Shown here: positions 1 to 64,000 of the stretch, one piece after another
Numbering within the stretch: position 1 is the first letter of the stretch
How the letters are laid out: every line of letters begins with the position of its first letter
NCBI GenBank assembly: GCA_000531095.1
Contig: HG799463.1
Location: forward strand, 770,132 to 834,131
DNA from: Gemmata massiliana
GTDB lineage: Bacteria; Planctomycetota; Planctomycetia; Gemmatales; Gemmataceae
Length of the DNA: 64,000 nucleotides
Reading direction: 5' to 3'
The notes under the pieces: model-generated
Seen by the model: only the letters and a program-made list of their open reading frames with translations
The model's database searches: none
Told to the model about the DNA's origin: nothing
Translations under genes and position numbers: made by a program

Positions 1-9
1 TCTGTAATT

Positions 10-1092
10 TTGGTCGGCGCCACGCCCCCCAAAATCCAGGACGAGGCCGGGTTCCTCAACGAACTGAAGCGCCGGGCCGATGCGTACTTCGCGGAGACCG
101 GGTGCAGCGAGCGCGACTGCTGGCGCATGTACCTGAAGACCGCGGTGATCCTCGCGTGGCTCGCCACGTCCTACGCGCTGCTCGTGTTCGCCGCACCGAC
201 CGTGTGGCTCGCGGCCCCGCTCTCGATCTCCCTCGCGCTGGCCATTTCCGCGGTCGGGTTCAGCATCCAGCACGACGGCGGCCACCACGCCTACTCGCAG
301 TTCGCCTGGGTGAACCGGCTCGCGGCCCTCACGCTCGATCTGATCGGGGCCAGTTCGTACATGTGGAAGTGGAAGCACGTTGTCTACCACCACACGTACC
401 CGAACGTGGCGGGGCAGGACACCGACATCGACGTGGGGCGCGTCGCGCGCCTCGCGCCCCAGCAGCCGCGCCTCTGGTTCCACCGGTGGCAGCACCTGTA
501 CCTGTGGCCCCTGTACGGGGTGACCGCCTCCGCGTGGCACCTGTACGGCGACTTCCGGGACGTGATCGCCGGCACCATCGGGGCGCACCGCGTGCCGCGG
601 CCCACGGGCTGGGACTTGGTCGTGTTCCTGACGGGCAAGGCGGTATCGATCGGGCTACTGTTGGTGATCCCGATGCTGGTCCACTCGTGGTGGGTGGTGC
701 TGGTGTTCTACGCGGTGGTGACGGCGGTGGTGGGCGTGGTGCTCACGGTCGTGTTCCAGTTGGCGCATTGTGTCGGGGAAGCCGAGTTCCCGCAACCGAT
801 CGAGGGCGGGCGCCGGATGGGGGACACGTGGGCGGTCCACCAGGTCCAGACGACCGTGGATTTCGCCCGCGAGAGCCGGGTGCTGTGCTGGCTCCTGGGC
901 GGGCTGAACTTCCAAGTGGTACACCACCTGTTCCCGCGCGTGTGCCACATCCATTACCCGGCGCTGGCGCAGATCGTCGAAGCCACGTGCCACGAGTTCG
1001 GGGTCCGGTACACGGCCCACCGCACGCTCTGGGGGGGCATCACCTCCCACTTCCGCTGGCTGCGCGAGCTCGGACAACTTCGACAGATTTGA
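10..1092 (+). CDS. membrane fatty acid desaturase (acyl-CoA/front-end type)
   Basis: Predicted membrane di-iron fatty acid desaturase that introduces a double bond into acyl chains at the cytoplasmic face. Three histidine boxes are visible: HDGGHH at about residues 88-93, HVVYHH at about 123-128, and QVVHH with the following LFP near residue 305. Hydrophobic stretches lie at about 43-85 and 205-250. The spacing resembles linoleoyl-CoA/delta-6-type desaturases, so the family call is strong but the regiospecificity cannot be read. The frame is open back to base 1, so the TTG at position 10 may not be the true start and the gene may begin upstream of the window. No cytochrome b5 domain is seen in the part present. 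A small hypothetical gene follows 27 bases downstream on the same strand. Confidence 0.88.
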   Translation: MVGATPPKIQDEAGFLNELKRRADAYFAETGCSERDCWRMYLKTAVILAWLATSYALLVFAAPTVWLAAPLSISLALAISAVGFSIQHDGGHHAYSQFAWVNRLAALTLDLIGASSYMWKWKHVVYHHTYPNVAGQDTDIDVGRVARLAPQQPRLWFHRWQHLYLWPLYGVTASAWHLYGDFRDVIAGTIGAHRVPRPTGWDLVVFLTGKAVSIGLLLVIPMLVHSWWVVLVFYAVVTAVVGVVLTVVFQLAHCVGEAEFPQPIEGGRRMGDTWAVHQVQTTVDFARESRVLCWLLGGLNFQVVHHLFPRVCHIHYPALAQIVEATCHEFGVRYTAHRTLWGGITSHFRWLRELGQLRQI

Positions 1093-1119
1093 ACCCCGTT
1101 CACTCACCAGAGGTTCCAC

Positions 1120-1374
1120 ATGGCCGAGCGACTTACCGCCAAAGAGCAGGTCCAGTCCATGTTGGACCGCGGTTGGGTGTGGCGGGACGATTACTCCGAC
1201 GTACTCGTCCACCCGCAGGATTACTCCCTCTCGGCCACCTACGACCGGGCCACCGGTACGCTCACGTTCTCACCGGAGTTACTCAAGGCACTCGATCAGA
1301 TCATTCCGACGCCCCCGAACCGCAACCCGCGGTACTGGCGCGACGAGCAGAAAAGCAATTCTCCCAAAAAGTAG
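1120..1374 (+). CDS. small hypothetical protein (84 aa)
   Basis: I do not recognise a family. This is an 84-residue soluble protein with no signal peptide or membrane segment. The ATG is preceded by an AGAGGT ribosome-binding site six bases upstream. The sequence has a WVWRDDYSD stretch near residue 26 and a proline/asparagine-rich, lysine-ended C-terminus. It follows the desaturase with 27 bases between and may be co-transcribed with it. The strong ribosome-binding site and codon use support a real gene. Confidence 0.6.
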   Translation: MAERLTAKEQVQSMLDRGWVWRDDYSDVLVHPQDYSLSATYDRATGTLTFSPELLKALDQIIPTPPNRNPRYWRDEQKSNSPKK

Positions 1375-1510
1375 CGGCGGGCGCACTTAATCCGTACATT
1401 GGTGCGGAATAAATGTCGCTTGCCGGTGTGGCGCGGGTACGATGGTAGCAGGTGAGACAACCTCACCTGTGTTCAATTTTCGGCCCAACCGGGCCTGGGG
1501 ATTTACGACC

Positions 1511-1891
1511 GTGGCAACTAATCTGTACGTCGGCAACATGTCCTTCTCGACGACCGAGGATCAACTCCGAGAGGTTTTCTCTCAGTACGGCACGGTGACC
1601 AAAGTGCAGCTCATCATGGACCGGGAGACGGGGCGCCCGCGCGGGTTCGCGTTCGTGGAAATGAGCAGCGGTGCGGACCAAGCTATTGCAGCACTCAACG
1701 GGACACAGCTCGACGGCCGGTCCCTGACCGTTAACGAAGCCAAGCCACGTGAAGGTCGCAGCGGTGGTGGCGGTGGCGGCGGGTACGGTGGTGGCGGTGG
1801 CCGCAGCGGTGGTGGCGGCGGTTACGGTGGCGGTGGTGGCCGCAGCGGTGGTGGTGGTGGGTACGGTGGTGGCGGTGGCCGCCGGTACTAA
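1511..1891 (+). CDS. glycine-rich RNA-binding protein (RRM)
   Basis: Single RNA recognition motif protein of the small bacterial glycine-rich type, likely an RNA chaperone. The RRM covers about residues 2-80, with RNP2 (LYVGNM) at the start and RNP1 (RGFAFVEM) in the middle. The tail is built from GGGGGYGGGGG/RS repeats and ends in RRY. A frame opens at 1442, but the GTG at 1511 begins directly at the conserved family N-terminus (ATNLYVGN), so I prefer it and the product is 126 aa. The repeats are nearly identical in DNA and prone to slippage. An intrinsic terminator follows at 1932-1961. Confidence 0.9.
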   Translation: MATNLYVGNMSFSTTEDQLREVFSQYGTVTKVQLIMDRETGRPRGFAFVEMSSGADQAIAALNGTQLDGRSLTVNEAKPREGRSGGGGGGGYGGGGGRSGGGGGYGGGGGRSGGGGGYGGGGGRRY

Positions 1892-1931
1892 CCGTTAGAG
1901 CGAGCTACTGGGAGTGGCTCCCAACGTCGCA

Positions 1932-1961
1932 GGCCGGGGGGTATTTGCCCCGGCCGATTTT
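1932..1961 (+). terminator. intrinsic terminator of the RRM gene
   Basis: An 8-bp perfect GC stem (GGCCGGGG with CCCCGGCC) around an 8-base loop, followed directly by GATTTT. It lies 40 bases after the RRM stop codon. Confidence 0.7.
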
Positions 1962-2033
1962 AAAGACATACGGTGCGTTGCTGTCGCAGCCGACGCCACG
2001 AATGGTGCAGGCGGCGTGTTAGTCGCCTGACCG

Positions 2034-2654
2034 TCAGGCTCCGTTCCCCAGTTCGATCACAACGCCGCGCCCCTTCCCCATCTGGGTGCTGGCGTTCAGG
2101 AAAATGGTCCCCGCGATGTCCGCTCGGCCCGCCGCTTCGTGGATGTGGCCGAACACGTGCAGGCGCGGCTTCACTTCCAGCACGCGATAGAGCAAGTCAC
2201 GACAACCGCAGCACTCACCGATTCGGTTGCGGTCGAGAATGCCTTCCGACGGGCCGTGCGTGATGAGCACGGCCAATTCGTTCGGGATCTGTGCCCACTT
2301 CGCCGCCAGTTCCGAACCACGGGGGAGCATGAACGCCCAGTCGGAGAACCACGGCGTCCACGGGCTACCGTAAAACTTCAGCCCCTCGATTTCGCAGCTG
2401 GAATCTTCGAGGTAGGTCGCGTTCGTGAGACGGGCACGCGCTTCCGCCGGCGTTTCCTGGAAGCACCAGTCGTGGTTGCCACAAATGACGATCTTGTGCT
2501 TGTGTGGAAGCGCCCCGAGCCAGCGGTCGAAGTCCTCGACGTCCTTGAGCGAACCATGTCGCGTGATGTCGCCCGCGTGAACGAGGACGTCACCTTCGGG
2601 CACGTCCGCGCGGTCGTGCCAGCCGTGAGTATCGGAAATGCAAACGATGCGCAC
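2034..2654 (-). CDS. metallophosphoesterase
   Basis: Calcineurin-like metallophosphoesterase, 206 aa. The metal-binding motifs appear in family order: SDTHG near residue 7, HAGDIT near 26, GNHD near 59, THGPSEG in the middle and FGHIHE near 168. It has no signal peptide and so is likely cytoplasmic. The family resembles compact bacterial MPPED-like phosphodiesterases; the substrate is unknown. The start is a GTG with GAGGGG about eight bases upstream. The gene lies 35 bases downstream of a membrane-protein gene on the same strand. Confidence 0.88.
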   Translation of the reverse strand: MRIVCISDTHGWHDRADVPEGDVLVHAGDITRHGSLKDVEDFDRWLGALPHKHKIVICGNHDWCFQETPAEARARLTNATYLEDSSCEIEGLKFYGSPWTPWFSDWAFMLPRGSELAAKWAQIPNELAVLITHGPSEGILDRNRIGECCGCRDLLYRVLEVKPRLHVFGHIHEAAGRADIAGTIFLNASTQMGKGRGVVIELGNGA

Positions 2655-2689
2655 GGTGGAGCCCCTCGACCTTTACCGTACACAGATTA

Positions 2690-3247
2690 TCAATTCGCTC
2701 GCGAGGCTGAAGCCCTGCTCCGGTCGCGGAACTCGGCGAGCCCAGTGGATCGCCTCGCACTTCGCGACCAGCGCGCGGCGCTCACAGTGAAAGCTCGCCT
2801 GACGATTACGATGGCGCTACCGATCAGCCCAGCTATAGTCCATGCAACTGGAATGATGACGGAAGCCTCCAGCCGTTCGGCGGGCGAGAGATAAAAGAGG
2901 GTTCCCCCGAGTACGCCGAACCCGGGACCGGCAATGAGGCTCTTCCACCACCGGGGGCAGGCCACAGCCACAATCCCGGCGAAAATACCTGGGCCGATGA
3001 GAAGCACCAATGCCCGAATGATTTGGGGTAGCTTGGGGATCTGCAATTCGGGGAGTGGTGAGGGCAACTGTTCCCTAATTTCTGCGGCCACACCGGACCC
3101 AAACCAGAACGCTAAGAACGTGGCTGTGTAAGCCGCGCCGAATGCGACCACAAACCATACCACGTGTTTCGCGTAGAAAACTAAAGTCGTGAGAGCGGTC
3201 CCAGCGTGCAACTTGTCTTTATCAGTCGCCTGTTCCGCTTCGGTCAT
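2690..3247 (-). CDS. integral membrane protein, unknown function
   Basis: A 185-aa protein with about four predicted transmembrane segments (around residues 25-48, 78-98, 103-123 and 130-150) and a basic, serine/arginine-rich C-terminal tail. No family is recognised. The ATG has a near-perfect Shine-Dalgarno, GGAGGTGAT, just upstream, which fixes the start. It may be co-transcribed with the downstream phosphoesterase. Confidence 0.7.
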   Translation of the reverse strand: MTEAEQATDKDKLHAGTALTTLVFYAKHVVWFVVAFGAAYTATFLAFWFGSGVAAEIREQLPSPLPELQIPKLPQIIRALVLLIGPGIFAGIVAVACPRWWKSLIAGPGFGVLGGTLFYLSPAERLEASVIIPVAWTIAGLIGSAIVIVRRAFTVSAARWSRSARRSTGLAEFRDRSRASASRAN

Positions 3248-3597
3248 TGATCACCTCCGTCCCCAGCACGGGCACCTCGCGGTGAACAGGCCGGGGCACG
3301 CACACATGACGACAGTGAGCAGGCTCGGTTTCAGCCCTTTAATAGCCTCGAAATTTTCGATCATCGCGCTGAAAGAGCCCCGTCCCGCTCTTCAATAGCC
3401 GCCTTCACCTTGGCCAGCGCGCGCAGGCTGATCTGCGAGATCCGGTCGCGCACTCACGCCAACCACCGCCCGACTTCGTACTTCGCGATCAACACATCGA
3501 GGTGAACAGCGCGATACCGGCAATCAGCAGCGCCCTAATCGAAGTGCGGGCGTGAGCGAAAATTGGAGTCAGCTTAGCCGCAACGCAGGCTCTGTGG
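3248..3597. other. intergenic region with a possible decayed coding fragment
   Basis: 350 bases without an intact gene. The minus strand carries the sigma-factor-like remnant listed separately. The next frame of the same stretch encodes a short hydrophobic run (ALLIAGIALF), so this may be a decayed gene rather than a functional spacer. Confidence 0.4.
3363..3520 (-). pseudogene. possible remnant of a sigma-70 region 4 (helix-turn-helix)
   Basis: Reading the minus strand gives YEVGRWLA, a TGA stop, then VRDRISQISLRALAKVKAAI and a terminal stop at 3363-3365. The pattern E-V-G-x-x-L-(G)-V-x-R-x-R-I-x-Q-I-x-x-x-A-L-x-K resembles the sigma-70 region 4.2 helix-turn-helix, and the TGA sits where a glycine (GGA) is expected. 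No upstream sigma regions were found. The match is short, so coincidence, or the cytoplasmic tail of a lost membrane protein, remains possible. Confidence 0.3.
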
Positions 3598-3987
3598 TCA
3601 GCGACCCTTGCGGAACTTCAACACCACTTCCGCTCCGCCCTTGTCGCGGCTGACTAATACGTTCTTCGCTCGGTCGAAACTCACCTCCGACTCGCTTGGC
3701 AGAGCGTGGCCTTGCTTGCCCTTCGTGTCGAGTACGAGTACCTGTTTACCGTCCTTGGCCTCGATCTTCCACGTCCCGGTAGCCGGTGGGTTCGCCACGT
3801 CGTTAGTGATCTCGACCTTGAACGTTCCGTCCTTGCGGAAAGTGTATTCGTAGCGAGTTCCCATCACGACTGCCCGCACGTCGACGTACCAGGTTCCGGA
3901 CTTTAGCACCGGTGCCACATCGTCTGCTGCCGTTGAGAAACTGGCGCCGGTCAGGAGTAGTGCGGTTGCCGTGGCGATTCGGAACAC
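3598..3987 (-). CDS. small exported protein, lipocalin-like
   Basis: A 129-aa protein with an N-terminal signal peptide (hydrophobic TATALLLTG core, likely cleavage after the following TA-AD region). The mature part is beta-rich with alternating GTW and GTWKI motifs, as in small planctomycete exported proteins of the TIGR03067/lipocalin-like type; that assignment is tentative. The frame is open further upstream, but the GTG at 3985-3987 has GGAGG seven bases ahead and begins exactly at the signal peptide. No partner or enzyme motif is visible. Confidence 0.65.
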   Translation of the reverse strand: MFRIATATALLLTGASFSTAADDVAPVLKSGTWYVDVRAVVMGTRYEYTFRKDGTFKVEITNDVANPPATGTWKIEAKDGKQVLVLDTKGKQGHALPSESEVSFDRAKNVLVSRDKGGAEVVLKFRKGR

Positions 3988-4054
3988 AGGCAGTCCTCCA
4001 GGAGAAGCAGGCCACCGGATGGTGATCCAGAATACCATCGTTGTGTCTTTCCCA

Positions 4055-4576
4055 CTACTCCTTCCCCAACACCAAGTCGACGACCCAGCACCCGCGCACG
4101 TGCGGCCCCGGACCACGGCAGTGGTCGAGCACATCGGCACTGTCACACCCGGCGTCCTGGAGCGCGTCGGCCAGGATCGGCATCGCGTCGAAGTCACGCG
4201 ATTCGTGCATCTGCGCGGCGATTGCGACCGCGGTGGAAGTGCGCCACTGCGGGGAGAAGATGACCGGGCGGAACGGATTAGCGAGCAGGCAGCGCAGCAG
4301 GTCCGCCCTTGGTTTGAGGTACTCGAAGTAAGCGGACTGGAAGGCCGCGTGCCACGGGTGCTCGGGGTAAGCGTCGGCCGGGGCTGTACCGACCCGCGCG
4401 CTCGCCCAAGTTATCGCCGTTCCCCGATTGAGTTCAGGGAGGAGCACATCAAACCGGGCCGGCCTTGGCCTCCCAGCGATGAACGGCCGCGACTCCCACC
4501 ACGTGGTCCGCTCGTTCAGCAATACTAAGAGCAGGAGTGCGTCCGGTGAGCGATCCCATTCCTCAGCCTCAATCAC
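4055..4576 (-). CDS. hypothetical protein of a Gemmata-type paralogous family, short form
   Basis: The C-terminal about 75 residues contain WRTSTAVAIAAQM, an AMPILADALQDAGCD stretch and the ending HCRGPGPHVRGCWVVDLVLG. From memory, this tail recurs in a large paralogous family of Gemmata-like planctomycetes. The GTG at 4574-4576 has AGGAGA upstream and gives an N-terminus (EAEEWDRSPDALL) like that family. The middle, normally long and rich in charged helices, is much shorter here (173 aa in total), so this may be a deleted or decaying copy. Function unknown. The frame is open to 4927, but that part looks non-coding. Confidence 0.55.
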   Translation of the reverse strand: MIEAEEWDRSPDALLLLVLLNERTTWWESRPFIAGRPRPARFDVLLPELNRGTAITWASARVGTAPADAYPEHPWHAAFQSAYFEYLKPRADLLRCLLANPFRPVIFSPQWRTSTAVAIAAQMHESRDFDAMPILADALQDAGCDSADVLDHCRGPGPHVRGCWVVDLVLGKE

Positions 4577-4839
4577 GGCTTGTCTCCTGGAACCACTCCC
4601 AGCATGACCGCTCCGGCGCCCGGTGCAAGCGCGAACGCCGGCCCGCAACGAGCACGGCCGCCTTGATGGGCTACCACCACCTGCGCACATCTGCTGCACC
4701 TCGGCCGCCTTCCCCACTTTGGCCCGCGCAATGTAACATGCGATCAACCACAGCGAGTCGGGGGGCGTAGTTGATTCTGAGATGCAGAACGGCCCGGCGG
4801 CCCCTGTACTGGGGGCCGTCGCCCTCGGAGGGTCTCGGA

Positions 4840-5871
4840 ATGCGAATCCGCTCGCGTGTAGCGCTGGGTGCCATCGGGCTGGTGCTGGTGGCTGTTGGAG
4901 TGCCGAGGCGCTCTCACGCCGACCCACGGCCCGCCGAACGGCTGGCCGAGTTCGGTCCGCCCAAAGTGATCCTGGACGGCTCGGAATACGCAGCTCGACT
5001 CAAACCCCATTACGCGGACTTCGACGGCGACGGGAAGATCGATCTGCTGGTCGGTGCCTGGGACCGGTTGCTCGTCTACCGGAATCGAGGAACCAACGCG
5101 GAGCCCGAGTATGCCAAGCCGACGTGGTTCGACGACGCCGTACCGTCGGGCCGCATCCCGGCCGGGTGAAGCTGCGGACTGTTCACTCCCCAGTTTGGGG
5201 ACTTCGACGGCGACGGCCGAGCGGACCTGGTCTCCGGGTCCAACTGCTGTGATCCCTGGACGGTTCACCTGTTCCTGCGGAAAGCGGACGGCACTTTCGC
5301 TGCCCGCCAAGAGATCACGTTCGTCCGGTCCGACATGACGCCCCAGCAGCGGGCCTGGGTCATGCGCGGTCACTCCCAGCCACACCTGCTCGACTGGGAC
5401 CGCGACGGCCGCACCGACCTGGTGCTCGCCGACTCACAGAGCTGGAAGCTCCTGGTGGGTGTCGGCCCACTTAAGGGGAAGTCCGAGGTGACCGTGAGGC
5501 CGTTCGATCTGCCGGAGGTGGCCGACCGGAAGCCCTACGACTTCCAGTTCGCCGATTGGGACGGCGACGGGGTGTTCGACGTGCTATTCGCCGGCGGGTA
5601 CCTGAGCGCAGATAAACGGTGGCTCTATGACCTCTACTGGTGCCGGAACACGTCCCGTGAGGGGCAACCGCGGTTCGAGAAGCCCGTCCGGTTACTCACG
5701 GCCCCGGCGCAGTCCGACGGGTGGGGGTACGAGGGGTTCACGGTGGCGGACCGGGGCCGGGCCGGGCATCAGGATCTGGTCCTGAGCGTCAGCAAGGATT
5801 GGCAGCCGAAGCCGAAGCCGGAAAAGGGGTGGACGAACAAGAGCCAACTCGTGCTGTTTCAGCGGAAGTAA
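4840..5871 (+). CDS. FG-GAP/VCBS repeat exported protein with an in-frame UGA
   Basis: Secreted beta-propeller-type protein: signal peptide (about residues 1-27), then repeats with calcium-binding loops DFDGDGKIDLL, DFDGDGRADLV, DWDRDGRTDLV and DWDGDGVFDVL. The ATG has GGAGGG seven bases upstream. Codon 110 (5167-5169) is TGA, yet the same frame resumes at once with SCGLFTPQFGDFDGDG and stays coding to 5871. No base is gained or lost. The TGA may be a nonsense mutation, a sequencing error or a selenocysteine codon. A perfect 6-bp hairpin with loop GTT follows at 5187-5201. Full read-through would give 343 residues. Confidence 0.7.
5187..5201 (+). promoter_or_regulatory. SECIS-like hairpin downstream of the in-frame UGA (candidate)
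   Basis: The perfect inverted repeat TCCCCA-GTT-TGGGGA lies in the coding sequence, with its loop starting 23 bases after the UGA. A short stem with a G at the start of the apical loop, about 16-37 bases downstream, is the general pattern of bacterial SECIS elements. The same bases also encode a conserved-looking PQFGD, so the hairpin could be chance. Confidence 0.25.
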
Positions 5872-5992
5872 GCTCATCGGCAAGAACCGCGTCTTGCTCG
5901 ATCCGCACGCAGCGCCCTAACGGTGGTTGCCTCATCTCCGTTCCCGTGGTACGGTATCCCCTGTCGCTCAGAATCGAAGCGCGGAGGAGCGC

Positions 5993-7717
5993 GTGCCCCG
6001 GCTGATCGTCATTCGCGGTGTTGATGAAGGGAAGCAGTTCGAGCTGACCGGGGCCACCGTTACGATCGGCCGGCACTCGGCGAACGCCGTATCGCTCCAC
6101 GACACACAGGTCTCGCGCCGGCACCTCGAAGTGCGGGCGGGCGCGCACGGGTACGAACTCGTCGACCTCGGGAGCGGGAACGGCACGCTCCTGAACGGAC
6201 AGCCCGTCCAGGTCGCCCCGCTGCGGAGCGGCGACGCGATCACCATCGGCCAGTCGGTGCTGATGTTCACCGTCGGGCGCAACGAGATGCCCGCGCTCGG
6301 TAACGAACTCACCGAGCGCGTGCGACTCCGGGCGCAACCGGACCAGGATCTCAACTCGGCTATCGTGCGCACCGTTGCGGCCGACGCGGGCAGCCAGATC
6401 CTCGCGCGCCCGTCCGTCGCGACCGACTGGGTCCGCACCCGCCTCGCGAGCCTCGCGGCCCTTTACGAAACCGCCGAGGTCGTCAGCCACATCCTCGACG
6501 TTGATCAGCTCCTCGACGCCGTCATGAACCTCGTGTTCAAGTCCGTGGACGCGGACCACGGGTGTTTCATGGTGCGCGACGAGAGCGGGCGCCTCATCCC
6601 CAAGGCCGTGCGGTACCGCGAGGGCACGAACCGGCAGGAAGAACTCGCCGTCAGCCACACGATCGTCGATCACGTCATCAAGGAGAAGCAGGGCGTTCTC
6701 GTGTCGGACGTCCACAACGACGACCGGTTCAGCGGGGTCGAGAGCCTCCACCGGCACAACATCCGCGAGGCTATCTGCGTCCCCATGAAGGGGCGGCGCG
6801 AAGTAGTTGGGGTGCTGTTCCTCGATACCCAATCTACACTCAAACAGTTCGTGACCCGCGGACTCGAAACGGGCAAATTCACCGAGGACCACCTGCACCT
6901 CGCCAGCGCGATCGCGCACCAAGCCGCGATCGCAGTTGAAGAGAGCCGGTACCACGAGGCGCTCGTCAACGCGGAGCGCCTCGCGGCCGTGGGTCAAACG
7001 ATCGCGGCGCTCTCGCACCACATCAAGAACATCATGCAGGGCGTCCGGTTCGGGGCCGATATGGTCCGCACCGCGATCAAGGAATCCGATACCGACCTGC
7101 TCGGTAAGGGCTGGAAGCTGGTCGAGCGGAACCAGAGCCGCATCGACGAACTCATCCTCGACATGCTGAGCTACTCGAAGGAGCGCGAACCGGCAGTCGA
7201 GCCGACGGACCTCAACAAGCTCTGCGAGGACGTGCTGGAAATCATCCGCGGGCGCGCGACGGACCGCGGCGTCGCGATCGAGTGGCGCCCGGGGGTCGGT
7301 GTTTCCGTCGTCCCGTGCGACACAGAGGGCATCCACCGCGCCGCACTGAACCTCGTGAGCAACGCCATTGATGCCCTCGAAGACCACCCGAGCGCCAAGC
7401 TCTCGGTACAAGCGATCCTCGAACCGGACGGTACCTGGGCCAAAATCATCGTGATGGACAACGGCCCCGGTATCCCGACGGACAAGCTCGAAGACATCTT
7501 CCGCCCGTTCGTGAGCACGAAGGGCAGCCGCGGAACGGGTTTGGGCCTGCCAGTGAGCCGCAAGATCGTCCGCGAACACGGCGGCGACATCCTCGTTCAG
7601 AGCGTCATCGATAAGGGGAGCAAGTTCACCATCCGCCTGCCAATGAAGTCCGCGTTCACCGGCGACGCGAACGCCGCTACCGGGTTGTTCCCCGTCCTTC
7701 CGCCCCTCGAAGAATAG
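5993..7717 (+). CDS. FHA-GAF hybrid sensor histidine kinase
   Basis: Cytoplasmic histidine kinase of about 574 aa. Domains in order: FHA (about 1-95; TIGRHSAN, SRRHLEV and GSGNGTLLNG mark the phosphothreonine-binding fold), GAF (about 150-310), dimerisation region with the phospho-acceptor in LSHHIKN (about 340), and HATPase with the N box (NLVSNAIDAL), G1 (DNGPGIP) and G2 (GTGLGLPVS). No membrane segment is present, so input is probably intracellular, through phosphopeptide binding and a small ligand. The GTG at 5993 follows GGAGGAG and starts directly at the FHA strand. No response regulator gene is adjacent. Confidence 0.88.
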   Translation: MPRLIVIRGVDEGKQFELTGATVTIGRHSANAVSLHDTQVSRRHLEVRAGAHGYELVDLGSGNGTLLNGQPVQVAPLRSGDAITIGQSVLMFTVGRNEMPALGNELTERVRLRAQPDQDLNSAIVRTVAADAGSQILARPSVATDWVRTRLASLAALYETAEVVSHILDVDQLLDAVMNLVFKSVDADHGCFMVRDESGRLIPKAVRYREGTNRQEELAVSHTIVDHVIKEKQGVLVSDVHNDDRFSGVESLHRHNIREAICVPMKGRREVVGVLFLDTQSTLKQFVTRGLETGKFTEDHLHLASAIAHQAAIAVEESRYHEALVNAERLAAVGQTIAALSHHIKNIMQGVRFGADMVRTAIKESDTDLLGKGWKLVERNQSRIDELILDMLSYSKEREPAVEPTDLNKLCEDVLEIIRGRATDRGVAIEWRPGVGVSVVPCDTEGIHRAALNLVSNAIDALEDHPSAKLSVQAILEPDGTWAKIIVMDNGPGIPTDKLEDIFRPFVSTKGSRGTGLGLPVSRKIVREHGGDILVQSVIDKGSKFTIRLPMKSAFTGDANAATGLFPVLPPLEE

Positions 7718-8119
7718 CGCACCGGGGCGAACACGCCCTCACAGGCGCCGGGCGATACCGGCACCTTACTCACCCCCAATTACCCCACCATCACAGGCAC
7801 GAATCCACACTCACCCGAACGGGCGATTCCCCTGCGATTTCGTGGGTGATACGCCAATACGGGTGCCCGCAACGACGGGTTCCGCGGGCTGGGGAATCGG
7901 GAGCACGCGACCGCACATCTTACCCAGCCAGACCTCTTTCGCTGACCGGACACTGTTCGCTACACGGTCCCTGCGGAACGATTCGCCACATCGATTTTGT
8001 AAAAATGACACACGCGCAATTTCATCACAACTGACCGTGACAAAGAATAGAAGCACGCCCCCGCGGCGCTGCGAGTCGTAACAATCGTTACGCACCTTGC
8101 CCGCCGGTGAGGTTTCACC
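7718..8119. other. intergenic region, no gene recognised
   Basis: About 400 bases between the histidine kinase and the BON-like gene. The last 150 bases are locally AT-richer and probably hold the promoter of the downstream gene, but I cannot assign a clear -35/-10 pair. No RNA gene or strong terminator was seen. Confidence 0.5.
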
Positions 8120-9043
8120 ATGTTCGCGCACCTACTGTCATCGACAACGCTTCGCACGCTCGCCGGGTTTACCTGCGTGGCGGGCACGGTCGGCGTCGGA
8201 ACACTGTTCGCAATAGACCCACTTCCCCCGGGTGCGCCGGTTTCCTCACCGGTACCACTTGTCGCTCCGGCGGCGAAGCCGGTTTCTATCTCGGACGTCG
8301 CACTCGCGCGTGCCGCCCTTGCTGCATTTGATGCGGACCCGGTGCTGAAGGATGCTCACGTTTTCGTGAGTGTGGTGGACCGCGGGGCCGTGATCGGCGG
8401 CCCGGTCACCAGCGAATCGGTGAAGAAGCGTGCGGAAGCCGTTGTGCGTGCGATCCCCGGCATCGAGTCGGTGAAGAACACGTGCTTCATCGAAGCCGAC
8501 CCGGACCCGCTCATGCGGGCCGTGGCCGACCGGATGAAGCCCGGCACGAAACCGACCATCAGCAGCACGCCCCTGCCCGGCGTTTCGATCCCGCCCGCGG
8601 CCCCGGAAGGGTACATCCCGCCGGTGCCGCCGCCCCAACCGACCGACCTCGTCGCGTCGGTGCAGAAGACGGTCGTCGCCCAGCACCCGACCTCGCTCGG
8701 TCCGCCGGTCGTCGGCCTGCTCGAAGCGCCTGTGGCTCCGCACACTGTCGCTAAGGTGCCGCCAACACCAACACCAACACCGACGCCGAGCGCCCCCTCG
8801 ACGGCTCCGGGCGCGCTGACCGGTTCCGCGGGCGCGAAGCCGTCGGACGTCCTCACTGCGGTCGCGGCGATTCGCGCGACGGACGCCCGTTTCGCGAAGC
8901 TGACGGCCGAACTGAAGCCCGACGGCGGACTGTTCGTGAGCGGGTCCGCGGCGCAAATCACCGACGTGGTGGACTTCGTGGCGGAAGCCCGCAAGGTATC
9001 GGGCGTGGTCCGCGTCGCGGTGGACCCGAAGCTGGTGAAGTGA
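8120..9043 (+). CDS. exported/membrane-anchored protein with two BON-like domains
   Basis: A 307-aa protein. A hydrophobic N-terminal segment (about 10-32) acts as signal or anchor. A first BON-like module follows (about 55-120; ARAALAAFDADPVLKDAHV, then a VVRAIPGIESVKN ending). The linker is rich in Pro, Ala and Thr, with a PTPTPTPTP run near 212. A second BON-like module is at about 240-305 (DVLTAVAAI, ending VSGVVRVAVDP). BON domains usually associate with membranes or peptidoglycan, so a periplasmic role is inferred. The ATG has GAGGT seven bases upstream. The two modules are similar in layout, suggesting an internal duplication. Confidence 0.65.
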   Translation: MFAHLLSSTTLRTLAGFTCVAGTVGVGTLFAIDPLPPGAPVSSPVPLVAPAAKPVSISDVALARAALAAFDADPVLKDAHVFVSVVDRGAVIGGPVTSESVKKRAEAVVRAIPGIESVKNTCFIEADPDPLMRAVADRMKPGTKPTISSTPLPGVSIPPAAPEGYIPPVPPPQPTDLVASVQKTVVAQHPTSLGPPVVGLLEAPVAPHTVAKVPPTPTPTPTPSAPSTAPGALTGSAGAKPSDVLTAVAAIRATDARFAKLTAELKPDGGLFVSGSAAQITDVVDFVAEARKVSGVVRVAVDPKLVK

Positions 9044-9551
9044 CGGCTGTTTGACACTGTTGCCCTCTGAAACCAGGTCTCGGCCACCATAAAATGGGGC
9101 CGGTTTCAGAGGCGTCCGTGCCGACTCCGGCTAACATTTGCTAACATCTTCCGGAACCGGATTGTTAGCAAATTGCCGCAATTGCTTTCTCTGAGATCAC
9201 TTGCGAAAATCCGCCAAACATGTCGAACTACAGATTTAGTGCAGCGAGCAACTTACAACAACTCTCACTACTCGATCCCTCTTATCGCGCTGGCCACATC
9301 CGTACACGAAGATTATCACACTCCTCTTTTGGACGCAAGTATACTTATTGCGAAATTTCGAGTTCGCTGGGTCAATCGCGTCCCCACACCCTCATCCAAT
9401 CGCCCACGCGACAAAATCCGAGAATATTCAAATTTGATCTTTGGTCTTGATCTCCGCTGACTACGTTGTCTACTGCCCCTACGCTTTACACCCCCGGTTT
9501 TACATCACCCGCCCGTTCGCGTTCTAGAATTCGCGATAGGAGGCCGTTTGC
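9044..9551. other. AT-rich intergenic island
   Basis: About 500 bases without a credible gene. From about 9160 to 9460 the composition is visibly AT-richer than its surroundings, and the short open frames there have unusual codon use and no family similarity. It contains the GCTAACA repeat cluster (listed separately). It may be a regulatory region or foreign DNA; no tRNA or other RNA gene could be recognised. Confidence 0.45.
9129..9175. repeat. GCTAACA direct/inverted repeat cluster
   Basis: Two direct copies of GCTAACA (18-base unit GGCTAACATTTGCTAACA at 9129-9146), then an inverted copy, CAATTTGCTAACAA, on the minus strand at 9162-9175, separated by the palindrome CCGGAACCGG. The same 18 bases occur at 39338-39355. 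This looks like an operator or a small dispersed repeat. Confidence 0.5.
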
Positions 9552-10331
9552 ATGCGCGTTCTGGTGGTCGCGGATATCCACGGCAACAGGGCCGCGCTTG
9601 AGGCGATCCGCGAGCCGTTCGACGTGTGCCTATGTGTCGGTGACATCGTCGATTACGGCCCGGAGCCGGCGTGGTGCGTGGACTGGGTGCGCCAGAACGC
9701 GACCTACTGCGTGCGCGGGAACCACGACCACGGTGTCGCGCAGAACGTCGACATCCAGGGCGCCGGCGGGTTCCGCTTTCTCACGTCGGTGACGCGCCCG
9801 ATTGCGGTCGCGACCCTTTCGGGCGACCAACGGCGCTACCTCGCCGAACTGCCCACGTCCCGCATGTTCACACTCAACGGCAAGCGGTTCCTGCTCGTTC
9901 ACGCCACCCCGCGTGACCCGATGGACGAGTACGCCCCGGCCGATCCCGCGTTCTGGTACCCGCGGCTCGCGGGCCTGAAGGTCGATTACGTGCTCACGGG
10001 CCACACGCACGTGCCCTACACGCTCCGGGTGCGCAACACGCTCGTCGTGAACCCCGGCAGCGTCGGGATCGGGCGCGACGGCAACCCGCACGCCTCCTAC
10101 GCGATCATCGACGGCGACGACGTGCAGTTGAAGCGCATCGAGTACGCGATCGAAGAAACGGTGGGCGCAATGGAAGCAACCGTCCGCGACGCGACCGCCC
10201 GGCTCATGCTCACCGACGTCTTCCGCACCGGCGGCCTCCCGACCAAGTGGCTGCTCCGCAACGGTTCCCTGTCCAACGGCAACGGGAACGGAAACGGCAA
10301 TGGGAACGGAAACGGGAAGATCGCCCACTGA
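9552..10331 (+). CDS. metallophosphoesterase (YfcE/ApaH-like)
   Basis: Calcineurin-like phosphoesterase of 259 aa. Motifs are in order: DIHGN (residues 8-12), GDIVDYGPEP (about 33), RGNHDHG (about 56), LLVHATP (about 117) and TGHTHVPY (about 155), followed by NPGSVGIGRDGNPHASY, typical of YfcE-like enzymes. All metal ligands are present. The C-terminus ends in a Gly-Asn tandem repeat encoded by near-identical six-base units at about 10270-10315, a likely slippage tract. The ATG has AGGAGG upstream. Cytoplasmic; the substrate is unknown. Confidence 0.88.
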   Translation: MRVLVVADIHGNRAALEAIREPFDVCLCVGDIVDYGPEPAWCVDWVRQNATYCVRGNHDHGVAQNVDIQGAGGFRFLTSVTRPIAVATLSGDQRRYLAELPTSRMFTLNGKRFLLVHATPRDPMDEYAPADPAFWYPRLAGLKVDYVLTGHTHVPYTLRVRNTLVVNPGSVGIGRDGNPHASYAIIDGDDVQLKRIEYAIEETVGAMEATVRDATARLMLTDVFRTGGLPTKWLLRNGSLSNGNGNGNGNGNGNGKIAH

Positions 10332-10430
10332 GTCGAACCGCGTGTTCACGCGAGGGGCGGAAACATTCCCCTTGCATCCCAGGTTCATCCGGCTATATCC
10401 GGGCCGAAACACGAACGTGGGAGTGCAGAC

Positions 10431-10679
10431 ATGCGGGCGCTACTTGCCCTGGTCGTCGCGTGCGCGGCGGTCGGGTGCTACCAGGACAAGTACAACGTGA
10501 ACAGTCCGCAGCGCGAGGACTACCAGCTCCCGCCGAACGAGACGCGCTACAACGAACCCGATAAAGCGACGTACCGCCCGCCGCCCACTCCCAAGAAGGA
10601 AGAGAACCTCCGGGACCGGAACAAGGGCGGCGGACCGGGGGCGGCGGGCTCGGTGGGTTCTAGTGATTTCGCCGATTAA
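10431..10679 (+). CDS. small lipoprotein
   Basis: An 82-residue protein with a short hydrophobic leader ending in a lipobox (AAVGC, Cys at about residue 16). The mature part is hydrophilic, rich in Tyr, Pro and charged residues, and ends in a Gly-rich stretch. No family is recognised. The ATG follows GGGAG seven bases upstream. Confidence 0.7.
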   Translation: MRALLALVVACAAVGCYQDKYNVNSPQREDYQLPPNETRYNEPDKATYRPPPTPKKEENLRDRNKGGGPGAAGSVGSSDFAD

Positions 10680-10876
10680 CAAGCCAATTCTAATTGCACG
10701 AGCGGGCGGGCCGGTCGATTACGACCGGCTTGCCGTGCGTAGCGGTCCGGCAAATCCCCGCGCCCTCCCATTTTCCCAAAACTCCGGCAACATAGCCGCC
10801 ACCGGGACGATCTCCTATTTGAGTTCTTCCCTCGAAGCCCGCGCCCACGGGGGGAGACCATTCGTGGAGCTCCCTC

Positions 10877-11788
10877 GTGTCGCGCACCCGGTTCCTACTC
10901 ACGTTCTTTTTCGCGCTCTCCGCAATCAGCGCGGCCGACGCCAAGGCCGACAGTCTGTTTGTTCGGAAGGCGAAAGCGGTGGACGAGGCGAAAGCCCGCG
11001 CCTTGATCGAAACGCTGAAGAGCGATCCCGACGAAAAGAATCGCAAAACCGCGGCCGATGAACTCGGCGGCGCCGATCCGCGCATGTGCCCGGACGCGGC
11101 CCCCACTCTGATCACCGCACTCCGCAAAGACACGTCCGCTGGGGTTCGGGCCGAGGCCGCGAACTCGCTCCGCCAGTTAAATGAAGTGGTTCCGCAAGCC
11201 GGCGCCGCGTTGGAAATGGCTCTCGATAACGATCCGTCGCCGCTGGTGCGCCTCGCAGCGAAGCGGGCATTGTGGGTGTATCACCTGAACGGCTACCGTA
11301 CCGCGAAGAACGAGGACGGCACCGGCAACCAGACGATCGAACCGCCCATTGCCAGCCCGTCCGGTCCGCGCCAGGTGGTGGCCTTCATCCCTGCGCCGCC
11401 CGTGCCCGTGGCTTCGCCTCCAACGGAGCCCATCGCGGCAACGCCCGTCCCGCAGCTCCCGCCGGTCGCAGCCCGCCCCACGCCACAACCCGGTCCGCGG
11501 CTGTTCTGGCCGAACATCTTGCCCGGTCCGCGGTCCGCGGTTCGCGCGGCGCTGAACCTCCCGCCACTGGTGGTTTCAAGGGACGAACCGCCGCTGGCGA
11601 AGAAGCCCGCGGTACCGGCCGTCACGATGAGCACGCCGCCGAAGCACACGCCAGAACCGCCGCTCGTTCAGCACGTACCCGTACCGACAGTATCCGAATA
11701 CGTGCCGACGCTCCCTCCGTTCCAGCCGGACCTCCCGTCGGTGGTGTCTCCGCCCCTTCCCATCAGCAAGTTGAAGCAGCCTAAGTAG
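10877..11788 (+). CDS. exported HEAT-repeat protein with a proline-rich tail
   Basis: A 303-aa protein with a signal peptide (about 1-22), then two to three HEAT-like helical repeats (about 35-135: LIETLKSDPDEKNRKTAADELGG, then LITALRKD and SVRAEAANSLRQL-like units) and a long Pro/Ala/Val-rich, probably disordered tail (about 150-303). HEAT repeats bind proteins; the partner is unknown. The GTG start has GGAG upstream. A hairpin follows at 11803-11840. Confidence 0.75.
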   Translation: MSRTRFLLTFFFALSAISAADAKADSLFVRKAKAVDEAKARALIETLKSDPDEKNRKTAADELGGADPRMCPDAAPTLITALRKDTSAGVRAEAANSLRQLNEVVPQAGAALEMALDNDPSPLVRLAAKRALWVYHLNGYRTAKNEDGTGNQTIEPPIASPSGPRQVVAFIPAPPVPVASPPTEPIAATPVPQLPPVAARPTPQPGPRLFWPNILPGPRSAVRAALNLPPLVVSRDEPPLAKKPAVPAVTMSTPPKHTPEPPLVQHVPVPTVSEYVPTLPPFQPDLPSVVSPPLPISKLKQPK

Positions 11789-11802
11789 ATGTGAAGAACG
11801 CG

Positions 11803-11840
11803 CAGCCTTGTTCCCCGACATACCAGCGAGAACAAGGCTG
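11803..11840 (+). terminator. hairpin after the HEAT-repeat gene
   Basis: An 11-bp perfect stem, CAGCCTTGTTC with GAACAAGGCTG, around a 16-base loop, 14 bases after the stop codon. The U-tract is weak, so termination is inferred. Confidence 0.5.
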
Positions 11841-11960
11841 TGAATGCTGATAGAGAGCAGACGTTAAGCCATTTCTTGAACTAACACGCCCTTGCTTCGG
11901 TCACCTCAACTCGATACTGTCGGAGGGATTTCAACCCTAAAACTCGGGGAGGAGATCCCG

Positions 11961-13373
11961 ATGGGATTGGTAACCTTCGCACTTCTCGCATTCACGCAAG
12001 AAGCTCACGCTCGCCCATTTCTCCCGATTCTTCAAAAGGAAAAGTTAGTCGCGACAGACCGAATGCTCGACATTGCGATCGAAGGGGACGGGTACTTCCA
12101 AGCCACGAACTCTTGTGGGGACTGTCTGTATACGCGCGTCGGACGGTTGCACCGGAATGTTCAAGGCAGCTTGGAAACAAGCGAAGGTTATCTCCTCTCC
12201 CCCCAGATCACCGTGCCCGAAACAGCGACTGCGGTTGTGGTTGCCAGTGACGGTCTAGTTCACGCGCTTGTGCCAAATCACAAGCCCCAACCGCTCGGCC
12301 AAATTCTCCTCTACCGGTTCGCCCACCCGCAACATTTGCTGCCGTTCGAGCGCGGCTACGAGGTTGAAACCCACGAATCCGGCCCACCCAAGGTGAGCAA
12401 ACCGGGCAAGAATGGCGCGGGGAAGTTCCGTCAGCGCGCGATTAACGTTCCCCCGATTACCACATTCCCCCGCATACAACGAGGGACTTTGCAAGTAACC
12501 GGTAAACAGTTCGACTTGGCAATCGAAGGCGCAGGGTTCTTCCGAGTCACTACCCCCGCTGGCGAGACATTGTTCACCCGATACGGTCGGTTTCAGCAGG
12601 ACGCAAAGGGCCTACTGGTGACCGCCGAAGGCTATCACCTTAAGCCGCAACTTGCCGTGCCGCTAAATCCAGTCGGGGGCGTCGCGGTCTGTCTCGACGG
12701 GACCGTCACGGCTGTCGTTCGCGAGGACTTCAACGAAGCGGTTCTTGTCGGCTACCTCACAGTCGCTCGGTTCCCAAATCCGGGCGATCTGGTGAAAGCG
12801 AAAGGGTCGTATTATAAGGAGTCCAAACAGTCAGGTGCAGCAATCGAAAGCGACCCCGGTTCACGGAACGTGGGCATCGTGCGCCAGGGTTACCTCGACC
12901 GGACATCGTACATTCCGCTGCAACCGGAGAGTCAGTTCGTTCCCACGGCTCGGTGTTTCGACCTCGCGATCGAGGGGCAAGGGTTCTTCGAGGTCCAAAC
13001 GCCCGCAGGCGAGCGCCGGTTCACACGGCGTGGGCGCTTTCATGTCAACACCGACGGGATGCTCGAAACACGGGACGGGTACCTTCTCCAACCGCCGGTC
13101 GCGCTCCGCCTGGACACGGTCGCCGTATCCATCGAGCCCGACGGAACGGTTCGCACGCAAGTTAAGTCCCAAAAAGAGCCGGTGCGCGCGGGACAGATCG
13201 CGCTCGCGCGGTTCGCGGACCCATCCGGGCTTGGTCAGGTCAACGAGTATTACTTCGAGCCTTCCAAGTTCTCGGGACCGGCAAAGCGACTCGTTCTCGG
13301 AACGAACGGCACCGACAAAGTGTGGCAGGGGTTCCTCGAACGACCACTCCAAGGAGCAGGCGGACGCAACTAG
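11961..13373 (+). CDS. secreted protein with three tandem FlgG-like flagellar hook/rod domains
   Basis: A 470-aa protein. The ATG at 11961 follows GGAGGAG and begins a short signal-peptide-like segment (about 1-17). Three repeats of about 148 residues begin at about 36, 184 and 333. Each opens with D(I/L)AIEGxGxF, then TRxGRF(or L)..., then an SEGYLL/AEGYHL/RDGYLL motif, a (V/I)xxDGxV strand, a GQI-x-L-xRF motif and an ESG/QSG/FSGP block before a terminal G..QG(Y/F)L. This is the order of the FlgG distal-rod/hook-basal-body central domain. The N- and C-terminal coiled helices and the flagellar export segment are absent, and no flagellar gene is nearby. Probably an exported structural or adhesive beta-protein; its function is unknown. 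Confidence 0.75.
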   Translation: MGLVTFALLAFTQEAHARPFLPILQKEKLVATDRMLDIAIEGDGYFQATNSCGDCLYTRVGRLHRNVQGSLETSEGYLLSPQITVPETATAVVVASDGLVHALVPNHKPQPLGQILLYRFAHPQHLLPFERGYEVETHESGPPKVSKPGKNGAGKFRQRAINVPPITTFPRIQRGTLQVTGKQFDLAIEGAGFFRVTTPAGETLFTRYGRFQQDAKGLLVTAEGYHLKPQLAVPLNPVGGVAVCLDGTVTAVVREDFNEAVLVGYLTVARFPNPGDLVKAKGSYYKESKQSGAAIESDPGSRNVGIVRQGYLDRTSYIPLQPESQFVPTARCFDLAIEGQGFFEVQTPAGERRFTRRGRFHVNTDGMLETRDGYLLQPPVALRLDTVAVSIEPDGTVRTQVKSQKEPVRAGQIALARFADPSGLGQVNEYYFEPSKFSGPAKRLVLGTNGTDKVWQGFLERPLQGAGGRN

Positions 13374-13503
13374 CAAGCAATCCGCTACAGATTACTGATC
13401 CGATGCTGCGCCGCCGACTACGCGGGCGGCCGAGATGTGTGGCTGATAGCCCTTGCGGGGCAAAGATGGGAAACCATTTTCCGCAGGGCACGATCGTACT
13501 TCG

Positions 13504-14460
13504 TTACGCTCCCTGAATCAGCCGGATCGCCTGCTGCGCGGCCTGGCGCAGAGGTTCGGCGCCGCTGCGGGCCGCTTCGCGCAGATCCACCAGCGCCCCC
13601 GAGGCCGCAGATCCGATCCGCCCCAGTGCCTGTGCTGCGTGGACCCGGCAGGTCATTTCCGATGAGGTCGGGTCCGGTACCGGCAGTTGAGCCGGGGTGA
13701 GCGCCTCGCTGTTCGGCATTTCGATGGCCGTCGGCGTGAGGGACGAAATCGGCGTGCGCGTGAGCGGGCACTCGGGTCCGCGAAGCACACGAGCGAGGAA
13801 CGGGACCGCGGACCGGGCCGAAACGCCCATCCAGCCGATGGCGATGGCCGATTCCGCCCGCACGAACGGGTCCGCGTGTTGCAAGTGTGCAATGAGAGTC
13901 GCGAGCGCCGGCGCACCGATCTGACTCAGCGCCTTGGACGCGAGCCGGCACAGCACGATGTTCGTTCCGCGCATCGCTTCGGCCAGAAGCGGGACGCTCT
14001 CCGCGCCGTCCGCCCCCATATTGCCGAGCGCCTGAGCCGCGCCGGACGCGGTTCGCGGATCGGGATCTTTGAGCGAGTTACACAAGTCTTCGAGAGCGGG
14101 ACGTGCGAGCGGGCCGAGTTTCCCGAGTGCCCAAACCGCGTTCCGCCGAACGTACTTGTCGGCGTGGCCGAGCATCAGGACGAGTGTCCCGAGCGCGTCC
14201 GGCCCCATTCCGCCGATCGCGTGGGCGGCCGTTTCGCGCACCTTGGCGTTCTCGTCGTCGAGAGCGCGAACCAAGGCGGGCATCGCGTCGCGCGCGAGCC
14301 ACCCCAGGCGCCCCAAATCCTTGGCCGCACGCTGCCGGTCCACCACGTTCGTGCTCCGCAGCGCACGAACGAGTGCGGGCAGCGGATCGTCGGCGGTCGC
14401 ACCTGGTTGTTGCACGCTTCCGTCGCTCACCACAGGAACCGAGCGGTTGACTCCTGGCAA
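13504..14460 (-). CDS. HEAT-repeat protein
   Basis: A 318-aa protein made largely of HEAT/PBS-lyase-like helical repeats from about residue 25 to 230 (LVRALRSTNVVDRQRAA..., DAMPALVRALDDENAKVRETAAHAIG and similar units), then a less regular segment and one more repeat near the C-terminus. No signal peptide was seen, so it is probably cytoplasmic and binds a protein. The frame opens at a TTG (14460) without a good ribosome-binding site; GTG codons a few residues inside are alternatives. No enzyme motif is present. Confidence 0.75.
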   Translation of the reverse strand: MPGVNRSVPVVSDGSVQQPGATADDPLPALVRALRSTNVVDRQRAAKDLGRLGWLARDAMPALVRALDDENAKVRETAAHAIGGMGPDALGTLVLMLGHADKYVRRNAVWALGKLGPLARPALEDLCNSLKDPDPRTASGAAQALGNMGADGAESVPLLAEAMRGTNIVLCRLASKALSQIGAPALATLIAHLQHADPFVRAESAIAIGWMGVSARSAVPFLARVLRGPECPLTRTPISSLTPTAIEMPNSEALTPAQLPVPDPTSSEMTCRVHAAQALGRIGSAASGALVDLREAARSGAEPLRQAAQQAIRLIQGA

Positions 14461-14594
14461 CCACTGACAACCTTAGCTCACCCTCACCATGCGGCAACCG
14501 ACTCACTACGTTTTGACTGTGCGCGAACTTTGGATTGGGCATGGGGCCGAAAATTCAGCACGGGCAAGAGCCGCTATGTTCGTTGCGTGAAAGT

Positions 14595-15248
14595 TCATTG
14601 AGCTTCCGAACCGACCCGGTCCTCCGCGTTGGCCTCTTGTTGCGAATACCCGCGGGTCCGCCAATCGTTCCAGGTGATTCGAGCAAGGGCGATGAAGAGC
14701 AGAGCACAAACGGCTCGGGTGAAGCCGGTGTTGAACACGACGCTGGCGTTGAACACGACGAACCCCGTGAACCCGTAAACCGCCCACGTGATCCAACGCG
14801 GGCGGCTCAGGTACGAATCGAACGCGACCCACACCCACACCACATCTGCGACCCACACCAGCGCGAAGGCGTAGTTCACGAAGATCCCGTTACCGTATCC
14901 GCCCACTTCGCGCGTGTGCTCCCACGCCACCTCGTGCGACCACCCGTGTGCGAGGTGGAACGCGACCGCTATGTGAAGCACGCACATTGCGCAGCCCCAC
15001 GTGTAGATGGCGCGCACGAAAATTGTTGCCGGTTCCCCGCAGCGCCGGGCGAACGCGAGTGGGAAACCCGTTACCCACCCCATTACCGCCCCGAACGCCG
15101 TTTCCTGAATCGCCGGGTGCTGGGGGTTCATTTGTGCGGGGCCGAACAGCGAAAGAAGCCCGTTAGTAGCAAGCAGAATGCAATTCAGCAGCACGATCAC
15201 ACCCGTTCCACGAGCCGGATGCGATTGAACCCGCTCCGCTTCTGCCAT
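14595..15248 (-). CDS. integral membrane protein, unknown function
   Basis: A 217-aa protein with about six predicted transmembrane helices (around 15-38, 48-66, 78-102, 118-140, 147-170, 172-192). Its histidine/tryptophan-rich loops (HLAHGWSHEVAWEH) recall small haem- or metal-binding membrane proteins, but I recognise no family. The ATG is preceded by a strong GGAGAGGTGATGT sequence. It is transcribed away from the pyruvate kinase gene, so the 60-base gap is a shared divergent promoter region. Confidence 0.7.
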   Translation of the reverse strand: MAEAERVQSHPARGTGVIVLLNCILLATNGLLSLFGPAQMNPQHPAIQETAFGAVMGWVTGFPLAFARRCGEPATIFVRAIYTWGCAMCVLHIAVAFHLAHGWSHEVAWEHTREVGGYGNGIFVNYAFALVWVADVVWVWVAFDSYLSRPRWITWAVYGFTGFVVFNASVVFNTGFTRAVCALLFIALARITWNDWRTRGYSQQEANAEDRVGSEAQ

Positions 15249-15308
15249 ACATCACCTCTCCTCTCCTTGTACTCAGCAGCCCCAGTTTACTCGACGGAGC
15301 AGTGCGCA

Positions 15309-16748
15309 ATGAGTCGCCGAACGAAGATCGTCTCCACGCTCGGGCCGGCGACCGATTCACCGGACGTTCTGGACGCGATCCTGCGGGCCGGTGTCGATGT
15401 GGCCCGCGTCAACTTCTCCCACGGCGCACCAGAAGAACACATCGGCCGGGTCGCGAACTTCCGCGCGGCCGCTCAGCGCGTGGGCAAATTCGCCGCGGTC
15501 CTCGCCGACCTCCCCGGGCCGAAGCTCCGCGTGAAGATTTCCTCGCTCCGCTTCCTCAACGCGGGGGACAAGGTCCACTTCTCGCTCACGAGCACGCCGG
15601 TCGACGTTTCCGACCTGGTCATCACCGAACCGGAGATGCTCGCGGACGTGCGCCCCGGGCACCGGATGCTCCTCGACGACGGGCGGCTCCAACTGGAAGC
15701 GGGCGAAATCAGCGACGGGCGCGTCGTCGCCCGGGTCGTGGTGGGCGGCACGCTCCACCCGAACAAGGGGCTGAACCTGCCGGACACGCCGCTCACGATG
15801 GCCGCGCTCACCGAACGGGACCACGGCGCGCTGGCTGTGGCCGCGCGCGCGGGGGTGGATTGGGTCGCGGTTTCGTTCGTGCGCGGGCCGGAAGCCGCGG
15901 ACGAAGTGCGCGCCGCGTGTGCGGCTCTGGGAATGAACGTTCCGGTCCTCGCGAAGATCGAGCGCCCCGAAGCGGTCGGGCGCGCGGGGGCGATCGTAGC
16001 CGCGTTCGACGCGATCATGGTGGCACGCGGAGATTTGGGCGTCGAACTGCCACTGGAGCGCGTGCCGACCGTGCAGAAGAGGCTGATCGCCGAAGCGCGG
16101 GCGGCCGGGAAGCCGGTCATCACCGCGACGGACATGCTCGACTCGATGCGGAACAACCCGCGCCCGACGCGCGCCGAAGCGAGCGACGTGGCGAACGCGA
16201 TCTTCGACGGCACCGACGCCGTCATGCTGTCCGGCGAAACGGCCGTCGGCTCGTACCCGATCGAGGCGGTCGCGTGCATGCACCGTATCGCGGTCGAAAC
16301 CGAATCGCACCTGCGCCACTCGCGCACGCCCCACACGATGTCGTTCGACGCGGCCAGCGACGACATCGACAACACCATCACCCTGGCCGCGTGCTCGCTC
16401 GCCGACGAGGTGAACGCCTCGGCCATCGTGACACCGACGCTCTCGGGGCGCACGGCCAAACTGGTCACGCGGAACCGCCCGTGGACGCCCGTCGTGGCGG
16501 TCGCGCCCACCGACGCGATATTACAGCGCCTGGCGCTCGTGTGGGGAATCACGCCCGTGCGTATGACACCGGTCGCGCCGGGCGGGGACCGCATGGCCAC
16601 CGCTGTGGAAGATGCGTTCAAAGCCGGCACGGTGGCCCCGGGCGAGCGCGTCGTGATCCTCGCCGGGCACCCGATCGCGGGCGGCCCGCGGTTCCCCACG
16701 GTCCGCGTCGTTCGCGTCGGCGAAGGCGGCACGTCCTGCGAGCCGTAG
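15309..16748 (+). CDS. pyk: pyruvate kinase
   Basis: Glycolytic enzyme converting phosphoenolpyruvate and ADP to pyruvate and ATP, 479 aa. It begins MSRRTKIVSTLGPATDSP, the standard N-terminus. ARVNFSHG carries phosphate-binding residues, LAKIERPEA has the catalytic lysine, MVARGDLGVELP the metal ligands and MLSGETAVGSYP the conserved Thr region. A C-terminal allosteric-type domain is present. The frame runs open from 14535, but the ATG at 15309 with GGAG upstream is the homology-supported start. It is a single gene; a large inverted repeat follows. Confidence 0.96.
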   Translation: MSRRTKIVSTLGPATDSPDVLDAILRAGVDVARVNFSHGAPEEHIGRVANFRAAAQRVGKFAAVLADLPGPKLRVKISSLRFLNAGDKVHFSLTSTPVDVSDLVITEPEMLADVRPGHRMLLDDGRLQLEAGEISDGRVVARVVVGGTLHPNKGLNLPDTPLTMAALTERDHGALAVAARAGVDWVAVSFVRGPEAADEVRAACAALGMNVPVLAKIERPEAVGRAGAIVAAFDAIMVARGDLGVELPLERVPTVQKRLIAEARAAGKPVITATDMLDSMRNNPRPTRAEASDVANAIFDGTDAVMLSGETAVGSYPIEAVACMHRIAVETESHLRHSRTPHTMSFDAASDDIDNTITLAACSLADEVNASAIVTPTLSGRTAKLVTRNRPWTPVVAVAPTDAILQRLALVWGITPVRMTPVAPGGDRMATAVEDAFKAGTVAPGERVVILAGHPIAGGPRFPTVRVVRVGEGGTSCEP

Positions 16749-17189
16749 AGGGGAGCGACCTCCCCCCGTCCCCCTCCCTAAAGGGAAGGGGTGCAGGCAT
16801 ACGAAATCGTAGAGATCATGGCTGTTGAACGACCGTTCTTTCTCCCCTTCCCTTTAGGGAGGGGACGGGGGGTAGGTCGCCTTCCTCTCCTTCTCATGAA
16901 ATCGCTTAGAGACTAAGTTCGCCCGCACATCTGTCTCTGCCCGCACTACTTCCCATGTGAAACCGTTCGTGTCGTGCGTGTCGCGCCCGTCCTCGGTGCG
17001 GTAACGGCACGAATCCGGCGGCTTCCGACATCGTGCGCGCAATTCTTCTCCGCCACCTCAACCGGCGACCGAGTTTTAGGAGACAACACGACCCACGGTC
17101 ACGAACGGCCCGAACCGCGCTGGCTCACCAGCGCTTCGCGGCCACCCGTTCGCGGGCTGACACACAACGTTGAGGAGCAACGCCGCACC
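16749..17189. other. intergenic region: inverted repeat plus long 5' leader
   Basis: The first third holds the inverted repeat at 16756-16880. The remaining 300 bases precede the glycoside-hydrolase-like gene; they have no good coding features and probably contain its promoter and leader. Confidence 0.5.
16756..16880. repeat. imperfect inverted repeat of about 37 bp (intergenic palindrome)
   Basis: A left arm of C-rich sequence with CTCCCTAAAGGGAAGGGG at 16756-16792 pairs with a right arm containing CCCCTTCCCTTTAGGGAGGG at 16843-16880, around a 50-base loop. Two single-base differences exist. It lies just after pyk and may act as its terminator or be a non-autonomous mobile palindrome. Confidence 0.6.
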
Positions 17190-20100
17190 ATGTCACAACC
17201 GCGCACGTGTCTTTCGCTCGAAACGCTCGAAGTCCGCGAGAACCTCTCCCCCCTCTTCACCGAAACCTTCAACACCACAGCGCCGCCCGCCCTCCCGAGC
17301 GGGTGGTCGTCGTGGGCGAGCGACGGAACCACCACGTTCACGAGCGCGACCGGTCAGGGCGCGGACGGGTCCGCCGGTCTCGTGTCGAGCGCCGGGAGCC
17401 GCACGTCCTCGATGACGTGGTACCCGTCGACGTTCGACGCCGACACCGGCGCCGAGGTCTCGCTCAAGGTCGATTCGCTCGTCCCGATGTACGTGTTCGC
17501 ACGCGGCACGAACCTCGAATCGGGCGACCGGAGCTACCTCGCCGCGGTCGTCACGCGCGGCCTGAAGGTGCAGCTCCTGGAGGTCAACGGCGCGAGCACG
17601 CGCGTCCTGGGGACGGTTTCTTCGCCGACCTCGTCGTACTTCTCCGGTCAGTGGGTCCGCGTCTCGCTGGTCCCCGAGGGCAGCAGCGTTAAGGTCCAGG
17701 TCGTGCGCCAGGACACGGGGCAGTACCTCGCGGCCAACGGAACGTGGCAGGCCGCGCAAACGAGCGTCATTTCCACCACCACGGCCATCACCGGTGGCGG
17801 CAAGATCGGGGTCGGGCGGAACGGGCTGTACTTCGGGGCCGTCCAGCTCGACGATTTCTCCGGGTTCAGCACGGCGCCGAGCGTCACGGAGACGTTCGAC
17901 ACCACCCCGGTCGGGTCGGCACCGACCACGTGGAACACTTGGGCCTCCGATTCCACGGGCGGCTTCAAGACGACGCTCACGCGCGCCCTCAGTCCGGACA
18001 ACGGTTTCGCCTCCAACGGGCTTTCCAACACGACGGCCCGGGCGTGGTCGAACACCGATTTACCGGCCGACGTGGACGTGTCCGCCGCGATCTACCTGGA
18101 CAGCCTCATCCCCGCACAGATCTTCGCCCGCGGGACGAACGTCCAGGGCTCCACTCCCACTTACTACGCGATCACCCTCACGCGCGGGCTGGAGGCCAAG
18201 CTCGTGAAGGTGGTGAACGGTACCGAAACGGTGCTCGCGTCGGTCAAGTCCTCCGCGTACCTCAGCGGACAATGGGTGCGGGCACGCCTGACCGTCGAGG
18301 GCAACCAACTGAAGGTGCAACTGTACCGCCCGGACACGCGGCAGTGGCTCACGCCGAACGGCACCTGGTCCGACAGCCCGGACTTCGCCGTGACGCTCAG
18401 CGATTCGAGCATCACCGGCGGCGGGAAGGCCGGGGTCGGGCGCAAGGCCGCGGTCTCCGGCACCCTGACGGTCGACGACTTCGATGCGAAGCCGATCGGC
18501 GCCGCGAGCGGGCCGCAGGTCGACGTGACGCGCGTGAACGGGACCGGGAACGTGACGGGCGAGGTCACCTTCCGCGCGACCGTCACCGGGGACTTCAACC
18601 GCATCGAGTTCCGGCTGAACAACGTGGTGCGGGCGATCTCCGCGACCGGGCCGGCCGACTGGACGTTCGACAGCACCACCGTGGTCAACGGCACGTACAC
18701 GCTCGTCGTGCGCGTGTTCGACCAGGCGGGGAACGTCGCCGAGGAGGACTTCACGTTCACGGTGTCCAACCCGAACATGGACCCGCTCCCGGACCCGGTG
18801 ATCCCGAAGCACTACGACTACATCCGCCTCGCGATGCTCGCGTACAGCGGGACGCCCGTCGGCGACTCGTTCGAGCAGTACCTGCTCAAGAACAGCATCG
18901 ACCTCGTGATCCCGAACCCGAGCTACCTGAACACGATCAATAGCGCCTCACCGAACACGCCGCAGCTCATTTACAGTAACGTGAGCAACCTCTACCAGGG
19001 CCTGCTCACGGACTGGCTCCAGTACGCGGACCGCACCGGGGCGTCGCGCGAACTCGCGTTCTACCACGTGACGAAGGCGACCGCGTTCCAGGGCACCAGC
19101 CCGTCGTCGCAGCCGGTGACCTGGTTCTGGGGCGTGTACCAGTCGAACGGCACCGCCACCCCGACGGACGTGACCTCCGCGGCGCGGGGTGGGCGCTCGT
19201 CCAACGTGCAGTTCGGGGCCGCCGGTACGTCCACCTCGGTCGGGTTCGTGGAGAAGTTCCGCGAAATGAACATCACGCTCGCACGCGGCGCGTCGAGCGG
19301 GTGGTCCGGAACGTGGGAGTACGCGACCGCGGTGGACGCGAACGGCAACCCGACCGCGTGGAAGACGCTCGCGCTGAACAAGGACGGCACCAACGGGCTG
19401 ACGGCCTCCGGGCAGATCACCTTCGACCCGCCGAGCGACTGGGTGGCCTCCTCGATGACGCCGGGCGGCGCGCGGCTCTTCTCGGTCCGGTTCCGCGTCA
19501 CGAGCGGGACCGCGGCCAACGGCGCGGAACTGCTCACCGTCTTCGGGCGCGACTACGTGAACGCGAACGGCGGGCAGACCGGCACCATCCCCGCGTTCGA
19601 CTACTCCGCCGACGCGAACCACGACGGGTACCTGAGCGACGCCGAGTACGCCAACCGGCAGGCCGGGATGGACGCGCGGTTCGTGTACGAGTCGCGGCTG
19701 TTCTACCCGTACTACGGGCAGATGCGGTACGTCACCAACCCGTCGTCCGCGGCGGTGCGCCACTGGGCCGCCGACTACCACCAGCGCCTGCTGGCCGGGT
19801 ACCCGAACGCCGACGGCATCTTCATGGACAACGCGACCGGGAAGCTCCCGTTCCCCGGCGTCAGCGTCCTGGAGCCGACCGGAACCTTCAGCGAGGACTC
19901 CGGCGCGCTGATGAATTCCGTGTCCCGCGCGATCGGCCCGAAGTGGGTGCTGGCGAACACGGCCGGCGGCGCGACGACCGCGGACCCGATCGTGGCGAAC
20001 TCGGGCGGCGCGTTCGAGGAGTTCCTGATCCGCCCGATGAGCGCCAACTGGTCCGAGGTGGGCGACGCGGTCGCGCTCATCAACCGGCGCCTGGGTACAA

Positions 20101-20579
20101 CCGGGAACCCGTACCTCGTGATCGACAGCAGCCCCGAGGGGGGGAGCCGGTTCGATTCGCGCACGCAGGTCGCGACGCTCGCCTACTACTACCTGGTCGG
20201 TGACCCGGACCGCACGTTCCTGATGTTCTACGGCGGCGACAGCCCCTCCACCTCGTGGTCCGGGCACTGGACCCCGGTCGTAAACGTGGACGTCGGCGCC
20301 CCGGTGGGCACGATGAAGACGTTCGCAACGGGCAAAGATCCGGCGAACACGGACCTCACCTACCGGGTGCTCTCGCGCGAGTACGAGAACGCCCTCGTGC
20401 TGTACAAGCCGCTCTCCTACGCCCAGGGCAAGGGCGAGGGCACGACCGCGGACAACACCGCGACGACGCACCAACTGAACGGCACGTACCGCATCGTGAA
20501 CTCGAACGGCACGCTGGGCCAGTACGTCACGTCGGTGACGCTCCGCAACGGCGAGGGCGCGATTCTGGTGAAGGCGTAA
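17190..20579 (+). CDS. large exported modular putative glycoside hydrolase
   Basis: A 1129-aa protein. The N-terminus carries the planctomycete extracellular motif LETLEVRENLSP in place of a normal signal peptide. Two homologous about 210-residue beta-sandwich modules follow (about 15-235 and 236-450; both contain an FARGTN strand and a GGGK-(I/A)-GVGR block), then an Ig-like module (about 455-535) and a C-terminal TIM-barrel-like domain (about 550-1129). The latter has a GIFMDN motif and an inserted EF-hand-like DANHDGYLSDAEY at about 810. This resembles uncharacterised putative glycosyl hydrolases; substrate and catalytic residues are not certain. The ATG was chosen because the conserved motif starts there. 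The gene lies alone, convergent with hemW. Confidence 0.65.
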   Translation: MSQPRTCLSLETLEVRENLSPLFTETFNTTAPPALPSGWSSWASDGTTTFTSATGQGADGSAGLVSSAGSRTSSMTWYPSTFDADTGAEVSLKVDSLVPMYVFARGTNLESGDRSYLAAVVTRGLKVQLLEVNGASTRVLGTVSSPTSSYFSGQWVRVSLVPEGSSVKVQVVRQDTGQYLAANGTWQAAQTSVISTTTAITGGGKIGVGRNGLYFGAVQLDDFSGFSTAPSVTETFDTTPVGSAPTTWNTWASDSTGGFKTTLTRALSPDNGFASNGLSNTTARAWSNTDLPADVDVSAAIYLDSLIPAQIFARGTNVQGSTPTYYAITLTRGLEAKLVKVVNGTETVLASVKSSAYLSGQWVRARLTVEGNQLKVQLYRPDTRQWLTPNGTWSDSPDFAVTLSDSSITGGGKAGVGRKAAVSGTLTVDDFDAKPIGAASGPQVDVTRVNGTGNVTGEVTFRATVTGDFNRIEFRLNNVVRAISATGPADWTFDSTTVVNGTYTLVVRVFDQAGNVAEEDFTFTVSNPNMDPLPDPVIPKHYDYIRLAMLAYSGTPVGDSFEQYLLKNSIDLVIPNPSYLNTINSASPNTPQLIYSNVSNLYQGLLTDWLQYADRTGASRELAFYHVTKATAFQGTSPSSQPVTWFWGVYQSNGTATPTDVTSAARGGRSSNVQFGAAGTSTSVGFVEKFREMNITLARGASSGWSGTWEYATAVDANGNPTAWKTLALNKDGTNGLTASGQITFDPPSDWVASSMTPGGARLFSVRFRVTSGTAANGAELLTVFGRDYVNANGGQTGTIPAFDYSADANHDGYLSDAEYANRQAGMDARFVYESRLFYPYYGQMRYVTNPSSAAVRHWAADYHQRLLAGYPNADGIFMDNATGKLPFPGVSVLEPTGTFSEDSGALMNSVSRAIGPKWVLANTAGGATTADPIVANSGGAFEEFLIRPMSANWSEVGDAVALINRRLGTTGNPYLVIDSSPEGGSRFDSRTQVATLAYYYLVGDPDRTFLMFYGGDSPSTSWSGHWTPVVNVDVGAPVGTMKTFATGKDPANTDLTYRVLSREYENALVLYKPLSYAQGKGEGTTADNTATTHQLNGTYRIVNSNGTLGQYVTSVTLRNGEGAILVKA

Positions 20580-20625
20580 TGTGGTTTGCGTAGTAGGTTG
20601 GGTTGTGCCCGGAGTTCGATCGACG

Positions 20626-20690
20626 ACCCGCTCGCTAGCACTCGCGGGTCGCCTCGGCGTGTGGCGAACCGCGAGTGCTAACGAGCGGGT
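20626..20690. repeat. inverted repeat family A, copy 1
   Basis: Near-perfect 28-bp palindrome (ACCCGCTCGCTAGCACTCGC with GCGAGTGCTAACGAGCGGGT at the ends) around a 9-base loop, between convergent genes. It is related in sequence to the palindrome at 24741-24806. Confidence 0.65.
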
Positions 20691-20737
20691 GTGTTGCTTT
20701 CGTAGTCAAACGCTGTCGGCACGGCCCGACCTACGAA

Positions 20738-21913
20738 TCAGGCTTCCTTCAGCAGTTCCGACACCGCGGCATCGGCGACACACTTCCCGCGGCGCGTGAG
20801 CCGCACGTCCGATCCGTTGTCGCTCACGAGAGCGTTTTCACGCAGAAGCGCGAGTGCGGCAGGAGCCAGTGTGTCCAACGCGAAGCCGGTTTGCTCGTGA
20901 AAGCGCGTGCGGTTGATCCCGTCCGCGCGCCGGAGTTGTGTCGCCATCGTCTCGAAGGCCCGCGCGCGCGGTTCCAGTTCTTCGCGCTGGAACGCGACCG
21001 GCTCTCCACTCAGTGCTTTGCGAATGTAGAGCTTCGTGTCGCGCACGTTCAGTTCGCGTGCGCCGTGTACGTAGCGCGCGGCTCCCACACCGAAACCGTA
21101 ATACGCCTCGTTCGCCCAGTACCGCTCGTTGTGTCGGCACCGGAACCCGGGGCGCGCGAAGTTCGATATCTCGTAGTGCTCGAACCCGGCTTCTGCGAGC
21201 CGGTCCATCGCGCGCTCGTACATCGCGAGTTCGTCGTCCTCCGGCACCGGCGCGACTTGCCCGCGGTGCTGCCGTTTCCACAACGGTGTCCCCTTCTCGT
21301 AGGTCAGCCCGTAAGTGGAAACGTGCTGCGGCGCGAACGCGAGCGCGGCGTCCAAATCAGCGCACCAACTCGCGAGCGTCGAACCCGGCGCCCCGAAGAT
21401 CAAATCGAACGACACCGTGGCAATGTGCTTTCGCGTCACTTCGACCGCGCGCCCGATATGCTCCGGCGCGTGACGCCGGTCCAGAACCGCGAGCGACTCG
21501 GGCCGGAACGACTGCACCCCGATGCTCACGCGGTTCACGCCGAATGCCGCCAGCACCGCCGCCTTCTCTTCGGTGAGTGAATCGGGATTGGCCTCAATAG
21601 AGAATTCGCGCGAGGTACCTTCGAGTGCCGACGGCAGCCAGCGCGTGATCGCCTCCAGCAAGCGTTCCAACTGATTCGCAGACAGGTGCGTGGGCGTTCC
21701 ACCGCCAATGAACAAGCTCTCGACCGGGCGCGGGGCGCCCAGTGTCGCGAGTTCGGCCGCGAGCGCGTCGAGGTACAGGTCAATGAGGTGATCCTGTCCC
21801 GCGGTTACCGCGAAGTCGCAGTACCCGCAGTGGTGCGCGCAAAACGGGACGTGGATGTAAGCGGTCCGCGGGTCGAGCCAGGGAGCGAGAAGTTCCAGAG
21901 TTCCAAGTTCCAA
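20738..21913 (-). CDS. hemW: radical SAM haem chaperone (HemW family)
   Basis: A 391-aa member of the HemW/HemN-like radical SAM family, which binds haem and delivers it to respiratory enzymes; such proteins were formerly called oxygen-independent coproporphyrinogen oxidases. The iron-sulphur motif CAHHCGYCDF (CxxxCxxC) is near residue 27, then SLFIGGGTPT, the FSIEANPDSLT strand, GVQSF and a HemW C-terminal domain. The frame opens with a TTG (21911-21913) that lies inside an AGTTCCA tandem repeat, so the first about 15 residues are repeat-encoded and the true start is uncertain. Confidence 0.88.
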   Translation of the reverse strand: MELGTLELLAPWLDPRTAYIHVPFCAHHCGYCDFAVTAGQDHLIDLYLDALAAELATLGAPRPVESLFIGGGTPTHLSANQLERLLEAITRWLPSALEGTSREFSIEANPDSLTEEKAAVLAAFGVNRVSIGVQSFRPESLAVLDRRHAPEHIGRAVEVTRKHIATVSFDLIFGAPGSTLASWCADLDAALAFAPQHVSTYGLTYEKGTPLWKRQHRGQVAPVPEDDELAMYERAMDRLAEAGFEHYEISNFARPGFRCRHNERYWANEAYYGFGVGAARYVHGARELNVRDTKLYIRKALSGEPVAFQREELEPRARAFETMATQLRRADGINRTRFHEQTGFALDTLAPAALALLRENALVSDNGSDVRLTRRGKCVADAAVSELLKEA

Positions 21914-21955
21914 AGTTCCAAGCTCCAGAGTTCCAAGTTCCAGAGTTCCAAGTTA
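21892..21955. repeat. AGTTCCA tandem minisatellite
   Basis: About eight imperfect head-to-tail copies of AGTTCCA(A/G) overlap the 5' end of hemW. A reverse-complement copy lies at about 22013-22030, so the tract can also fold into a long hairpin enclosing the terminator at 21961-21996. Confidence 0.7.
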
Positions 21956-21960
21956 GCAGA

Positions 21961-21996
21961 AACGAAGAAACCCGGTCGGGAAACACCCGCCGGGTC
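21961..21996 (-). terminator. intrinsic terminator of the proline-rich gene
   Basis: On the minus strand, stem ACCCGG...CCGGGT is followed by TTCTTCGTTT. It lies about 45 bases after the stop of the 22042-23199 gene. Confidence 0.55.
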
Positions 21997-22041
21997 TGTT
22001 TTTAGCTTGGAACTCTGGAACCCCGAACTCGGAACCGGTCC

Positions 22042-23199
22042 TTACGGGAACAGGAACGCGGCCCCGGTGATGATGCCCGCTTCCGCGACGGTGCCCGTGA
22101 GGGTCAGGCCGGGCGGGTACAGGTAGTACGGGCTGGGGCTGCCGGGCAAGCACTTACCCGCGCTGGTGTCCCAGAACCCGGTTCGGCACCCGGACACGAG
22201 GCTCTGCGGCCACAACAGCACGTTGCGGTAGAAGGTGCCCGCGGACACGAGGGTCGAGAGCGGCCCGAGATCCCAGCCCTGGCGCTCGGCGTTCCGCTCC
22301 TCGAAGTGCAGGCGCCGGTGAACCACGTAGCCCGGTTCGAGGTACATCGTGTGCGGCGCGTATGCCGCCGTCTTCGGTTGGTACGCCACGCCCGGCGAGG
22401 AAATCACCGGCAGCGGCGGGAACTGGTACCCGCTGTCCTTCGGCTCCTTGATAGCCTTGAGTTCCTGCAGTGTCCGCTCTTGCTTCTGAATCTCCCCCGG
22501 ATCTTTCTCTTCGCGGATCTGCTTCTCGGTAATGGCGATCCGGTCCCGGATCGTCTGGAACATGATGGCCCGTTCCAGTTCGGGGTCGTTGTAGACCGTG
22601 AAGATCTTGTCGCGCGACGGCAACTGGATCTCGCGCGGGTCGACGGGCGGGATCGGGTTCCCCACCTTCTTTTCGGGCAGGAACCCGCCCCCCTTGGGGC
22701 CGGGCTGAGCCGCGAACCCGGTCGGGACCGTGGACGGTTGAACCGGCGGCGCGAACGTGCGCTCGGGCGGCGGGAGGTTGAGCGAGGGAACCGCCGGCAC
22801 GTCGGGAATCGCCGACCCGCGCGCCGGTTCCTTGTCCTTCAACTGCGCGACGCCCAAGTTTTCGGTCGCGCTCGGCAGCCCGCCACCGGTCGCGGTGAGC
22901 GCGTCGGCCGCCTTCTGGAAGTACATCACGGTTCCGGCTGAACCGGGCGTCGCCCCGGGCGCGGGGCGCGCGGGCTGTGGTTGCGCTTGCGGCGGTGGCG
23001 TTCGGGGCCGGTACCCGGGCGGGAGCGGGAGCGCCCCCGGCTGGGTGTTCGACGGTTGCGCCTGCGGCTGGGTGCCGGGCGGCTGCGCGAGGGCCGGCCC
23101 CGCGACCAGCGCCAAGAACAGAGCGGCCTTAGCCCCCGCTGTCCCCGGCGTAATCAACCGAACTGTAGTTCGGCGCTTCCTGCGTGATAGCAATGTCAT
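22042..23199 (-). CDS. proline-rich exported protein, unknown function
   Basis: A 385-aa protein. A signal sequence ([14 protein letters not shown]) comes after a basic leader, then a Pro/Gln-rich segment (about 45-90). A central region carries charged helices ([21 protein letters not shown]) and the C-terminus is rich in Tyr, Pro and Gly and ends with two hydrophobic segments. No family is recognised. The ATG at 23197-23199 overlaps the last 70 bases of guaB; a TTG at 23155-23157 would give a shorter overlap and a more usual signal peptide, so the start is unsettled. Confidence 0.55.
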
Positions 23200-24622
23200 G
23201 CGGGTGGCTCTCCTGCACACTCGCCGCGGTCACTTGAATGAACCGGGCCTTGGTCCGCAACTCATCGAGCGTCTTGCAGCCGCAATACCCCATTCCGGCC
23301 CGCACGCCGCCGACCAACTGGTATACAAAGGGGGCCAGGTGGCCCTTAAACGGAACTCGCCCTTCGACCCCTTCGGGTACCAGTTTCCCGTTCGTCGGCT
23401 GACCGGACCCGCCGCCCCCGCCCTGTTGGTAGCGGTCGGCGCTGCCGGCCATCATCGCACCGAGCGAACCCATTCCGCGATACTGCTTGAACGACCGCCC
23501 GCGGTACAGGATGAGCTGCCCGGGGCTTTCGGCCAGCCCCGCGAACAGCCCGCCGATCATGCACGAGTACGCGCCCGCGGCGAGTGCCTTCGTGATGTCG
23601 CCGCTGTACCGAATGCCGCCGTCCGCAATAATGGGGATGCCCGTCCCGGCCAGCCCCTTCACCACGTTCGCGATCGCCGACATCTGGGGCACGCCCACGC
23701 CCGACACGATCCGCGTTGTACAAATCGACCCCGGCCCGATGCCGCACTTAACGCCGTCGGCGCCGGCCTCGGCCAGCGCCCGGGCGCCCTCGGTGGTCGC
23801 CACGTTCCCCGCGATCACGTCAATCGAGTGCCGCTTCTTCAGCTCGCGCACCGTTTCGATCACGTTGCGGCTGTGCCCGTGGGCGGAATCCACCACCAGC
23901 ACGTCCACCCCGGCCTCGATCAGCGACGCGGCCCGTTCAAAGTCGCGGACCCCGATCGCCGCCCCGACCTTCAGCCGCCCCCGCGCGTCCTTTGCCGCGT
24001 TCGGGAACTTTTGCGTCTTGTCGATGTCCTTGATCGTGATCAATCCCTTCAGTCTGAATTGATCGTCTACTAGGAGCAATTTCTCCACCTTATTTTTCGT
24101 GAGCAGCTTTTCGGCCGCGTCGAGGGTGGTGTTTTCGGGCGCGGTGACGAGGTTCCGCTTCGTCATCACCTCTTCGAGCTTCTGTTCGTTGTCGTCGAGG
24201 AACTTGAGGTCGCGCCGCGTGAGAATCCCCTTCAGGACGCCGTTCACGGTGATCGGCACGCCGCTGATGTGGTGATCCTCCATGATCTTGCGCGCGTGCC
24301 CGACGGTGTCGTCGGGCGGGAGCGTGATCGGGTCGGTGATGATCCCGTTCTCGCTCCGCTTCACCTTGTCCACCTCGCGGGTCTGCTGAGCGACGGTGAG
24401 GTTCTTGTGAATGATCCCGATCCCGCCCTCTTGGGCGAGCGCGATGGCCAGCTCGCTCTCGGTGACGGTGTCCATCGGGCTGGAAATGATCGGAACGTTG
24501 ATTCGCACGTTCCGGGTCAGTTGAGTGCGGACGTCCGTATCTTTCGGCACGAGATCGCTGTACCCCGGCTCCAGCAGCACGTCATCGAATGTAATCCCCT
24601 GATACGCAATGCGGTCCTGCAT
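23129..24622 (-). CDS. guaB: inosine-5'-monophosphate dehydrogenase
   Basis: Converts IMP to XMP with NAD+, the first step of GMP synthesis, 497 aa. The N-terminus [15 protein letters not shown] and the catalytic loop [17 protein letters not shown] with its nucleophilic cysteine are clear, as are two CBS domains at about 95-210, the GGIRYSGDI motif and the flap region. Full length for the family. The C-terminus contains an insertion-like [13 protein letters not shown] stretch. The ATG fits the family start. Confidence 0.96.
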
Positions 24623-24740
24623 GGCGGCTCCGTGGCGAAAGGCGCGAAATGGTGTGGTCTGGGATTATAGGGAGTTGAGTCAATCCGCGTTACAGAATGT
24701 GCGCTGCAAACGGGTGAAGTGAACCCACCGACAATAAATA

Positions 24741-24806
24741 CCACTCGCTCGTTGGCACTCGCGATTCGCCTGAGCTTTTTGGCGAACCGCGAGTGCCAAC
24801 GAGTGG
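24741..24806. repeat. inverted repeat family A, copy 2
   Basis: About 28-bp arms (CCACTCGCTCGTTGGCACTC with GAGTGCCAACGAGTGG at the ends) around a 10-base loop containing TTTTT. The sequence parallels the palindrome at 20626-20690. It sits between the anti-sigma gene and guaB and could terminate the upstream transcript. Confidence 0.65.
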
Positions 24807-24842
24807 GGGAAGTTTCGGATGCAGGGGGCACCTGCGGGGCAC

Positions 24843-25613
24843 TCACCCCTGTTTCGGCGTGAGCACCAGAAGCATCGGGCCGTCACTGACGACCACGCCG
24901 CCGGCCGCTTCTTTAGTGACCGCGAACGCTTTCGCGTCCTTGACCAGAATGGGGTTACGCACACGCACGAGGACGGTACCGTCGGGCTTCACGTCGAACA
25001 CCCCGCCGTCTACCGGCTCCTTCTTGGCGCGCCCACCGTCCACGATCCAGAGCTGGTACTGCTCCTTGGCCGGGTCGAGGGGCGGGAGGCCACGAACTTC
25101 GAGGTACCCTTCCTGCTTGGCCGTGCTCCACACGACTTCACCGGTCGCCCCGGCCTGCTCTCCGGCGAACTTCGCGGCCTGTGCCGTGGCGTCTTTGGTG
25201 AGTCGATCGCGTTTCAGCCGCTCTTCTTCCGGGCCTTGCACTACCGACACGTCTTTGGGCCACTGCGTGTAAACGAGCACACCGATCAAGCACGCGGCCA
25301 CAGCCCAGCCCGCCCACGTTCCCCATGCGGACCGGGAACGGGAACGGGTCGGTTTGGCCGCTGCGGGCGAGACCGGAGTCAACACGGTCGCCGCAAGTTG
25401 AAGCCGCTCGGCCAGATGCGTGGGAAGCGGGTCCGGAGTGTCGATGAACGCCAAATGGACCGCGGCCGCCGCGCGTTCGAGCGCGTCCGGGTCTTCGTCC
25501 GGATACGCTTCGAGTAGCGCGTCCAGTTCCATTGTCTCGTCGGACGTTAACCCCTGAGTGGCTTCACGAGCCAAAAGGTCGTCCAGTCGGTCGAGTCGGG
25601 GATCGGTATTCAC
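24843..25613 (-). CDS. anti-sigma factor, RskA-like
   Basis: Membrane-anchored anti-sigma factor of 256 aa. An N-terminal helical sigma-binding region (about 1-80, with SDETMELDALLEAYPDEDPDALERA) is followed by one transmembrane segment (WAGWAVAACLIGVLVYT, about 95-115) and an exported RskA-type C-terminal domain (YQLWIVDGG and DGTVLVRVRNP motifs). The GTG start overlaps the TGA of the sigma gene (GTGA), so the two are translationally coupled. It presumably holds the sigma factor inactive until an envelope signal removes it. Confidence 0.85.
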   Translation of the reverse strand: MNTDPRLDRLDDLLAREATQGLTSDETMELDALLEAYPDEDPDALERAAAAVHLAFIDTPDPLPTHLAERLQLAATVLTPVSPAAAKPTRSRSRSAWGTWAGWAVAACLIGVLVYTQWPKDVSVVQGPEEERLKRDRLTKDATAQAAKFAGEQAGATGEVVWSTAKQEGYLEVRGLPPLDPAKEQYQLWIVDGGRAKKEPVDGGVFDVKPDGTVLVRVRNPILVKDAKAFAVTKEAAGGVVVSDGPMLLVLTPKQG

Positions 25614-26146
25614 GACGCCCCTCCCCCGGCCGTGAGCCGCTCGCGCACGCGGATCAGCCCGCGGCGAATGTGTGTCTTTACGGTACCGACCGGCAGCCCG
25701 GTTTGGGCGGCGATCGCTTCGTGCGTGAGTCCCTGATAAACGGCGAGCTGGATCACCCGGCGCTCGTCCTCGCGCAGCTCGGCGAGAACGGCTGCGGCTT
25801 TCGCGGCCTCGTCCTCAATGTCGATGCGCGCGACCGTCACCGGCTCCACCGGCTCGTCGGCCAGTGTTTGTGCGGTCGGGGCGCGGCCGGTCCGTCGTTT
25901 CCGGTCGATCAACCGGCGGCGTGCGATCATGGTTACGTAAGTAGGCTCAGACGAACGGGAGGGATCGTACCGGCCCGCGTTCTTCCACAACTCGATGAAC
26001 ACGTCTTGAACGGCGTCTTCGGCGTCAGAGGGGTTGCCCAGAAACCGCCGCGCCAGGGACCACACCAGCCCGCCGTAGCGGGCGATGCAGTCCGGCACGG
26101 CGGCCGGGTCGCCGGCCGCGATCCGTGGGAGCACGCTGTCCGTCAC
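25610..26146 (-). CDS. ECF RNA polymerase sigma factor
   Basis: ECF sigma factor of 178 aa. Region 2 runs from about 10 to 75 (DAEDAVQDVFIELWKNAGRY) and region 4 from about 115 to 170 (VIQLAVYQGLTHEAIAAQTG, then GTVKTHIRRGLIRVRE). A frame is open upstream to 26284, but the GTG at 26144-26146 has a G-rich site ahead and matches the usual ECF start. The extra upstream stretch contains the terminator of the neighbouring gene, which argues against a longer protein. It is coupled to its anti-sigma gene. Confidence 0.88.
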   Translation of the reverse strand: MTDSVLPRIAAGDPAAVPDCIARYGGLVWSLARRFLGNPSDAEDAVQDVFIELWKNAGRYDPSRSSEPTYVTMIARRRLIDRKRRTGRAPTAQTLADEPVEPVTVARIDIEDEAAKAAAVLAELREDERRVIQLAVYQGLTHEAIAAQTGLPVGTVKTHIRRGLIRVRERLTAGGGAS

Positions 26147-26222
26147 CAGATCCGCCCCCTGGCCCGCGGCGCGCCAGACGCGACACCATTCGTCGCGTGC
26201 GCGCCAGCGGATGCACGAAACA

Positions 26223-26254
26223 ACGCGACCCGTGACCGGAGCCACGGGCCGCGT
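26223..26254 (-). terminator. terminator of the glutamine/glycine-rich gene
   Basis: 12-bp stem ACGCGACCCGTG/CACGGGCCGCGT with one mismatch, 30 bases past the stop of the 26285-27118 gene, followed on the minus strand by a GTTGTTT run. Confidence 0.5.
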
Positions 26255-26284
26255 CTCAATTTTCGTTATAGGTAGAGAAATCAA

Positions 26285-27118
26285 CTAGTAACCCGATCCG
26301 CCACTGAATCCGAACGCTTTCCCCCCCGCACCGAACTGGCCACCGGCACCGAACCCGATCTGCCCGAACTGACCGAACGCCCCCTGGCCGAACATACTGA
26401 ACTGCCCCGCGGCTCCGAATCCGGTTTGCCCGAACTGGCCGAACTGACCATTGAAGCCGTTCTGTCCGAACTGCCCCAACGCTCCCTGTCCGAACTGGCC
26501 CAATTGCCCGAATTGACCCGCAAAACCAAGTTGGCCACTGAAACCCATCTGGCCCTGTTGCCCGAACTGACCCGCGAACCCGAGTTGGCCGCTGAACCCC
26601 ATCTGCCCGAATTGGCCACTGTTTCCAATCTGCCCGAGCTGGCCGAAGCCACCGGTTCCGGTCCCCAGATAACTCCCGATCGTCGGGTACGTCATGATGG
26701 ACCCACTCGTCCCGGCCCCGGCGTTCCCACTCTGGCCGAACTGACCATTGAAGCCGTTCTGACCGAACTGACCCGTCTGCCCGAATTGACCAAACTGACC
26801 GAGTTGACCGGACTGCCCCAATTGGCCCGAGAACCCGTTCTGACCGAACTGACCGGTGAACCCGTTGGCGTTCCCGCCGTTCACACCGGTGTTCCCGGTG
26901 TTGCCCGCGGTTCCGGTGATCCCCGTGTTGCCTTGGTTATTTCCCTGAGTGCCACCCGGCGCGCGCCACGCGCCCGGGGGAACGTAGGAGAAACTGGCGA
27001 CCGACCGGTACCGGCCACCCGGCGGTTGCGCTTTGAGGACGCCCGAAAGGGGCAAAAGGGCGAGCACGCCCAAGCCGCACGCCAGCCAAGTTAGCCGCCG
27101 TTGGAGAGATCCAAACAT
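26285..27118 (-). CDS. secreted low-complexity protein (GQFGQ/GFSGQL repeats)
   Basis: A 277-aa protein. A leader (GLGVLALLPLSGVLKAQ) is followed by a conserved N-terminal block, GRYR-(x)-ASFSYVPPGAWR, a T/N/G linker and a long array of FGQxGQ, GFSGQLG and FGQLG repeats. These are interrupted near the middle by YPTIGSYLG, and the end is an FGFSGGSGY-type tip. The fold is unknown; it is probably a fibre, matrix or adhesive protein. Gene 27482-28465 has the same bookends but different repeats. Translated away from the sigma/anti-sigma genes' own start but on the same strand. Confidence 0.6.
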   Translation of the reverse strand: MFGSLQRRLTWLACGLGVLALLPLSGVLKAQPPGGRYRSVASFSYVPPGAWRAPGGTQGNNQGNTGITGTAGNTGNTGVNGGNANGFTGQFGQNGFSGQLGQSGQLGQFGQFGQTGQFGQNGFNGQFGQSGNAGAGTSGSIMTYPTIGSYLGTGTGGFGQLGQIGNSGQFGQMGFSGQLGFAGQFGQQGQMGFSGQLGFAGQFGQLGQFGQGALGQFGQNGFNGQFGQFGQTGFGAAGQFSMFGQGAFGQFGQIGFGAGGQFGAGGKAFGFSGGSGY

Positions 27119-27481
27119 GGCACGCTCACCTCATGAAGAGAATCCGCGGGGCGCAGGTTCGACCGGCCGGACGTGCCGGTGCCAGACACCCGGTGTGCTG
27201 CGCGAGCGCCTCGAACCGACCACTTCGATCGGCGCCCACGTTAGGTGCTAAATGCGCTGATTGGGGGAACTTGCGCGAGTGATCGGAAAGAATATCCGGT
27301 AGCGCGGATGTGACACCGAGTCGAGTCACCGGAGTAATCGCGGGGAAATGCAGTGATTGTCTTGAATTATTCTGCCGGGGAGGGCGTGCCATCCGGTTCC
27401 GTAAAGATGCGATCAAAACGACACCGCCGACCCGAAAAATCGGGTCGGCGGTGCGCAATTCAAAGTCCTGCATGAAGTGGC
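27119..27481. other. intergenic region between the two low-complexity genes
   Basis: It contains the upstream region of the 26285-27118 gene and, near 27422-27453, the terminator of the 27482-28465 gene. No gene is recognised in the remainder. Confidence 0.5.
27422..27453 (-). terminator. intrinsic terminator of the glycine-rich gene
   Basis: A perfect 13-bp stem (CACCGCCGACCCG with CGGGTCGGCGGTG) around AAAAAT, followed on the minus strand by TCGTTTTGATC. It is the clearest terminator in the window. Confidence 0.8.
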
Positions 27482-28465
27482 TTAGTAAGCCGCGTTTCCG
27501 CTGAAGCCAATGTTTTTACCACCACCGAAGCCACCGCCACCGAAGCCACCTTGAATACCACCGCCGAAACCGCCCTGAATACCACCTCCGAAACCGCCAA
27601 TCCCGCCACCGAAGCCACCCTGGATACCACCGCCGAAACCACCCTGAATGCCGCCAATACCACCGCCAAAACCGCCCTGGATACCGCCACCGAAACCACC
27701 TTGGATCCCGCCACCGAAGCCACCCTGGATACCGCCAATACCGCCGCCGAAGCCGCCCTGAATGCCGCCACCGATACCGCCAATACCACCGCCGAAACCG
27801 CCCTGAATACCACCACCGAAACCGCCAATGCCGCCGCCGATCCCGCCACCACCGGCCCCACCGAGGTAGCTACCGATCGTCGGGAACTGCGAAATGTTAC
27901 CGCCGATTCCACCAATCCCACCAATCCCACCGCCGATCCCGCCACCAATACCACCGCCCAACCCACCACCAATACCGCCGATCCCACCGATCCCACCACC
28001 AATCCCGCCGCCCAACCCACCACCACCGAAACCACCGCCGCCGATCCCACCGCCGAAGCCACCGATCCCACCGCCACCGAAGCCACCGATCCCACCGCCA
28101 CCGAAGCCACCTTGAATACCACCGCCGCCGAAGCCGCCCTGAATACCGCCGCCACCGAAGCCACCTTGAATACCGCCGCCCTGGATACCGCCTTGGTTAC
28201 CCTGGATACCCTGGTTCCCGGTGTTACCCTGGTTCCCGATGTTACCCTGGTTGTTCCCGCCGTTGTTCCCAATGTTACCCAGGTTGTTGCCCAGGACAGA
28301 ACCCGCGGGGCGCCAGGCACCTTGCGGTACGTAAGAGAAGCTCGCGGGCGCGCGGTACCGACCGTTCGGCGGCTGCGCTTTCAGGACTTGCGTCAACGGC
28401 AGGAGTGCGAGAACGGACAAGCCAAAGGTAGCCCAAACCAGAGACCGGTACAACGAACGGACCAT
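27482..28465 (-). CDS. secreted glycine-rich low-complexity protein (GGFGGGIQGG repeats)
   Basis: A 327-aa protein. A leader (GLSVLALLPLTQVLKAQ) precedes the conserved GRYRAPASFSYVPQGAWR block, an NNxGNxG linker and about 230 residues of GGFGGGIQGG, GGIGG and GGGFGG repeats. YPTIGSYLG is matched by FPTIGSYLGG in the middle and the tip is GFSGNAAY. It is a paralogue of the 26285 gene by its conserved ends; the repeats differ completely. Probably exported and self-associating. The two genes are separated by a strong terminator, so they are likely expressed separately. Confidence 0.6.
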   Translation of the reverse strand: MVRSLYRSLVWATFGLSVLALLPLTQVLKAQPPNGRYRAPASFSYVPQGAWRPAGSVLGNNLGNIGNNGGNNQGNIGNQGNTGNQGIQGNQGGIQGGGIQGGFGGGGIQGGFGGGGIQGGFGGGGIGGFGGGGIGGFGGGIGGGGFGGGGLGGGIGGGIGGIGGIGGGLGGGIGGGIGGGIGGIGGIGGNISQFPTIGSYLGGAGGGGIGGGIGGFGGGIQGGFGGGIGGIGGGIQGGFGGGIGGIQGGFGGGIQGGFGGGIQGGFGGGIGGIQGGFGGGIQGGFGGGIGGFGGGIQGGFGGGIQGGFGGGGFGGGKNIGFSGNAAY

Positions 28466-28808
28466 GTTCCGCCTGCCTCAGTAGAGGTGTTCCGCGCGAG
28501 TCCTGTTCGCCGGGGGTCGCGGTGAAAACTCCCGGCGAATGATTTTGCCGCCATTTCGTTCGCAGTGCAGCACTTGTGCGAGCCGACGCCTACCCAAATT
28601 CACTCCCCGAGCCGCGCGTTCGGGAAACGCGAATGAGCAGCTCGGGGAGAGTGAATCCGGGTCGGTGAAATCACCGGCCGGGTGAGGCGTCTATGGGAGT
28701 GTAACGGGAAACCCCAGAAATGGTTTGCATTTCTTTTGAATTTCGATCGAATTTCCCGTGCAGGTCCGCCCCGGTCGCCCCGACCGGAACTCGATCCGGA
28801 GATTCAAC
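28466..28808. other. divergent promoter region with palindrome
   Basis: 340 bases between the divergent glycine-rich and DUF1559 genes. It holds the palindrome at 28598-28656. The AT-richer stretch after it (TTTGAATTTCGATC) may contain the promoter of the plus-strand gene, but no clear boxes can be assigned. Confidence 0.45.
28598..28656. repeat. inverted repeat in the divergent intergenic region
   Basis: Arms ATTCACTCCCCGAGC and GCTCGGGGAGAGTGAAT (two-base bulge) around a 26-base interior. Possibly a regulatory palindrome or terminator-like element. Confidence 0.55.
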
Positions 28809-30437
28809 ATGAGTCGTTCCCCCGGTTTCCGCTGGCGCGCGACCCAATGGGCGTCACTCGCCCTACTCGTCGCAGCTATCGTTACAATCGCCCCGTTCGG
28901 CACAACGCTACCCGCCGCCGCCCAACCACCCGCCGGCCAGCTCCCAATCGAACTGCGGTACGTCCCGAACGACGCGGCCTTCTTCCTGTACGCGGATGCC
29001 GCCAAAATCTGGTCCCACGAAGCGACCAAGAGCTTCCGCGACGCGGACAAAAACACGTTCGGCCTGCTCGAAGGTGCCGCGACCAAGGTGTCCGGCATGA
29101 AGATCACGGATCTCAAAAACGTCGTAGTGTTTTACCCGAACCTCAAGCAACCGCAGGACACCGACCGGGTCGGATTCGTCCTCACCTTTACCAAAGCGTT
29201 CGACAAAAAGAAATTGGAAGACGGCCTCGCGGAGCTGTTCCTCAAGAACGCGAAAACTAAGGTGTCCGCCCCGGACGAGAAGACGGCACTGGTTCTCGTG
29301 GGGCTCGACGACGAGTACGCGAAGCCGCGCCTGCCCGCGGACGAAGGCCCGCTCTCGTCGGCCATTAAAGCTGCGGCGAGCGGCAAGCACACGCTCGTTG
29401 TGGGCACCGCTCTCGGCAGCCTCCCGGACGAAATCCGGATGGACAATCTCCCGGCCCAGGTGCGCCCGTTCCAACCGATCTTCCAAGCCACCGCACTCAC
29501 CGCCACGGTCGACCTCGGCAAGTCCCTCGACCTCAACGTTCGCGTGAGGACCAAGCGCGCGGCCCAGGCCGTGGACGCGGAGAAGGCGCTTGCCGCGCTC
29601 GCCAAACTGCTCGGCGACGAACTCACGGGTGAGCTACCGAACCTCGAAAAAGGCGCGGCCGACAACGACGGCTTGAAGGACGTGGTGAAGGCGCTGAAAG
29701 CGGTCGTGGCGGCCGCGAAGGGCGCGAAGTTCGAGGTGGACGACACCGAGGCCCGCATGACCGCGACGCTCCCGCTCACGGGCCTCCCGCTCGCCACGGC
29801 TTACGCGGCCGGCGTGCAAGCGTTCCAAGCAAAAGCGTCCGTCAGCCAGTCGGCCAACAACCTGAAGCAGATCGCGCTGGCCATGCACAACTACCACGAC
29901 GCGAACAATGCGTTCCCGCCGGCCGCGGTGTGCGACAAGAAGGGCAAGCCGCAACTGAGCTGGCGCGTCCTCATCCTGCCGTACATCGAACAAGACGCGC
30001 TGTACAAGGAGTTCAAACTCGACGAGCCGTGGGACAGCGAGCACAACAAGAAGCTCATCGCCAAAATGCCCAAGGTGTATGCGATGCCGGGCAAGTCCAA
30101 GCCGGGCGACACGGACACGTATTACCGCGTGTTCGTCGGTAACGGGGCCAGCTTCGACTGGCTCATGGGCACGTCACTCGTCGGAATCACCGACGGCACC
30201 TCGAACACGTTCATGTGTGCGACCGGCGCGACCGCGGTCCCGTGGACCAAGCCGGACGAACTGGAATTCGACCCGGAGAAGGACAACAGCAAGCTGCTCG
30301 GGTTGGTCGTGAACGGCAAGGCCCAGGTCGCCATGTGCGACGGCTCGGTCCGCACGCTGTCAAAAATCCCCGCAAAAGAAACGCTCAACGCGCTCATCAC
30401 CCGGAGCGGCGGCGAAGTGATCGGCAACGATTTCTAA
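28809..30437 (+). CDS. exported DUF1559-like protein without a pilin leader
   Basis: A 542-aa protein. A signal peptide (about 15-40) replaces the usual prepilin leader, followed by a unique domain of about 300 residues (YVPNDAAFFLYADAAKIW, with helices and a TFTKAFDKKKLEDGL stretch). The C-terminal 200 residues are a DUF1559 core: [48 protein letters not shown] and a CDGSVRTL segment. The pilin helix at the junction has lost its hydrophobic core, so membrane anchoring by that helix is unlikely. The next gene is a paralogue. Function unknown; DUF1559 is expanded in planctomycetes and linked to secretion and pilus-like systems by its family N-terminus. Confidence 0.75.
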   Translation: MSRSPGFRWRATQWASLALLVAAIVTIAPFGTTLPAAAQPPAGQLPIELRYVPNDAAFFLYADAAKIWSHEATKSFRDADKNTFGLLEGAATKVSGMKITDLKNVVVFYPNLKQPQDTDRVGFVLTFTKAFDKKKLEDGLAELFLKNAKTKVSAPDEKTALVLVGLDDEYAKPRLPADEGPLSSAIKAAASGKHTLVVGTALGSLPDEIRMDNLPAQVRPFQPIFQATALTATVDLGKSLDLNVRVRTKRAAQAVDAEKALAALAKLLGDELTGELPNLEKGAADNDGLKDVVKALKAVVAAAKGAKFEVDDTEARMTATLPLTGLPLATAYAAGVQAFQAKASVSQSANNLKQIALAMHNYHDANNAFPPAAVCDKKGKPQLSWRVLILPYIEQDALYKEFKLDEPWDSEHNKKLIAKMPKVYAMPGKSKPGDTDTYYRVFVGNGASFDWLMGTSLVGITDGTSNTFMCATGATAVPWTKPDELEFDPEKDNSKLLGLVVNGKAQVAMCDGSVRTLSKIPAKETLNALITRSGGEVIGNDF

Positions 30438-30555
30438 CCTCACCCACCCGGTGAACGGCCAGCGTGAGCGGATTGGTACGTGTTTCGCTCAATCGAGTGG
30501 AACACCCCGGTCCGCTCGCACTGGCCGTTCGCCCACCACAAGGAGCACCCTGAAA

Positions 30556-32273
30556 ATGCGATTCGCACTCCGAACCGGCGGTTTCGCCGTCGTCGCGGCA
30601 CTGGCCGCCGCGGTGACCGCGTTACAGCCCGACGCGGCCCCGCAATCGAGCTCCCTCGCCGCGGCGCAACCGGGCGACCTCCCGGCGGACCTCGCGCTCG
30701 TCCCGGCCGACGCGGTCGGGTTCGTCCACGTCGGGCTCGCGGAACTGTGGAAGAACGAGGTGATGGACGGGTTCCGCAAGACGTGGGAGAAGGCCGGGCC
30801 GAAGGCCCTTTCCGCCCTCGACGCGCAGTTCATCCCCGCGCCGTCCTCGATCTCGCGCGGCACCGCGTTCGTGATGCTCGACGACAAGAAGAAGCCGCAA
30901 GCGGTCGGCATCCTGGCGTTCTCCGCCGCGTTCGACCCGGCGAAAGTGGTGAAACTGTACCTGCCCAACAACACCACCGAGAAGGTGGGCTCGAAGACGG
31001 TGTACCGCGCGCCGGACCACGAGGTGGAACTCTACTTCCCCGACAACAAGCACATCGTCGTCGGCTACGGCGGGTCGCTCAACTACTACCTCTCCAAAGA
31101 ACCCGCGAAGGACGGGCCGCTGGCCCCGGCGATCAAGCTCGCCGCGTCCGGCAAGGTGCTGGTCGCGTCGGCCGATATCTCGGCGCTGCCGATCCCGCCG
31201 AACGCCTTCAAGGACGTCCCGCCCGAGGGCCGCGCGATCCTGCAAGCAAAGCAACTCACGCTCGCGGTGGATCTCGGCACCGACGCCCGGGTCGACCTGC
31301 GCGCGACCTACGCGGACGTCGCCGCCGCTCAGGGCGCGGAGAAAGCGGTGAAGGATCTGGCCGAACTGGGCCGCAAGGAACTGGCGAAATCGAAGAAGGA
31401 ACTGGAAGACAAGCTCTACGACCCGAAGATCAAGTCCCCGCGCCCGCCGAGCGACCTGCCCGAAGCGATGGCCACGGTGTTCGGGCTCGGCGCGATCAAC
31501 CGGCTCGACGAGATCCTGACCGACCCGAAGTTCATCACCCGCAACAACACGGAACTCGCGCTGGCGGTGCCGCTGCCCAAAGGAAACTGCTCGTCGTCGG
31601 CAGCGGGTTCGTCGCGCTCGGGGCGGCGCTCGTCCTCCCCGCGGTGCAAAAGGTGCGCGAGGCCGCGGCGCGCATGCAGAGTTCCAACAACCTGAAGCAG
31701 CTCGGGCTGGCGATCCACAACTACCACGACGCCAACGGCCACTTGCCGCACGATATCCTGGACAAGAACGGGAAGCCGATCTTGAGCTGGCGCGTCGCGA
31801 TCCTGCCGTACATCGAGCAAACCAACCTCTACAACCAGTTCAAACTCGACGAGCCGTGGGATAGTGCCAACAACAAGCCACTCTCGCAGGTGATGATTAA
31901 GACCTTCGTCTCACCGAACGGCGCCTTTCCCGATAAGCCCGAATTCGGGCTCACGCACTACCGCGCCGTGAGCGGCCCGGGCGCCGCGTTCGAGGCGGGC
32001 AAGAAGCTCAAACTCACCGATTTCACCGACGGCACCTCGAACACAATTATGGTGATCGAGACCAACGATGCGGTGCCGTGGGCGAAGCCGGGCGACTACC
32101 CGTTCGACCCGAAGAAGGCGCTCCCGAAGATCAACCCGGTGGGCGCCCAAAAGGTGTTCCAGGCGCTCTTCGGCGACGGCTCCGTCCGCGCGATCAGCAC
32201 GGCGGTCGATGAGAAGACGCTCAAGGCGTTCTTCACCCGCGACGGCGGCGAGGTCATCAACGAGAAGGAATAG
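30556..32273 (+). pseudogene. DUF1559-like paralogue interrupted by a one-base frameshift
   Basis: Starts MRFALRTGG with a signal sequence, then a 340-residue exported domain like that of the preceding gene (ADLALVPADAVGFVHVGLAELW). Near 31576-31586 the frame is lost: CCCAAAGGAAAC reads PKGN, while the other frame gives RKLLVVGSGFVALGAALVLP and the complete DUF1559 core (NNLKQLGLAIHNYHDANGHL, DGTSNTIM, GDGSVRAI). One missing base (PKGKLLVV restored by GGC AAA) explains it. The DUF1559-like hydrophobic helix is thus internal in this protein rather than N-terminal. Whether this is a true mutation or a sequencing slip cannot be told. Confidence 0.75.
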
Positions 32274-32281
32274 CCCGACTT

Positions 32282-32416
32282 CCGAATTACGAGCCGCGAC
32301 CGCGAGGGAGCGGGAGACACCCGCGGTTCTCGATGGCCGCATCCGGGTTCTCGATGGCCGCATCCGGCACGGGAGGCCACCGTCCCGCTCCCTCGCGGTC
32401 GCGGCTCGTAATTCGG
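32282..32416. repeat. perfect 34-bp inverted repeat with internal direct repeat
   Basis: Left arm 32282-32315 (begins CCGAATTACGAGCCGCGACC) and right arm 32383-32416 are perfect complements around a 67-base loop. The loop contains two tandem copies of GGTTCTCGATGGCCGCATCC-type units. It lies between two same-strand genes; it may be a miniature mobile element or a transcription-stopping palindrome. Confidence 0.7.
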
Positions 32417-32543
32417 TGCCACGTTGCCACCGGTAAGTGTTCGCTTTGCGGACGCCTCGGTATCGGCTAAACTTTGTGGAAGCCCGCGGCCCGGTCGCGG
32501 GCTTCGCTCGATTTGCGAGTGCCCTCCGAACGAGTCCCACCCC

Positions 32544-33956
32544 ATGCACTTCCCCCTTTCGCGCCGCGAAATGCTCCTCCGTACCGCCAACGGGTTCGGC
32601 GCCGCCGCGCTCGCGGCCCTGCTGGAGCAGGACGGGCGCGCCGTTGACACGGCCCGGTCCCCCAACGACCCGTTCGCCCCGAAGAAGCCCCACTTCGCGG
32701 CGAAGGCGAAGTCGGTCATCTTCCTGTTCATGGACGGCGGGCCGAGCCAGGTCGACACGTTCGACCCCAAACCGGCGCTCGAAAAGTACCACGGCAAGCC
32801 GTTCCCCACGAAGGTGGAACCGACGCAGTTCAACAACGTCGGCAACACGCTCGCCAGCCCGTGGAAGTTCAAGAAGTACGGTCAGTGCGGGATGCCCGTG
32901 AGCGACCTGTTCCCGCACGTCGGCGCCCGCGCGGACGACCTCGCGGTGATCCGCTCGATGGTCGCCAACTTCTCCGAGCACACCAACGCGAACTACTTCT
33001 GGCACAGCGGCCACGGTCAGCAGGGGCGCCCGAGCTTCGGCTCGTGGGTGACCTACGGTTTGGGAAGCGAGAGCCGCGACCTCCCCGGCTTCGTCGTCCT
33101 CGGGAGCGGGCTGATCCCGCCCGGTGGCGTCGACTGCTTCGGCAACGGGTTCCTGCCCGCGTCGTACCAGGGGTCCATCTTCCGCAACGGCGCGCACCCG
33201 GTCGCGGACATCACCCCGCCCGGCGGCGAGAGCGCGAAAACGCGAACCGCCAAGCGCGACCTGCTCCGCAAGCTCGACGCGACAGCAAAGGAGAAGTTCG
33301 GCGACAGCGACCCGCTCGATGCGGCCATTGCGAACTACGAGCTGGCGTTCCGGATGCAAACGGCAGTGCCCGAACTCGCGGACCTGAGCAAAGAAACCAC
33401 CGAGACGCAGAAGCTCTACGGCCTCGACGACCCGAAGACGGAAATATTCGGCCGCCAGTGCCTCGTTGCCCGGCGCCTCGTTCAGCGCGGGGTGCGCTTC
33501 GTGGAACTGCTCTGTCCGAACCTCGGCCACGACCGCTGGGACCAGCACTCGAACCTGAAGCGCGGGCACGAGGAGAACGCCCGGGCCGTGGACAAGCCCA
33601 TCGCGGGGCTGCTCGCCGACCTGAAGCGAACGGGGCTGCTGAACGAAACGCTCGTGATTTGGGGCGGCGAGTTCGGGCGCACGCCGGTCGCCCAGGGCAG
33701 CGACGGGCGCGACCACAACCCGTTCGGGTTCTCGATGTGGATGGCCGGCGGCGGAACCAAGGGCGGCACGATCTACGGCGAAACCGACGACTTCGGGTAC
33801 CACGCGGTGAAGGACAAGGTGCAGGTCCACGACCTCCACGCGACCGCCTTGCACCTGCTCGGCTTCGACCACAAGAAGCTGACCTACCGGTTCGGCGGGC
33901 GCGACATGCGCCTCACCGACGTCCACGGCGAACTGATCGAGAAAGTGCTGGCATGA
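32544..33956 (+). CDS. DUF1501 family exported protein
   Basis: A 470-aa member of DUF1501, sulphatase-fold proteins very common in planctomycetes, usually Tat-exported and often paired with a DUF1553/cytochrome partner gene. Early LSRREMLLR is a Tat-like leader, followed by VIFLFMDGGPSQVDTFDPKP, LFPHVGARADDLAVIRSM and a C-terminal WGGEFGRTP block with GRDHNP. These features place it in the family; the catalytic role is unknown. The ATG was chosen because it starts at the leader. No DUF1553 partner was seen nearby. Confidence 0.88.
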   Translation: MHFPLSRREMLLRTANGFGAAALAALLEQDGRAVDTARSPNDPFAPKKPHFAAKAKSVIFLFMDGGPSQVDTFDPKPALEKYHGKPFPTKVEPTQFNNVGNTLASPWKFKKYGQCGMPVSDLFPHVGARADDLAVIRSMVANFSEHTNANYFWHSGHGQQGRPSFGSWVTYGLGSESRDLPGFVVLGSGLIPPGGVDCFGNGFLPASYQGSIFRNGAHPVADITPPGGESAKTRTAKRDLLRKLDATAKEKFGDSDPLDAAIANYELAFRMQTAVPELADLSKETTETQKLYGLDDPKTEIFGRQCLVARRLVQRGVRFVELLCPNLGHDRWDQHSNLKRGHEENARAVDKPIAGLLADLKRTGLLNETLVIWGGEFGRTPVAQGSDGRDHNPFGFSMWMAGGGTKGGTIYGETDDFGYHAVKDKVQVHDLHATALHLLGFDHKKLTYRFGGRDMRLTDVHGELIEKVLA

Positions 33957-33990
33957 GGAAGAGGAACGGCCGCGTGAGGAGTAGGGTGCA

Positions 33991-34041
33991 CCCCGCTCGC
34001 AAGAGCGGGGGTAGGAGGCACCCGCCGCCCTTGCGGGCGGG
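33991..34041. terminator. paired hairpins between convergent genes
   Basis: CCCCGCTC-GCAA-GAGCGGGG at 33991-34010 is an 8-bp stem with a GNRA-type loop. A second GC hairpin (CCCGCC...GGGCGGG) lies at about 34021-34041. Located between the convergent DUF1501 and TIGR03000-type genes; probably bidirectional termination. Confidence 0.55.
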
Positions 34042-34052
34042 GTTCACGCCGG

Positions 34053-34838
34053 TTACTTGCCGAAGTCCACCCGGACCACTTCGCCCGGCGCACCGGTCAC
34101 CTCGCGCGACATCTCCACCGTCTGTCCGCGTTCCAGCCAGCGCGCCGTGATCGTGTACTTGTACGCCTGCCCCGCTTCGAGCGGCGGGGACTCGAAGATG
34201 CGGTCGGTGCCGGTCTGCGCGGTCTTCTTCCCGTCCACGAACACGTCGGCCGTGGGTTGCGGCACCTTCACGGACAGGATGAGGCTCCCGCCGTTCTTCG
34301 CCGCGGGCACGGGCGCGACCGGTCCGCTGCTGAACTGCTCCACCGTGGGCCACACGGACACGTTCAGGTGCCGCGGGCGCGGCGACGCAGCGTAGATCCC
34401 CACCCACCCGTACCCGGCGAACCCGGGTGTGGCGCGCCACTGTCGCACGAGGTCGTTGTTGCCGAACACCCCCGGGACCGGGCCGTACACGGGCACCGGC
34501 GGACCGTAGAGGCTCAGCCCGTTCGACCACACGCTCCCCGCGCGCCCGGGAGAGCCGAAGTACGGGTACCCGAACCCGTAGTACCCGGGATAGCCGTACC
34601 CGAAGCCGGGGTACCCGTAGCCGTAGCCGGCGAACCCGCCGTAGCCGTAGCGGAGGGGCGGGGGGTACCCGACGAACGGGCCGCCGTAAAGTCCGGGGTA
34701 GCTCCACGCGGGCGCGACCCGTGGACCGTAGGGGTACCCGTGGGTCACCCCCACACCGAGGAAGACGTGTTGGGCGCTCCCGATGCTGGGTAGCACCAGG
34801 CACGCCGCGACCGCCAAACCGAACGCGCGCATCTTCAC
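34053..34838 (-). CDS. exported protein with a TIGR03000-type domain
   Basis: A 261-aa protein. Signal peptide (AVAACLVLPSIGSAQ), then a Tyr/Gly/Pro-rich region (GYGYPGFGYGYPGYYGF-type) and a C-terminal about 75-residue domain with SVKVPQPTADVFVDGKK, QTGTDRIFESPPL and the KYTITARW motif ending in VRVDFG. This is the planctomycete-specific TIGR03000 domain. The GTG at 34836-34838 has AGGAG about eight bases upstream; an ATG two codons later has worse spacing. Exported and probably surface- or wall-associated. Confidence 0.75.
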   Translation of the reverse strand: MKMRAFGLAVAACLVLPSIGSAQHVFLGVGVTHGYPYGPRVAPAWSYPGLYGGPFVGYPPPLRYGYGGFAGYGYGYPGFGYGYPGYYGFGYPYFGSPGRAGSVWSNGLSLYGPPVPVYGPVPGVFGNNDLVRQWRATPGFAGYGWVGIYAASPRPRHLNVSVWPTVEQFSSGPVAPVPAAKNGGSLILSVKVPQPTADVFVDGKKTAQTGTDRIFESPPLEAGQAYKYTITARWLERGQTVEMSREVTGAPGEVVRVDFGK

Positions 34839-34936
34839 AGTTGTTGCTCCTTCCGGCTCCCCACTGAAATGATTCGACCCGCCGCGAGCGCTGCGCTCAG
34901 GGGCGGGTCGAAGGGAACCGGAAGTTCGGCGGGGCG

Positions 34937-35575
34937 TCACGGTTTCGGCGGCGCGGTCGGCGCGGCCGGCGCGAGCGGTGCGGCTGGTCCATCCGGTGCC
35001 AGCTTCGTGGGCGCATTTACCGTTTGTGCGGACGGGGTAAGGATGACCATGCGGGCCTCCCCGAGCCGCCCGTCGGCGGTGTGCCCGGCGACGATCAGTC
35101 GGTAGCCGCCTGGCGCGTTGCCGAGCTGAAAGTTCAGCGTGGTCCGCCCGTCCGCCGGGAGAACGATGACGGGTTGCCAGAGAATCGTGTCCGGCGCGTC
35201 CATCATCGAGTCGGAGAACGAAGCGGATCCGGGGCGCGGGGCCGCGAACTCGCGCACGACGAGCGGCGTGGTCGGCGTTGCGGACGCCCGGAGCTGTTGG
35301 AGCGCGAGCACTTCGACGCGCGATGCGTCCTGCGCGGTTTGAGCCATCATGTTGTCCTGCGCGGCCCCGGCCGCCCCCCGTGCGGCCAGACACGCATCTA
35401 GCGACTCGGTAATCACCCGCTGGCGCTCACTCGTGTACCGCGCAACTTTGTCGTTGTCCTTCCTCAGAGAATCGACGCGCTCGTTGTACACCGTCGGCCC
35501 GCCAACGAAGCCCCCCACGGTCCCCATCGGACGGTGTTGGGTAAGATCCCCGATCGTAACCCCACTGCGGCTCAT
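34937..35575 (-). CDS. C-terminal part of a macroglobulin-like protein (frameshifted from its upstream gene)
   Basis: The frame contains a long linker and then LVVREFAAPRPGSASFSDS, PDTILWQPVIVLPADGRTTLNFQL and GYRLIVAGHTADGRLG, the alpha-2-macroglobulin A2M-type beta-strand pattern. The same frame stays open and coding-like back to about 35700 (GYGGGGPGGLTTPVPLRP), meeting the neighbouring gene, which stops at 35668. The downstream gene therefore looks like the C-terminus of a single protein. Restoring one G in the C6 tract (35697-35702) joins both frames; the combined 34937-39255 span then gives exactly 1440 codons (1439 residues). The ATG at 35573-35575 is only a possible internal start. 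Confidence 0.6.
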   Translation of the reverse strand: MSRSGVTIGDLTQHRPMGTVGGFVGGPTVYNERVDSLRKDNDKVARYTSERQRVITESLDACLAARGAAGAAQDNMMAQTAQDASRVEVLALQQLRASATPTTPLVVREFAAPRPGSASFSDSMMDAPDTILWQPVIVLPADGRTTLNFQLGNAPGGYRLIVAGHTADGRLGEARMVILTPSAQTVNAPTKLAPDGPAAPLAPAAPTAPPKP

Positions 35576-35667
35576 CGGGTTCCAACCGGTTGCTCCACCG
35601 GCAAGTGTTTTCGGCGCCCCCGGTTTCGCTTCGGGGCGCGTCTCCGGGCGCAGAGGGACAGGGGTCG

Positions 35668-38600
35668 TTAGGCCCCCCGGCCCACCGCCCCCGTATCCCC
35701 CCTCGGATCGGGCATGCGCCCAATGCTCGGGGGAGCACCCGGCAAACCCGAAGGCGGATTCGGCGGCGAAGGCGCGAAACCGGCCGACTTGGGCGGCGGT
35801 CCCCCGAACGATTCGACTTTGGAACCCCCGCTCGCCGGAACAGCCGTTCCGGGCGGAGCAAAGCTCGACTTCTCGGAGCCATCATCTTTCTTCGCCCCGA
35901 AGTTCTGCAACTGCGTGGGTGCGGCCACTACAGTGGCCGCGTCGAAGTGCGGGGCCAGCTTCATGTGCGGTTTGGGGGCGACGGGTGCGTCCGCGGTCGA
36001 GTCAACCACCGGATCAGCCAGGCGAGCCGCTTCTGTCTGTAGGATCGGCTTCGCTTGCACTTCGTGCCCCCATCCCGCAGCGACGAAGAGGAACGCGGCC
36101 AGCCCGAAAGAACCGATCGTGCTCGCCCCGAGCGGGAAGCGCGTTTGGGGCCGCGCCACAGCCACCCCACCGCACAAAAGCGCGAGCGCGGCGAACCCGG
36201 CGACCCTGTACCACACCGCGGAGCGGAACTGTCGAATCGGCTCGCGGGCGCCTTCCGCACGTTCGTGCTTCTCGTCCGCGGTTCGCGCCGCAGAGGTCGC
36301 GGCGCGCTCGGCTTCGCGGACCACCACCGTGTCGCGGGTGTCCTCGTGGGCCGCTTTCAAGCTGGTCCGCGCCCGACCGACGGCCTGAACCGCGCTCTCG
36401 TAAAGCGGGGCATACGTCTCGGCGATCCTGCGGTACTCGCGCGCCGCGGTCGGTTCGGCGAATACCTGGTACTGGCCGTTCTGCACCATCATCCGGGTCA
36501 GTTCCTGGTTCCGCGGCGGTGGGGGCGAGGATTTGCCCGTCACCTTCGCTTGCTCCGCGAACCGGCGCCAGCCCTGTGTGCCGAGCACGAGGTCAAGTGC
36601 CTCGCCCGCGAGCTTGTGATCGGTCAGCAGGAAGTCGGCGAACTCCAGTTCTTCGGGGCTCTTCACGTCGCCCGCGAGCAGGAAGTGCGTCGGCATCGTG
36701 CGGTCCTTCGCGCCCGGCGCGGCGCCCGTGTTGACCACCGCCGCCCACAGGATCGCGGCCACGGGATTGTTCTTCTCGTCGGTCGCCGAGATCGTGCAAG
36801 TCACGCTGTCGTCCGCGGCGACCACACGTTTCGCCGTGCTCTGAGGGGCCGCTTGTGCGAAACCCGTCTGCAAACTGGGGGTGACACCGAGGGCCAAGTT
36901 GAGAACCTCACCGGGGCGCCGGAAGACGAGGCGCTCCGCGACCGGCTTCAGGTCGGGCTTCTCGTCGCCGCCCTTCACGTCCTTGGGGTCCATTTCCTCG
37001 AACGCGGTGATGCGAACCACGCCGCCACGCCCGCCGGTGAGCGGGTCCGTACCGGCCATCAGCTTCACTTCCGTGAGCTGTTCGGGCTCGACCGTCACCC
37101 GCTGCGTGTCGCAGAGTCGTCCCCGGATGTACGCCCCCACGACCAGCGTGCGCGAGCCACCGACCGAGCGCAGGTGAACGCGAATCGGTTGCCCCGGTGC
37201 CGTGATCGTGTCCGGCACGCTCATCACCACACCTTCGAGTTGCGTCTCCGGGAGCACGAACCCGGTCCGTGCGGCAACCGCGCCCGCCCCGCCCACGAGG
37301 GCGACCGACGACGTGTGAACCGGTCCGTCTACAATGGGCGCGTAAACCGTGTTCGGTGCGTCGAGTTTCAACCACGTGCGGATCCCGGCTTGCGGGATGA
37401 AAGTGAACGAGGCCAGCCCGCGGTTCGCGCCGGGCGTCCCGTCGTCACGGAGCGTTTTGACGGTCGCGAGCGTTTCCCTGCCGTCGGTAATGATCCCGCT
37501 AATGTCCACCGGCTGACCGGCGGGCGTGGTGGCGCGAACGTACACCTTGCACGGCACCCCCGCGACGATCTTGTCCCCAGACTCCGGGAAGAACTCGACG
37601 AAGAGCCGCCGACCGACCACGGGCACGCGGTCCGCGACCATTTCGCTGCGCCCGCCGGCCCGGAACGCGACCTTCAGGCGCACGTCGCCGTTGGTCAACT
37701 CCTCTGGCAGCGCGAAGCGGACACGCGCGCGCCCTTGAGCGTCGGTCCTCGGCGCGACCTCCACCCCATCAAGAGTGACGCCGTCGACTTCGACCGCGAC
37801 CCCGGCCACTTCTGCGTCCGCGACGGGTTTTTCCTGGAAACTCAGGTCCGCCCACGCCTCCACCGTGTCGCCCGGGCAGAAGGACTTGCCCGCGAACCCG
37901 ATCAGCTTACCGTAGTGGTCCGCCGTGCCGTTTCGGACCTTCACGGTGCGAGTGACCGGCATCGGGAGCGTGGGCGTGAACCCGCCCGAGGGTTGAGGGA
38001 GTTCGTGGAGGACGAGCGTGTAGTCGCCGTCCGCGAGGTCCGCGGGGAGCACGAATTCGCCACACCCGACGCCGCGGATCGGGCGCCCGTCGGCGGTACG
38101 AATCGGCTCGACGCGCCCGTTCGCCCCACCGGTCACGCGCACGAGGTCGGTGCAGCCCATCGCAACCAGACCAGGGAGCGGGCGCCCGAAGTGGTTGTTC
38201 CCGGAAACGAGGTCGTAGCGGAGGATCTGTTCGCGCTGCGGTGGCCGGAGCGTGACGCGGTCGAGCGTGAGCGAGCGGAAGAAAAGGCGCTCGCCGGGCC
38301 GGTACGTGTGCTTGTCGGTCACGAGGAGCGTGGTGAACACGGGGCCGGCGAGCCGCACCTCCTGGATCGGCGTGCGGACGTTGGTCTTCTCGTCCACCTG
38401 CGCGACGACGAGCGTGAGGTCGTCGTCCGGCTTCACCTTCGTCCACACGCTGGCGGGGAGCCGGATCTCGTGCCGGTTCCCGCGCTTCTCGTGGTCGAGT
38501 TCCTGGGTGTAGAGGACCGCGTCGCTGCTGCGCACCTCGGCGACCATCTTCCGGCGCGACGCCCACACGTCGCGCTCGTCCCGCACGACGACGAAGAAGT

Positions 38601-39255
38601 CGTTGGGCGCGCCCGGCTGAACGGTCGCGGGCTTCTGCACGTCGATCGTGAGTTTGCGGTTGGTCGTGGCTTCGACCGCGGCCTTTTGCGCGTCCATCCA
38701 TTTATCGAGGAGCGCGGCCTGCCCTTGTTCCGCGGTCGTGAGTTTAAGTTCCGCTTCCTTCAGCCGGCCGTCGCGCACGTTCTGGGCGCTGGCGACCGCG
38801 AGTTTGGCGTCGTCCGCTTCGCGGTCCGCGACTTCTGCACTACGCTGGGCGACCGCGGCGCGCTCGTGAATGTTCAGAACCGGCACGACGGTTCCCGGGA
38901 TCGCGATCAGCACCGCGACGGCAACGGCCCACGGGAGCGCAACGGCCAGCCGGCGCAACATGCGGCCACTTTGATGGTCGGCGGGCGCCTGCGAAAGCGG
39001 GACTGACGGGGCGGCGAGGGCCGGCGTGCGGGTGTGCGACTTCTGCGGCGCGGGGGCCGGCGGCTCGAACTTCGTGTTCGGGAACGCGGACTTCGCAGCT
39101 CGCGCGAACAATCCCTGAACGCGAGCGGTTTCGGCACGCGCGTCGCTGCACTGGGGGCAGTTCGCGAGGTGCGAATCGACCTCCGCGGCCTCGCTCCCTT
39201 CGAGGAGACCGTACAGGTGGTCGAGCAACAGGGTCTGGCAGTGTTCGCAGTTCAT
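35668..39255 (-). CDS. membrane-anchored zinc-finger anti-sigma/macroglobulin protein, N-terminal part
   Basis: As read, 1195 aa. The N-terminus MNCEHCQTLLLDHLYGLLEG with HLANCPQC is a zinc-binding anti-sigma domain (Cys/His ligands present). Then come a Pro/Ala linker, one membrane segment (about 105-130), a coiled coil (about 135-195) and macroglobulin-like beta modules (MG2-type TDKHTYRPGERLFFRSL near 320, further MG-like strands to about 900), a second membrane-like segment near 1045 and a low-complexity tail. The frame ends prematurely at 35668 (see the 34937-35575 entry). The ATG at 39253-39255 was chosen because the zinc finger starts there. It probably ties envelope strain sensing to the ECF sigma factor encoded upstream at 39881. 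Confidence 0.72.
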   Translation of the reverse strand: MNCEHCQTLLLDHLYGLLEGSEAAEVDSHLANCPQCSDARAETARVQGLFARAAKSAFPNTKFEPPAPAPQKSHTRTPALAAPSVPLSQAPADHQSGRMLRRLAVALPWAVAVAVLIAIPGTVVPVLNIHERAAVAQRSAEVADREADDAKLAVASAQNVRDGRLKEAELKLTTAEQGQAALLDKWMDAQKAAVEATTNRKLTIDVQKPATVQPGAPNDFFVVVRDERDVWASRRKMVAEVRSSDAVLYTQELDHEKRGNRHEIRLPASVWTKVKPDDDLTLVVAQVDEKTNVRTPIQEVRLAGPVFTTLLVTDKHTYRPGERLFFRSLTLDRVTLRPPQREQILRYDLVSGNNHFGRPLPGLVAMGCTDLVRVTGGANGRVEPIRTADGRPIRGVGCGEFVLPADLADGDYTLVLHELPQPSGGFTPTLPMPVTRTVKVRNGTADHYGKLIGFAGKSFCPGDTVEAWADLSFQEKPVADAEVAGVAVEVDGVTLDGVEVAPRTDAQGRARVRFALPEELTNGDVRLKVAFRAGGRSEMVADRVPVVGRRLFVEFFPESGDKIVAGVPCKVYVRATTPAGQPVDISGIITDGRETLATVKTLRDDGTPGANRGLASFTFIPQAGIRTWLKLDAPNTVYAPIVDGPVHTSSVALVGGAGAVAARTGFVLPETQLEGVVMSVPDTITAPGQPIRVHLRSVGGSRTLVVGAYIRGRLCDTQRVTVEPEQLTEVKLMAGTDPLTGGRGGVVRITAFEEMDPKDVKGGDEKPDLKPVAERLVFRRPGEVLNLALGVTPSLQTGFAQAAPQSTAKRVVAADDSVTCTISATDEKNNPVAAILWAAVVNTGAAPGAKDRTMPTHFLLAGDVKSPEELEFADFLLTDHKLAGEALDLVLGTQGWRRFAEQAKVTGKSSPPPPRNQELTRMMVQNGQYQVFAEPTAAREYRRIAETYAPLYESAVQAVGRARTSLKAAHEDTRDTVVVREAERAATSAARTADEKHERAEGAREPIRQFRSAVWYRVAGFAALALLCGGVAVARPQTRFPLGASTIGSFGLAAFLFVAAGWGHEVQAKPILQTEAARLADPVVDSTADAPVAPKPHMKLAPHFDAATVVAAPTQLQNFGAKKDDGSEKSSFAPPGTAVPASGGSKVESFGGPPPKSAGFAPSPPNPPSGLPGAPPSIGRMPDPRGDTGAVGRGA

Positions 39256-39337
39256 CGTCGTCTCGTCCCGGCGGGCGGGTCGGGTCTGTTTTGTCCGTGT
39301 CACGCGCCTGGGTCGGGTCTCACCCCCGGCCGCTGGT

Positions 39338-39355
39338 GGCTAACATTTGCTAACA
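39338..39355. repeat. GGCTAACATTTGCTAACA repeat copy
   Basis: Identical over 18 bases to 9129-9146. It lies between the anti-sigma/macroglobulin gene and the small exported protein gene. Confidence 0.5.
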
Positions 39356-39467
39356 ATTTGGCCCTCCAGGGCCTCCCTCCCAACGCGCTCCCTGCTCGTT
39401 ACTGATACCGTCTACGAACCGTCAGTCTAAAGCACTCGCGAACCATTCCGACTAGCTACAGGCTCCG

Positions 39468-39890
39468 CTAGCTCTTGACGCGCTCGAAGTGCCGGGGCTC
39501 GAGGGGTTCCGCGCACTTGAGTACGAGAACGGCCCCATCCAACCTCACGAGCGGCATCTCAACCGTCTTCCCGATAAGTTCCTCGTCGTCGGCTTCGGCG
39601 CATTTCCAAACCAAAACCGGCGCTTGTGCGTCCCCGCGAATCGCCCATTTTCCTCTGCTAACATTCGGTACGGGGCCGGCCCCCCTCCACTCATACGTCC
39701 CATCCGCTCGGAACGTGAGGCGGCCGTCGCACGGTCCGCCGAGCCATTCACCCTGTAACTTCGCGGCCACAGCCGCCTGTTCCTTCTCAGCTTTAGCACG
39801 TTCGGCCGGCACCGGGGCAGCGGCCCCGGGCGTAGCACAAAGTACAACGAAGAGGGCCGCAAAAGTGCCCCGGATTGTGCTCACGAACAT
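39468..39890 (-). CDS. small exported protein, unknown function
   Basis: A 140-aa protein. Signal peptide (TFAALFVVLCATPGAAA), a charged helix, then a beta-rich domain beginning KLQGEWLGGPCDG and including a GKWAI strand and a WKCAEADDEELIGKTV stretch. It resembles the TIGR03067/lipocalin-like exported proteins in layout and the 3598 protein in its GxW repeats; not a firm assignment. The ATG follows GAGGAAGAG and overlaps the sigma factor stop by 10 bases, so it is coupled to the sigma gene. Confidence 0.65.
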   Translation of the reverse strand: MFVSTIRGTFAALFVVLCATPGAAAPVPAERAKAEKEQAAVAAKLQGEWLGGPCDGRLTFRADGTYEWRGAGPVPNVSRGKWAIRGDAQAPVLVWKCAEADDEELIGKTVEMPLVRLDGAVLVLKCAEPLEPRHFERVKS

Positions 39891-40507
39891 GGCTCTTCCT
39901 CAGTAGCCCCGGCCGGATTGAGCACCTTGCGGAGTTTAATGAGAGCGGTGCGCATCTGGGTCTTCACGGTGCCCACGGGTGCGCTCCGGATCTCGGCGAT
40001 CTGCTCGTAAGTGAGATCGCCGTTCTGCCGCAGCAGGAACACTTCTTTTTCGTCCTGGCGCAACTGCGAGATCGCCTGGCGGAGCCGGTCGAGGGCTTCC
40101 TGGTCCTCGGCGACCCGGCCCGGCGCTTCGTCCCGCGTCGGCAGCATCACGTCGTCCTCTGGGAGCGGTCGGCTCTTGCGGTTCCACGCGCTGCGCTGGA
40201 AGTCCTTGGCGGCATTCAGCCCCACGCGGAAGATCCACGCGCGCAGGTTCTGCACGTCGGGCACCGAGCTGCGCGCCCGCCAGCACTTGAGGAACGCTTC
40301 CTGGGCCGCGTCCTGCGCGTCGTCGGCGTTCCCGAGCAGGTACAGCAGGGTACTCAAGAGTTCGTCGCGTACCTGGTTGAAGGTGGCCACGAGCGTGTCG
40401 TCGCTGGGGCGGTCCGCCGATGTGGGCGGACCGACGACGGGCGCGTCCGGGGCGGGGTCCGAGCCCGCGATCGGCCGCGAAATCGGGGGCGCGCCGGGTT
40501 TGGCCAT
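39881..40507 (-). CDS. ECF RNA polymerase sigma factor
   Basis: A 208-aa ECF sigma factor. Region 2 lies at about 50-105 (LYLLGNADDAQDAAQEAFLKCW, with the VGLNAAKDFQ stretch) and region 4 at about 140-195 (LRQDEKEVFLLRQNGDLTYE, then GTVKTQMRTALIKLR). The N-terminus is an extra Pro/Ala-rich about 35-residue extension. The ATG is preceded by AGGAGGAT. The following minus-strand genes are the small exported protein and the zinc-finger anti-sigma protein, which is the likely partner. Confidence 0.88.
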   Translation of the reverse strand: MAKPGAPPISRPIAGSDPAPDAPVVGPPTSADRPSDDTLVATFNQVRDELLSTLLYLLGNADDAQDAAQEAFLKCWRARSSVPDVQNLRAWIFRVGLNAAKDFQRSAWNRKSRPLPEDDVMLPTRDEAPGRVAEDQEALDRLRQAISQLRQDEKEVFLLRQNGDLTYEQIAEIRSAPVGTVKTQMRTALIKLRKVLNPAGATEEEPCS

Positions 40508-40905
40508 ATCCTCCTACCAACTAGACGACGACCGACCCCGAACCGATTGGCGAAATGCCGGGAGACAGAGAAGGCACCAACGCATGGTATCGGCGCCCGG
40601 CGCGCAACGGCAAGCGGAAAGGGCGGGGCGGGGCGAATGTAACAAGGCGTAACGGCGAGAGGTCAACCATGCAATCGCGCTGATCCGCCAGGGGTTTCGC
40701 GTTGGTGTCGTTGATTGCGTGGCCAGTCCGCGTGATCGCATAACGCGCCAGGGCATTCGCGTTGGGCGCGGCCGGTATCATTGATCGCGTAGCCCGGTTT
40801 CGCGTTGAGGCCCGCCAGGGGTTTCGCGTTAGGCCCGCCAGGGGTTTCGCGTTGCTCCACCCCTGGCTACGCGCCTGCGCCCCTACCGGGGCTGAAGAGG
40901 GGTTT
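40508..40905. other. region upstream of the sigma gene and RAYT left flank
   Basis: The first 170 bases include the promoter region of the minus-strand sigma gene; I see no gene. The remainder (from about 40684) is REP-like repeat DNA: CGCCAGGGGTTTCGCGTT occurs at about 40685, 40812 and 40836. Confidence 0.5.
40834..40903. repeat. left 70-bp inverted repeat of the RAYT locus
   Basis: A perfect reverse complement of 41360-41429; begins CCCGCCAGGGGTTTCGCGTT and ends GGCTGAAGAGGGGT. It contains the ribosome-binding GAAGAGGGG of the transposase, two bases before the ATG. Confidence 0.85.
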
Positions 40906-41358
40906 ATGCCGCAATCATTCACGCGCCTGCACTACCATCTCGTATTCAGCACCAAGTACCGCATGCCCGTGATTACCGACGAGATGCGCCCGCGGTTGTG
41001 GAACTACCTGGGTGGGATTGTTCGTGAGGAAGGCGGAGTGCCGGTGGCAATTGGTGGGACCGCCGACCACGTCCATTTGCTTGTTACACTCCGTCAACAG
41101 CCAGCACTTTCGGATGTACTACGTCACCTCAAGGCCGGTTCGTCAGGTTGGGTTCACGATATGTTCCCAGAAGTAGATAACTTCTGGTGGCAAACCGGCT
41201 ACGGCGCGTTCACCGTGAGCCACTCCGGGATCGATAAGGTTGCAGCGTACATCGCGAACCAAGAAGAGCATCACAAACACCGAACGTTCCAAGACGAATT
41301 CCGCACGTTGCTCACCAAACACGGGCATGAATTTGCTGAGGAAGACCTTTGGGATTAA
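40906..41358 (+). CDS. REP-associated tyrosine transposase (RAYT, IS200/IS605 TnpA-like)
   Basis: A 150-aa Y1-type single-strand transposase. It starts with the family YHLVFSTKYRMPVI, carries the HUH metal-binding motif HVHLLV near residue 48, then LKAGSSGWVH and a C-terminal NQEEHHKHRTFQDEF segment, with WWQTGYGAFTVS supplying the probable catalytic tyrosine. Full family length. The ATG has GAAGAGGGG upstream. It is a single gene; the surrounding 70-bp repeats start two bases before the ATG and one base after the stop. Confidence 0.9.
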   Translation: MPQSFTRLHYHLVFSTKYRMPVITDEMRPRLWNYLGGIVREEGGVPVAIGGTADHVHLLVTLRQQPALSDVLRHLKAGSSGWVHDMFPEVDNFWWQTGYGAFTVSHSGIDKVAAYIANQEEHHKHRTFQDEFRTLLTKHGHEFAEEDLWD

Positions 41359-41359
41359 T

Positions 41360-41429
41360 ACCCCTCTTCAGCCCCGGTAGGGGCGCAGGCGCGTAGCCAG
41401 GGGTGGAGCAACGCGAAACCCCTGGCGGG
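41360..41429. repeat. right 70-bp inverted repeat of the RAYT locus
   Basis: A perfect reverse complement of 40834-40903, beginning one base after the transposase stop codon. A transcript through the gene could pair its two ends, hiding the ribosome-binding site. Confidence 0.85.
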
Positions 41430-41583
41430 CTACGCGATCACGCGAATGGGTCACGCAATCAACGGTACCAACGCGCCCCTCCCCGACGGGCCAATACCCC
41501 ACGCGAAACCGGGCTACGCAATCAACGATACCAACGCGAACCCCCTGGCGCGCTAGCACGTTATCTTTGATTGCGCTCCCGCC

Positions 41584-44500
41584 CTACCCCGCCTTCTTCA
41601 GCCCCGCGGGCGCGTCCGGGGCGTTGTCCGCGACGTGTTTGAGCAACTTCTCCCAGGCATCGTCGCTGAAAGGCGTGTCGCGTGCGATGCGCTGGAGGTC
41701 GGCGAGCAGTTCGGCCGCGGACTGATACGGCTGCGCCGCCGCGACCGTATCCGCCGTCGGTGGTTCCGCGTCCGCTTCCAGGCGCCGGATCACGGCCCAC
41801 AGCGATTCCGGGAAGCCCTTCGTTTTCGCCACGCGCTTCCGACCGGCGAGCTGTGACCACCCGAACGCGACCTGCCCGAACGCTCGCAAGTCGGCCGCGA
41901 ACGTGGCGTCGCTCGTTTCCGGACCGGCGGGACCGATCAACCACGACGGTTCGCCGAAGCCGGTCACCTTCAGCACACCGTCGGACGTGAGAACGAACGA
42001 ATCGGACGTGAGCCGGCCGTGTGCCAGCCCCACGCGGTGGGCCGCGTCGAGGGCGCCGGCGGCCATCGTCGCGAGCCGGACCCAGCACCCGGGGTGCGCG
42101 GCGAACGCGGGCCAGTCCGCGCTGAACAGCCCCGTCAGCCACTCTTGAAGGACGGCCGGTCGGCCGTTGATGTCGAGCACCTCGACGATGCCCGCGAGGT
42201 GCGGGCTGGCGGCGTCGCGTGCGGCCGAGAACCGCTGCCGGAACTCGTCCGGGTGAACCGCGTCCTGCATCTCGGCTTCGCTGAGGTGGCGCAGGAGGTA
42301 CAGCCCGCCGGACTTCTCGCCGGTGCGCTTCGGGTCGTGAACGCGATAAATCGCTTCCTTGGGCGCAACGCGGAGCCGGTCGATAACGCGGAACCGGCCG
42401 AGCACGAGTGAGTCGAGGTTCCCGGCCTCGATAAGTGCGAGCTGGTACAGCGTGATGGCGCCGCTCGCGAGTAGCACCTGACGCAGTGTCCGGCGCTGGC
42501 GGGTGGCCTCTTCCCAAAGCGCGGTGAGTGTGTCCGGATCGACCAGCCCCGACGACCGCAGCAGTTCGCCGAGTTGCCGGTCGCCCGGTTCGAGTTCTTC
42601 GAGAACGGTTTCGGCTCCGCGCGGCACTACTCCAGTGGGAAGCGGCGTGCTGTCACCTGTGTCCGCCAGACGCGGGAGCGCCGGTTCGGGTTCCGACTCG
42701 GTGCCCCGCGCGCCGCGTTCGGCGTTCCCGCGCGCGAGTTCGCGCAACTTCTTGCGGTACCACTCGCGCATGTCGGAGAGGTGGCGTTCCATCTCCGTCC
42801 GTCGAGCGGTGAACTCCTCGCGCTCGCGCCGGAGCCGGTCGGTTTCTTCTGCCAGCTTCTGCGTCGCGTCAGCGGCGGCGGTCGCGGCTTCGGCGGCGGC
42901 GGCTTGCTTCGCGTCGAGCCGCGTTTCGCTCGAACTCAGCAGGCGCCGCATCTCGGCCACGGTGCCCTGCCATTCGATCAGCTGCTGTCGGAACGCGGTG
43001 ACCGCGAGCCGGTGCTCGTCCTTCGCGCGGTCGAGTTCTTCGTTCTTCTCGCGCAGGCGCTCGCTCTCTTCGCGGATCTGCGCGCGGGCTGCTTCGAGAT
43101 CGGTACGGCTCGTGCGGGCGAACTCGTTCAACTCATTGAGGTGTCCGCGGAGCATGTCGCGTGCGCCGGCGAGTCGGTCGAGGGCCAGTTTCGCCTGTTC
43201 GTCGAGTTCCGGGGCCTGGGTGCGAAGAGCTTCGAGGTCCGCTTCGACCTCGGTGCGGAAGCGCGCCAGTTGGTCGCGTGCGGCTTGGTCGGCCTCCAGC
43301 GCCGCGGCGCGATCGGCCTCCCACGTCGCCCGTGCCGCAGCCAGCGACTTGCGTTCCGCCGCGACCGCCGCGCCCACGTCCTTGAGCCGGCCCACTTGCC
43401 GCGCGAGCGCCTGTTCCTTGTCGGCGAAGTCGACGGCCTGGCGTTCCACGCTCGCGGCCTGCGCAGCCAGTTCCAACCGGCGCGACGCGAGTTCGTCTTC
43501 GGCCGCCTGACGGGACGCTTCCAGGGCGGCGCGGGCTTCGTTCACGGACGCGCGCTCGGCCGCCATTTGACGGGCCAGATCGTCGAGCGCCTTCCCGCGC
43601 GTGTTCAGGTCTTCCGCGCGCCGGCGGAGTTGTTCTTGCAGCGCTTGCCGGGCCTCTTCGGACTGCGACATCGCCGCTTCGCGCTCGCGCACCGCCACGC
43701 GATCGGCTTCGAGCCGGCTTTGCAGATCAACCGCTTGCGTCATGCGGCCCTTGAGCATCCCGGCCTGTTCCGCGAACTCGGCCGATCGGACGTCCAGTTC
43801 CGTTTCGCGCTCCTGAATCCGCGTCGCTTCGGCCGCGAGCGCCTCTTTCTGCACGCGGATCTCTTCCAGCCCGGCCGTCAGGAGCGAATCGCGTTCGTCG
43901 AGCCGCTGGCGCTCCTGGTCCGCGTTCTCCTGCACCGCATTGAGTGCGGCGCGAACCTCTTCCGCTTCCTGAATGCGCCGGCGCAGTTCGGCCATCGACT
44001 CGTCTTCGCGCGCACGGGCGGCCGCGAGTTGCCACGCTTCGCGCTCCATGTCCTGCCGACTGCGGTCGAGCTTCGCGCGAAAGACTGCCACCACCGCCTG
44101 TTGCGCTTCGAGTTGCCCGGCGCGCTCGGCCAGAGTCGCGGTCTGGGTGTCGAGTTCCGCCTTCTGGCGGTCGAGCCGCTCGGCCTCGGCACGCAAACGT
44201 TCCTGTTCGCTCGCCGCGAGCCGGACAGTTTCTTCCCACTCGGCCGCGTCATAACGCAGTTGGTCGAGCCGCGCGTCCACTTCTTGCGTGCGGAGGGTCA
44301 GGTTGCGTTCCAGTTCTTCGGCCGCGGCCATCCGGCGCTCGAGCCGAACAAGGTCTTCCTGGAATCGGGCGCGTTCCGATTCGTACTCGTCGCGTGCGGT
44401 GCGGACCAATCCCTCGCGGTGCGTGACCACTTGCTCGCGCACATTGAGGTCGGTTTCCCACGACGTCAGGCGATCCGTCTCGGCCGCGCGCCGGGCCTCG

Positions 44501-45462
44501 AACGTGTCGCTCGCGCGCTCGAAGATGTCGCGATCGGCCGCGAACAGTTCGCGCTGGCGCGACAGTTCTTGCATCTGCACCGCGGTGCGAGCTTGTTCGG
44601 CACGAAGAGATTGCAGTTGCGGTTCAAAAGCCGTGCGCTCCCCCTCGAACGCCTCGCGATCGGTCCGGAGCTGTTCGCCCCGACGGGCCAACTCTTCGCG
44701 CTGCTTGCCGCATTCGTCCGTCCACTGCTGCTTCAACGCGACCAGTTCGTCGCGCGTGCGAGCGAGTTCGGCCTCGCGCGCCGCGGCTTCTTCGGCCCGG
44801 CGGTCGGCCAGTTCCTGCTCGATCGCGCGCCGGCGGTCGTGCCACAACGCGCGATCCGCTTCGAGTTCCTCGGCGAACTGGTCGAGGTCGCGCCGGCGGC
44901 GAATCAGTTCCGCGTCGCGTGCCTCCCACGACGCCCGGCGATCGGCTTCCTCTGCATCCAGAGCGCGTTTACGAGTTTCGAGGCGCTCGTATTCCGCCGT
45001 GAAGTCGGGCGCGGGCAGTTCCGGCTCGTCGTCGACCGGGGACGCGAGCGGCACCTCATCGAGCGAAGCGAACTTCGGCGCGATGTACGTAACCGGTGGT
45101 TCGGGAACCGCTTGCGCCGGGATCTGAACCACGACCACGACGCCCGCGACGTGAACAGTGTCCGTGTGCTGAAGGGGGTAAACCGCACCGGCCTGAATCG
45201 GCGAGCCGTTGAGTAATACCGGCATCGCGGCCGTTACGCGGCGAATGCCGACGAAGTCGGGCTTGCGCGTGAGTTGCACCACAACTAGCGGTGCCCCGGG
45301 AACGGTCAACCGCAGATCGCACCCCGCGGCGGCGCCGATGAGGAACTCTTCGCCCGTGAAATCGTAGCTAACCGCGCGCCCGATGCCCGTGCGCGCGTCG
45401 AGCCGGACCTTGGGAAGGTCGGGCCGGTCGCCGGGTGCGGGGTTCGGCAGCGGGGCCATCAT
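41584..45462 (-). CDS. FHA-like/coiled-coil/pseudokinase protein
   Basis: A 1292-aa protein. The N-terminal FHA-like domain is at about 15-120 (FLIGAAAGCDLRL, NGSPIQAGAVYPL). A very long Ala/Arg/Glu/Gln-rich coiled coil covers about 150-960. Then a short helical domain (LLRSSGLVDPDTLTALWEEA, about 1000) resembling planctomycete kinase-associated regions, and a C-terminal protein-kinase fold (about 1045-1290). In the kinase fold the catalytic loop reads AHGRLTSDSF and the metal loop TGFGEP, so the catalytic Asp, Lys and DFG Asp are missing. It is thus a pseudokinase by sequence. Probably a cytoplasmic scaffold bound to a phosphoprotein. It is transcribed divergently from the 45834 gene. Confidence 0.75.
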   Translation of the reverse strand: MMAPLPNPAPGDRPDLPKVRLDARTGIGRAVSYDFTGEEFLIGAAAGCDLRLTVPGAPLVVVQLTRKPDFVGIRRVTAAMPVLLNGSPIQAGAVYPLQHTDTVHVAGVVVVVQIPAQAVPEPPVTYIAPKFASLDEVPLASPVDDEPELPAPDFTAEYERLETRKRALDAEEADRRASWEARDAELIRRRRDLDQFAEELEADRALWHDRRRAIEQELADRRAEEAAAREAELARTRDELVALKQQWTDECGKQREELARRGEQLRTDREAFEGERTAFEPQLQSLRAEQARTAVQMQELSRQRELFAADRDIFERASDTFEARRAAETDRLTSWETDLNVREQVVTHREGLVRTARDEYESERARFQEDLVRLERRMAAAEELERNLTLRTQEVDARLDQLRYDAAEWEETVRLAASEQERLRAEAERLDRQKAELDTQTATLAERAGQLEAQQAVVAVFRAKLDRSRQDMEREAWQLAAARAREDESMAELRRRIQEAEEVRAALNAVQENADQERQRLDERDSLLTAGLEEIRVQKEALAAEATRIQERETELDVRSAEFAEQAGMLKGRMTQAVDLQSRLEADRVAVREREAAMSQSEEARQALQEQLRRRAEDLNTRGKALDDLARQMAAERASVNEARAALEASRQAAEDELASRRLELAAQAASVERQAVDFADKEQALARQVGRLKDVGAAVAAERKSLAAARATWEADRAAALEADQAARDQLARFRTEVEADLEALRTQAPELDEQAKLALDRLAGARDMLRGHLNELNEFARTSRTDLEAARAQIREESERLREKNEELDRAKDEHRLAVTAFRQQLIEWQGTVAEMRRLLSSSETRLDAKQAAAAEAATAAADATQKLAEETDRLRREREEFTARRTEMERHLSDMREWYRKKLRELARGNAERGARGTESEPEPALPRLADTGDSTPLPTGVVPRGAETVLEELEPGDRQLGELLRSSGLVDPDTLTALWEEATRQRRTLRQVLLASGAITLYQLALIEAGNLDSLVLGRFRVIDRLRVAPKEAIYRVHDPKRTGEKSGGLYLLRHLSEAEMQDAVHPDEFRQRFSAARDAASPHLAGIVEVLDINGRPAVLQEWLTGLFSADWPAFAAHPGCWVRLATMAAGALDAAHRVGLAHGRLTSDSFVLTSDGVLKVTGFGEPSWLIGPAGPETSDATFAADLRAFGQVAFGWSQLAGRKRVAKTKGFPESLWAVIRRLEADAEPPTADTVAAAQPYQSAAELLADLQRIARDTPFSDDAWEKLLKHVADNAPDAPAGLKKAG

Positions 45463-45833
45463 GGTGAAGGTTCCATCCCTCCCGGAGAGCGGTCCGGGCG
45501 CGCCGTCCTAGCGTGCGGATTCAGAGATTATGGAGATTGGAACGCATTCCGGGACCGTTGACAAGCCGAACTGCGCGGAGCCAAAAATGACGGCGATTCA
45601 AGTTGGGCCCTGACATCCATTTATGAACCCTCTCCAATTTTAAGGGCTTCCGTGTTCTTCACATCACGGTGGATTCTGGGGGGTACCAAAATACAGAGCC
45701 GGTTCACCGGCCGTGTACCGCGCCCCTCAAAGAGCGCTCCTCGAACCGAACTGCAGCCCCTGCTTGACCGTACATGTGGGAGAACCTAGCGTGATACCAC
45801 GTCCGTCCTTGCGCCATCATCGATGAGGTCGTC
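45463..45833. other. divergent promoter region
   Basis: 370 bases between the pseudokinase and the large membrane protein gene. No gene is recognised. A candidate plus-strand promoter is at 45764-45792. Confidence 0.45.
45764..45792 (+). promoter_or_regulatory. candidate sigma-70-type promoter of the large membrane protein
   Basis: TTGACC, a 17-base spacer and TAGCGT, ending 41 bases before the GTG start codon. The -10 box is weak. Confidence 0.3.
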
Positions 45834-48800
45834 GTGAAGCTGTCCGTTCCGCCGCCGCCACCACCGCCGCCCAGTGACGGAACCCCGGGGGCGGGCTCCC
45901 CCGAGGAACCGAACGAACAGCCCGACGCCACCGCGAGCGCGCCCGTCGAGCAACCCGCGGCCCCCGGCGCTCCGAAATCGAAGCCCGCGGTGTGGCCGAG
46001 TTGGTTCAGCGGCATCGACGTGGCCCTCGTCGGTCTGGTGGTGCTGTTCGCGTTCGTCGCGGCGTCGTTCGCGGCCCGCAACTCGGACCTGTGGCTCCAC
46101 CTCGCGACCGGCAAGCGCCTGTTCGCGGGCGAATACGTCCCCGGCGGCAGCGACCCGTTCAGCTACAGCGCCGAGGGGCGCGCCTGGGTGAACCACAGTT
46201 GGCTCGCGGCCCCCGTGATGTACCTGCTGTACGGCGGGGACGGGGTGGTGCTCGTGGCCGCGAAAGCGCTGCTCGTCGCGCTCGCGTTCGGCCTGCTGAT
46301 CGCGATCCGCCGGCCCCAATTCGCGCTCTGGCCGTGGGCCGCGGTCGCGTGCGTGGGGGTGCTCGCGGCGGCCCCCCAATTCACACTGCGCCCGCTCGTG
46401 GCGTCGATGCTGTTCTTCGCGGCCACACTGTTCCTGTTGTTCCGCGTGCCGCACAAAAAGGGCTCGAAGCAGTTCCCGATCGCCACCGGGGTCACGTTCT
46501 GGCTGTGGGCGAGTTGCGACCAGTGGTTCTTCGTCGGACCGCTCGCGCTGGCGCTCCTTCTGCTCGGCGACCTGATCCAGAAGTACGGCTTCAACGCGCC
46601 GGACGAACCCGAGGGCACTACCGACGCGGACGCGCTCGGCCGGTTGCCCGGCACCGCGGCGCTCGCGAAGGCGCTCGGGATCGGCCTCTTGGCCTGCACC
46701 CTGACCCCGAACCACGTCCGCGTGTGGCAACTCCCGTTCGAGCTGGTCGGCGCGCCCGGGGCCGCCTCGGACCCGAGTATGAAGCTGCTCCTTTCGGCCC
46801 CCTACGACATGGGCCTTTACGCCGAGAACCCGCAGCTCGGGTACAACGCGAACGGGTTGTGCTACGTTCTGCTCCTGGTACTCGGCGCCACGGTCGTCGC
46901 CCTGGCCGGTAGCCTGGGCGTCGGCCGGGTCCGCGTTTCGCACGTCGCGCTGTGGTTCGGCTTCGCGGTCCTGAGCCTCCTGAGCGTGTACGCCGTTCCG
47001 TTCTTCGTGCTGGTCGCGGTCCCGCTCGTGGCGGCGCAGTTGAACGCCTTCGGCGCGCGCGCCGAACTCAAGACGTGGGGCGACCCGCGCACCCGGCTGC
47101 TGCTGATCGCGTCGTCCGGCGGGCGCGTCCTCTCGGTCCTCGGCGTGTGCATTTTGTGCGTACTGGCGTACCCGGGCTGGGTCCACCCGGACGCGAGCAC
47201 CCCGGCGCTCGCGCGGCGCGTGGCCTGGGCCGTTGAGCCCGACCGCGGGCTGGTTCAGGCGGCCGAGCAGCTCAACACGTGGCGCCAGGGCGGCGACCTC
47301 CCGGCCGAGGCCCGCGGGATCATCACGAACATCGATCTGGCGAACTACGCGGCCTGGTTCGCGCCGACCGAGAGGGTGCTCATCAACGGGCGCCTCAACC
47401 ACCACCGGCGCGAGCTGGCGGACTACATCGCGCTCCGCCGGGGGTTCGGGCTGGTCCCGACCGAAAATGAACTGCCCCAGCAACGGGACGCGACCGACGT
47501 ACTGGCCCGCCACAGCGCGGAGTACGTGGTCATGTCCGCCTCCGTCAACCCCGGCAGCAGCGCCCCGGACCCGCGCTTCGCGGCCCAGGTTCCCATCCTC
47601 GTGCTGTACCAGCAGTGGGGGACGTGGTCCGAGTGGTACACGGACGGGCGCACCGCGGTGTTCGGCTGGCGCCCGGAACCGACCGGGGGCCGGCCCTCGT
47701 TCGCGGCCCTGCACCTGGACCCCGCGCTCAAGGCGTTCGGACCGGGGGTGAAGAAGGTACCGGACCCGGTGGTACAACAGCTCCTCGTCCAGGCCGGCTG
47801 GGAGGAGGCCTTCGTCCGCGCCCCGCGCCCCGCACCGGCGGGGGCGGTCGAGGCGTTCGGGTGGCTCGATTACAAGAACGCGCTGCTCCAGCGCCAGGTC
47901 ATCCGCCAGAACTGGGTGCACCCCGCCACGGTCGGCTGGCTGGCGGGCCAACACACGTGGCACCACTTCGCCCTGCGCACGGCGGGGGCCCTGGAGCTGA
48001 TCCAGATCGTGCCCCAGTACGCCGGGGCCGAGACCGAGGCCGCCGCGATGCGCGCCTTGCCCGTCCTGGCGCTCCGGGCCGCGCGCCGGGCCATCGCGGA
48101 GGACCCGGACCACCCGGACGGCTACTACGCCCTCGCCCACGCCCTGCGCGACACCGACCTCCCGTTCAGCGAGAGCGAGCGGTCGCTGGGGATGGTGGTC
48201 GCGTACCGCCAGTGCCTGAGCCGGTACCCGAAGGCCGACCGGTACGCGCGCGGGCAGTTCTCCGCGCGGGCGTCGCAGGTCGCCTTTGAGCTGGCCCAAA
48301 CGTACCTCGGGCGGCGGCTCCCGTGGTCGGAACGGGGCCGGAACGCGATCGAGTTCACCGGGTTCCCGGTCGACGTGGCGCCGTTCCGGGACCGGCTCGG
48401 GATCGGGCAACCCGTCTTCCAAAACGTTGAGACCAAGGCGTACCAGCGCGCGGCTTTTAACGCGCCCAACGCGCCCCTGGCCCCTCTGTACAACGGGCTA
48501 CCGTTCCTGCTCCCACTCGACACGGCGCGCGAGGCGCTCCAGACGGCCCTCGAATACGCCCCGATCGATTTCCCCAACGAGAGCGACGAGCAGAAGAAGT
48601 TCGCCAAGCAAATAGAAACCTATAAAACCGCCGTCGATAACCTGCTGATCCGGTACAAGGAGCGGTACGAGACGACCAAAGGGCTCTCGCCGAAGTTGCC
48701 CGCCCTCGTTATCAGCGCGATCCGGAACTGCATGCCGAGCGAGGCGCTCAACCTCCTGAACAACAAAGAACTGGACCCGGAATCCAACAAAGACGGGTAT

Positions 48801-49445
48801 TTCACGGCCCTACAAATCGCACTCGAACTCGCTACCGGCCAAATCGAGAACGCCTCGGAAAGGCTCAAGAGGCTCTCCGAGCCGGACAACGCCAAGAAGC
48901 TCGAACAGTTGCCCGCACTCGAATCCATACAGGCTCTCAAATATCAGACCCTCATAATTGCCGGCGAGTACAAGGCGGCCGGCGATACCCTCGAGGCGCT
49001 CATACGAAACATCGGTCAATTGGACAAGCTCAAGAAGCCGCCCGGCCCCGAACTGCCGCTGGAATACGTGCAGCGCGTCATCGTCGCCGCGGGCCTCACC
49101 AAGAACCCGGAGAAGTTCCCCCCGCGGCTGCTCGCCCCGCCGCTCTCAATGATTCCGGGGCACGACCAGGTGCTCCACGCGCACATTTGGCTCAACACGT
49201 GGGACTCGTTGCGCGTGATGATCCAGCGGGGGATCCTCGAGCACCTGACTTCCGAGAGCCACTTTTTCACCCGCCGGGGCGTCCTGTTCCTTTTGGAGGG
49301 CGACGTCCCGTCCGCGAAAGAGCGGTTCAAGGAGTCGCTCCGCAAGCCCCCCGAAGGGTGGGGGCTGCCCTCAACGCACTCACCGCTCGCCGATCAGTAC
49401 CTCCTGTTGATCGAACGGGCCGAGAAGAAAGCCGTCAAACCGTAA
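45834..49445 (+). CDS. large membrane protein with tetratricopeptide-like C-terminal half
   Basis: A 1203-aa protein. A Pro-rich cytoplasmic start (PPPPPPPP) precedes about ten hydrophobic helices (about 60-450, including WLHLATGKRLFAGEY and an NHSWLAAPVMYLLYGG loop that looks like the glycosyltransferase-C/PMT-type membrane fold). A long soluble region follows (about 460-1203) with regularly spaced Ala/Leu/Tyr helices, resembling TPR repeats near 680-760 and from about 950. The membrane part suggests transfer of lipid-linked sugars, but no catalytic motif is certain. The GTG has GAGGT five bases upstream. It stands alone. Confidence 0.6.
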   Translation: MKLSVPPPPPPPPSDGTPGAGSPEEPNEQPDATASAPVEQPAAPGAPKSKPAVWPSWFSGIDVALVGLVVLFAFVAASFAARNSDLWLHLATGKRLFAGEYVPGGSDPFSYSAEGRAWVNHSWLAAPVMYLLYGGDGVVLVAAKALLVALAFGLLIAIRRPQFALWPWAAVACVGVLAAAPQFTLRPLVASMLFFAATLFLLFRVPHKKGSKQFPIATGVTFWLWASCDQWFFVGPLALALLLLGDLIQKYGFNAPDEPEGTTDADALGRLPGTAALAKALGIGLLACTLTPNHVRVWQLPFELVGAPGAASDPSMKLLLSAPYDMGLYAENPQLGYNANGLCYVLLLVLGATVVALAGSLGVGRVRVSHVALWFGFAVLSLLSVYAVPFFVLVAVPLVAAQLNAFGARAELKTWGDPRTRLLLIASSGGRVLSVLGVCILCVLAYPGWVHPDASTPALARRVAWAVEPDRGLVQAAEQLNTWRQGGDLPAEARGIITNIDLANYAAWFAPTERVLINGRLNHHRRELADYIALRRGFGLVPTENELPQQRDATDVLARHSAEYVVMSASVNPGSSAPDPRFAAQVPILVLYQQWGTWSEWYTDGRTAVFGWRPEPTGGRPSFAALHLDPALKAFGPGVKKVPDPVVQQLLVQAGWEEAFVRAPRPAPAGAVEAFGWLDYKNALLQRQVIRQNWVHPATVGWLAGQHTWHHFALRTAGALELIQIVPQYAGAETEAAAMRALPVLALRAARRAIAEDPDHPDGYYALAHALRDTDLPFSESERSLGMVVAYRQCLSRYPKADRYARGQFSARASQVAFELAQTYLGRRLPWSERGRNAIEFTGFPVDVAPFRDRLGIGQPVFQNVETKAYQRAAFNAPNAPLAPLYNGLPFLLPLDTAREALQTALEYAPIDFPNESDEQKKFAKQIETYKTAVDNLLIRYKERYETTKGLSPKLPALVISAIRNCMPSEALNLLNNKELDPESNKDGYFTALQIALELATGQIENASERLKRLSEPDNAKKLEQLPALESIQALKYQTLIIAGEYKAAGDTLEALIRNIGQLDKLKKPPGPELPLEYVQRVIVAAGLTKNPEKFPPRLLAPPLSMIPGHDQVLHAHIWLNTWDSLRVMIQRGILEHLTSESHFFTRRGVLFLLEGDVPSAKERFKESLRKPPEGWGLPSTHSPLADQYLLLIERAEKKAVKP

Positions 49446-49490
49446 GTCGGCGCACGCGGAACCGCCCCGCGTGCGCCGGGCGAGGTGCTC

Positions 49491-50354
49491 ATGTCGAACT
49501 GGACCGTGGCCGGCGTGCAGATGAGCTGCGCGCTCGGCGACCGCGCAGCGAACCGCGCCGCGCTCGTCACGAACCTGCGCCGGGCCGCCGAGCGCGGGGC
49601 GCAGCTCGTGGTGTTCCCGGAGTGCGTGCTCTCCGGGTACGGGTTCACGTCGCGCGCGCACGCCCTTAGTGCCGCGGAACCGCTCCCCGGCCCGAGCACC
49701 GAGTTCGTCGCGAAGGCGTGCGCCGAACTCGGCGTGTGGGCCGTCTTCGGGCTGCTCGAAAGCGCGCCCGGCGACAAGCTCTACAACGCCGCGGCGCTGG
49801 TCGGGCCGCGGGGTTTTGTCGCGGGCTATCGCAAGTTACACCTGCCCTGCCTCGGAGCGGACCGGTTCACCGATCCGGGCGACCGACCGCTCGCGGTCCA
49901 CGACCTGGGCGGGCTGAAGATCGGGATGAACATCTGCTTTGATGGGAGCTTCCCCGAATCGGCCCGTATTCTTACGCTCCTCGGGGCGGACCTCGTCGTC
50001 CTCCCGACGAACTGGGCCACGAACGCCCGCAAGATGGCCGAACTGGTGTCCGCGGCGCGCGCGTGGGAAAACCACATTTATTACCTCGCGGTGAACCGGG
50101 TCGGCGACGAGAGCGGGTTCCGCTACATCGGCCTGAGTTCCGCCGCGGACTACACGGGCAACGTGCTCCACTTCGCCCCCGAGGGCGAAGAAGCGATCTT
50201 CACGATCGACGTGAATCCGGCGGCCGCGGCCCAGAAGCGCGTGGTAACGTGCGCCGGCGAATACGAGATCGACCGCGTGAACTGGCGGCGCCCGGAAATG
50301 TACGGCCCGCTGGTCGCGAACCCCGGCGCGTTCACCGGGCACTTCAACAAGTGA
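49491..50354 (+). CDS. carbon-nitrogen hydrolase (nitrilase superfamily)
   Basis: A 287-aa nitrilase-fold amidase. The catalytic triad is visible: Glu in LVVFPECVLSGYG (about 44), Lys in YRKLHLPCLG (about 112) and Cys in IGMNICFDGSFPESAR (about 148). Another family residue set, LVVLPTNWA, follows. Likely hydrolyses an amide or nitrile; the substrate is unknown. The ATG at 49491 is preferred over the upstream GTG because GCGAGG sits five bases upstream. It lies 45 bases after the large membrane gene. Confidence 0.9.
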   Translation: MSNWTVAGVQMSCALGDRAANRAALVTNLRRAAERGAQLVVFPECVLSGYGFTSRAHALSAAEPLPGPSTEFVAKACAELGVWAVFGLLESAPGDKLYNAAALVGPRGFVAGYRKLHLPCLGADRFTDPGDRPLAVHDLGGLKIGMNICFDGSFPESARILTLLGADLVVLPTNWATNARKMAELVSAARAWENHIYYLAVNRVGDESGFRYIGLSSAADYTGNVLHFAPEGEEAIFTIDVNPAAAAQKRVVTCAGEYEIDRVNWRRPEMYGPLVANPGAFTGHFNK

Positions 50355-50362
50355 CGCGGTAA

Positions 50363-50463
50363 AGAGTTTTGGACAGGATTAACAGGATCGACAGGATTCA
50401 AAACGGATTCACATCGAGTTTCCTCTTCATCCCGTTGATCCTGTTAATCCTGTCCAAAACTCT
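50363..50463. repeat. perfect 27-bp inverted repeat between convergent genes
   Basis: AGAGTTTTGGACAGGATTAA... at 50363-50389 is the exact reverse complement of 50437-50463. The interior contains further GACAGGAT units. It lies between the nitrilase and RraA-like genes and likely terminates both; similar ACAGGATTAACAGGAT palindromes are common intergenic repeats. Confidence 0.7.
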
Positions 50464-50471
50464 TCACGTCT

Positions 50472-51131
50472 TCACAGAATCCCGAATTTCTTGAACGCCT
50501 CGGTCGTGGTCATTCCGCCCGCGAGCGCCTTCCGCACGAGATTCTCGCCGCTCACTTTCTCCTCGGCCAATCGCAACGCCTCTTCCGCGGCGACGGACGG
50601 GATGACCACGATGCCGTCGTGATCGGCGAGGATCAGGTCGCCCGGGTACACCAGCACGTCCGCACAAGAGATGGGGACGTTGTGGGTCACCACGTCCAGG
50701 CGCCCGAGACTGTCCGCGGGGTGGAAACCGACGTGGAACACCGGGAACCCCATCTCCTTGATCGCCAGCGAGTCGCGCGTCGGGCCGTCGAGGACCACCC
50801 CGCGGCACCCGCGGTAGGTCGCGGCCGTCGAGAGCAGTTCACCCCAAAAGCTGCACGCGGACTCGGACACCACGAGCACGTCGCCGTTCTGGAGCGAATC
50901 GACCGCGACGAGTTCGCCCGCGTAGGGGTGCGGCGGAGCCACGTCACGGGCGGGGACGGTCTGCACGGTGAGCGCGAACCCGGCGGCCTTTGCCTCCGGC
51001 CACAGCGGGCGCACCCGGGGGTTCATGCACTGGTTGCGGTACCCGAGTTTGTCGAGAACATCCGCGACGACGGGCGTGTAGAGTTTGGCGAGCCGGTCGA
51101 CCCATTCGAGCGCGCGAGGCGGGGTGGTCAT
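50472..51131 (-). CDS. RraA-like protein (aldolase/ribonuclease-regulator fold)
   Basis: A 219-aa member of the RraA/HMG-aldolase-like superfamily: TPVVADVLDKLGYRNQCM, the glycine-rich GELVAVDSLQNGDVLVVSE, GVVLDGPTRDSL and a C-terminal GDLILADHDGIVVIPSV block. The last carries the conserved Asp residues. Members act as 4-hydroxy-4-methyl-2-oxoglutarate aldolases or as RNase E inhibitors; which applies here is unknown. The ATG at 51129-51131 has GAGGG upstream and is preferred over an earlier in-frame start. Confidence 0.85.
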   Translation of the reverse strand: MTTPPRALEWVDRLAKLYTPVVADVLDKLGYRNQCMNPRVRPLWPEAKAAGFALTVQTVPARDVAPPHPYAGELVAVDSLQNGDVLVVSESACSFWGELLSTAATYRGCRGVVLDGPTRDSLAIKEMGFPVFHVGFHPADSLGRLDVVTHNVPISCADVLVYPGDLILADHDGIVVIPSVAAEEALRLAEEKVSGENLVRKALAGGMTTTEAFKKFGIL

Positions 51132-51231
51132 CAGAACCCTCAAACAAAAAACGGCGGGGGAACCCGAAGGTATCCCGTCCGCCGTGAATGGGCAAATGAT
51201 TCTGTCGCCCGACTCGTAAATGTGGCCGCGC

Positions 51232-52188
51232 TCAGTCCTTCAGTTCCTTACCCTGCCACTTGCGGGCCTTCCACCCGTAGTCAACAAAGTCGTAGCTGAA
51301 GGTGCCGTCGGCGAAGAGGTCGAGTTTGCCGTAGCACGGCGGGAACCCGTACTCGCTGCCACCCCACCACGCGCCGCACGCGGCCCCGCCGCAGATGTAC
51401 CACACCCCGCGGTACTCGCACCGGTCGCACGTGTGCATGTGCCCGCTCAGGCAGAGCTTCACGTGCGGGTTCTTGCGGAACACTTCGCTGATGGCCCAGC
51501 AGTCCGCGTGGTGCCACACGCCCGGCACCACGTTGTCGTTGTTCTTGCGGCACCCATCGCCGTACACCTGGGACGTGACACTCAGAATGGGCACGTGGCT
51601 AAGCACGACCGTCGGGAGCTTCGTCTTCGCGAGGTCGGCCTTCAGCCAGTCGAAGTGTTCGGGCGAGAGCGTGGCGTACTTCGGCCAGTTGCACATGCTG
51701 TTGAGCGACACGAAGTGCCAGCCGTTCTTGTCGAAGCTGTAGTACGGTGCCGGCATCCCGAGCACGCCGGTCATCAGCGCGAAGCCCTTTTTCTCGGCCG
51801 GGATCGCGTCGGTAGGCTCGTTGCCGTCCCACACGTCGTGATTGCCCAGGCACGAGTAAATCGGGGCCGGGGCGCTCTTCACCGCTTCTTTCCACACAGC
51901 GATGTGTTCCGCGGCCTTCGCGCCGGTCGTTTTGCCGTCCACGGACATCACCGCGTCGCCGGTGTTCAGGATCAGTTCGGGCTTGCCATCCTTCTGGCTC
52001 GCCATGTGCGAGAACATCGCGGCCACGCCTTGGGGCGCTTCACGGTCCTTCGTGATGTGAACGTCGGTGATGTGCGCGGCCCGCAGCACCGGCTTACGGT
52101 CGGCCGCTCGTGCCGTGGAGATGAAGCCGGGAAGCGCTGCGGCGCCGATCGCCGCGCCGAACAGATCGCGTCGGGAGGGAGAAGTCAT
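51232..52188 (-). CDS. exported metallophosphoesterase
   Basis: A 318-aa calcineurin-like phosphoesterase with a Tat-type leader (SRRDLFGAAIGAAALPGF, about residues 4-24). Metal motifs: AHITDVHI, LNTGDAVMS, CLGNHDVWDG, VLSHVPI and the CLSGHMHTCD motif. All ligands are visible. The C-terminus contains a Trp/Gly/Cys-rich segment (YICGGAACGAWWGG). Predicted periplasmic or extracellular; the substrate is unknown. The ribosome-binding site is weak. Confidence 0.9.
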   Translation of the reverse strand: MTSPSRRDLFGAAIGAAALPGFISTARAADRKPVLRAAHITDVHITKDREAPQGVAAMFSHMASQKDGKPELILNTGDAVMSVDGKTTGAKAAEHIAVWKEAVKSAPAPIYSCLGNHDVWDGNEPTDAIPAEKKGFALMTGVLGMPAPYYSFDKNGWHFVSLNSMCNWPKYATLSPEHFDWLKADLAKTKLPTVVLSHVPILSVTSQVYGDGCRKNNDNVVPGVWHHADCWAISEVFRKNPHVKLCLSGHMHTCDRCEYRGVWYICGGAACGAWWGGSEYGFPPCYGKLDLFADGTFSYDFVDYGWKARKWQGKELKD

Positions 52189-52311
52189 TATGGAACACCG
52201 AATTGCGTAGAGGATGGTGAACGGCTCGGCGTAAGCCGGCCGGTACTTACAGGAAGCACCAACCGCTTACGCCGGACTGTTCGCAAAAAGGTTTGGCCCG
52301 CACCGAAGGCT

Positions 52312-52767
52312 TTACTTCAGGTCAACCGACCACTCCTGGTCGGGTTCCTTCAGGTCGAACGAGAGCCCGGACTTGTCCGCGTCGGCGAAGCGCGCGGGAA
52401 GCATCGGTCCCGCGACCTTACTCACCTCTGCGGACGAGGATTTCTTGCCGGCCTTCTCGTCCGTGACGCCCTTCGCCTGACTGCTGGGCGGGTCGAACTC
52501 GCCCTTCACGGCCGAGCGCGGCGCTACCGTCTGGATGGACACCTTGATCGGGCCGAGGGCCACGCCGCTCACGTCGTAGGTGCCGTCCGGCTTGAGGTCA
52601 AGCACGTGCGTTTTGGAGTCCTGGGCGATGAAGATCACGGTGGCGCCGGTGAGCGGCTTGCCCTGGTACTTGATCGTCCCGTGAACGCGCCCGCGCGGCA
52701 CGTCCCCGCCGCACCCGGCCAGAACAACCGCGACGGTCGTGGCCGCCGCGAAGAAGATCGCTCGCAT
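52312..52767 (-). CDS. lipoprotein with a carboxypeptidase-regulatory-like domain
   Basis: A 151-aa lipoprotein. Signal with lipobox VVLAGC, then RVHGTIKYQGKPLTGATVIF and a DLKPDGTYDVSGVALGPIKV stretch of the Ig-like regulatory-domain type, with a Lys/Ser-rich linker after it. Such proteins commonly follow DUF1559 genes in planctomycetes, as here (the pseudopilin gene ends 20 bases upstream). The ATG follows GGAG. Probably part of a secretion or pilus-like unit. Confidence 0.75.
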   Translation of the reverse strand: MRAIFFAAATTVAVVLAGCGGDVPRGRVHGTIKYQGKPLTGATVIFIAQDSKTHVLDLKPDGTYDVSGVALGPIKVSIQTVAPRSAVKGEFDPPSSQAKGVTDEKAGKKSSSAEVSKVAGPMLPARFADADKSGLSFDLKEPDQEWSVDLK

Positions 52768-52786
52768 GGGTTCACTCCGGGTCGGG

Positions 52787-53701
52787 TTACCAGTTGCTGC
52801 TGAGGACTTCGCCGCCGGTCGGGGTGCACGCCCACCACCACGTGTTCGGGTCGACGCCGGCGGACACCATCCGGCCGCTCCCGTCGCCCAGCGCGACCAG
52901 GATACCGGCCGAGCGCGGCGAGCTGGCCAGGCGCGGGTCACAGTTCGAGTTGGTCGCCGCCCACGTCGGGTTCACCTGGAACTTGGACGCGGAGCCCGTG
53001 ATCTGGTAGCCGAACACCGGGTTCCACTCGTTCCACGAGGTCCGCCCGTAGGCCCAAATGTTGTACTTCGCCCCGCTGTAGCCCGACGGGATCGCGTTGT
53101 TCAGGCACACCGCGGTCTTTTCGGCGTAGAAGATCGTGTTCGAGGTGCCGTCGGTGAGGGAGGTCATCCGCATGACCTTGTTGTTGCTCGTCTTGAACCA
53201 CCACCCGAGGGCCTGGAAGTTGGCCGCGTAGCTGGTGACGCCGTAGTTGCCCCAGCCGGCGTCGTTGTACAACCCGTTCGGCGGGCACGACGGGTCCGAC
53301 GGGCTCACGTAAGACTTCACGCCGTAGTTGGTGTAGACCGACCAGAAATAGTTCGTGCTGCCCTTGTTCGCCAGGTTCGCCAGGTTGTCCTGCTCGATGT
53401 ACGGCAGGATGTAGAAGAGCGCCGACCCGGCCTTGTTCCACATCGCGGCCGAATCGCTGCCGTCCCAGTCGTTCCACGCGAGCGGGAACTGGTTGTTCGC
53501 GTCGTGGTAGTTGTGCGTCGCCAGCGCCATCTGTTTGAGGTTGTTCTGCGACGTCATGCGGGCCGCGGCCTCGCGCACTTTCTGCACCGCGGGGAGCAAC
53601 AGCCCGATCAAAATCGCAATGATGGCGATGACAACGAGCAACTCGATGAGCGTGAAGCCGGACGGAACTCCGGCCTTCGACTTTTGGCGTGCGTGCGCCA
53701 T
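52787..53701 (-). CDS. DUF1559 pseudopilin-like protein
   Basis: A 304-aa protein with a type IV prepilin/pseudopilin N-terminus: a basic leader, then [20 protein letters not shown], so the leader-cleavage G/F site and the Glu at position 5 of the mature protein are present. The DUF1559 core follows ([35 protein letters not shown], then [14 protein letters not shown]). The C-terminus ([21 protein letters not shown]) carries the family end. Likely exported through a type II-like system. Co-transcribed with the lipoprotein. Confidence 0.9.
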
Positions 53702-53863
53702 GACGTTACTCCACGGGATTGGATGAGAGTGTCCGAACAGATAGCCCGTCTGTGAGGGAACAATAACGATACAGAAGAGTAATTGCCATTCGATCTGTGT
53801 TAAGAAACAGCGAATTTGATCGAATCTGTAGCAATCATAAATTCTTGCCTTCTACAAAAGCGG

Positions 53864-53891
53864 TTGCACACCGCGTAAACTCTGGTAAATT
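53864..53891 (+). promoter_or_regulatory. candidate promoter of the GntR/LacI-type regulator
   Basis: TTGCAC, a 16-base spacer and TAAATT in an AT-rich tract 100 bases before the regulator start. No operator repeat is certain. Confidence 0.35.
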
Positions 53892-53994
53892 CCCTTACAA
53901 GAGGCGGATCTGTCTCGCAATTGGCTCGCTCAGAGACAATCCTGCCGACTTCGATTGAATGGTACAGACAGCCGACTTCCCGCCGGAGCGATCT

Positions 53995-55131
53995 GTGTCT
54001 CGTTCTGAAACGCCGCCCGACGACTCGTCTCCCAAATACGTTCACCTCGCCGAGCAACTCGCCGCCCGCTTGCAAGCCGGCGAATGGGGGCTTGGCAAGG
54101 TGCCGACCGTGCGCGACATCGCCGGGACGTATGACGTGTCCTCGTTCACCGCGTCGCGTGCGCTGCAGTTGCTCCGCGACCGCGGACTTGTGGTCACACG
54201 CGACCGGTCCGGGTCGTATGTCGCGAACGAGCGTTCCGCCCCTCCCCCGACCACACCAACAGGCCGGTGGGCGGTGGTCACGCGGGTGTCCCCGGGACCG
54301 TGGCAGAGCGCGTCCGAGGCAGTGGTGAAGGTCGGTTTCGAGCGCGTGGCGACGGAAGGTTCGTTCGCGGTTCACCCGCTCGAACTGTCACCCGGGAGCG
54401 GGCGCGTGGAAGCCGAACTGATCGCCGGGCGCATCGCGGACAACGGCGCGAAAGGCGTCTTCTTCCTCCCCTCGCGCGTCTCGGAAGAAGCGTGCCGACA
54501 GGACGAGTGGTTCCTGGCCGGGTGCCGGAGAGTCGGACTACCCGTGGTGCTCCTCGACCGCAACCTGCGCGGTGTGGACCGCCCCCTCGAATACGACCTC
54601 GTCGCGTCGGACCACTTCGACGGCGGGCTGCGCTGTACCGAACACCTGTTGGGGTTGGGGCGGAAGAACGTGGCGTGCGTAATCGCGTCCCCGACGAGCA
54701 CCCACACCGACCGGCTCGCGGGGTACCTCTCCGCACTTCAGAAAGTGAGCAACGGCTATTCTCCGCGGGTCGTGCGGGTGCCCGAGCACCTGGACGCGCG
54801 CGAGGCGTACCCGTGGATCGCGGACGAACTGGTCCGGATCGGGGTCGACGGCGTGATCTGCTATCAGGATTATGTCGCGGTCGGGGTGATGCTGGAACTG
54901 TTCCGCCGCGGGCTGAACGTCCCGCGCGACGTGGCTGTGGTCGGGTGCGACGATCTCCCGATCGGCCAGAGTTTCGCGCTCGGAGTCTCGTCCTACAGCT
55001 ACCCGTCCGAAGCCATCGCGCGGACGGCGCTGCGCGTCATAGCGAACCGCATCGCGCACCCCAACGACCCGCTCGCGAAGGTCATGCTCGCCGGCCGGCT
55101 CGTGGTCCGCGATAGCACGGTAACGGGCTGA
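53995..55131 (+). CDS. GntR/LacI hybrid transcriptional regulator (AraR-like)
   Basis: A 378-aa DNA-binding regulator. The N-terminal winged helix-turn-helix at about 12-85 (KYVHLAEQLAARLQAGEWGL, then TVRDIAGTYDVSSFTASRAL, a GntR-type helix) is fused to a LacI/periplasmic-binding-protein domain (about 95-370: ERVATEGSFAVHPLELSPGS, a GLRCTEHLLGLGRKNVACVI strand and VAVVGCDDLPIGQSF). This architecture is known from AraR-type sugar regulators, so the effector is probably a sugar; that is inferred. The GTG has GGAG six bases upstream; an ATG 12 codons earlier is an alternative. It faces the tandem-hydrolase gene. Confidence 0.82.
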   Translation: MSRSETPPDDSSPKYVHLAEQLAARLQAGEWGLGKVPTVRDIAGTYDVSSFTASRALQLLRDRGLVVTRDRSGSYVANERSAPPPTTPTGRWAVVTRVSPGPWQSASEAVVKVGFERVATEGSFAVHPLELSPGSGRVEAELIAGRIADNGAKGVFFLPSRVSEEACRQDEWFLAGCRRVGLPVVLLDRNLRGVDRPLEYDLVASDHFDGGLRCTEHLLGLGRKNVACVIASPTSTHTDRLAGYLSALQKVSNGYSPRVVRVPEHLDAREAYPWIADELVRIGVDGVICYQDYVAVGVMLELFRRGLNVPRDVAVVGCDDLPIGQSFALGVSSYSYPSEAIARTALRVIANRIAHPNDPLAKVMLAGRLVVRDSTVTG

Positions 55132-55157
55132 GGTTTGCCCTCTTAAGCCGCGGGTGA

Positions 55158-57440
55158 TTACTTCGGGTAATCGAGTTTGGCCTTCAGGAACGCGAACGTC
55201 CCCTTTGCGTTGATCTGGTGGCCCCCGGGGAAGAACTCGATCGTGGTGTTATCGGGGATCTTCAGTCGGTTCGCGTACAGGTACCGCACTTTGGCGAACT
55301 CGTAAGCCACCATCTCGTCCGTCCCCACGCCGTCGTCATGTCCGCGCTCCACCATGAACGGGCGCGGGGCGATCAGATAGGCCATTTCCGCGTAGTTGAA
55401 CGTGTTACCGAGATCGAACTCGTACATCTCGTACTCGCGCGTCCACATGTAACTGCGGTCCAAATCAACCGACACGTTCTTGCCGATCCACTCGTTGAAG
55501 TCGCCGGAGCAGATGGACAGGCAGTAGCGTTTCTCGACGGCCGGCACGCGCATCGCGGTCTTCCCGCCGTAGGAGAGCCCGTAGAACGCGATCCGCTTGG
55601 GGTCCACGTTCGGAAGTGTTTCGAGCCAGTCGAGCGTGCGCTGGTGCTGCCGGATGATGAAGCTGAACAGCGAGAGTTTGAGCGGGTTCGCCTTCCGCTG
55701 GAGCTGGCGAAACACGTTCTCGCCGTAGTACGGGTTCTGCGGCGCGTACACGATGTAACCGAGTTCCACGAGCCGGCGCGAGAAGTGGTTGTAAACGGTA
55801 CGCTGCTCGACATCGATCGTGTGCCGCGGGGTGCCTTCGAGACCGTGCTGGCACACCACGACCGGCCGTTTTTCGCCGGGCTTCAGGTCTTTGGGGAGGA
55901 GCAGGATGCCGTATGCGAACACGTCGTCGTACACGTCGAGTACCACTTCGTACCCGGTCCACGTTTTCTCATCATAGACTTGTCGCGTGCGCGGATTGAG
56001 CGGCCCCTTCGGGTCGGGTAACTTGCCGATCACCTCAGTGTGGAAGTAATCGCGGTACCAGTCGCACGACTTCTCCCATGCCTCGGGCGAACGCGCATCG
56101 GCCTTCTTCCAGAACTCTTTCCGCACCGCCTCCGAGTCGCGCCAGAGCTTCTGCGTGTAGGTAACGAGTTGGTCGAACTGCCGCTTGTGTCGCGCGGCAG
56201 GATCGGGGAATTTCACGTCGGGCTTCGGAACTGGCTCCAAGTCCTGTCGCTTGATTCCGAGTCCATACAGGAGTCCGCCGACCGCGATGGATACATGAGA
56301 CAACCCACCGCCTACGATAGCGACGTCTTTCTTCAGTGCTGGGTCAAAGAAGCTGCGGTACCGGTGATCCTCGACAAAGTCTCCAGAACTGTCCCCAAGT
56401 TTCCCAGGCGCGGCCCCGCTCCGGCCCGACTTGTATTGAACCGGGCCGTCCCATTTGGGAGCTTCGTAATGTAGTTCGCGGTCGAAGTGTCGTGGGTAAA
56501 TCATCGCCCCGAGTTCGGCGTCACCGACCTCGTTGAGCAGGCCCCATACGTTGCGGTCGATTGGTTCTTCGTGGAGTTTCTCCCGTTGATCGAAATAACC
56601 CGCCACTTGAACGGAAGTGATGCGCTCGTCGAGAGCGCCGGAATACAGCGCGATCATTCCGCCGTCGCCGTACCCGATCACCCCGACCTTCAGCTTGTCG
56701 TCTTGGGCCTTGTACCAATCGACCGCGGCGAGCACCTTTTGCACCTCGTAACCGGTGAGTGTGCGACCCATCTCATAGGCCATCCGATACAGGAACTCGC
56801 GGTGCGGCAGATTCGTCAGTCGCTTGAGTTTGGTGTTTCCTGATAGGTCATCGCGGCGGTTGATGAGCGTGGGAATCAAGACCCGGCACCCATTGTGAGC
56901 CAACCGAAGCCCAAAGCCATCGCCCGCGGTTAACCCGGCGACTATCTCAGGCAACTGGTCCGCGTGGGGTATCGCGACCACGTTCGCCTCGGGCTTCCCT
57001 TTTGGCTCAATGAGGAAGCCTTCGGCATCCACGCCCGGCAGTACGGCCCAGCGCACCGCGTGAATCTTGCACCCATCGACCTCGGCAATCAGCGACGCCC
57101 GTCCCGGCTCCGCAACATATTCGAGCTTCGGCGGCACGCGCTCATCAATCACGCCGAGCATTTTCCGCAAACGCTCGCGCTTCGCGGGCTGTGATTTCAC
57201 CAGTGCGTCTTTCGACGCGAGATCAGCTTTCCACAATTCGTCTCGCACTGCGGGGGCGTTCTTCAGCGCACGGTCGAGGTACTTGTGCATCCCCGCGACC
57301 ATCTTTTCGGACAGGTTTCCTTCATCCCCCAGCGGCTTGGTGTTGGGAAGCGCGACCGGATCGGCAGCAAAAAGAGGCGCCGCGGATAACGCGGATGAAG
57401 ACACGATCAGGAACAGAACTCGATGGAATGCGGGCTTCAT
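55158..57440 (-). CDS. exported tandem alpha/beta-hydrolase (acetyl-xylan-esterase-like)
   Basis: A 760-aa protein with a signal peptide (LFLIVSSSALSAAPLF). Two alpha/beta-hydrolase-like domains: the first about 90-400, with VAIPHADQLP and a nucleophile elbow reading GYGDGG, so the nucleophile Ser is replaced by Asp; the second about 430-755, with VVCQHGLEGTPRH and an elbow GLSYGGK that keeps the Ser, plus a C-terminal PGGHQIN with the catalytic His. The first domain is probably inactive or has another function. The ATG has AAGGA six bases upstream. The DUF1501 gene ends 47 bases upstream. Probably exported carbohydrate-ester processing. Confidence 0.75.
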   Translation of the reverse strand: MKPAFHRVLFLIVSSSALSAAPLFAADPVALPNTKPLGDEGNLSEKMVAGMHKYLDRALKNAPAVRDELWKADLASKDALVKSQPAKRERLRKMLGVIDERVPPKLEYVAEPGRASLIAEVDGCKIHAVRWAVLPGVDAEGFLIEPKGKPEANVVAIPHADQLPEIVAGLTAGDGFGLRLAHNGCRVLIPTLINRRDDLSGNTKLKRLTNLPHREFLYRMAYEMGRTLTGYEVQKVLAAVDWYKAQDDKLKVGVIGYGDGGMIALYSGALDERITSVQVAGYFDQREKLHEEPIDRNVWGLLNEVGDAELGAMIYPRHFDRELHYEAPKWDGPVQYKSGRSGAAPGKLGDSSGDFVEDHRYRSFFDPALKKDVAIVGGGLSHVSIAVGGLLYGLGIKRQDLEPVPKPDVKFPDPAARHKRQFDQLVTYTQKLWRDSEAVRKEFWKKADARSPEAWEKSCDWYRDYFHTEVIGKLPDPKGPLNPRTRQVYDEKTWTGYEVVLDVYDDVFAYGILLLPKDLKPGEKRPVVVCQHGLEGTPRHTIDVEQRTVYNHFSRRLVELGYIVYAPQNPYYGENVFRQLQRKANPLKLSLFSFIIRQHQRTLDWLETLPNVDPKRIAFYGLSYGGKTAMRVPAVEKRYCLSICSGDFNEWIGKNVSVDLDRSYMWTREYEMYEFDLGNTFNYAEMAYLIAPRPFMVERGHDDGVGTDEMVAYEFAKVRYLYANRLKIPDNTTIEFFPGGHQINAKGTFAFLKAKLDYPK

Positions 57441-57487
57441 GTCTGATCCTTCTTCGCTCTGCGTTATCTGCGGCAGGGTTCCTTGGC

Positions 57488-58600
57488 TCAGAACAGTTCC
57501 GTGACCGGCGCCCCGGGGTACACCGCGACGGGCGCACCATCCGGCCCCGGAATGGTCGCGTTGTGCGGAACGCCGAGCGCGTGGAAGACGGTGCTCACGA
57601 GTTCCTGCGGCGAAACCGGTCGGTCGGTCGGCTCGCTCCCAATGCGGTCTGATGCCCCGATGACGCGCCCGCCCTTCACCCCGCCACCCGCGACCAGCGC
57701 GGTCCAGCACCCGGCCCAGTGGTCGCGCCCGCCGTTGGAGTTCAGCTTCGGGGTGCGCCCGAACTCGCCCGTCGCGACCACCAGCGTCGATTCCAGCAAC
57801 CCGCGAGCTTCGAGATCCGTGATGAGTCGCGCGACCACTGCATCGAAACTCGGCGCCACCGTATCGCGAACATCCCCGAGCGTCGTGCGGAGCGAACCGC
57901 CGTCCGCGTGGCAATCCCACGAAGGCGAGTCGAAAACGGTAGAGAACTGGTTGATGGTGAGGAACCGAAACCCGATTTCACTCATCGCGGGAGCCAAGCC
58001 ACAGCACTCGTTAAATGGTGTCGCGGAGTAATAGAGCGGGTGCATGGTTGCCGGAACTACCCCTCCGCGTTTCAGCCAACCAGCGCTCTGCCCGTGACTA
58101 ACGGAAATGCCTGTGTCGACAGTTGCGTTCGGTAGAACTATCCAACTCGACATATCGGACCACTTCCGCTCGAAGCGGTGATCGATCACCGCGCCCGCAC
58201 TCGGCCATTCGGGGCCGTCGCGGAAGAGGCGGCCGGTGTTCAGCAGTTGGAACCCGCACTCGTGAACCGGCGGGGCGTCGTGGTGCATCGAGCGAATCAG
58301 GCTGAACTTGTCGGTCAACTTCGCGAGTTGCGGGAACAGTTCGCTCAGGTGCGTTCCCGGGGTCGCGGTCTGAATGGGCCGGAACGGTCCGCGCACGTCA
58401 CTCGGCGCATTCGGCTTCGGGTCGAACGTGTCGAGGTGCGCCGGGCCGCCTACCATGTTGATGAAGATGCAGCTCTTCGCGTTACCGAGTGCAACTGGTG
58501 TATTTGCGTTTCCGCTCGCCGCGCCGGTCAGAGCGAGGCCGGCAGCGCTCGCTGCCGTGGCACGGAGGAAGTCGCGCCGGGTGTGTGGTGATTGCGACAT
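57488..58600 (-). CDS. DUF1501 family exported protein
   Basis: A 370-aa DUF1501 protein. Tat leader TRRDFLRATAASAAGLAL, then CIFINMVGGPAHLDTFDPKP, LFPQLAKLTDKFSLIRSM, HGQSAGWL and the C-terminal TGEFGRTPKLNSNGGRDHW. It is clearly related in layout to the 32544 gene but divergent in the middle. The ATG was chosen because it starts the leader. It lies upstream of, and on the same strand as, the tandem hydrolase. Confidence 0.9.
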   Translation of the reverse strand: MSQSPHTRRDFLRATAASAAGLALTGAASGNANTPVALGNAKSCIFINMVGGPAHLDTFDPKPNAPSDVRGPFRPIQTATPGTHLSELFPQLAKLTDKFSLIRSMHHDAPPVHECGFQLLNTGRLFRDGPEWPSAGAVIDHRFERKWSDMSSWIVLPNATVDTGISVSHGQSAGWLKRGGVVPATMHPLYYSATPFNECCGLAPAMSEIGFRFLTINQFSTVFDSPSWDCHADGGSLRTTLGDVRDTVAPSFDAVVARLITDLEARGLLESTLVVATGEFGRTPKLNSNGGRDHWAGCWTALVAGGGVKGGRVIGASDRIGSEPTDRPVSPQELVSTVFHALGVPHNATIPGPDGAPVAVYPGAPVTELF

Positions 58601-58680
58601 GTGGCGTGTTCCGGTAGGGACGAATCGGCGAAGTCGCCTCATCGTACCGGACCACCGCGCGGATGCAACGAGTTGCTGAC

Positions 58681-59865
58681 TTACTTCTTCGCGCTCAGGG
58701 ACTGCGTGAGCCCCTCACTCGCGGTGCGGGCAGCAGCGTCCCAACTGTGCCGCGCGATCACCCACCGCCGGACCGATTCACCGGCAGTTGTGCGCTGGGC
58801 CGCGTCCGACCACAACGCACCCAGCGCTCGCGCCCAATCTTCGGGCGAGCGGGCGACGATCGCGCCGCTTTCGGTCGGGTTGCGAAGGCCGTTGAGTGCC
58901 ACGGACGAGCACACGATCGGCTTGCCCATCGCGGCGGCTTCGAGGAACTTGTTCTTGATGCCCCCTCCGCTCACGAACGGGAACACCACCGCCTGGTGTG
59001 TAGCCACCGCCGCACGTAGGTCCGGCAGGTCGGGGACCAGTTCGATTCCGTCGCGCCCGGTCAGTGCGCGAACCTCGGGCGTGGGGCTGAAGCCGTAGAC
59101 CGCGAAGGATGCGTTCGGGTATACGGCACGAACGCGCGGCCACACACGCCCGCAGAACCATTCGAGCGCCTGCACGTTCGGCCCGAAGTCGAGTCGCCCC
59201 CAGAAGGTGCAACTGTGTTCGCGCTGCGGCGCATCAAGCGGGCGGAAGTGTTCCGCGTCCACGCCGTTGGGCACCACATCGATTCCGCGAACACCCGCGA
59301 CCCAACGCATCGCCCGTTTGTCGGCGTCGGTAACGACCCACACGCGGTCGAGCATCGGCCGGTACGCGCGCTCGTAGATGCCCTTAATCAGCGCCTCCTT
59401 CACCTCGCCCCACGTGCGCGGGCGGAACGCGCGCACCTGCGAGACGTGGTGCCATGCCCATTCGTCGGCCGCGTACCATACTCGCAATCGGTCCTTCACC
59501 GCGCCGAGGTACGGCAACACGTTCAACCCAACCACAACCACGCCGTCCGCCTTCATATCGAGCGCAGCTTGCCCGACCGCGCGCACGCGGTTCTCGTCCA
59601 CACCCCAATAGCTCTGGAACTTCCGCTGCAGCCAACGGAACTGCGGTTCGGGGCCGACCGCCGGCTCCCCTCGCTTCGGGAACACGCGCTGGAACGCGAG
59701 CGGCAACCCGGCGACTGCTTCGGGGTGCGGTTCGGTTGCGGTGAGCAACCCCACCTCGTGGCCGAGCTTCGCCAGCGCCTGCATCATGTGGAAGCAGTGA
59801 ACGTCGTGCCCGCTCGAACGCGGCCAGGAGAGCGAGTCCTTGACGAATAGTAATCGGAGAGACAT
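58681..59865 (-). CDS. glycosyltransferase, GT4-like
   Basis: A 394-aa GT-B glycosyltransferase. The N-terminus SLRLLFVKDSLSWPRSSGHD and a GHDVHCFHMMQALAKLGHEV motif fit the acceptor domain; the C-terminal half carries VVPNGVDAEHF, CTFWGRLDFGPNVQALEWFC and SGGGIKNKFLEAAAMGKPIVCS, with the conserved Glu of GT4. Sugar specificity is unknown. ATG 59863-59865 is chosen; another ATG three codons earlier is possible. It is the last gene of the glycan cluster. Confidence 0.88.
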   Translation of the reverse strand: MSLRLLFVKDSLSWPRSSGHDVHCFHMMQALAKLGHEVGLLTATEPHPEAVAGLPLAFQRVFPKRGEPAVGPEPQFRWLQRKFQSYWGVDENRVRAVGQAALDMKADGVVVVGLNVLPYLGAVKDRLRVWYAADEWAWHHVSQVRAFRPRTWGEVKEALIKGIYERAYRPMLDRVWVVTDADKRAMRWVAGVRGIDVVPNGVDAEHFRPLDAPQREHSCTFWGRLDFGPNVQALEWFCGRVWPRVRAVYPNASFAVYGFSPTPEVRALTGRDGIELVPDLPDLRAAVATHQAVVFPFVSGGGIKNKFLEAAAMGKPIVCSSVALNGLRNPTESGAIVARSPEDWARALGALWSDAAQRTTAGESVRRWVIARHSWDAAARTASEGLTQSLSAKK

Positions 59866-59895
59866 CAAATCCATCTTTCGTGAACAAAAACGCCG

Positions 59896-60870
59896 TTAGC
59901 CGCGCTTCAACCGGCGGGCCAACTCGAACGCGCCGCGGAGCGCGGGTACGCCCCAGCGGTTCCGGGCGCGGTACGGCCCCGTGCGCCGCGTTGCAGCGTC
60001 GATGAGCCCTTCGAGGACCGCGTCGGCCGCGTCGCGTTGCGAGGCCTCGCGCTCGTGGCAGTACCGGTGGTACGCATATCGCAGATAAGTGGCATACGCC
60101 GAGAACAACCCGCGCCCGCTTTCCCGTCGGTGCTTCCGTATGAGCCGCGCGAGGTTCCGCGTGTCGTAGTACCGCTGCCACTTCTTCCCCGCGCGCTTGA
60201 ACGCGGTCGACCCCTTGTGCCACACGAGCGGTTCGGCCAACACACCGCACCCGAAGCCGGACGCCTTCACCCGCAGGCAGAAATCGGCTTCTTCGTGAAT
60301 GAGGAAGAAGTGGTCGTCGATTAGCCCGGCGCGCTGGAACACGTCCGCGCGCACCATCATGCAGCAGCCGTTTACGATGTCGGTTTCGTCCACCGCGGGC
60401 GGATCGGCCCGGCGCTCGGGGACCACCTTCCGCTGGAAGAACCCGGGGAAGTGCGGCGGGTTGAACGTCACACCGTCGGTCATCACCACATCGGGCTCGT
60501 CCATGTAGCGGATCACGGGACCGATCACGCCGAACCGCGGGTGTGCCCGGAACGCGCCGAGCAGGCGCGCGACGATGTCGGGCGCAACGGTCGTGTCGTT
60601 GTTCAGCAACATCACGAAGTCGGCACCGCGATCCAGTGCGTACCGGATGCCGGTGTTGTTCCCGCCGGACCAACCGAGGTTCTCGGTGTTACGAACAACG
60701 TGGACCCACGGGAACTCCGCTGCAAGTGCGGCCGTCGGGTCCGGGTGCGAAGCGTTATCGACGAGGACCACGTGCGCGGGGGCCGAAAGTTCCGCGAGCG
60801 AGCGCAGGCACTTCCGCGTATCTTCGGTTCCGTTGTAGTTGACCGGTACGATCCACACGTTCGGGGTCAC
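59896..60870 (-). CDS. glycosyltransferase family 2 (rhamnosyltransferase-like)
   Basis: A 324-aa GT2 enzyme. WIVPVNYNGTEDTRKCLRSL, HVVLVDNASHPDPTAALAAE, ENLGWSGGNNTGIRYALD and FVMLLNNDTTVAPD cover the nucleotide-sugar-binding fold; the acidic NND is in the usual place. The later CCMMVRADVFQRAGLIDDHFF is typical of the rhamnosyltransferase subgroup. Starts with GTG that overlaps the stop of the preceding GT2 gene (GTGA), showing translational coupling. Donor and acceptor are unknown. Confidence 0.9.
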   Translation of the reverse strand: MTPNVWIVPVNYNGTEDTRKCLRSLAELSAPAHVVLVDNASHPDPTAALAAEFPWVHVVRNTENLGWSGGNNTGIRYALDRGADFVMLLNNDTTVAPDIVARLLGAFRAHPRFGVIGPVIRYMDEPDVVMTDGVTFNPPHFPGFFQRKVVPERRADPPAVDETDIVNGCCMMVRADVFQRAGLIDDHFFLIHEEADFCLRVKASGFGCGVLAEPLVWHKGSTAFKRAGKKWQRYYDTRNLARLIRKHRRESGRGLFSAYATYLRYAYHRYCHEREASQRDAADAVLEGLIDAATRRTGPYRARNRWGVPALRGAFELARRLKRG

Positions 60871-61862
60871 GCGCGGCCCCCCGGTGCGGCCGTTTGCTTC
60901 AGTCTGCGTACCCGGCGGGCAAGTGCGCCCGGGAGTTGGCAGAAGGCGGCGAGCGCGAGCGTCGCCGGGCGCACATCACCCGCACTCACGGACCGCCAGA
61001 ATCGCTTACGCGCTTCCGCGATGTCACCGCAATCGTAGGCGAGATAAGCATGACTAAAGAGGTGCGCGCGAAGTTGGATGCGGATGAACCGTCGGTCGAA
61101 CGACGAGAGCGGGCACTTCACCAACACGTTCCGGAGCGACTGCACGAACTCGGCAATCATTTTGTCGTGGTTGCTCGACATGTTATCGAGGTGCCGCGTG
61201 TACTTCGCGAGCGGTTCGGCCATGTACGCCCAGGTGAACCGGTGCGCCATCCGCAACCACAGTTCCCAGTCCGCAGCGCCACAAAGTTGGGGATCGAAAC
61301 CGCCAATCGCAGCGAACGCCTCGCGCCGCACGATCGTCGCGCCAATAAACACCGGGTTCCGCACGGCCATTCGGCGGAAAAACGGCCCGCGCTCCAGAAC
61401 GCGAAAGCCCGGCTCCGGTTCCGAATGCGGCAACCGGAAGAACGCCTCTTGCCCCGCGGACTCGATCCACGAAACGTAACCCTCCTGCGGGTTGCCCATT
61501 TTCGATTCGGCGAACAGTGCATCCACTTCCGGGTGCGCATCGAGGAACCGTACCGCGTGGGCCGGCGCTCCCGTGAGCCATTCGTCGTCGCAATCGAGGA
61601 AGCCCACATAGCGCCCGCGGCTCACCGCGAAGGCCGCGTTGCGCGCGGTAGCGGGCGTTCCGCTGTTCGGCTGCCACAAGTATTTCGCGTCCGGGTTCGT
61701 GGCCGCAACGACCTCGCGCGTGTCGTCCGTCGAGCCGTCGTCGGAAACGATGATCTCCAGGTCCGGTACGCCGCTCGCCCGCAGCGCGACAAGGCACTCG
61801 CGCACGTACCCGGACCGGTTGTACGTCGGGATGATGACGGTCAGCGAGCAAGGTTGATTCAT
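60867..61862 (-). CDS. glycosyltransferase family 2
   Basis: A 331-aa GT2 enzyme. LTVIIPTYNRSGYVRECLVA, LEIIVSDDGSTDDTREVV, NSGTPATARNAAFAVSRGRY and the metal motif FLDCDDEWL are present. The frame opens earlier at 61919, but the ATG at 61860-61862 starts directly at the family N-terminus. It is coupled to the following GT2. The C-terminal half contains helices without a membrane segment. Acceptor unknown. Confidence 0.9.
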   Translation of the reverse strand: MNQPCSLTVIIPTYNRSGYVRECLVALRASGVPDLEIIVSDDGSTDDTREVVAATNPDAKYLWQPNSGTPATARNAAFAVSRGRYVGFLDCDDEWLTGAPAHAVRFLDAHPEVDALFAESKMGNPQEGYVSWIESAGQEAFFRLPHSEPEPGFRVLERGPFFRRMAVRNPVFIGATIVRREAFAAIGGFDPQLCGAADWELWLRMAHRFTWAYMAEPLAKYTRHLDNMSSNHDKMIAEFVQSLRNVLVKCPLSSFDRRFIRIQLRAHLFSHAYLAYDCGDIAEARKRFWRSVSAGDVRPATLALAAFCQLPGALARRVRRLKQTAAPGGRA

Positions 61863-61945
61863 GGCGTGCCGACCTCCGCGGTTCGCAGCGCACGCGCGGG
61901 GCACACCCGGTGGAACCACTCCGCGACCGGGCGCACGACCTCACC

Positions 61946-62953
61946 CTAGGGCACGCGGTCCGCAATTCGCCGGGCCGCGTGGTGGCGCGCGGGTACGTCA
62001 CCAGCAAAGAACGCACGCGCGGCACCGCACAGCCCCTCAACCGAGCCAACCGGGAAGCACACCCCGGCGTCCGGTTCCTGCGCGAGCGCGGCCCGAAAGT
62101 ACGGTAGCTCCGACGCGACGAACCCGCGCCCGAGTGTCGCCGTGGTGAGCAAGCTCCCGCTCCCGGTGATCTTCGCGTAGGGCAGCAGGAAGCAATCTGC
62201 GGCCGCGAACAAATCGCTCACGACTTGGTCGGACTGACTCTCCAGAAGCAGCGTCACATTTGCAGTACCGGCCGCGGTCCGGCGCAGCTCGTCCGCGAAG
62301 GCCGGGTCCGGTGGGCGACCCGCAACGATGAGGTGGTACTCCGTGCCGAGGTGCTTTATGGCTTCGATGGCCAGATCGAAGCGCTTGTATGGTCTGATGT
62401 TCCCCTGGCACAGCAGGACGCGGCGCGCCGAATCGATTCCAAAGCGGGCGAGCGTTTCCGCACGCGGCGCAGCGCTCGGGAACACGCCGTCGTAGTTCCC
62501 GTGTTCCATGACGCACACGCGCTCGCGCGAGCCACCGAACCGCCGCACGAACTGGTCCGCGGCCCACTCGTCGTGAACGATACACAGGTCCGCGAACCGC
62601 GCGAGCAGCCGATAGCCGAGTTCGTCGAGCCGCCCGCTCCCCTCGTGGTGCTCCACATCGTGGAGCGTCCAGACGATGCGAATCCCGAGCGACCGCGCGA
62701 GGCGCAGGTACTTCCAAAACCCGGCCAGTCCGCGTGCGCGCGCCCACAACGAGGTTCCGCGACAGCGCCAGATCTGCTCCGGCGCCCACTGAAACTGGAT
62801 CGCGTCGATCGCGCCCGCACACGCGCGCAAGAAGTCGTCGCGCACTTCGCACCCGGGGCCGAGAGTCACCCCGTGTGCCGCCAGTGCGCCGTAGTACAGG
62901 TCGAGATAGCGGTTCTCGATCCGCACGTTCGGCCAGTTGGAAACGATCGGCAT
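61946..62953 (-). CDS. glycosyltransferase, GT4-like
   Basis: A 335-aa GT-B glycosyltransferase. The N-terminal half has WPNVRIENRYLDLYYGALAA and VWTLHDVEHHEG; the C-terminal half has RVLLCQGNIRPYKRFDLAIE, a YHLIVAGRPPDPAF strand and FLLPYAKITGSGSLLTTATL, consistent with the GT4 donor domain. Starts at an ATG (62951-62953) 14 bases after the FkbM gene. The 84-base gap to the next gene has nothing recognised. Confidence 0.88.
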   Translation of the reverse strand: MPIVSNWPNVRIENRYLDLYYGALAAHGVTLGPGCEVRDDFLRACAGAIDAIQFQWAPEQIWRCRGTSLWARARGLAGFWKYLRLARSLGIRIVWTLHDVEHHEGSGRLDELGYRLLARFADLCIVHDEWAADQFVRRFGGSRERVCVMEHGNYDGVFPSAAPRAETLARFGIDSARRVLLCQGNIRPYKRFDLAIEAIKHLGTEYHLIVAGRPPDPAFADELRRTAAGTANVTLLLESQSDQVVSDLFAAADCFLLPYAKITGSGSLLTTATLGRGFVASELPYFRAALAQEPDAGVCFPVGSVEGLCGAARAFFAGDVPARHHAARRIADRVP

Positions 62954-62967
62954 GGCGCGGCTCGCGG

Positions 62968-63888
62968 TCACCGGCGGAACAGGAGGTTGAGCATCTGGGC
63001 ATCGGGCACGGCGGGGTTGAGCGGCGGGAGGTGGTCGTCCACGCGCTCGATAGCCACGGGAGTCAGGCCGCAATCCGCGCCGATCAGGGAGCACTCGAAC
63101 CCGTGGGCGCGGAACCATTCCAGGTACGCGGCCGGGTCGCCCCCCGCGTTGCGAATGCCGATGGGCCAGTATTCGGTGAGGATCGCTCGCGGGCGGTCCG
63201 TGCGAATCAGGCCGTCCAGCCCCGCGACCACGTGCGGTTCGTAGCCCTGCACGTCGATCTTGATGAAGTCCGGCGCGTGCCAGTTGTTTGCAGTGAAGAG
63301 ATCATCGAGCCGCACGACCGGCACTTCCACGAACGCGCGCCCGGCGGAATCGCCATCGGCGTAGAGCCGGTGGTCGCCCAGGTTACCGACCGACTTGAAG
63401 AGTTTCGCGGTTCCCGGTGCGCCGCCCGCGGCGACGTTCACGGCGATTCCCCCGCGTGTACTCAGCTTCAAGTTCTTCTGAAGCAATCCGAAGTTGTACG
63501 GCTCCGGTTCAATCGCAATGACGCGGCCCGTGTCGCCGACCAGCTTCGCCGCGAGTGTGGCGAGGTATCCGAGATTCCCGCCCACATCGAGGTACGTCAT
63601 CCCGGGCCGGAGCAGCGCGCGCAGCGTAGCGGCCTCCGGTTCCTCGTAGCGGCCGTGAATGAAGATCCGGCGCCCCACCCCGAAGTCGCGCAAATCGACC
63701 CACAACCGGCCGTGCGGCACGCGCACCGTTCGCACGGCACGCCCCAGCGACACGAGCCGGCGCGCGAGCCACTCACCGCGCGCGGCGGGGGTCGTCACGA
63801 GCGCTGCGGCCCACGCGCGCCAGTGGTACAGTGGGCCGCGCACGAACGCGGGGACCAGAGTTTGGTACGCTTGCACGATCGCCGACAT
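62968..63888 (-). CDS. FkbM family methyltransferase
   Basis: A 306-aa SAM-dependent methyltransferase. The FkbM domain begins near residue 75 (RIFIHGRYEEPEAATLRALL), with TYLDVGGNLGYLATLAAKLV (SAM-binding loop), VIAIEPEPYNFGLLQKNLKL and PDFIKIDVQGYEPHVVAGLD, all family hallmarks. Methylates a sugar or other surface molecule; the substrate is unknown. The ATG is preceded by GGAGG. First complete gene of the glycan cluster in the window. Confidence 0.93.
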   Translation of the reverse strand: MSAIVQAYQTLVPAFVRGPLYHWRAWAAALVTTPAARGEWLARRLVSLGRAVRTVRVPHGRLWVDLRDFGVGRRIFIHGRYEEPEAATLRALLRPGMTYLDVGGNLGYLATLAAKLVGDTGRVIAIEPEPYNFGLLQKNLKLSTRGGIAVNVAAGGAPGTAKLFKSVGNLGDHRLYADGDSAGRAFVEVPVVRLDDLFTANNWHAPDFIKIDVQGYEPHVVAGLDGLIRTDRPRAILTEYWPIGIRNAGGDPAAYLEWFRAHGFECSLIGADCGLTPVAIERVDDHLPPLNPAVPDAQMLNLLFRR

Positions 63889-63904
63889 CGGGCCTCCACC
63901 CGGG

Positions 63905-64000
63905 TCAATCTCCGATTCGTTCCTCGGTCCACTCTAGCAGCGGCATCACCACGCCGAGCCGGTTCTCGATCTGTTGGAGCGAGCCGATCGCGGACACCTC
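63905..64000 (-). CDS. C-terminal end of a gene, unknown (partial)
   Basis: The minus strand is open from the window edge to a TGA at 63905-63907, giving a 31-residue tail (GSLQQIENRLGVVMPLLEWT near its middle). It lies 17 bases ahead of the FkbM gene and is probably the next upstream member of the cluster. The fragment is too short to assign a family. Confidence 0.55.
   Translation of the reverse strand, partial: EVSAIGSLQQIENRLGVVMPLLEWTEERIGD

Follow-up and report, generated by a model that had tools for sequence, protein, structure and literature searches.

A leader-bearing protein with three FlgG-type D1 domains in tandem, encoded outside flagellar loci in Gemmata massiliana and its relatives

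Proteins of the flagellar rod and hook are regarded as made for flagellar export and polymerisation. FlgG (TIGR02488; structures 6jf2, 6jzr and 7cbm) has a single D1 domain in about 260 residues, and FlgE and FlgF carry D1 domains of the same superfamily (PF22692). Assembly of the rod and hook uses D0, that is, the terminal helices, plus D1 (PMC5288503). One more described structure is relevant here: in gamma-proteobacteria the empty rings of shed flagella are filled by an unidentified protein, believed by the authors of PMC6424402 not to be sent through the flagellar exporter. This relic plug is described there as density only, with no sequence for comparison; its likeness to the protein studied here is that it would need to occupy the distal-rod position without being a T3SS substrate.

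The window, a stretch of 64,000 nucleotides on contig C2 of the 9.27-Mb Gemmata massiliana genome (G000), encodes a 470-residue protein that we identify, with high confidence, as a tandem FlgG-type D1 protein (Table 1). Its start is supported by a ribosome-binding site, GGGGAGGAG, directly 5' of the ATG at 11961, and by the frame of the G008 orthologue, which opens just seven residues 5' of the same ATG. An earlier note on this DNA had described three FlgG-type repeats of about 148 residues, and all three are recovered: Pfam reports LlgE_F_G_D1 (PF22692) three times (E 1.7e-59), the motif D-I/L-A-I-E-G recurs at residues 37, 185 and 334 with a period of 148/149, and the repeat-pair scores are 205, 246 and 215, whereas 500 shuffles per pair gave at most 47, 46 and 73. 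Repeat b is 35% identical to repeat a and 42% identical to repeat c. Both rod helices are indeed missing, as the note had stated: at E 0.01 Pfam reports neither Flg_bb_rod nor Flg_bbr_C, and nothing besides the three PF22692 stretches in the entire protein, whereas FlgG of the same genome yields both (2.1e-5 and 2.4e-19, respectively). Still, the NCBIfam FlgG model (TIGR02488) gives a score of 334.3 against a cut-off of 252.75, which is passed because the partial scores of three stretches add up; an automatic pipeline could misname the protein FlgG.

Table 1. Features of the three-D1 locus in the window, and members of the anchored family
Feature	Position	Strand	Basis or remark
Gene of the three-D1 protein	11961..13373	+	ORF, Pfam, ribosome-binding site, G008 frame
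Signal-like leader, residues 1-17 (MGLVTFALLAFTQEAHA)	11961..12011	+	Hydropathy of the hydrophobic core
D1 repeat a	12045..12464	+	Pfam, repeat comparison
D1 repeat b, the repeat with the highest divergence from G008	12489..12914	+	Pfam, repeat comparison, pN/pS
D1 repeat c (modelled as 12927-13358)	12936..13358	+	Pfam, model, Foldseek, VIA
Insert carrying the three-D1 gene, about 1.7 kb	11798..13504	.	Ends from comparison with G012
Upstream HEAT-repeat gene, insert flank (outside the insert)	10877..11788	+	Pfam, synteny
Downstream convergent HEAT-repeat gene, insert flank	13504..14460	-	Pfam, synteny
Perfect 11-bp inverted repeat CAGCCTTGTTC/GAACAAGGCTG, 16-nt loop	11803..11840	.	Between the HEAT-repeat gene and the three-D1 gene
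Central block, apparent recombinational exchange compared with G008	12200..12900 (ends approximate)	.	100-base identity bins
Anchored family members	L112-L121, L124-L134, L052		f4 genomes

Among solved structures, the best phmmer match is FlgG (6jzr, E 2.9e-23), followed by FlgE (7.3e-9). A single-sequence model of the whole protein was useless (pLDDT 32.9), and repeat c was modelled from a four-row alignment of the three window repeats and the planctomycete FlgG-domain protein L029, with pLDDT 84.2. The best Foldseek matches of this model are distal-rod chains (top E 6.9e-11). In VIA, with matches below rank 21 (Z <=3.5) disregarded, it superposes on residues 92-217 of the FlgG fragment 6jf2_A with Z 17.7 and rmsd 1.5 Å over 126 residues, and the D1 of FlgE (Z 17.8) ties at the top with the D1s of FlgG (Z 17.7). 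The structural likeness to rod and hook domains proposed earlier is thus borne out by the model. As the structures match and the sequence is nearest to FlgG, each repeat reads as a whole D1, of FlgG type judging from sequence. The D1 of FlgE superposes as well as that of FlgG, but by sequence the repeats are nearer to FlgG than to FlgE, with approximately 32-35% identity to the D1 of Salmonella FlgG. FlgG itself differs in having N- and C-terminal helices, no signal-like leader, and a place in a flagellar locus.

The leader, which the earlier note had called Sec-like, fits this description in part. Its core LVTFALLAF has a mean hydropathy of 2.68 (2.36 in the G016 orthologue), and its end, judged by eye, is A-x-A-like (AHA followed by RPF); on the other hand, it is short, and its n-region carries no positive charge. 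A leader-like start is present in all three orthologues (G000, G008 and G016), which in effect are two independent leaders, as that of G008 is identical to the one in the window. The protein is therefore predicted, with good though not full confidence, to be exported, and the leader would argue against export via the flagellar type III apparatus.

The gene resides in a GC-poor insert. Homology to G012 ends at window position 11797 and restarts at approximately 13505; the GC content of the insert is 58.7%, compared to 65.6% in the window (59.7% in the plasmid orthologue described below), and at third codon positions the gene has a GC of 0.664, compared to 0.785-0.927 in six neighbours. The syntenic region was fetched from eight relatives. 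In G012, G004 and G001 both flanking HEAT-repeat genes, a phosphoesterase gene and a pyruvate kinase gene are found in order, with the three-D1 gene absent between the flanks; only the downstream HEAT-repeat gene and the genes beyond it are found in G002, and only the downstream HEAT-repeat gene (present in 16 of 19 genomes of the genus) in G016, G010, G011 and G013. The simplest reading is insertion of the gene into the site between the HEAT-repeat genes; a possible alternative is gene loss in the other relatives. A remnant of a flagellar operon was also considered, and is ruled out by the same flanks without the three-D1 gene in G012, G004 and G001. No flanking direct repeat was recognised at the insert. 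The 11-bp inverted repeat is a possible terminator, lacking a T run.

Full-length three-D1 proteins have been found in three of 95 genomes of the family, all from one genus group; the G008 and G016 proteins are 77% and 55% identical to that of the window. Of 392 genomes sampled across the phylum, G008 and G016 not among them, only G000 matched over the full length at E 1e-35; matches in three others covered a single repeat. In G008 the gene has the same neighbours as in the window and lies more than 5 Mb from the flagellar genes. The G016 orthologue, identified in a plasmid search, is WP_171476311.1 (FTUN_RS40285), annotated as “hypothetical protein”; while full-length like the window protein, it is plasmid-borne, being encoded on the 24,691-base plasmid pPL17-1 of Frigoriglobus tundricola PL17, where the gene adjoins an integrase gene near the replication initiator. 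Hence neither orthologue is in a flagellar operon, in agreement with the earlier reading. Two scans of viral contigs yielded nothing, one phage record matched at E 4e-6, and a scan of genome contigs with poor patterns gave four loci, none of them a three-D1 protein.

Compared with its G008 orthologue, the gene in the window looks exchanged in a central block. The two genomes are 92% identical across 18 kb, and 100-base bins are 86-94% identical in most of the gene, as opposed to 55-82% in the central block, with the adjoining bins at 93% and 94%. Repeat a has a pS of 0.365, repeat b of 0.587 and repeat c of 0.150, compared to 0.078-0.218 in six neighbours. As silent divergence is raised, this points to replacement of the central block by a diverged copy rather than fast change of the protein, and since repeat b of G000 still pairs with that of G008 (91/89), the donor is suggested to be another three-D1 allele, not FlgG. 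The protein itself is under purifying selection, as pN is lower than pS in every repeat and each orthologue pair (for the whole gene, 0.137 and 0.356 between G000 and G008, and 0.285 and 0.671 between G000 and G016), with pN/pS being higher than in the six neighbours compared. Given the plasmid orthologue, the GC-poor insert absent in relatives, and the exchanged central block, the gene looks horizontally mobile, and this is well supported. The D1 fold is known, while the three-D1 architecture and its distribution, the insert, the plasmid copy and the exchanged block are new; a title-level literature search found no paper on FlgG-like or exported FlgG proteins of planctomycetes.

All three carriers have D1 hits read as FlgE, FlgF and FlgG, FHIPEP (FlhA), and true FlgI (E 2.4e-116 or better), and cells of the related Gemmata obscuriglobus are reported in PMC2656463 to carry a tuft of flagella. 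In G000 the hits read as FlgG, FlgF and FlgE are on contig C12, next to ORFs read by eye as FlgA, FlgH, FlgI, FlgJ and FlgK (the true FlgI matches its profile at E 1.6e-118), FlhA is on contig C5, and a FlgG-like protein with rod-like ends, L003, is on contig C15. Thus the absence of flagellar genes near the three-D1 gene, noted earlier, holds for the markers searched, and so does the conclusion that the rod/hook fold has been reused in a leader-bearing protein without terminal helices outside a flagellar locus. A promoter scan found one sigma-28-like match with three mismatches upstream of the window gene and none upstream of the G008 and G016 genes; it had no power, as the flgE control gave only a sigma-54-like match with three mismatches.

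FHIPEP is present in 35 of 95 genomes of the family, one of these cases (G099) resting on a 50-residue match. Outside the family it was rejected as a marker of flagella, and FlgI used instead, because f3 genomes such as G044 and G053 carry FHIPEP of the FlhA type without FlgE, FlgF or FlgG; there it is probably the gate of a non-flagellar type III export system. A second, FlgI-like protein is seen in 29 of the 30 planctomycete genomes searched (all except G081; e.g., G000:C11:201706-202434), in frames of approximately 596-900 residues, with the match falling within positions 2-268 of the FlgI model; G016 also has a 163-residue frame. As it occurs in genomes without flagellar markers too, it is a non-flagellar FlgI-like protein.

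FlgG-domain proteins with leaders or membrane anchors are recurrent in Planctomycetia; together with the apparent mobility and the flagellar genes of the host, they go beyond what the earlier note contained. One is encoded on the same contig C2 (L050:4747-5520, 258 residues), and resembles the three-D1 protein in its leader-like start, its FlgG D1 and the rod helices not being found, but has one D1 with a short tail. The Pirellulales record L029 encodes a FlgG-domain protein with a signal-like start that is similar to the anchored proteins of f4. These form a larger family in f4, of the same class, where matches to its N-terminal profile occur in 24 of the 27 sampled genomes, counting those that start at or before profile position 129, since matches further on hit FlgG itself. 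These proteins (e.g., L113:7109-8734) share with the window protein a D1 outside the FlgG/FlgF locus, and differ in their architecture: an N-terminal hydrophobic membrane anchor (by eye), a long linker, a conserved W-motif region, a single D1, and remnants of the motifs of both FlgG ends. Sequences were read from 22 of the 24 genomes (all but G127 and G183), all with a D1 by our own profile, and only D1, rod-end and FlgB/E/F/G-type matches were obtained from Pfam (n=5) and NCBIfam (n=3). The N-terminal profile has no match in G000 at E 1e-5.

Three f4 genomes that are 98-99% complete, G142, G145 and G174, encode the anchored protein without a true FlgI, having only the longer FlgI-like frame; no FlgE, FlgF or FlgG was found in them, with zero, one and one D1 hits at E 1e-6, respectively, that of G145 being the anchored protein. 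Hence D1 proteins can exist without a flagellum. Overall, the evidence from Gemmataceae and f4 on the dependence of D1 proteins on flagella is mixed. In G089, which has neither FHIPEP nor true FlgI, both D1 genes (L059, leader-bearing with a single D1, and the FlgG-like L107) appear frame-shifted, reflecting either decay after loss of the flagellum or an assembly error. G001 (L027/L109) and G010 (L045/L110) encode intact FlgG-like proteins with rod-like ends, again without FHIPEP or true FlgI. The single-D1 protein of G081 (L060:4331-5071) starts with a lipobox-like AAVVGC and is perhaps a lipoprotein version.

Phylogenetic trees place the three-D1 protein less firmly. The first tree comprised 110 D1s, after removal of D1 matches shorter than 100 model positions (which removes FlgE) and of row L074. 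Here the nine repeats form one clade (97/89) ordered by repeat position, and the domain was therefore triplicated before the three genomes diverged; the neighbour of the clade is the anchored f4 family (94/86). In the second tree, which gained 11 anchored sequences and lost 30 rows (27 of FlgF, including the long L023, as well as L060, L073 and L107), the repeats group with FlgG (87/84), and the very long anchored row L130 falls among them, probably due to long-branch attraction. Neither placement is rejected by AU tests (p 0.577 and 0.657). The unconstrained tree scored worse than each of the two constrained ones, so that the tree search itself is unsettled. The sister relation of the triple protein and the anchored family is seen in one tree, with FlgG taking that place in the other. 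The repeats are outside FlgF in both trees. The single-D1 protein of L050 is among FlgG of Gemmataceae in both trees, unlike the triple protein, and thus has a separate origin; neither tree supports a shared origin of these two leader-bearing G000 proteins. Rod domains bearing a leader or an anchor, in tandem, and once on a plasmid provide concrete genes for studying the rod domain outside the rod.

As the best explanation we tentatively propose, at somewhat less than even confidence, that the protein is an exported, soluble three-D1 rod and a candidate binder of a partner of the FlgG D1. In a flagellated planctomycete, the leader would route it via Sec to the cell surface or into the periplasm, and there it would remain a soluble rod of three domains. 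Its D1 faces, unpacked from the rod, could then bind the partner that normally meets the FlgG D1; the simplest choices would be the flagellar rod/hook base and, alternatively, the inner wall of the P/L-ring bushing. Such binding might seal the ring, or else alter or block assembly or rotation. Our best guess, a weakly supported one, is a binding module of the envelope whose site of action is the rod or its rings, and a flagellum-related target is possible with more doubt than confidence. A self-built filament is unlikely, as D0, with both terminal helices, is absent; the polymerisation suggested in the earlier note, which would need D0 alongside D1, is accordingly not supported. The suggestion that the protein is a component of an undescribed system is also weak: it has no conserved partner gene, being inserted between HEAT-repeat genes here and plasmid cargo in Frigoriglobus. 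The net charge differs between true FlgG D1s, acidic in all 31 fetched rows (-3 to -10), and the repeats of the three-D1 proteins, near neutral in nine of nine (-2 to +2). Negative charge on the FlgG D1 has been proposed in PMC5288503 to hold the rod and the LP ring apart, and neutral D1s would fit binding to the rings or rod rather than turning inside them; this is suggestive only. The D1s of the leader-bearing proteins of G089 and G081 are acidic as well (-6 and -5), so the change is not general and may be simply drift.

The target need not be flagellar. With comparable probability, and likewise doubtful on balance, the protein could be a non-flagellar component of the envelope or matrix, using the D1 beta-fold as a sturdy module that binds glycans, the wall or other cells. 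This would agree with the lack of flagellar neighbours of the three-D1 gene, with anchored FlgG-domain proteins in genomes without flagellar markers, and with intact FlgG-like frames in G010 and G001, which lack FHIPEP and true FlgI; anchored relatives in genomes that lack true FlgI argue against an exclusively flagellar role. However, the gene content of each of the three carriers is that of a flagellated bacterium, and the D1 sequence is closer to FlgG (2.9e-23 to 6jzr) than a free scaffold seems to need. Three carriers, two of them closely related, make no real statistical link to flagella, and a gene that is rare and once plasmid-borne is no conserved flagellar part. A leader-exported rod-domain protein would be a natural candidate for a planctomycete ring plug, and both the three-D1 and the anchored proteins are candidates for a filler of empty flagellar rings. 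In its broadest form, which we consider a long shot, Planctomycetia would have repeatedly made leader-bearing or anchored rod-D1 proteins that occupy or bind either the bushing of the P/L rings or the second FlgI-like protein, without the flagellar exporter, as a rod-independent plug or gate of the outer envelope, the window protein being a mobile variant with exchangeable domains.

Mobility also lends itself to an explanation by conflict, in which the gene would be cargo encoding an exported mimic of the rod domain directed against flagella or agents that use them (phage, rival plasmids) and diversifying by domain exchange. The integrase gene adjoining the plasmid orthologue, the single-gene insert, and the exchange of the central block (repeat b has a pS of 0.587, against 0.150 for repeat c) agree with it; nevertheless we consider it unlikely, given that pN below pS in every repeat gives no sign of positive selection, that the FlgG D1, enclosed by rings, would be a poor target for phage, and that the viral data amount to one phage record (E 4e-6), with no relative in viral contigs. 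Very unlikely, in our view, is a functionless FlgG duplicate in decay: the lower GC content, the higher pN/pS than in six neighbours and the rare distribution would fit, but three genomes, the most distant at 55% identity, keep the gene intact, pN is 0.285 vs. pS 0.671 between G000 and G016, and the repeat length is kept at 148/149.

Among the genes beyond the insert, the pyruvate kinase gene (window 14535-16748) encodes an N-terminal extension of approximately 255 residues before the barrel domain, and its product aligns over the full length with that of G012 (79%).
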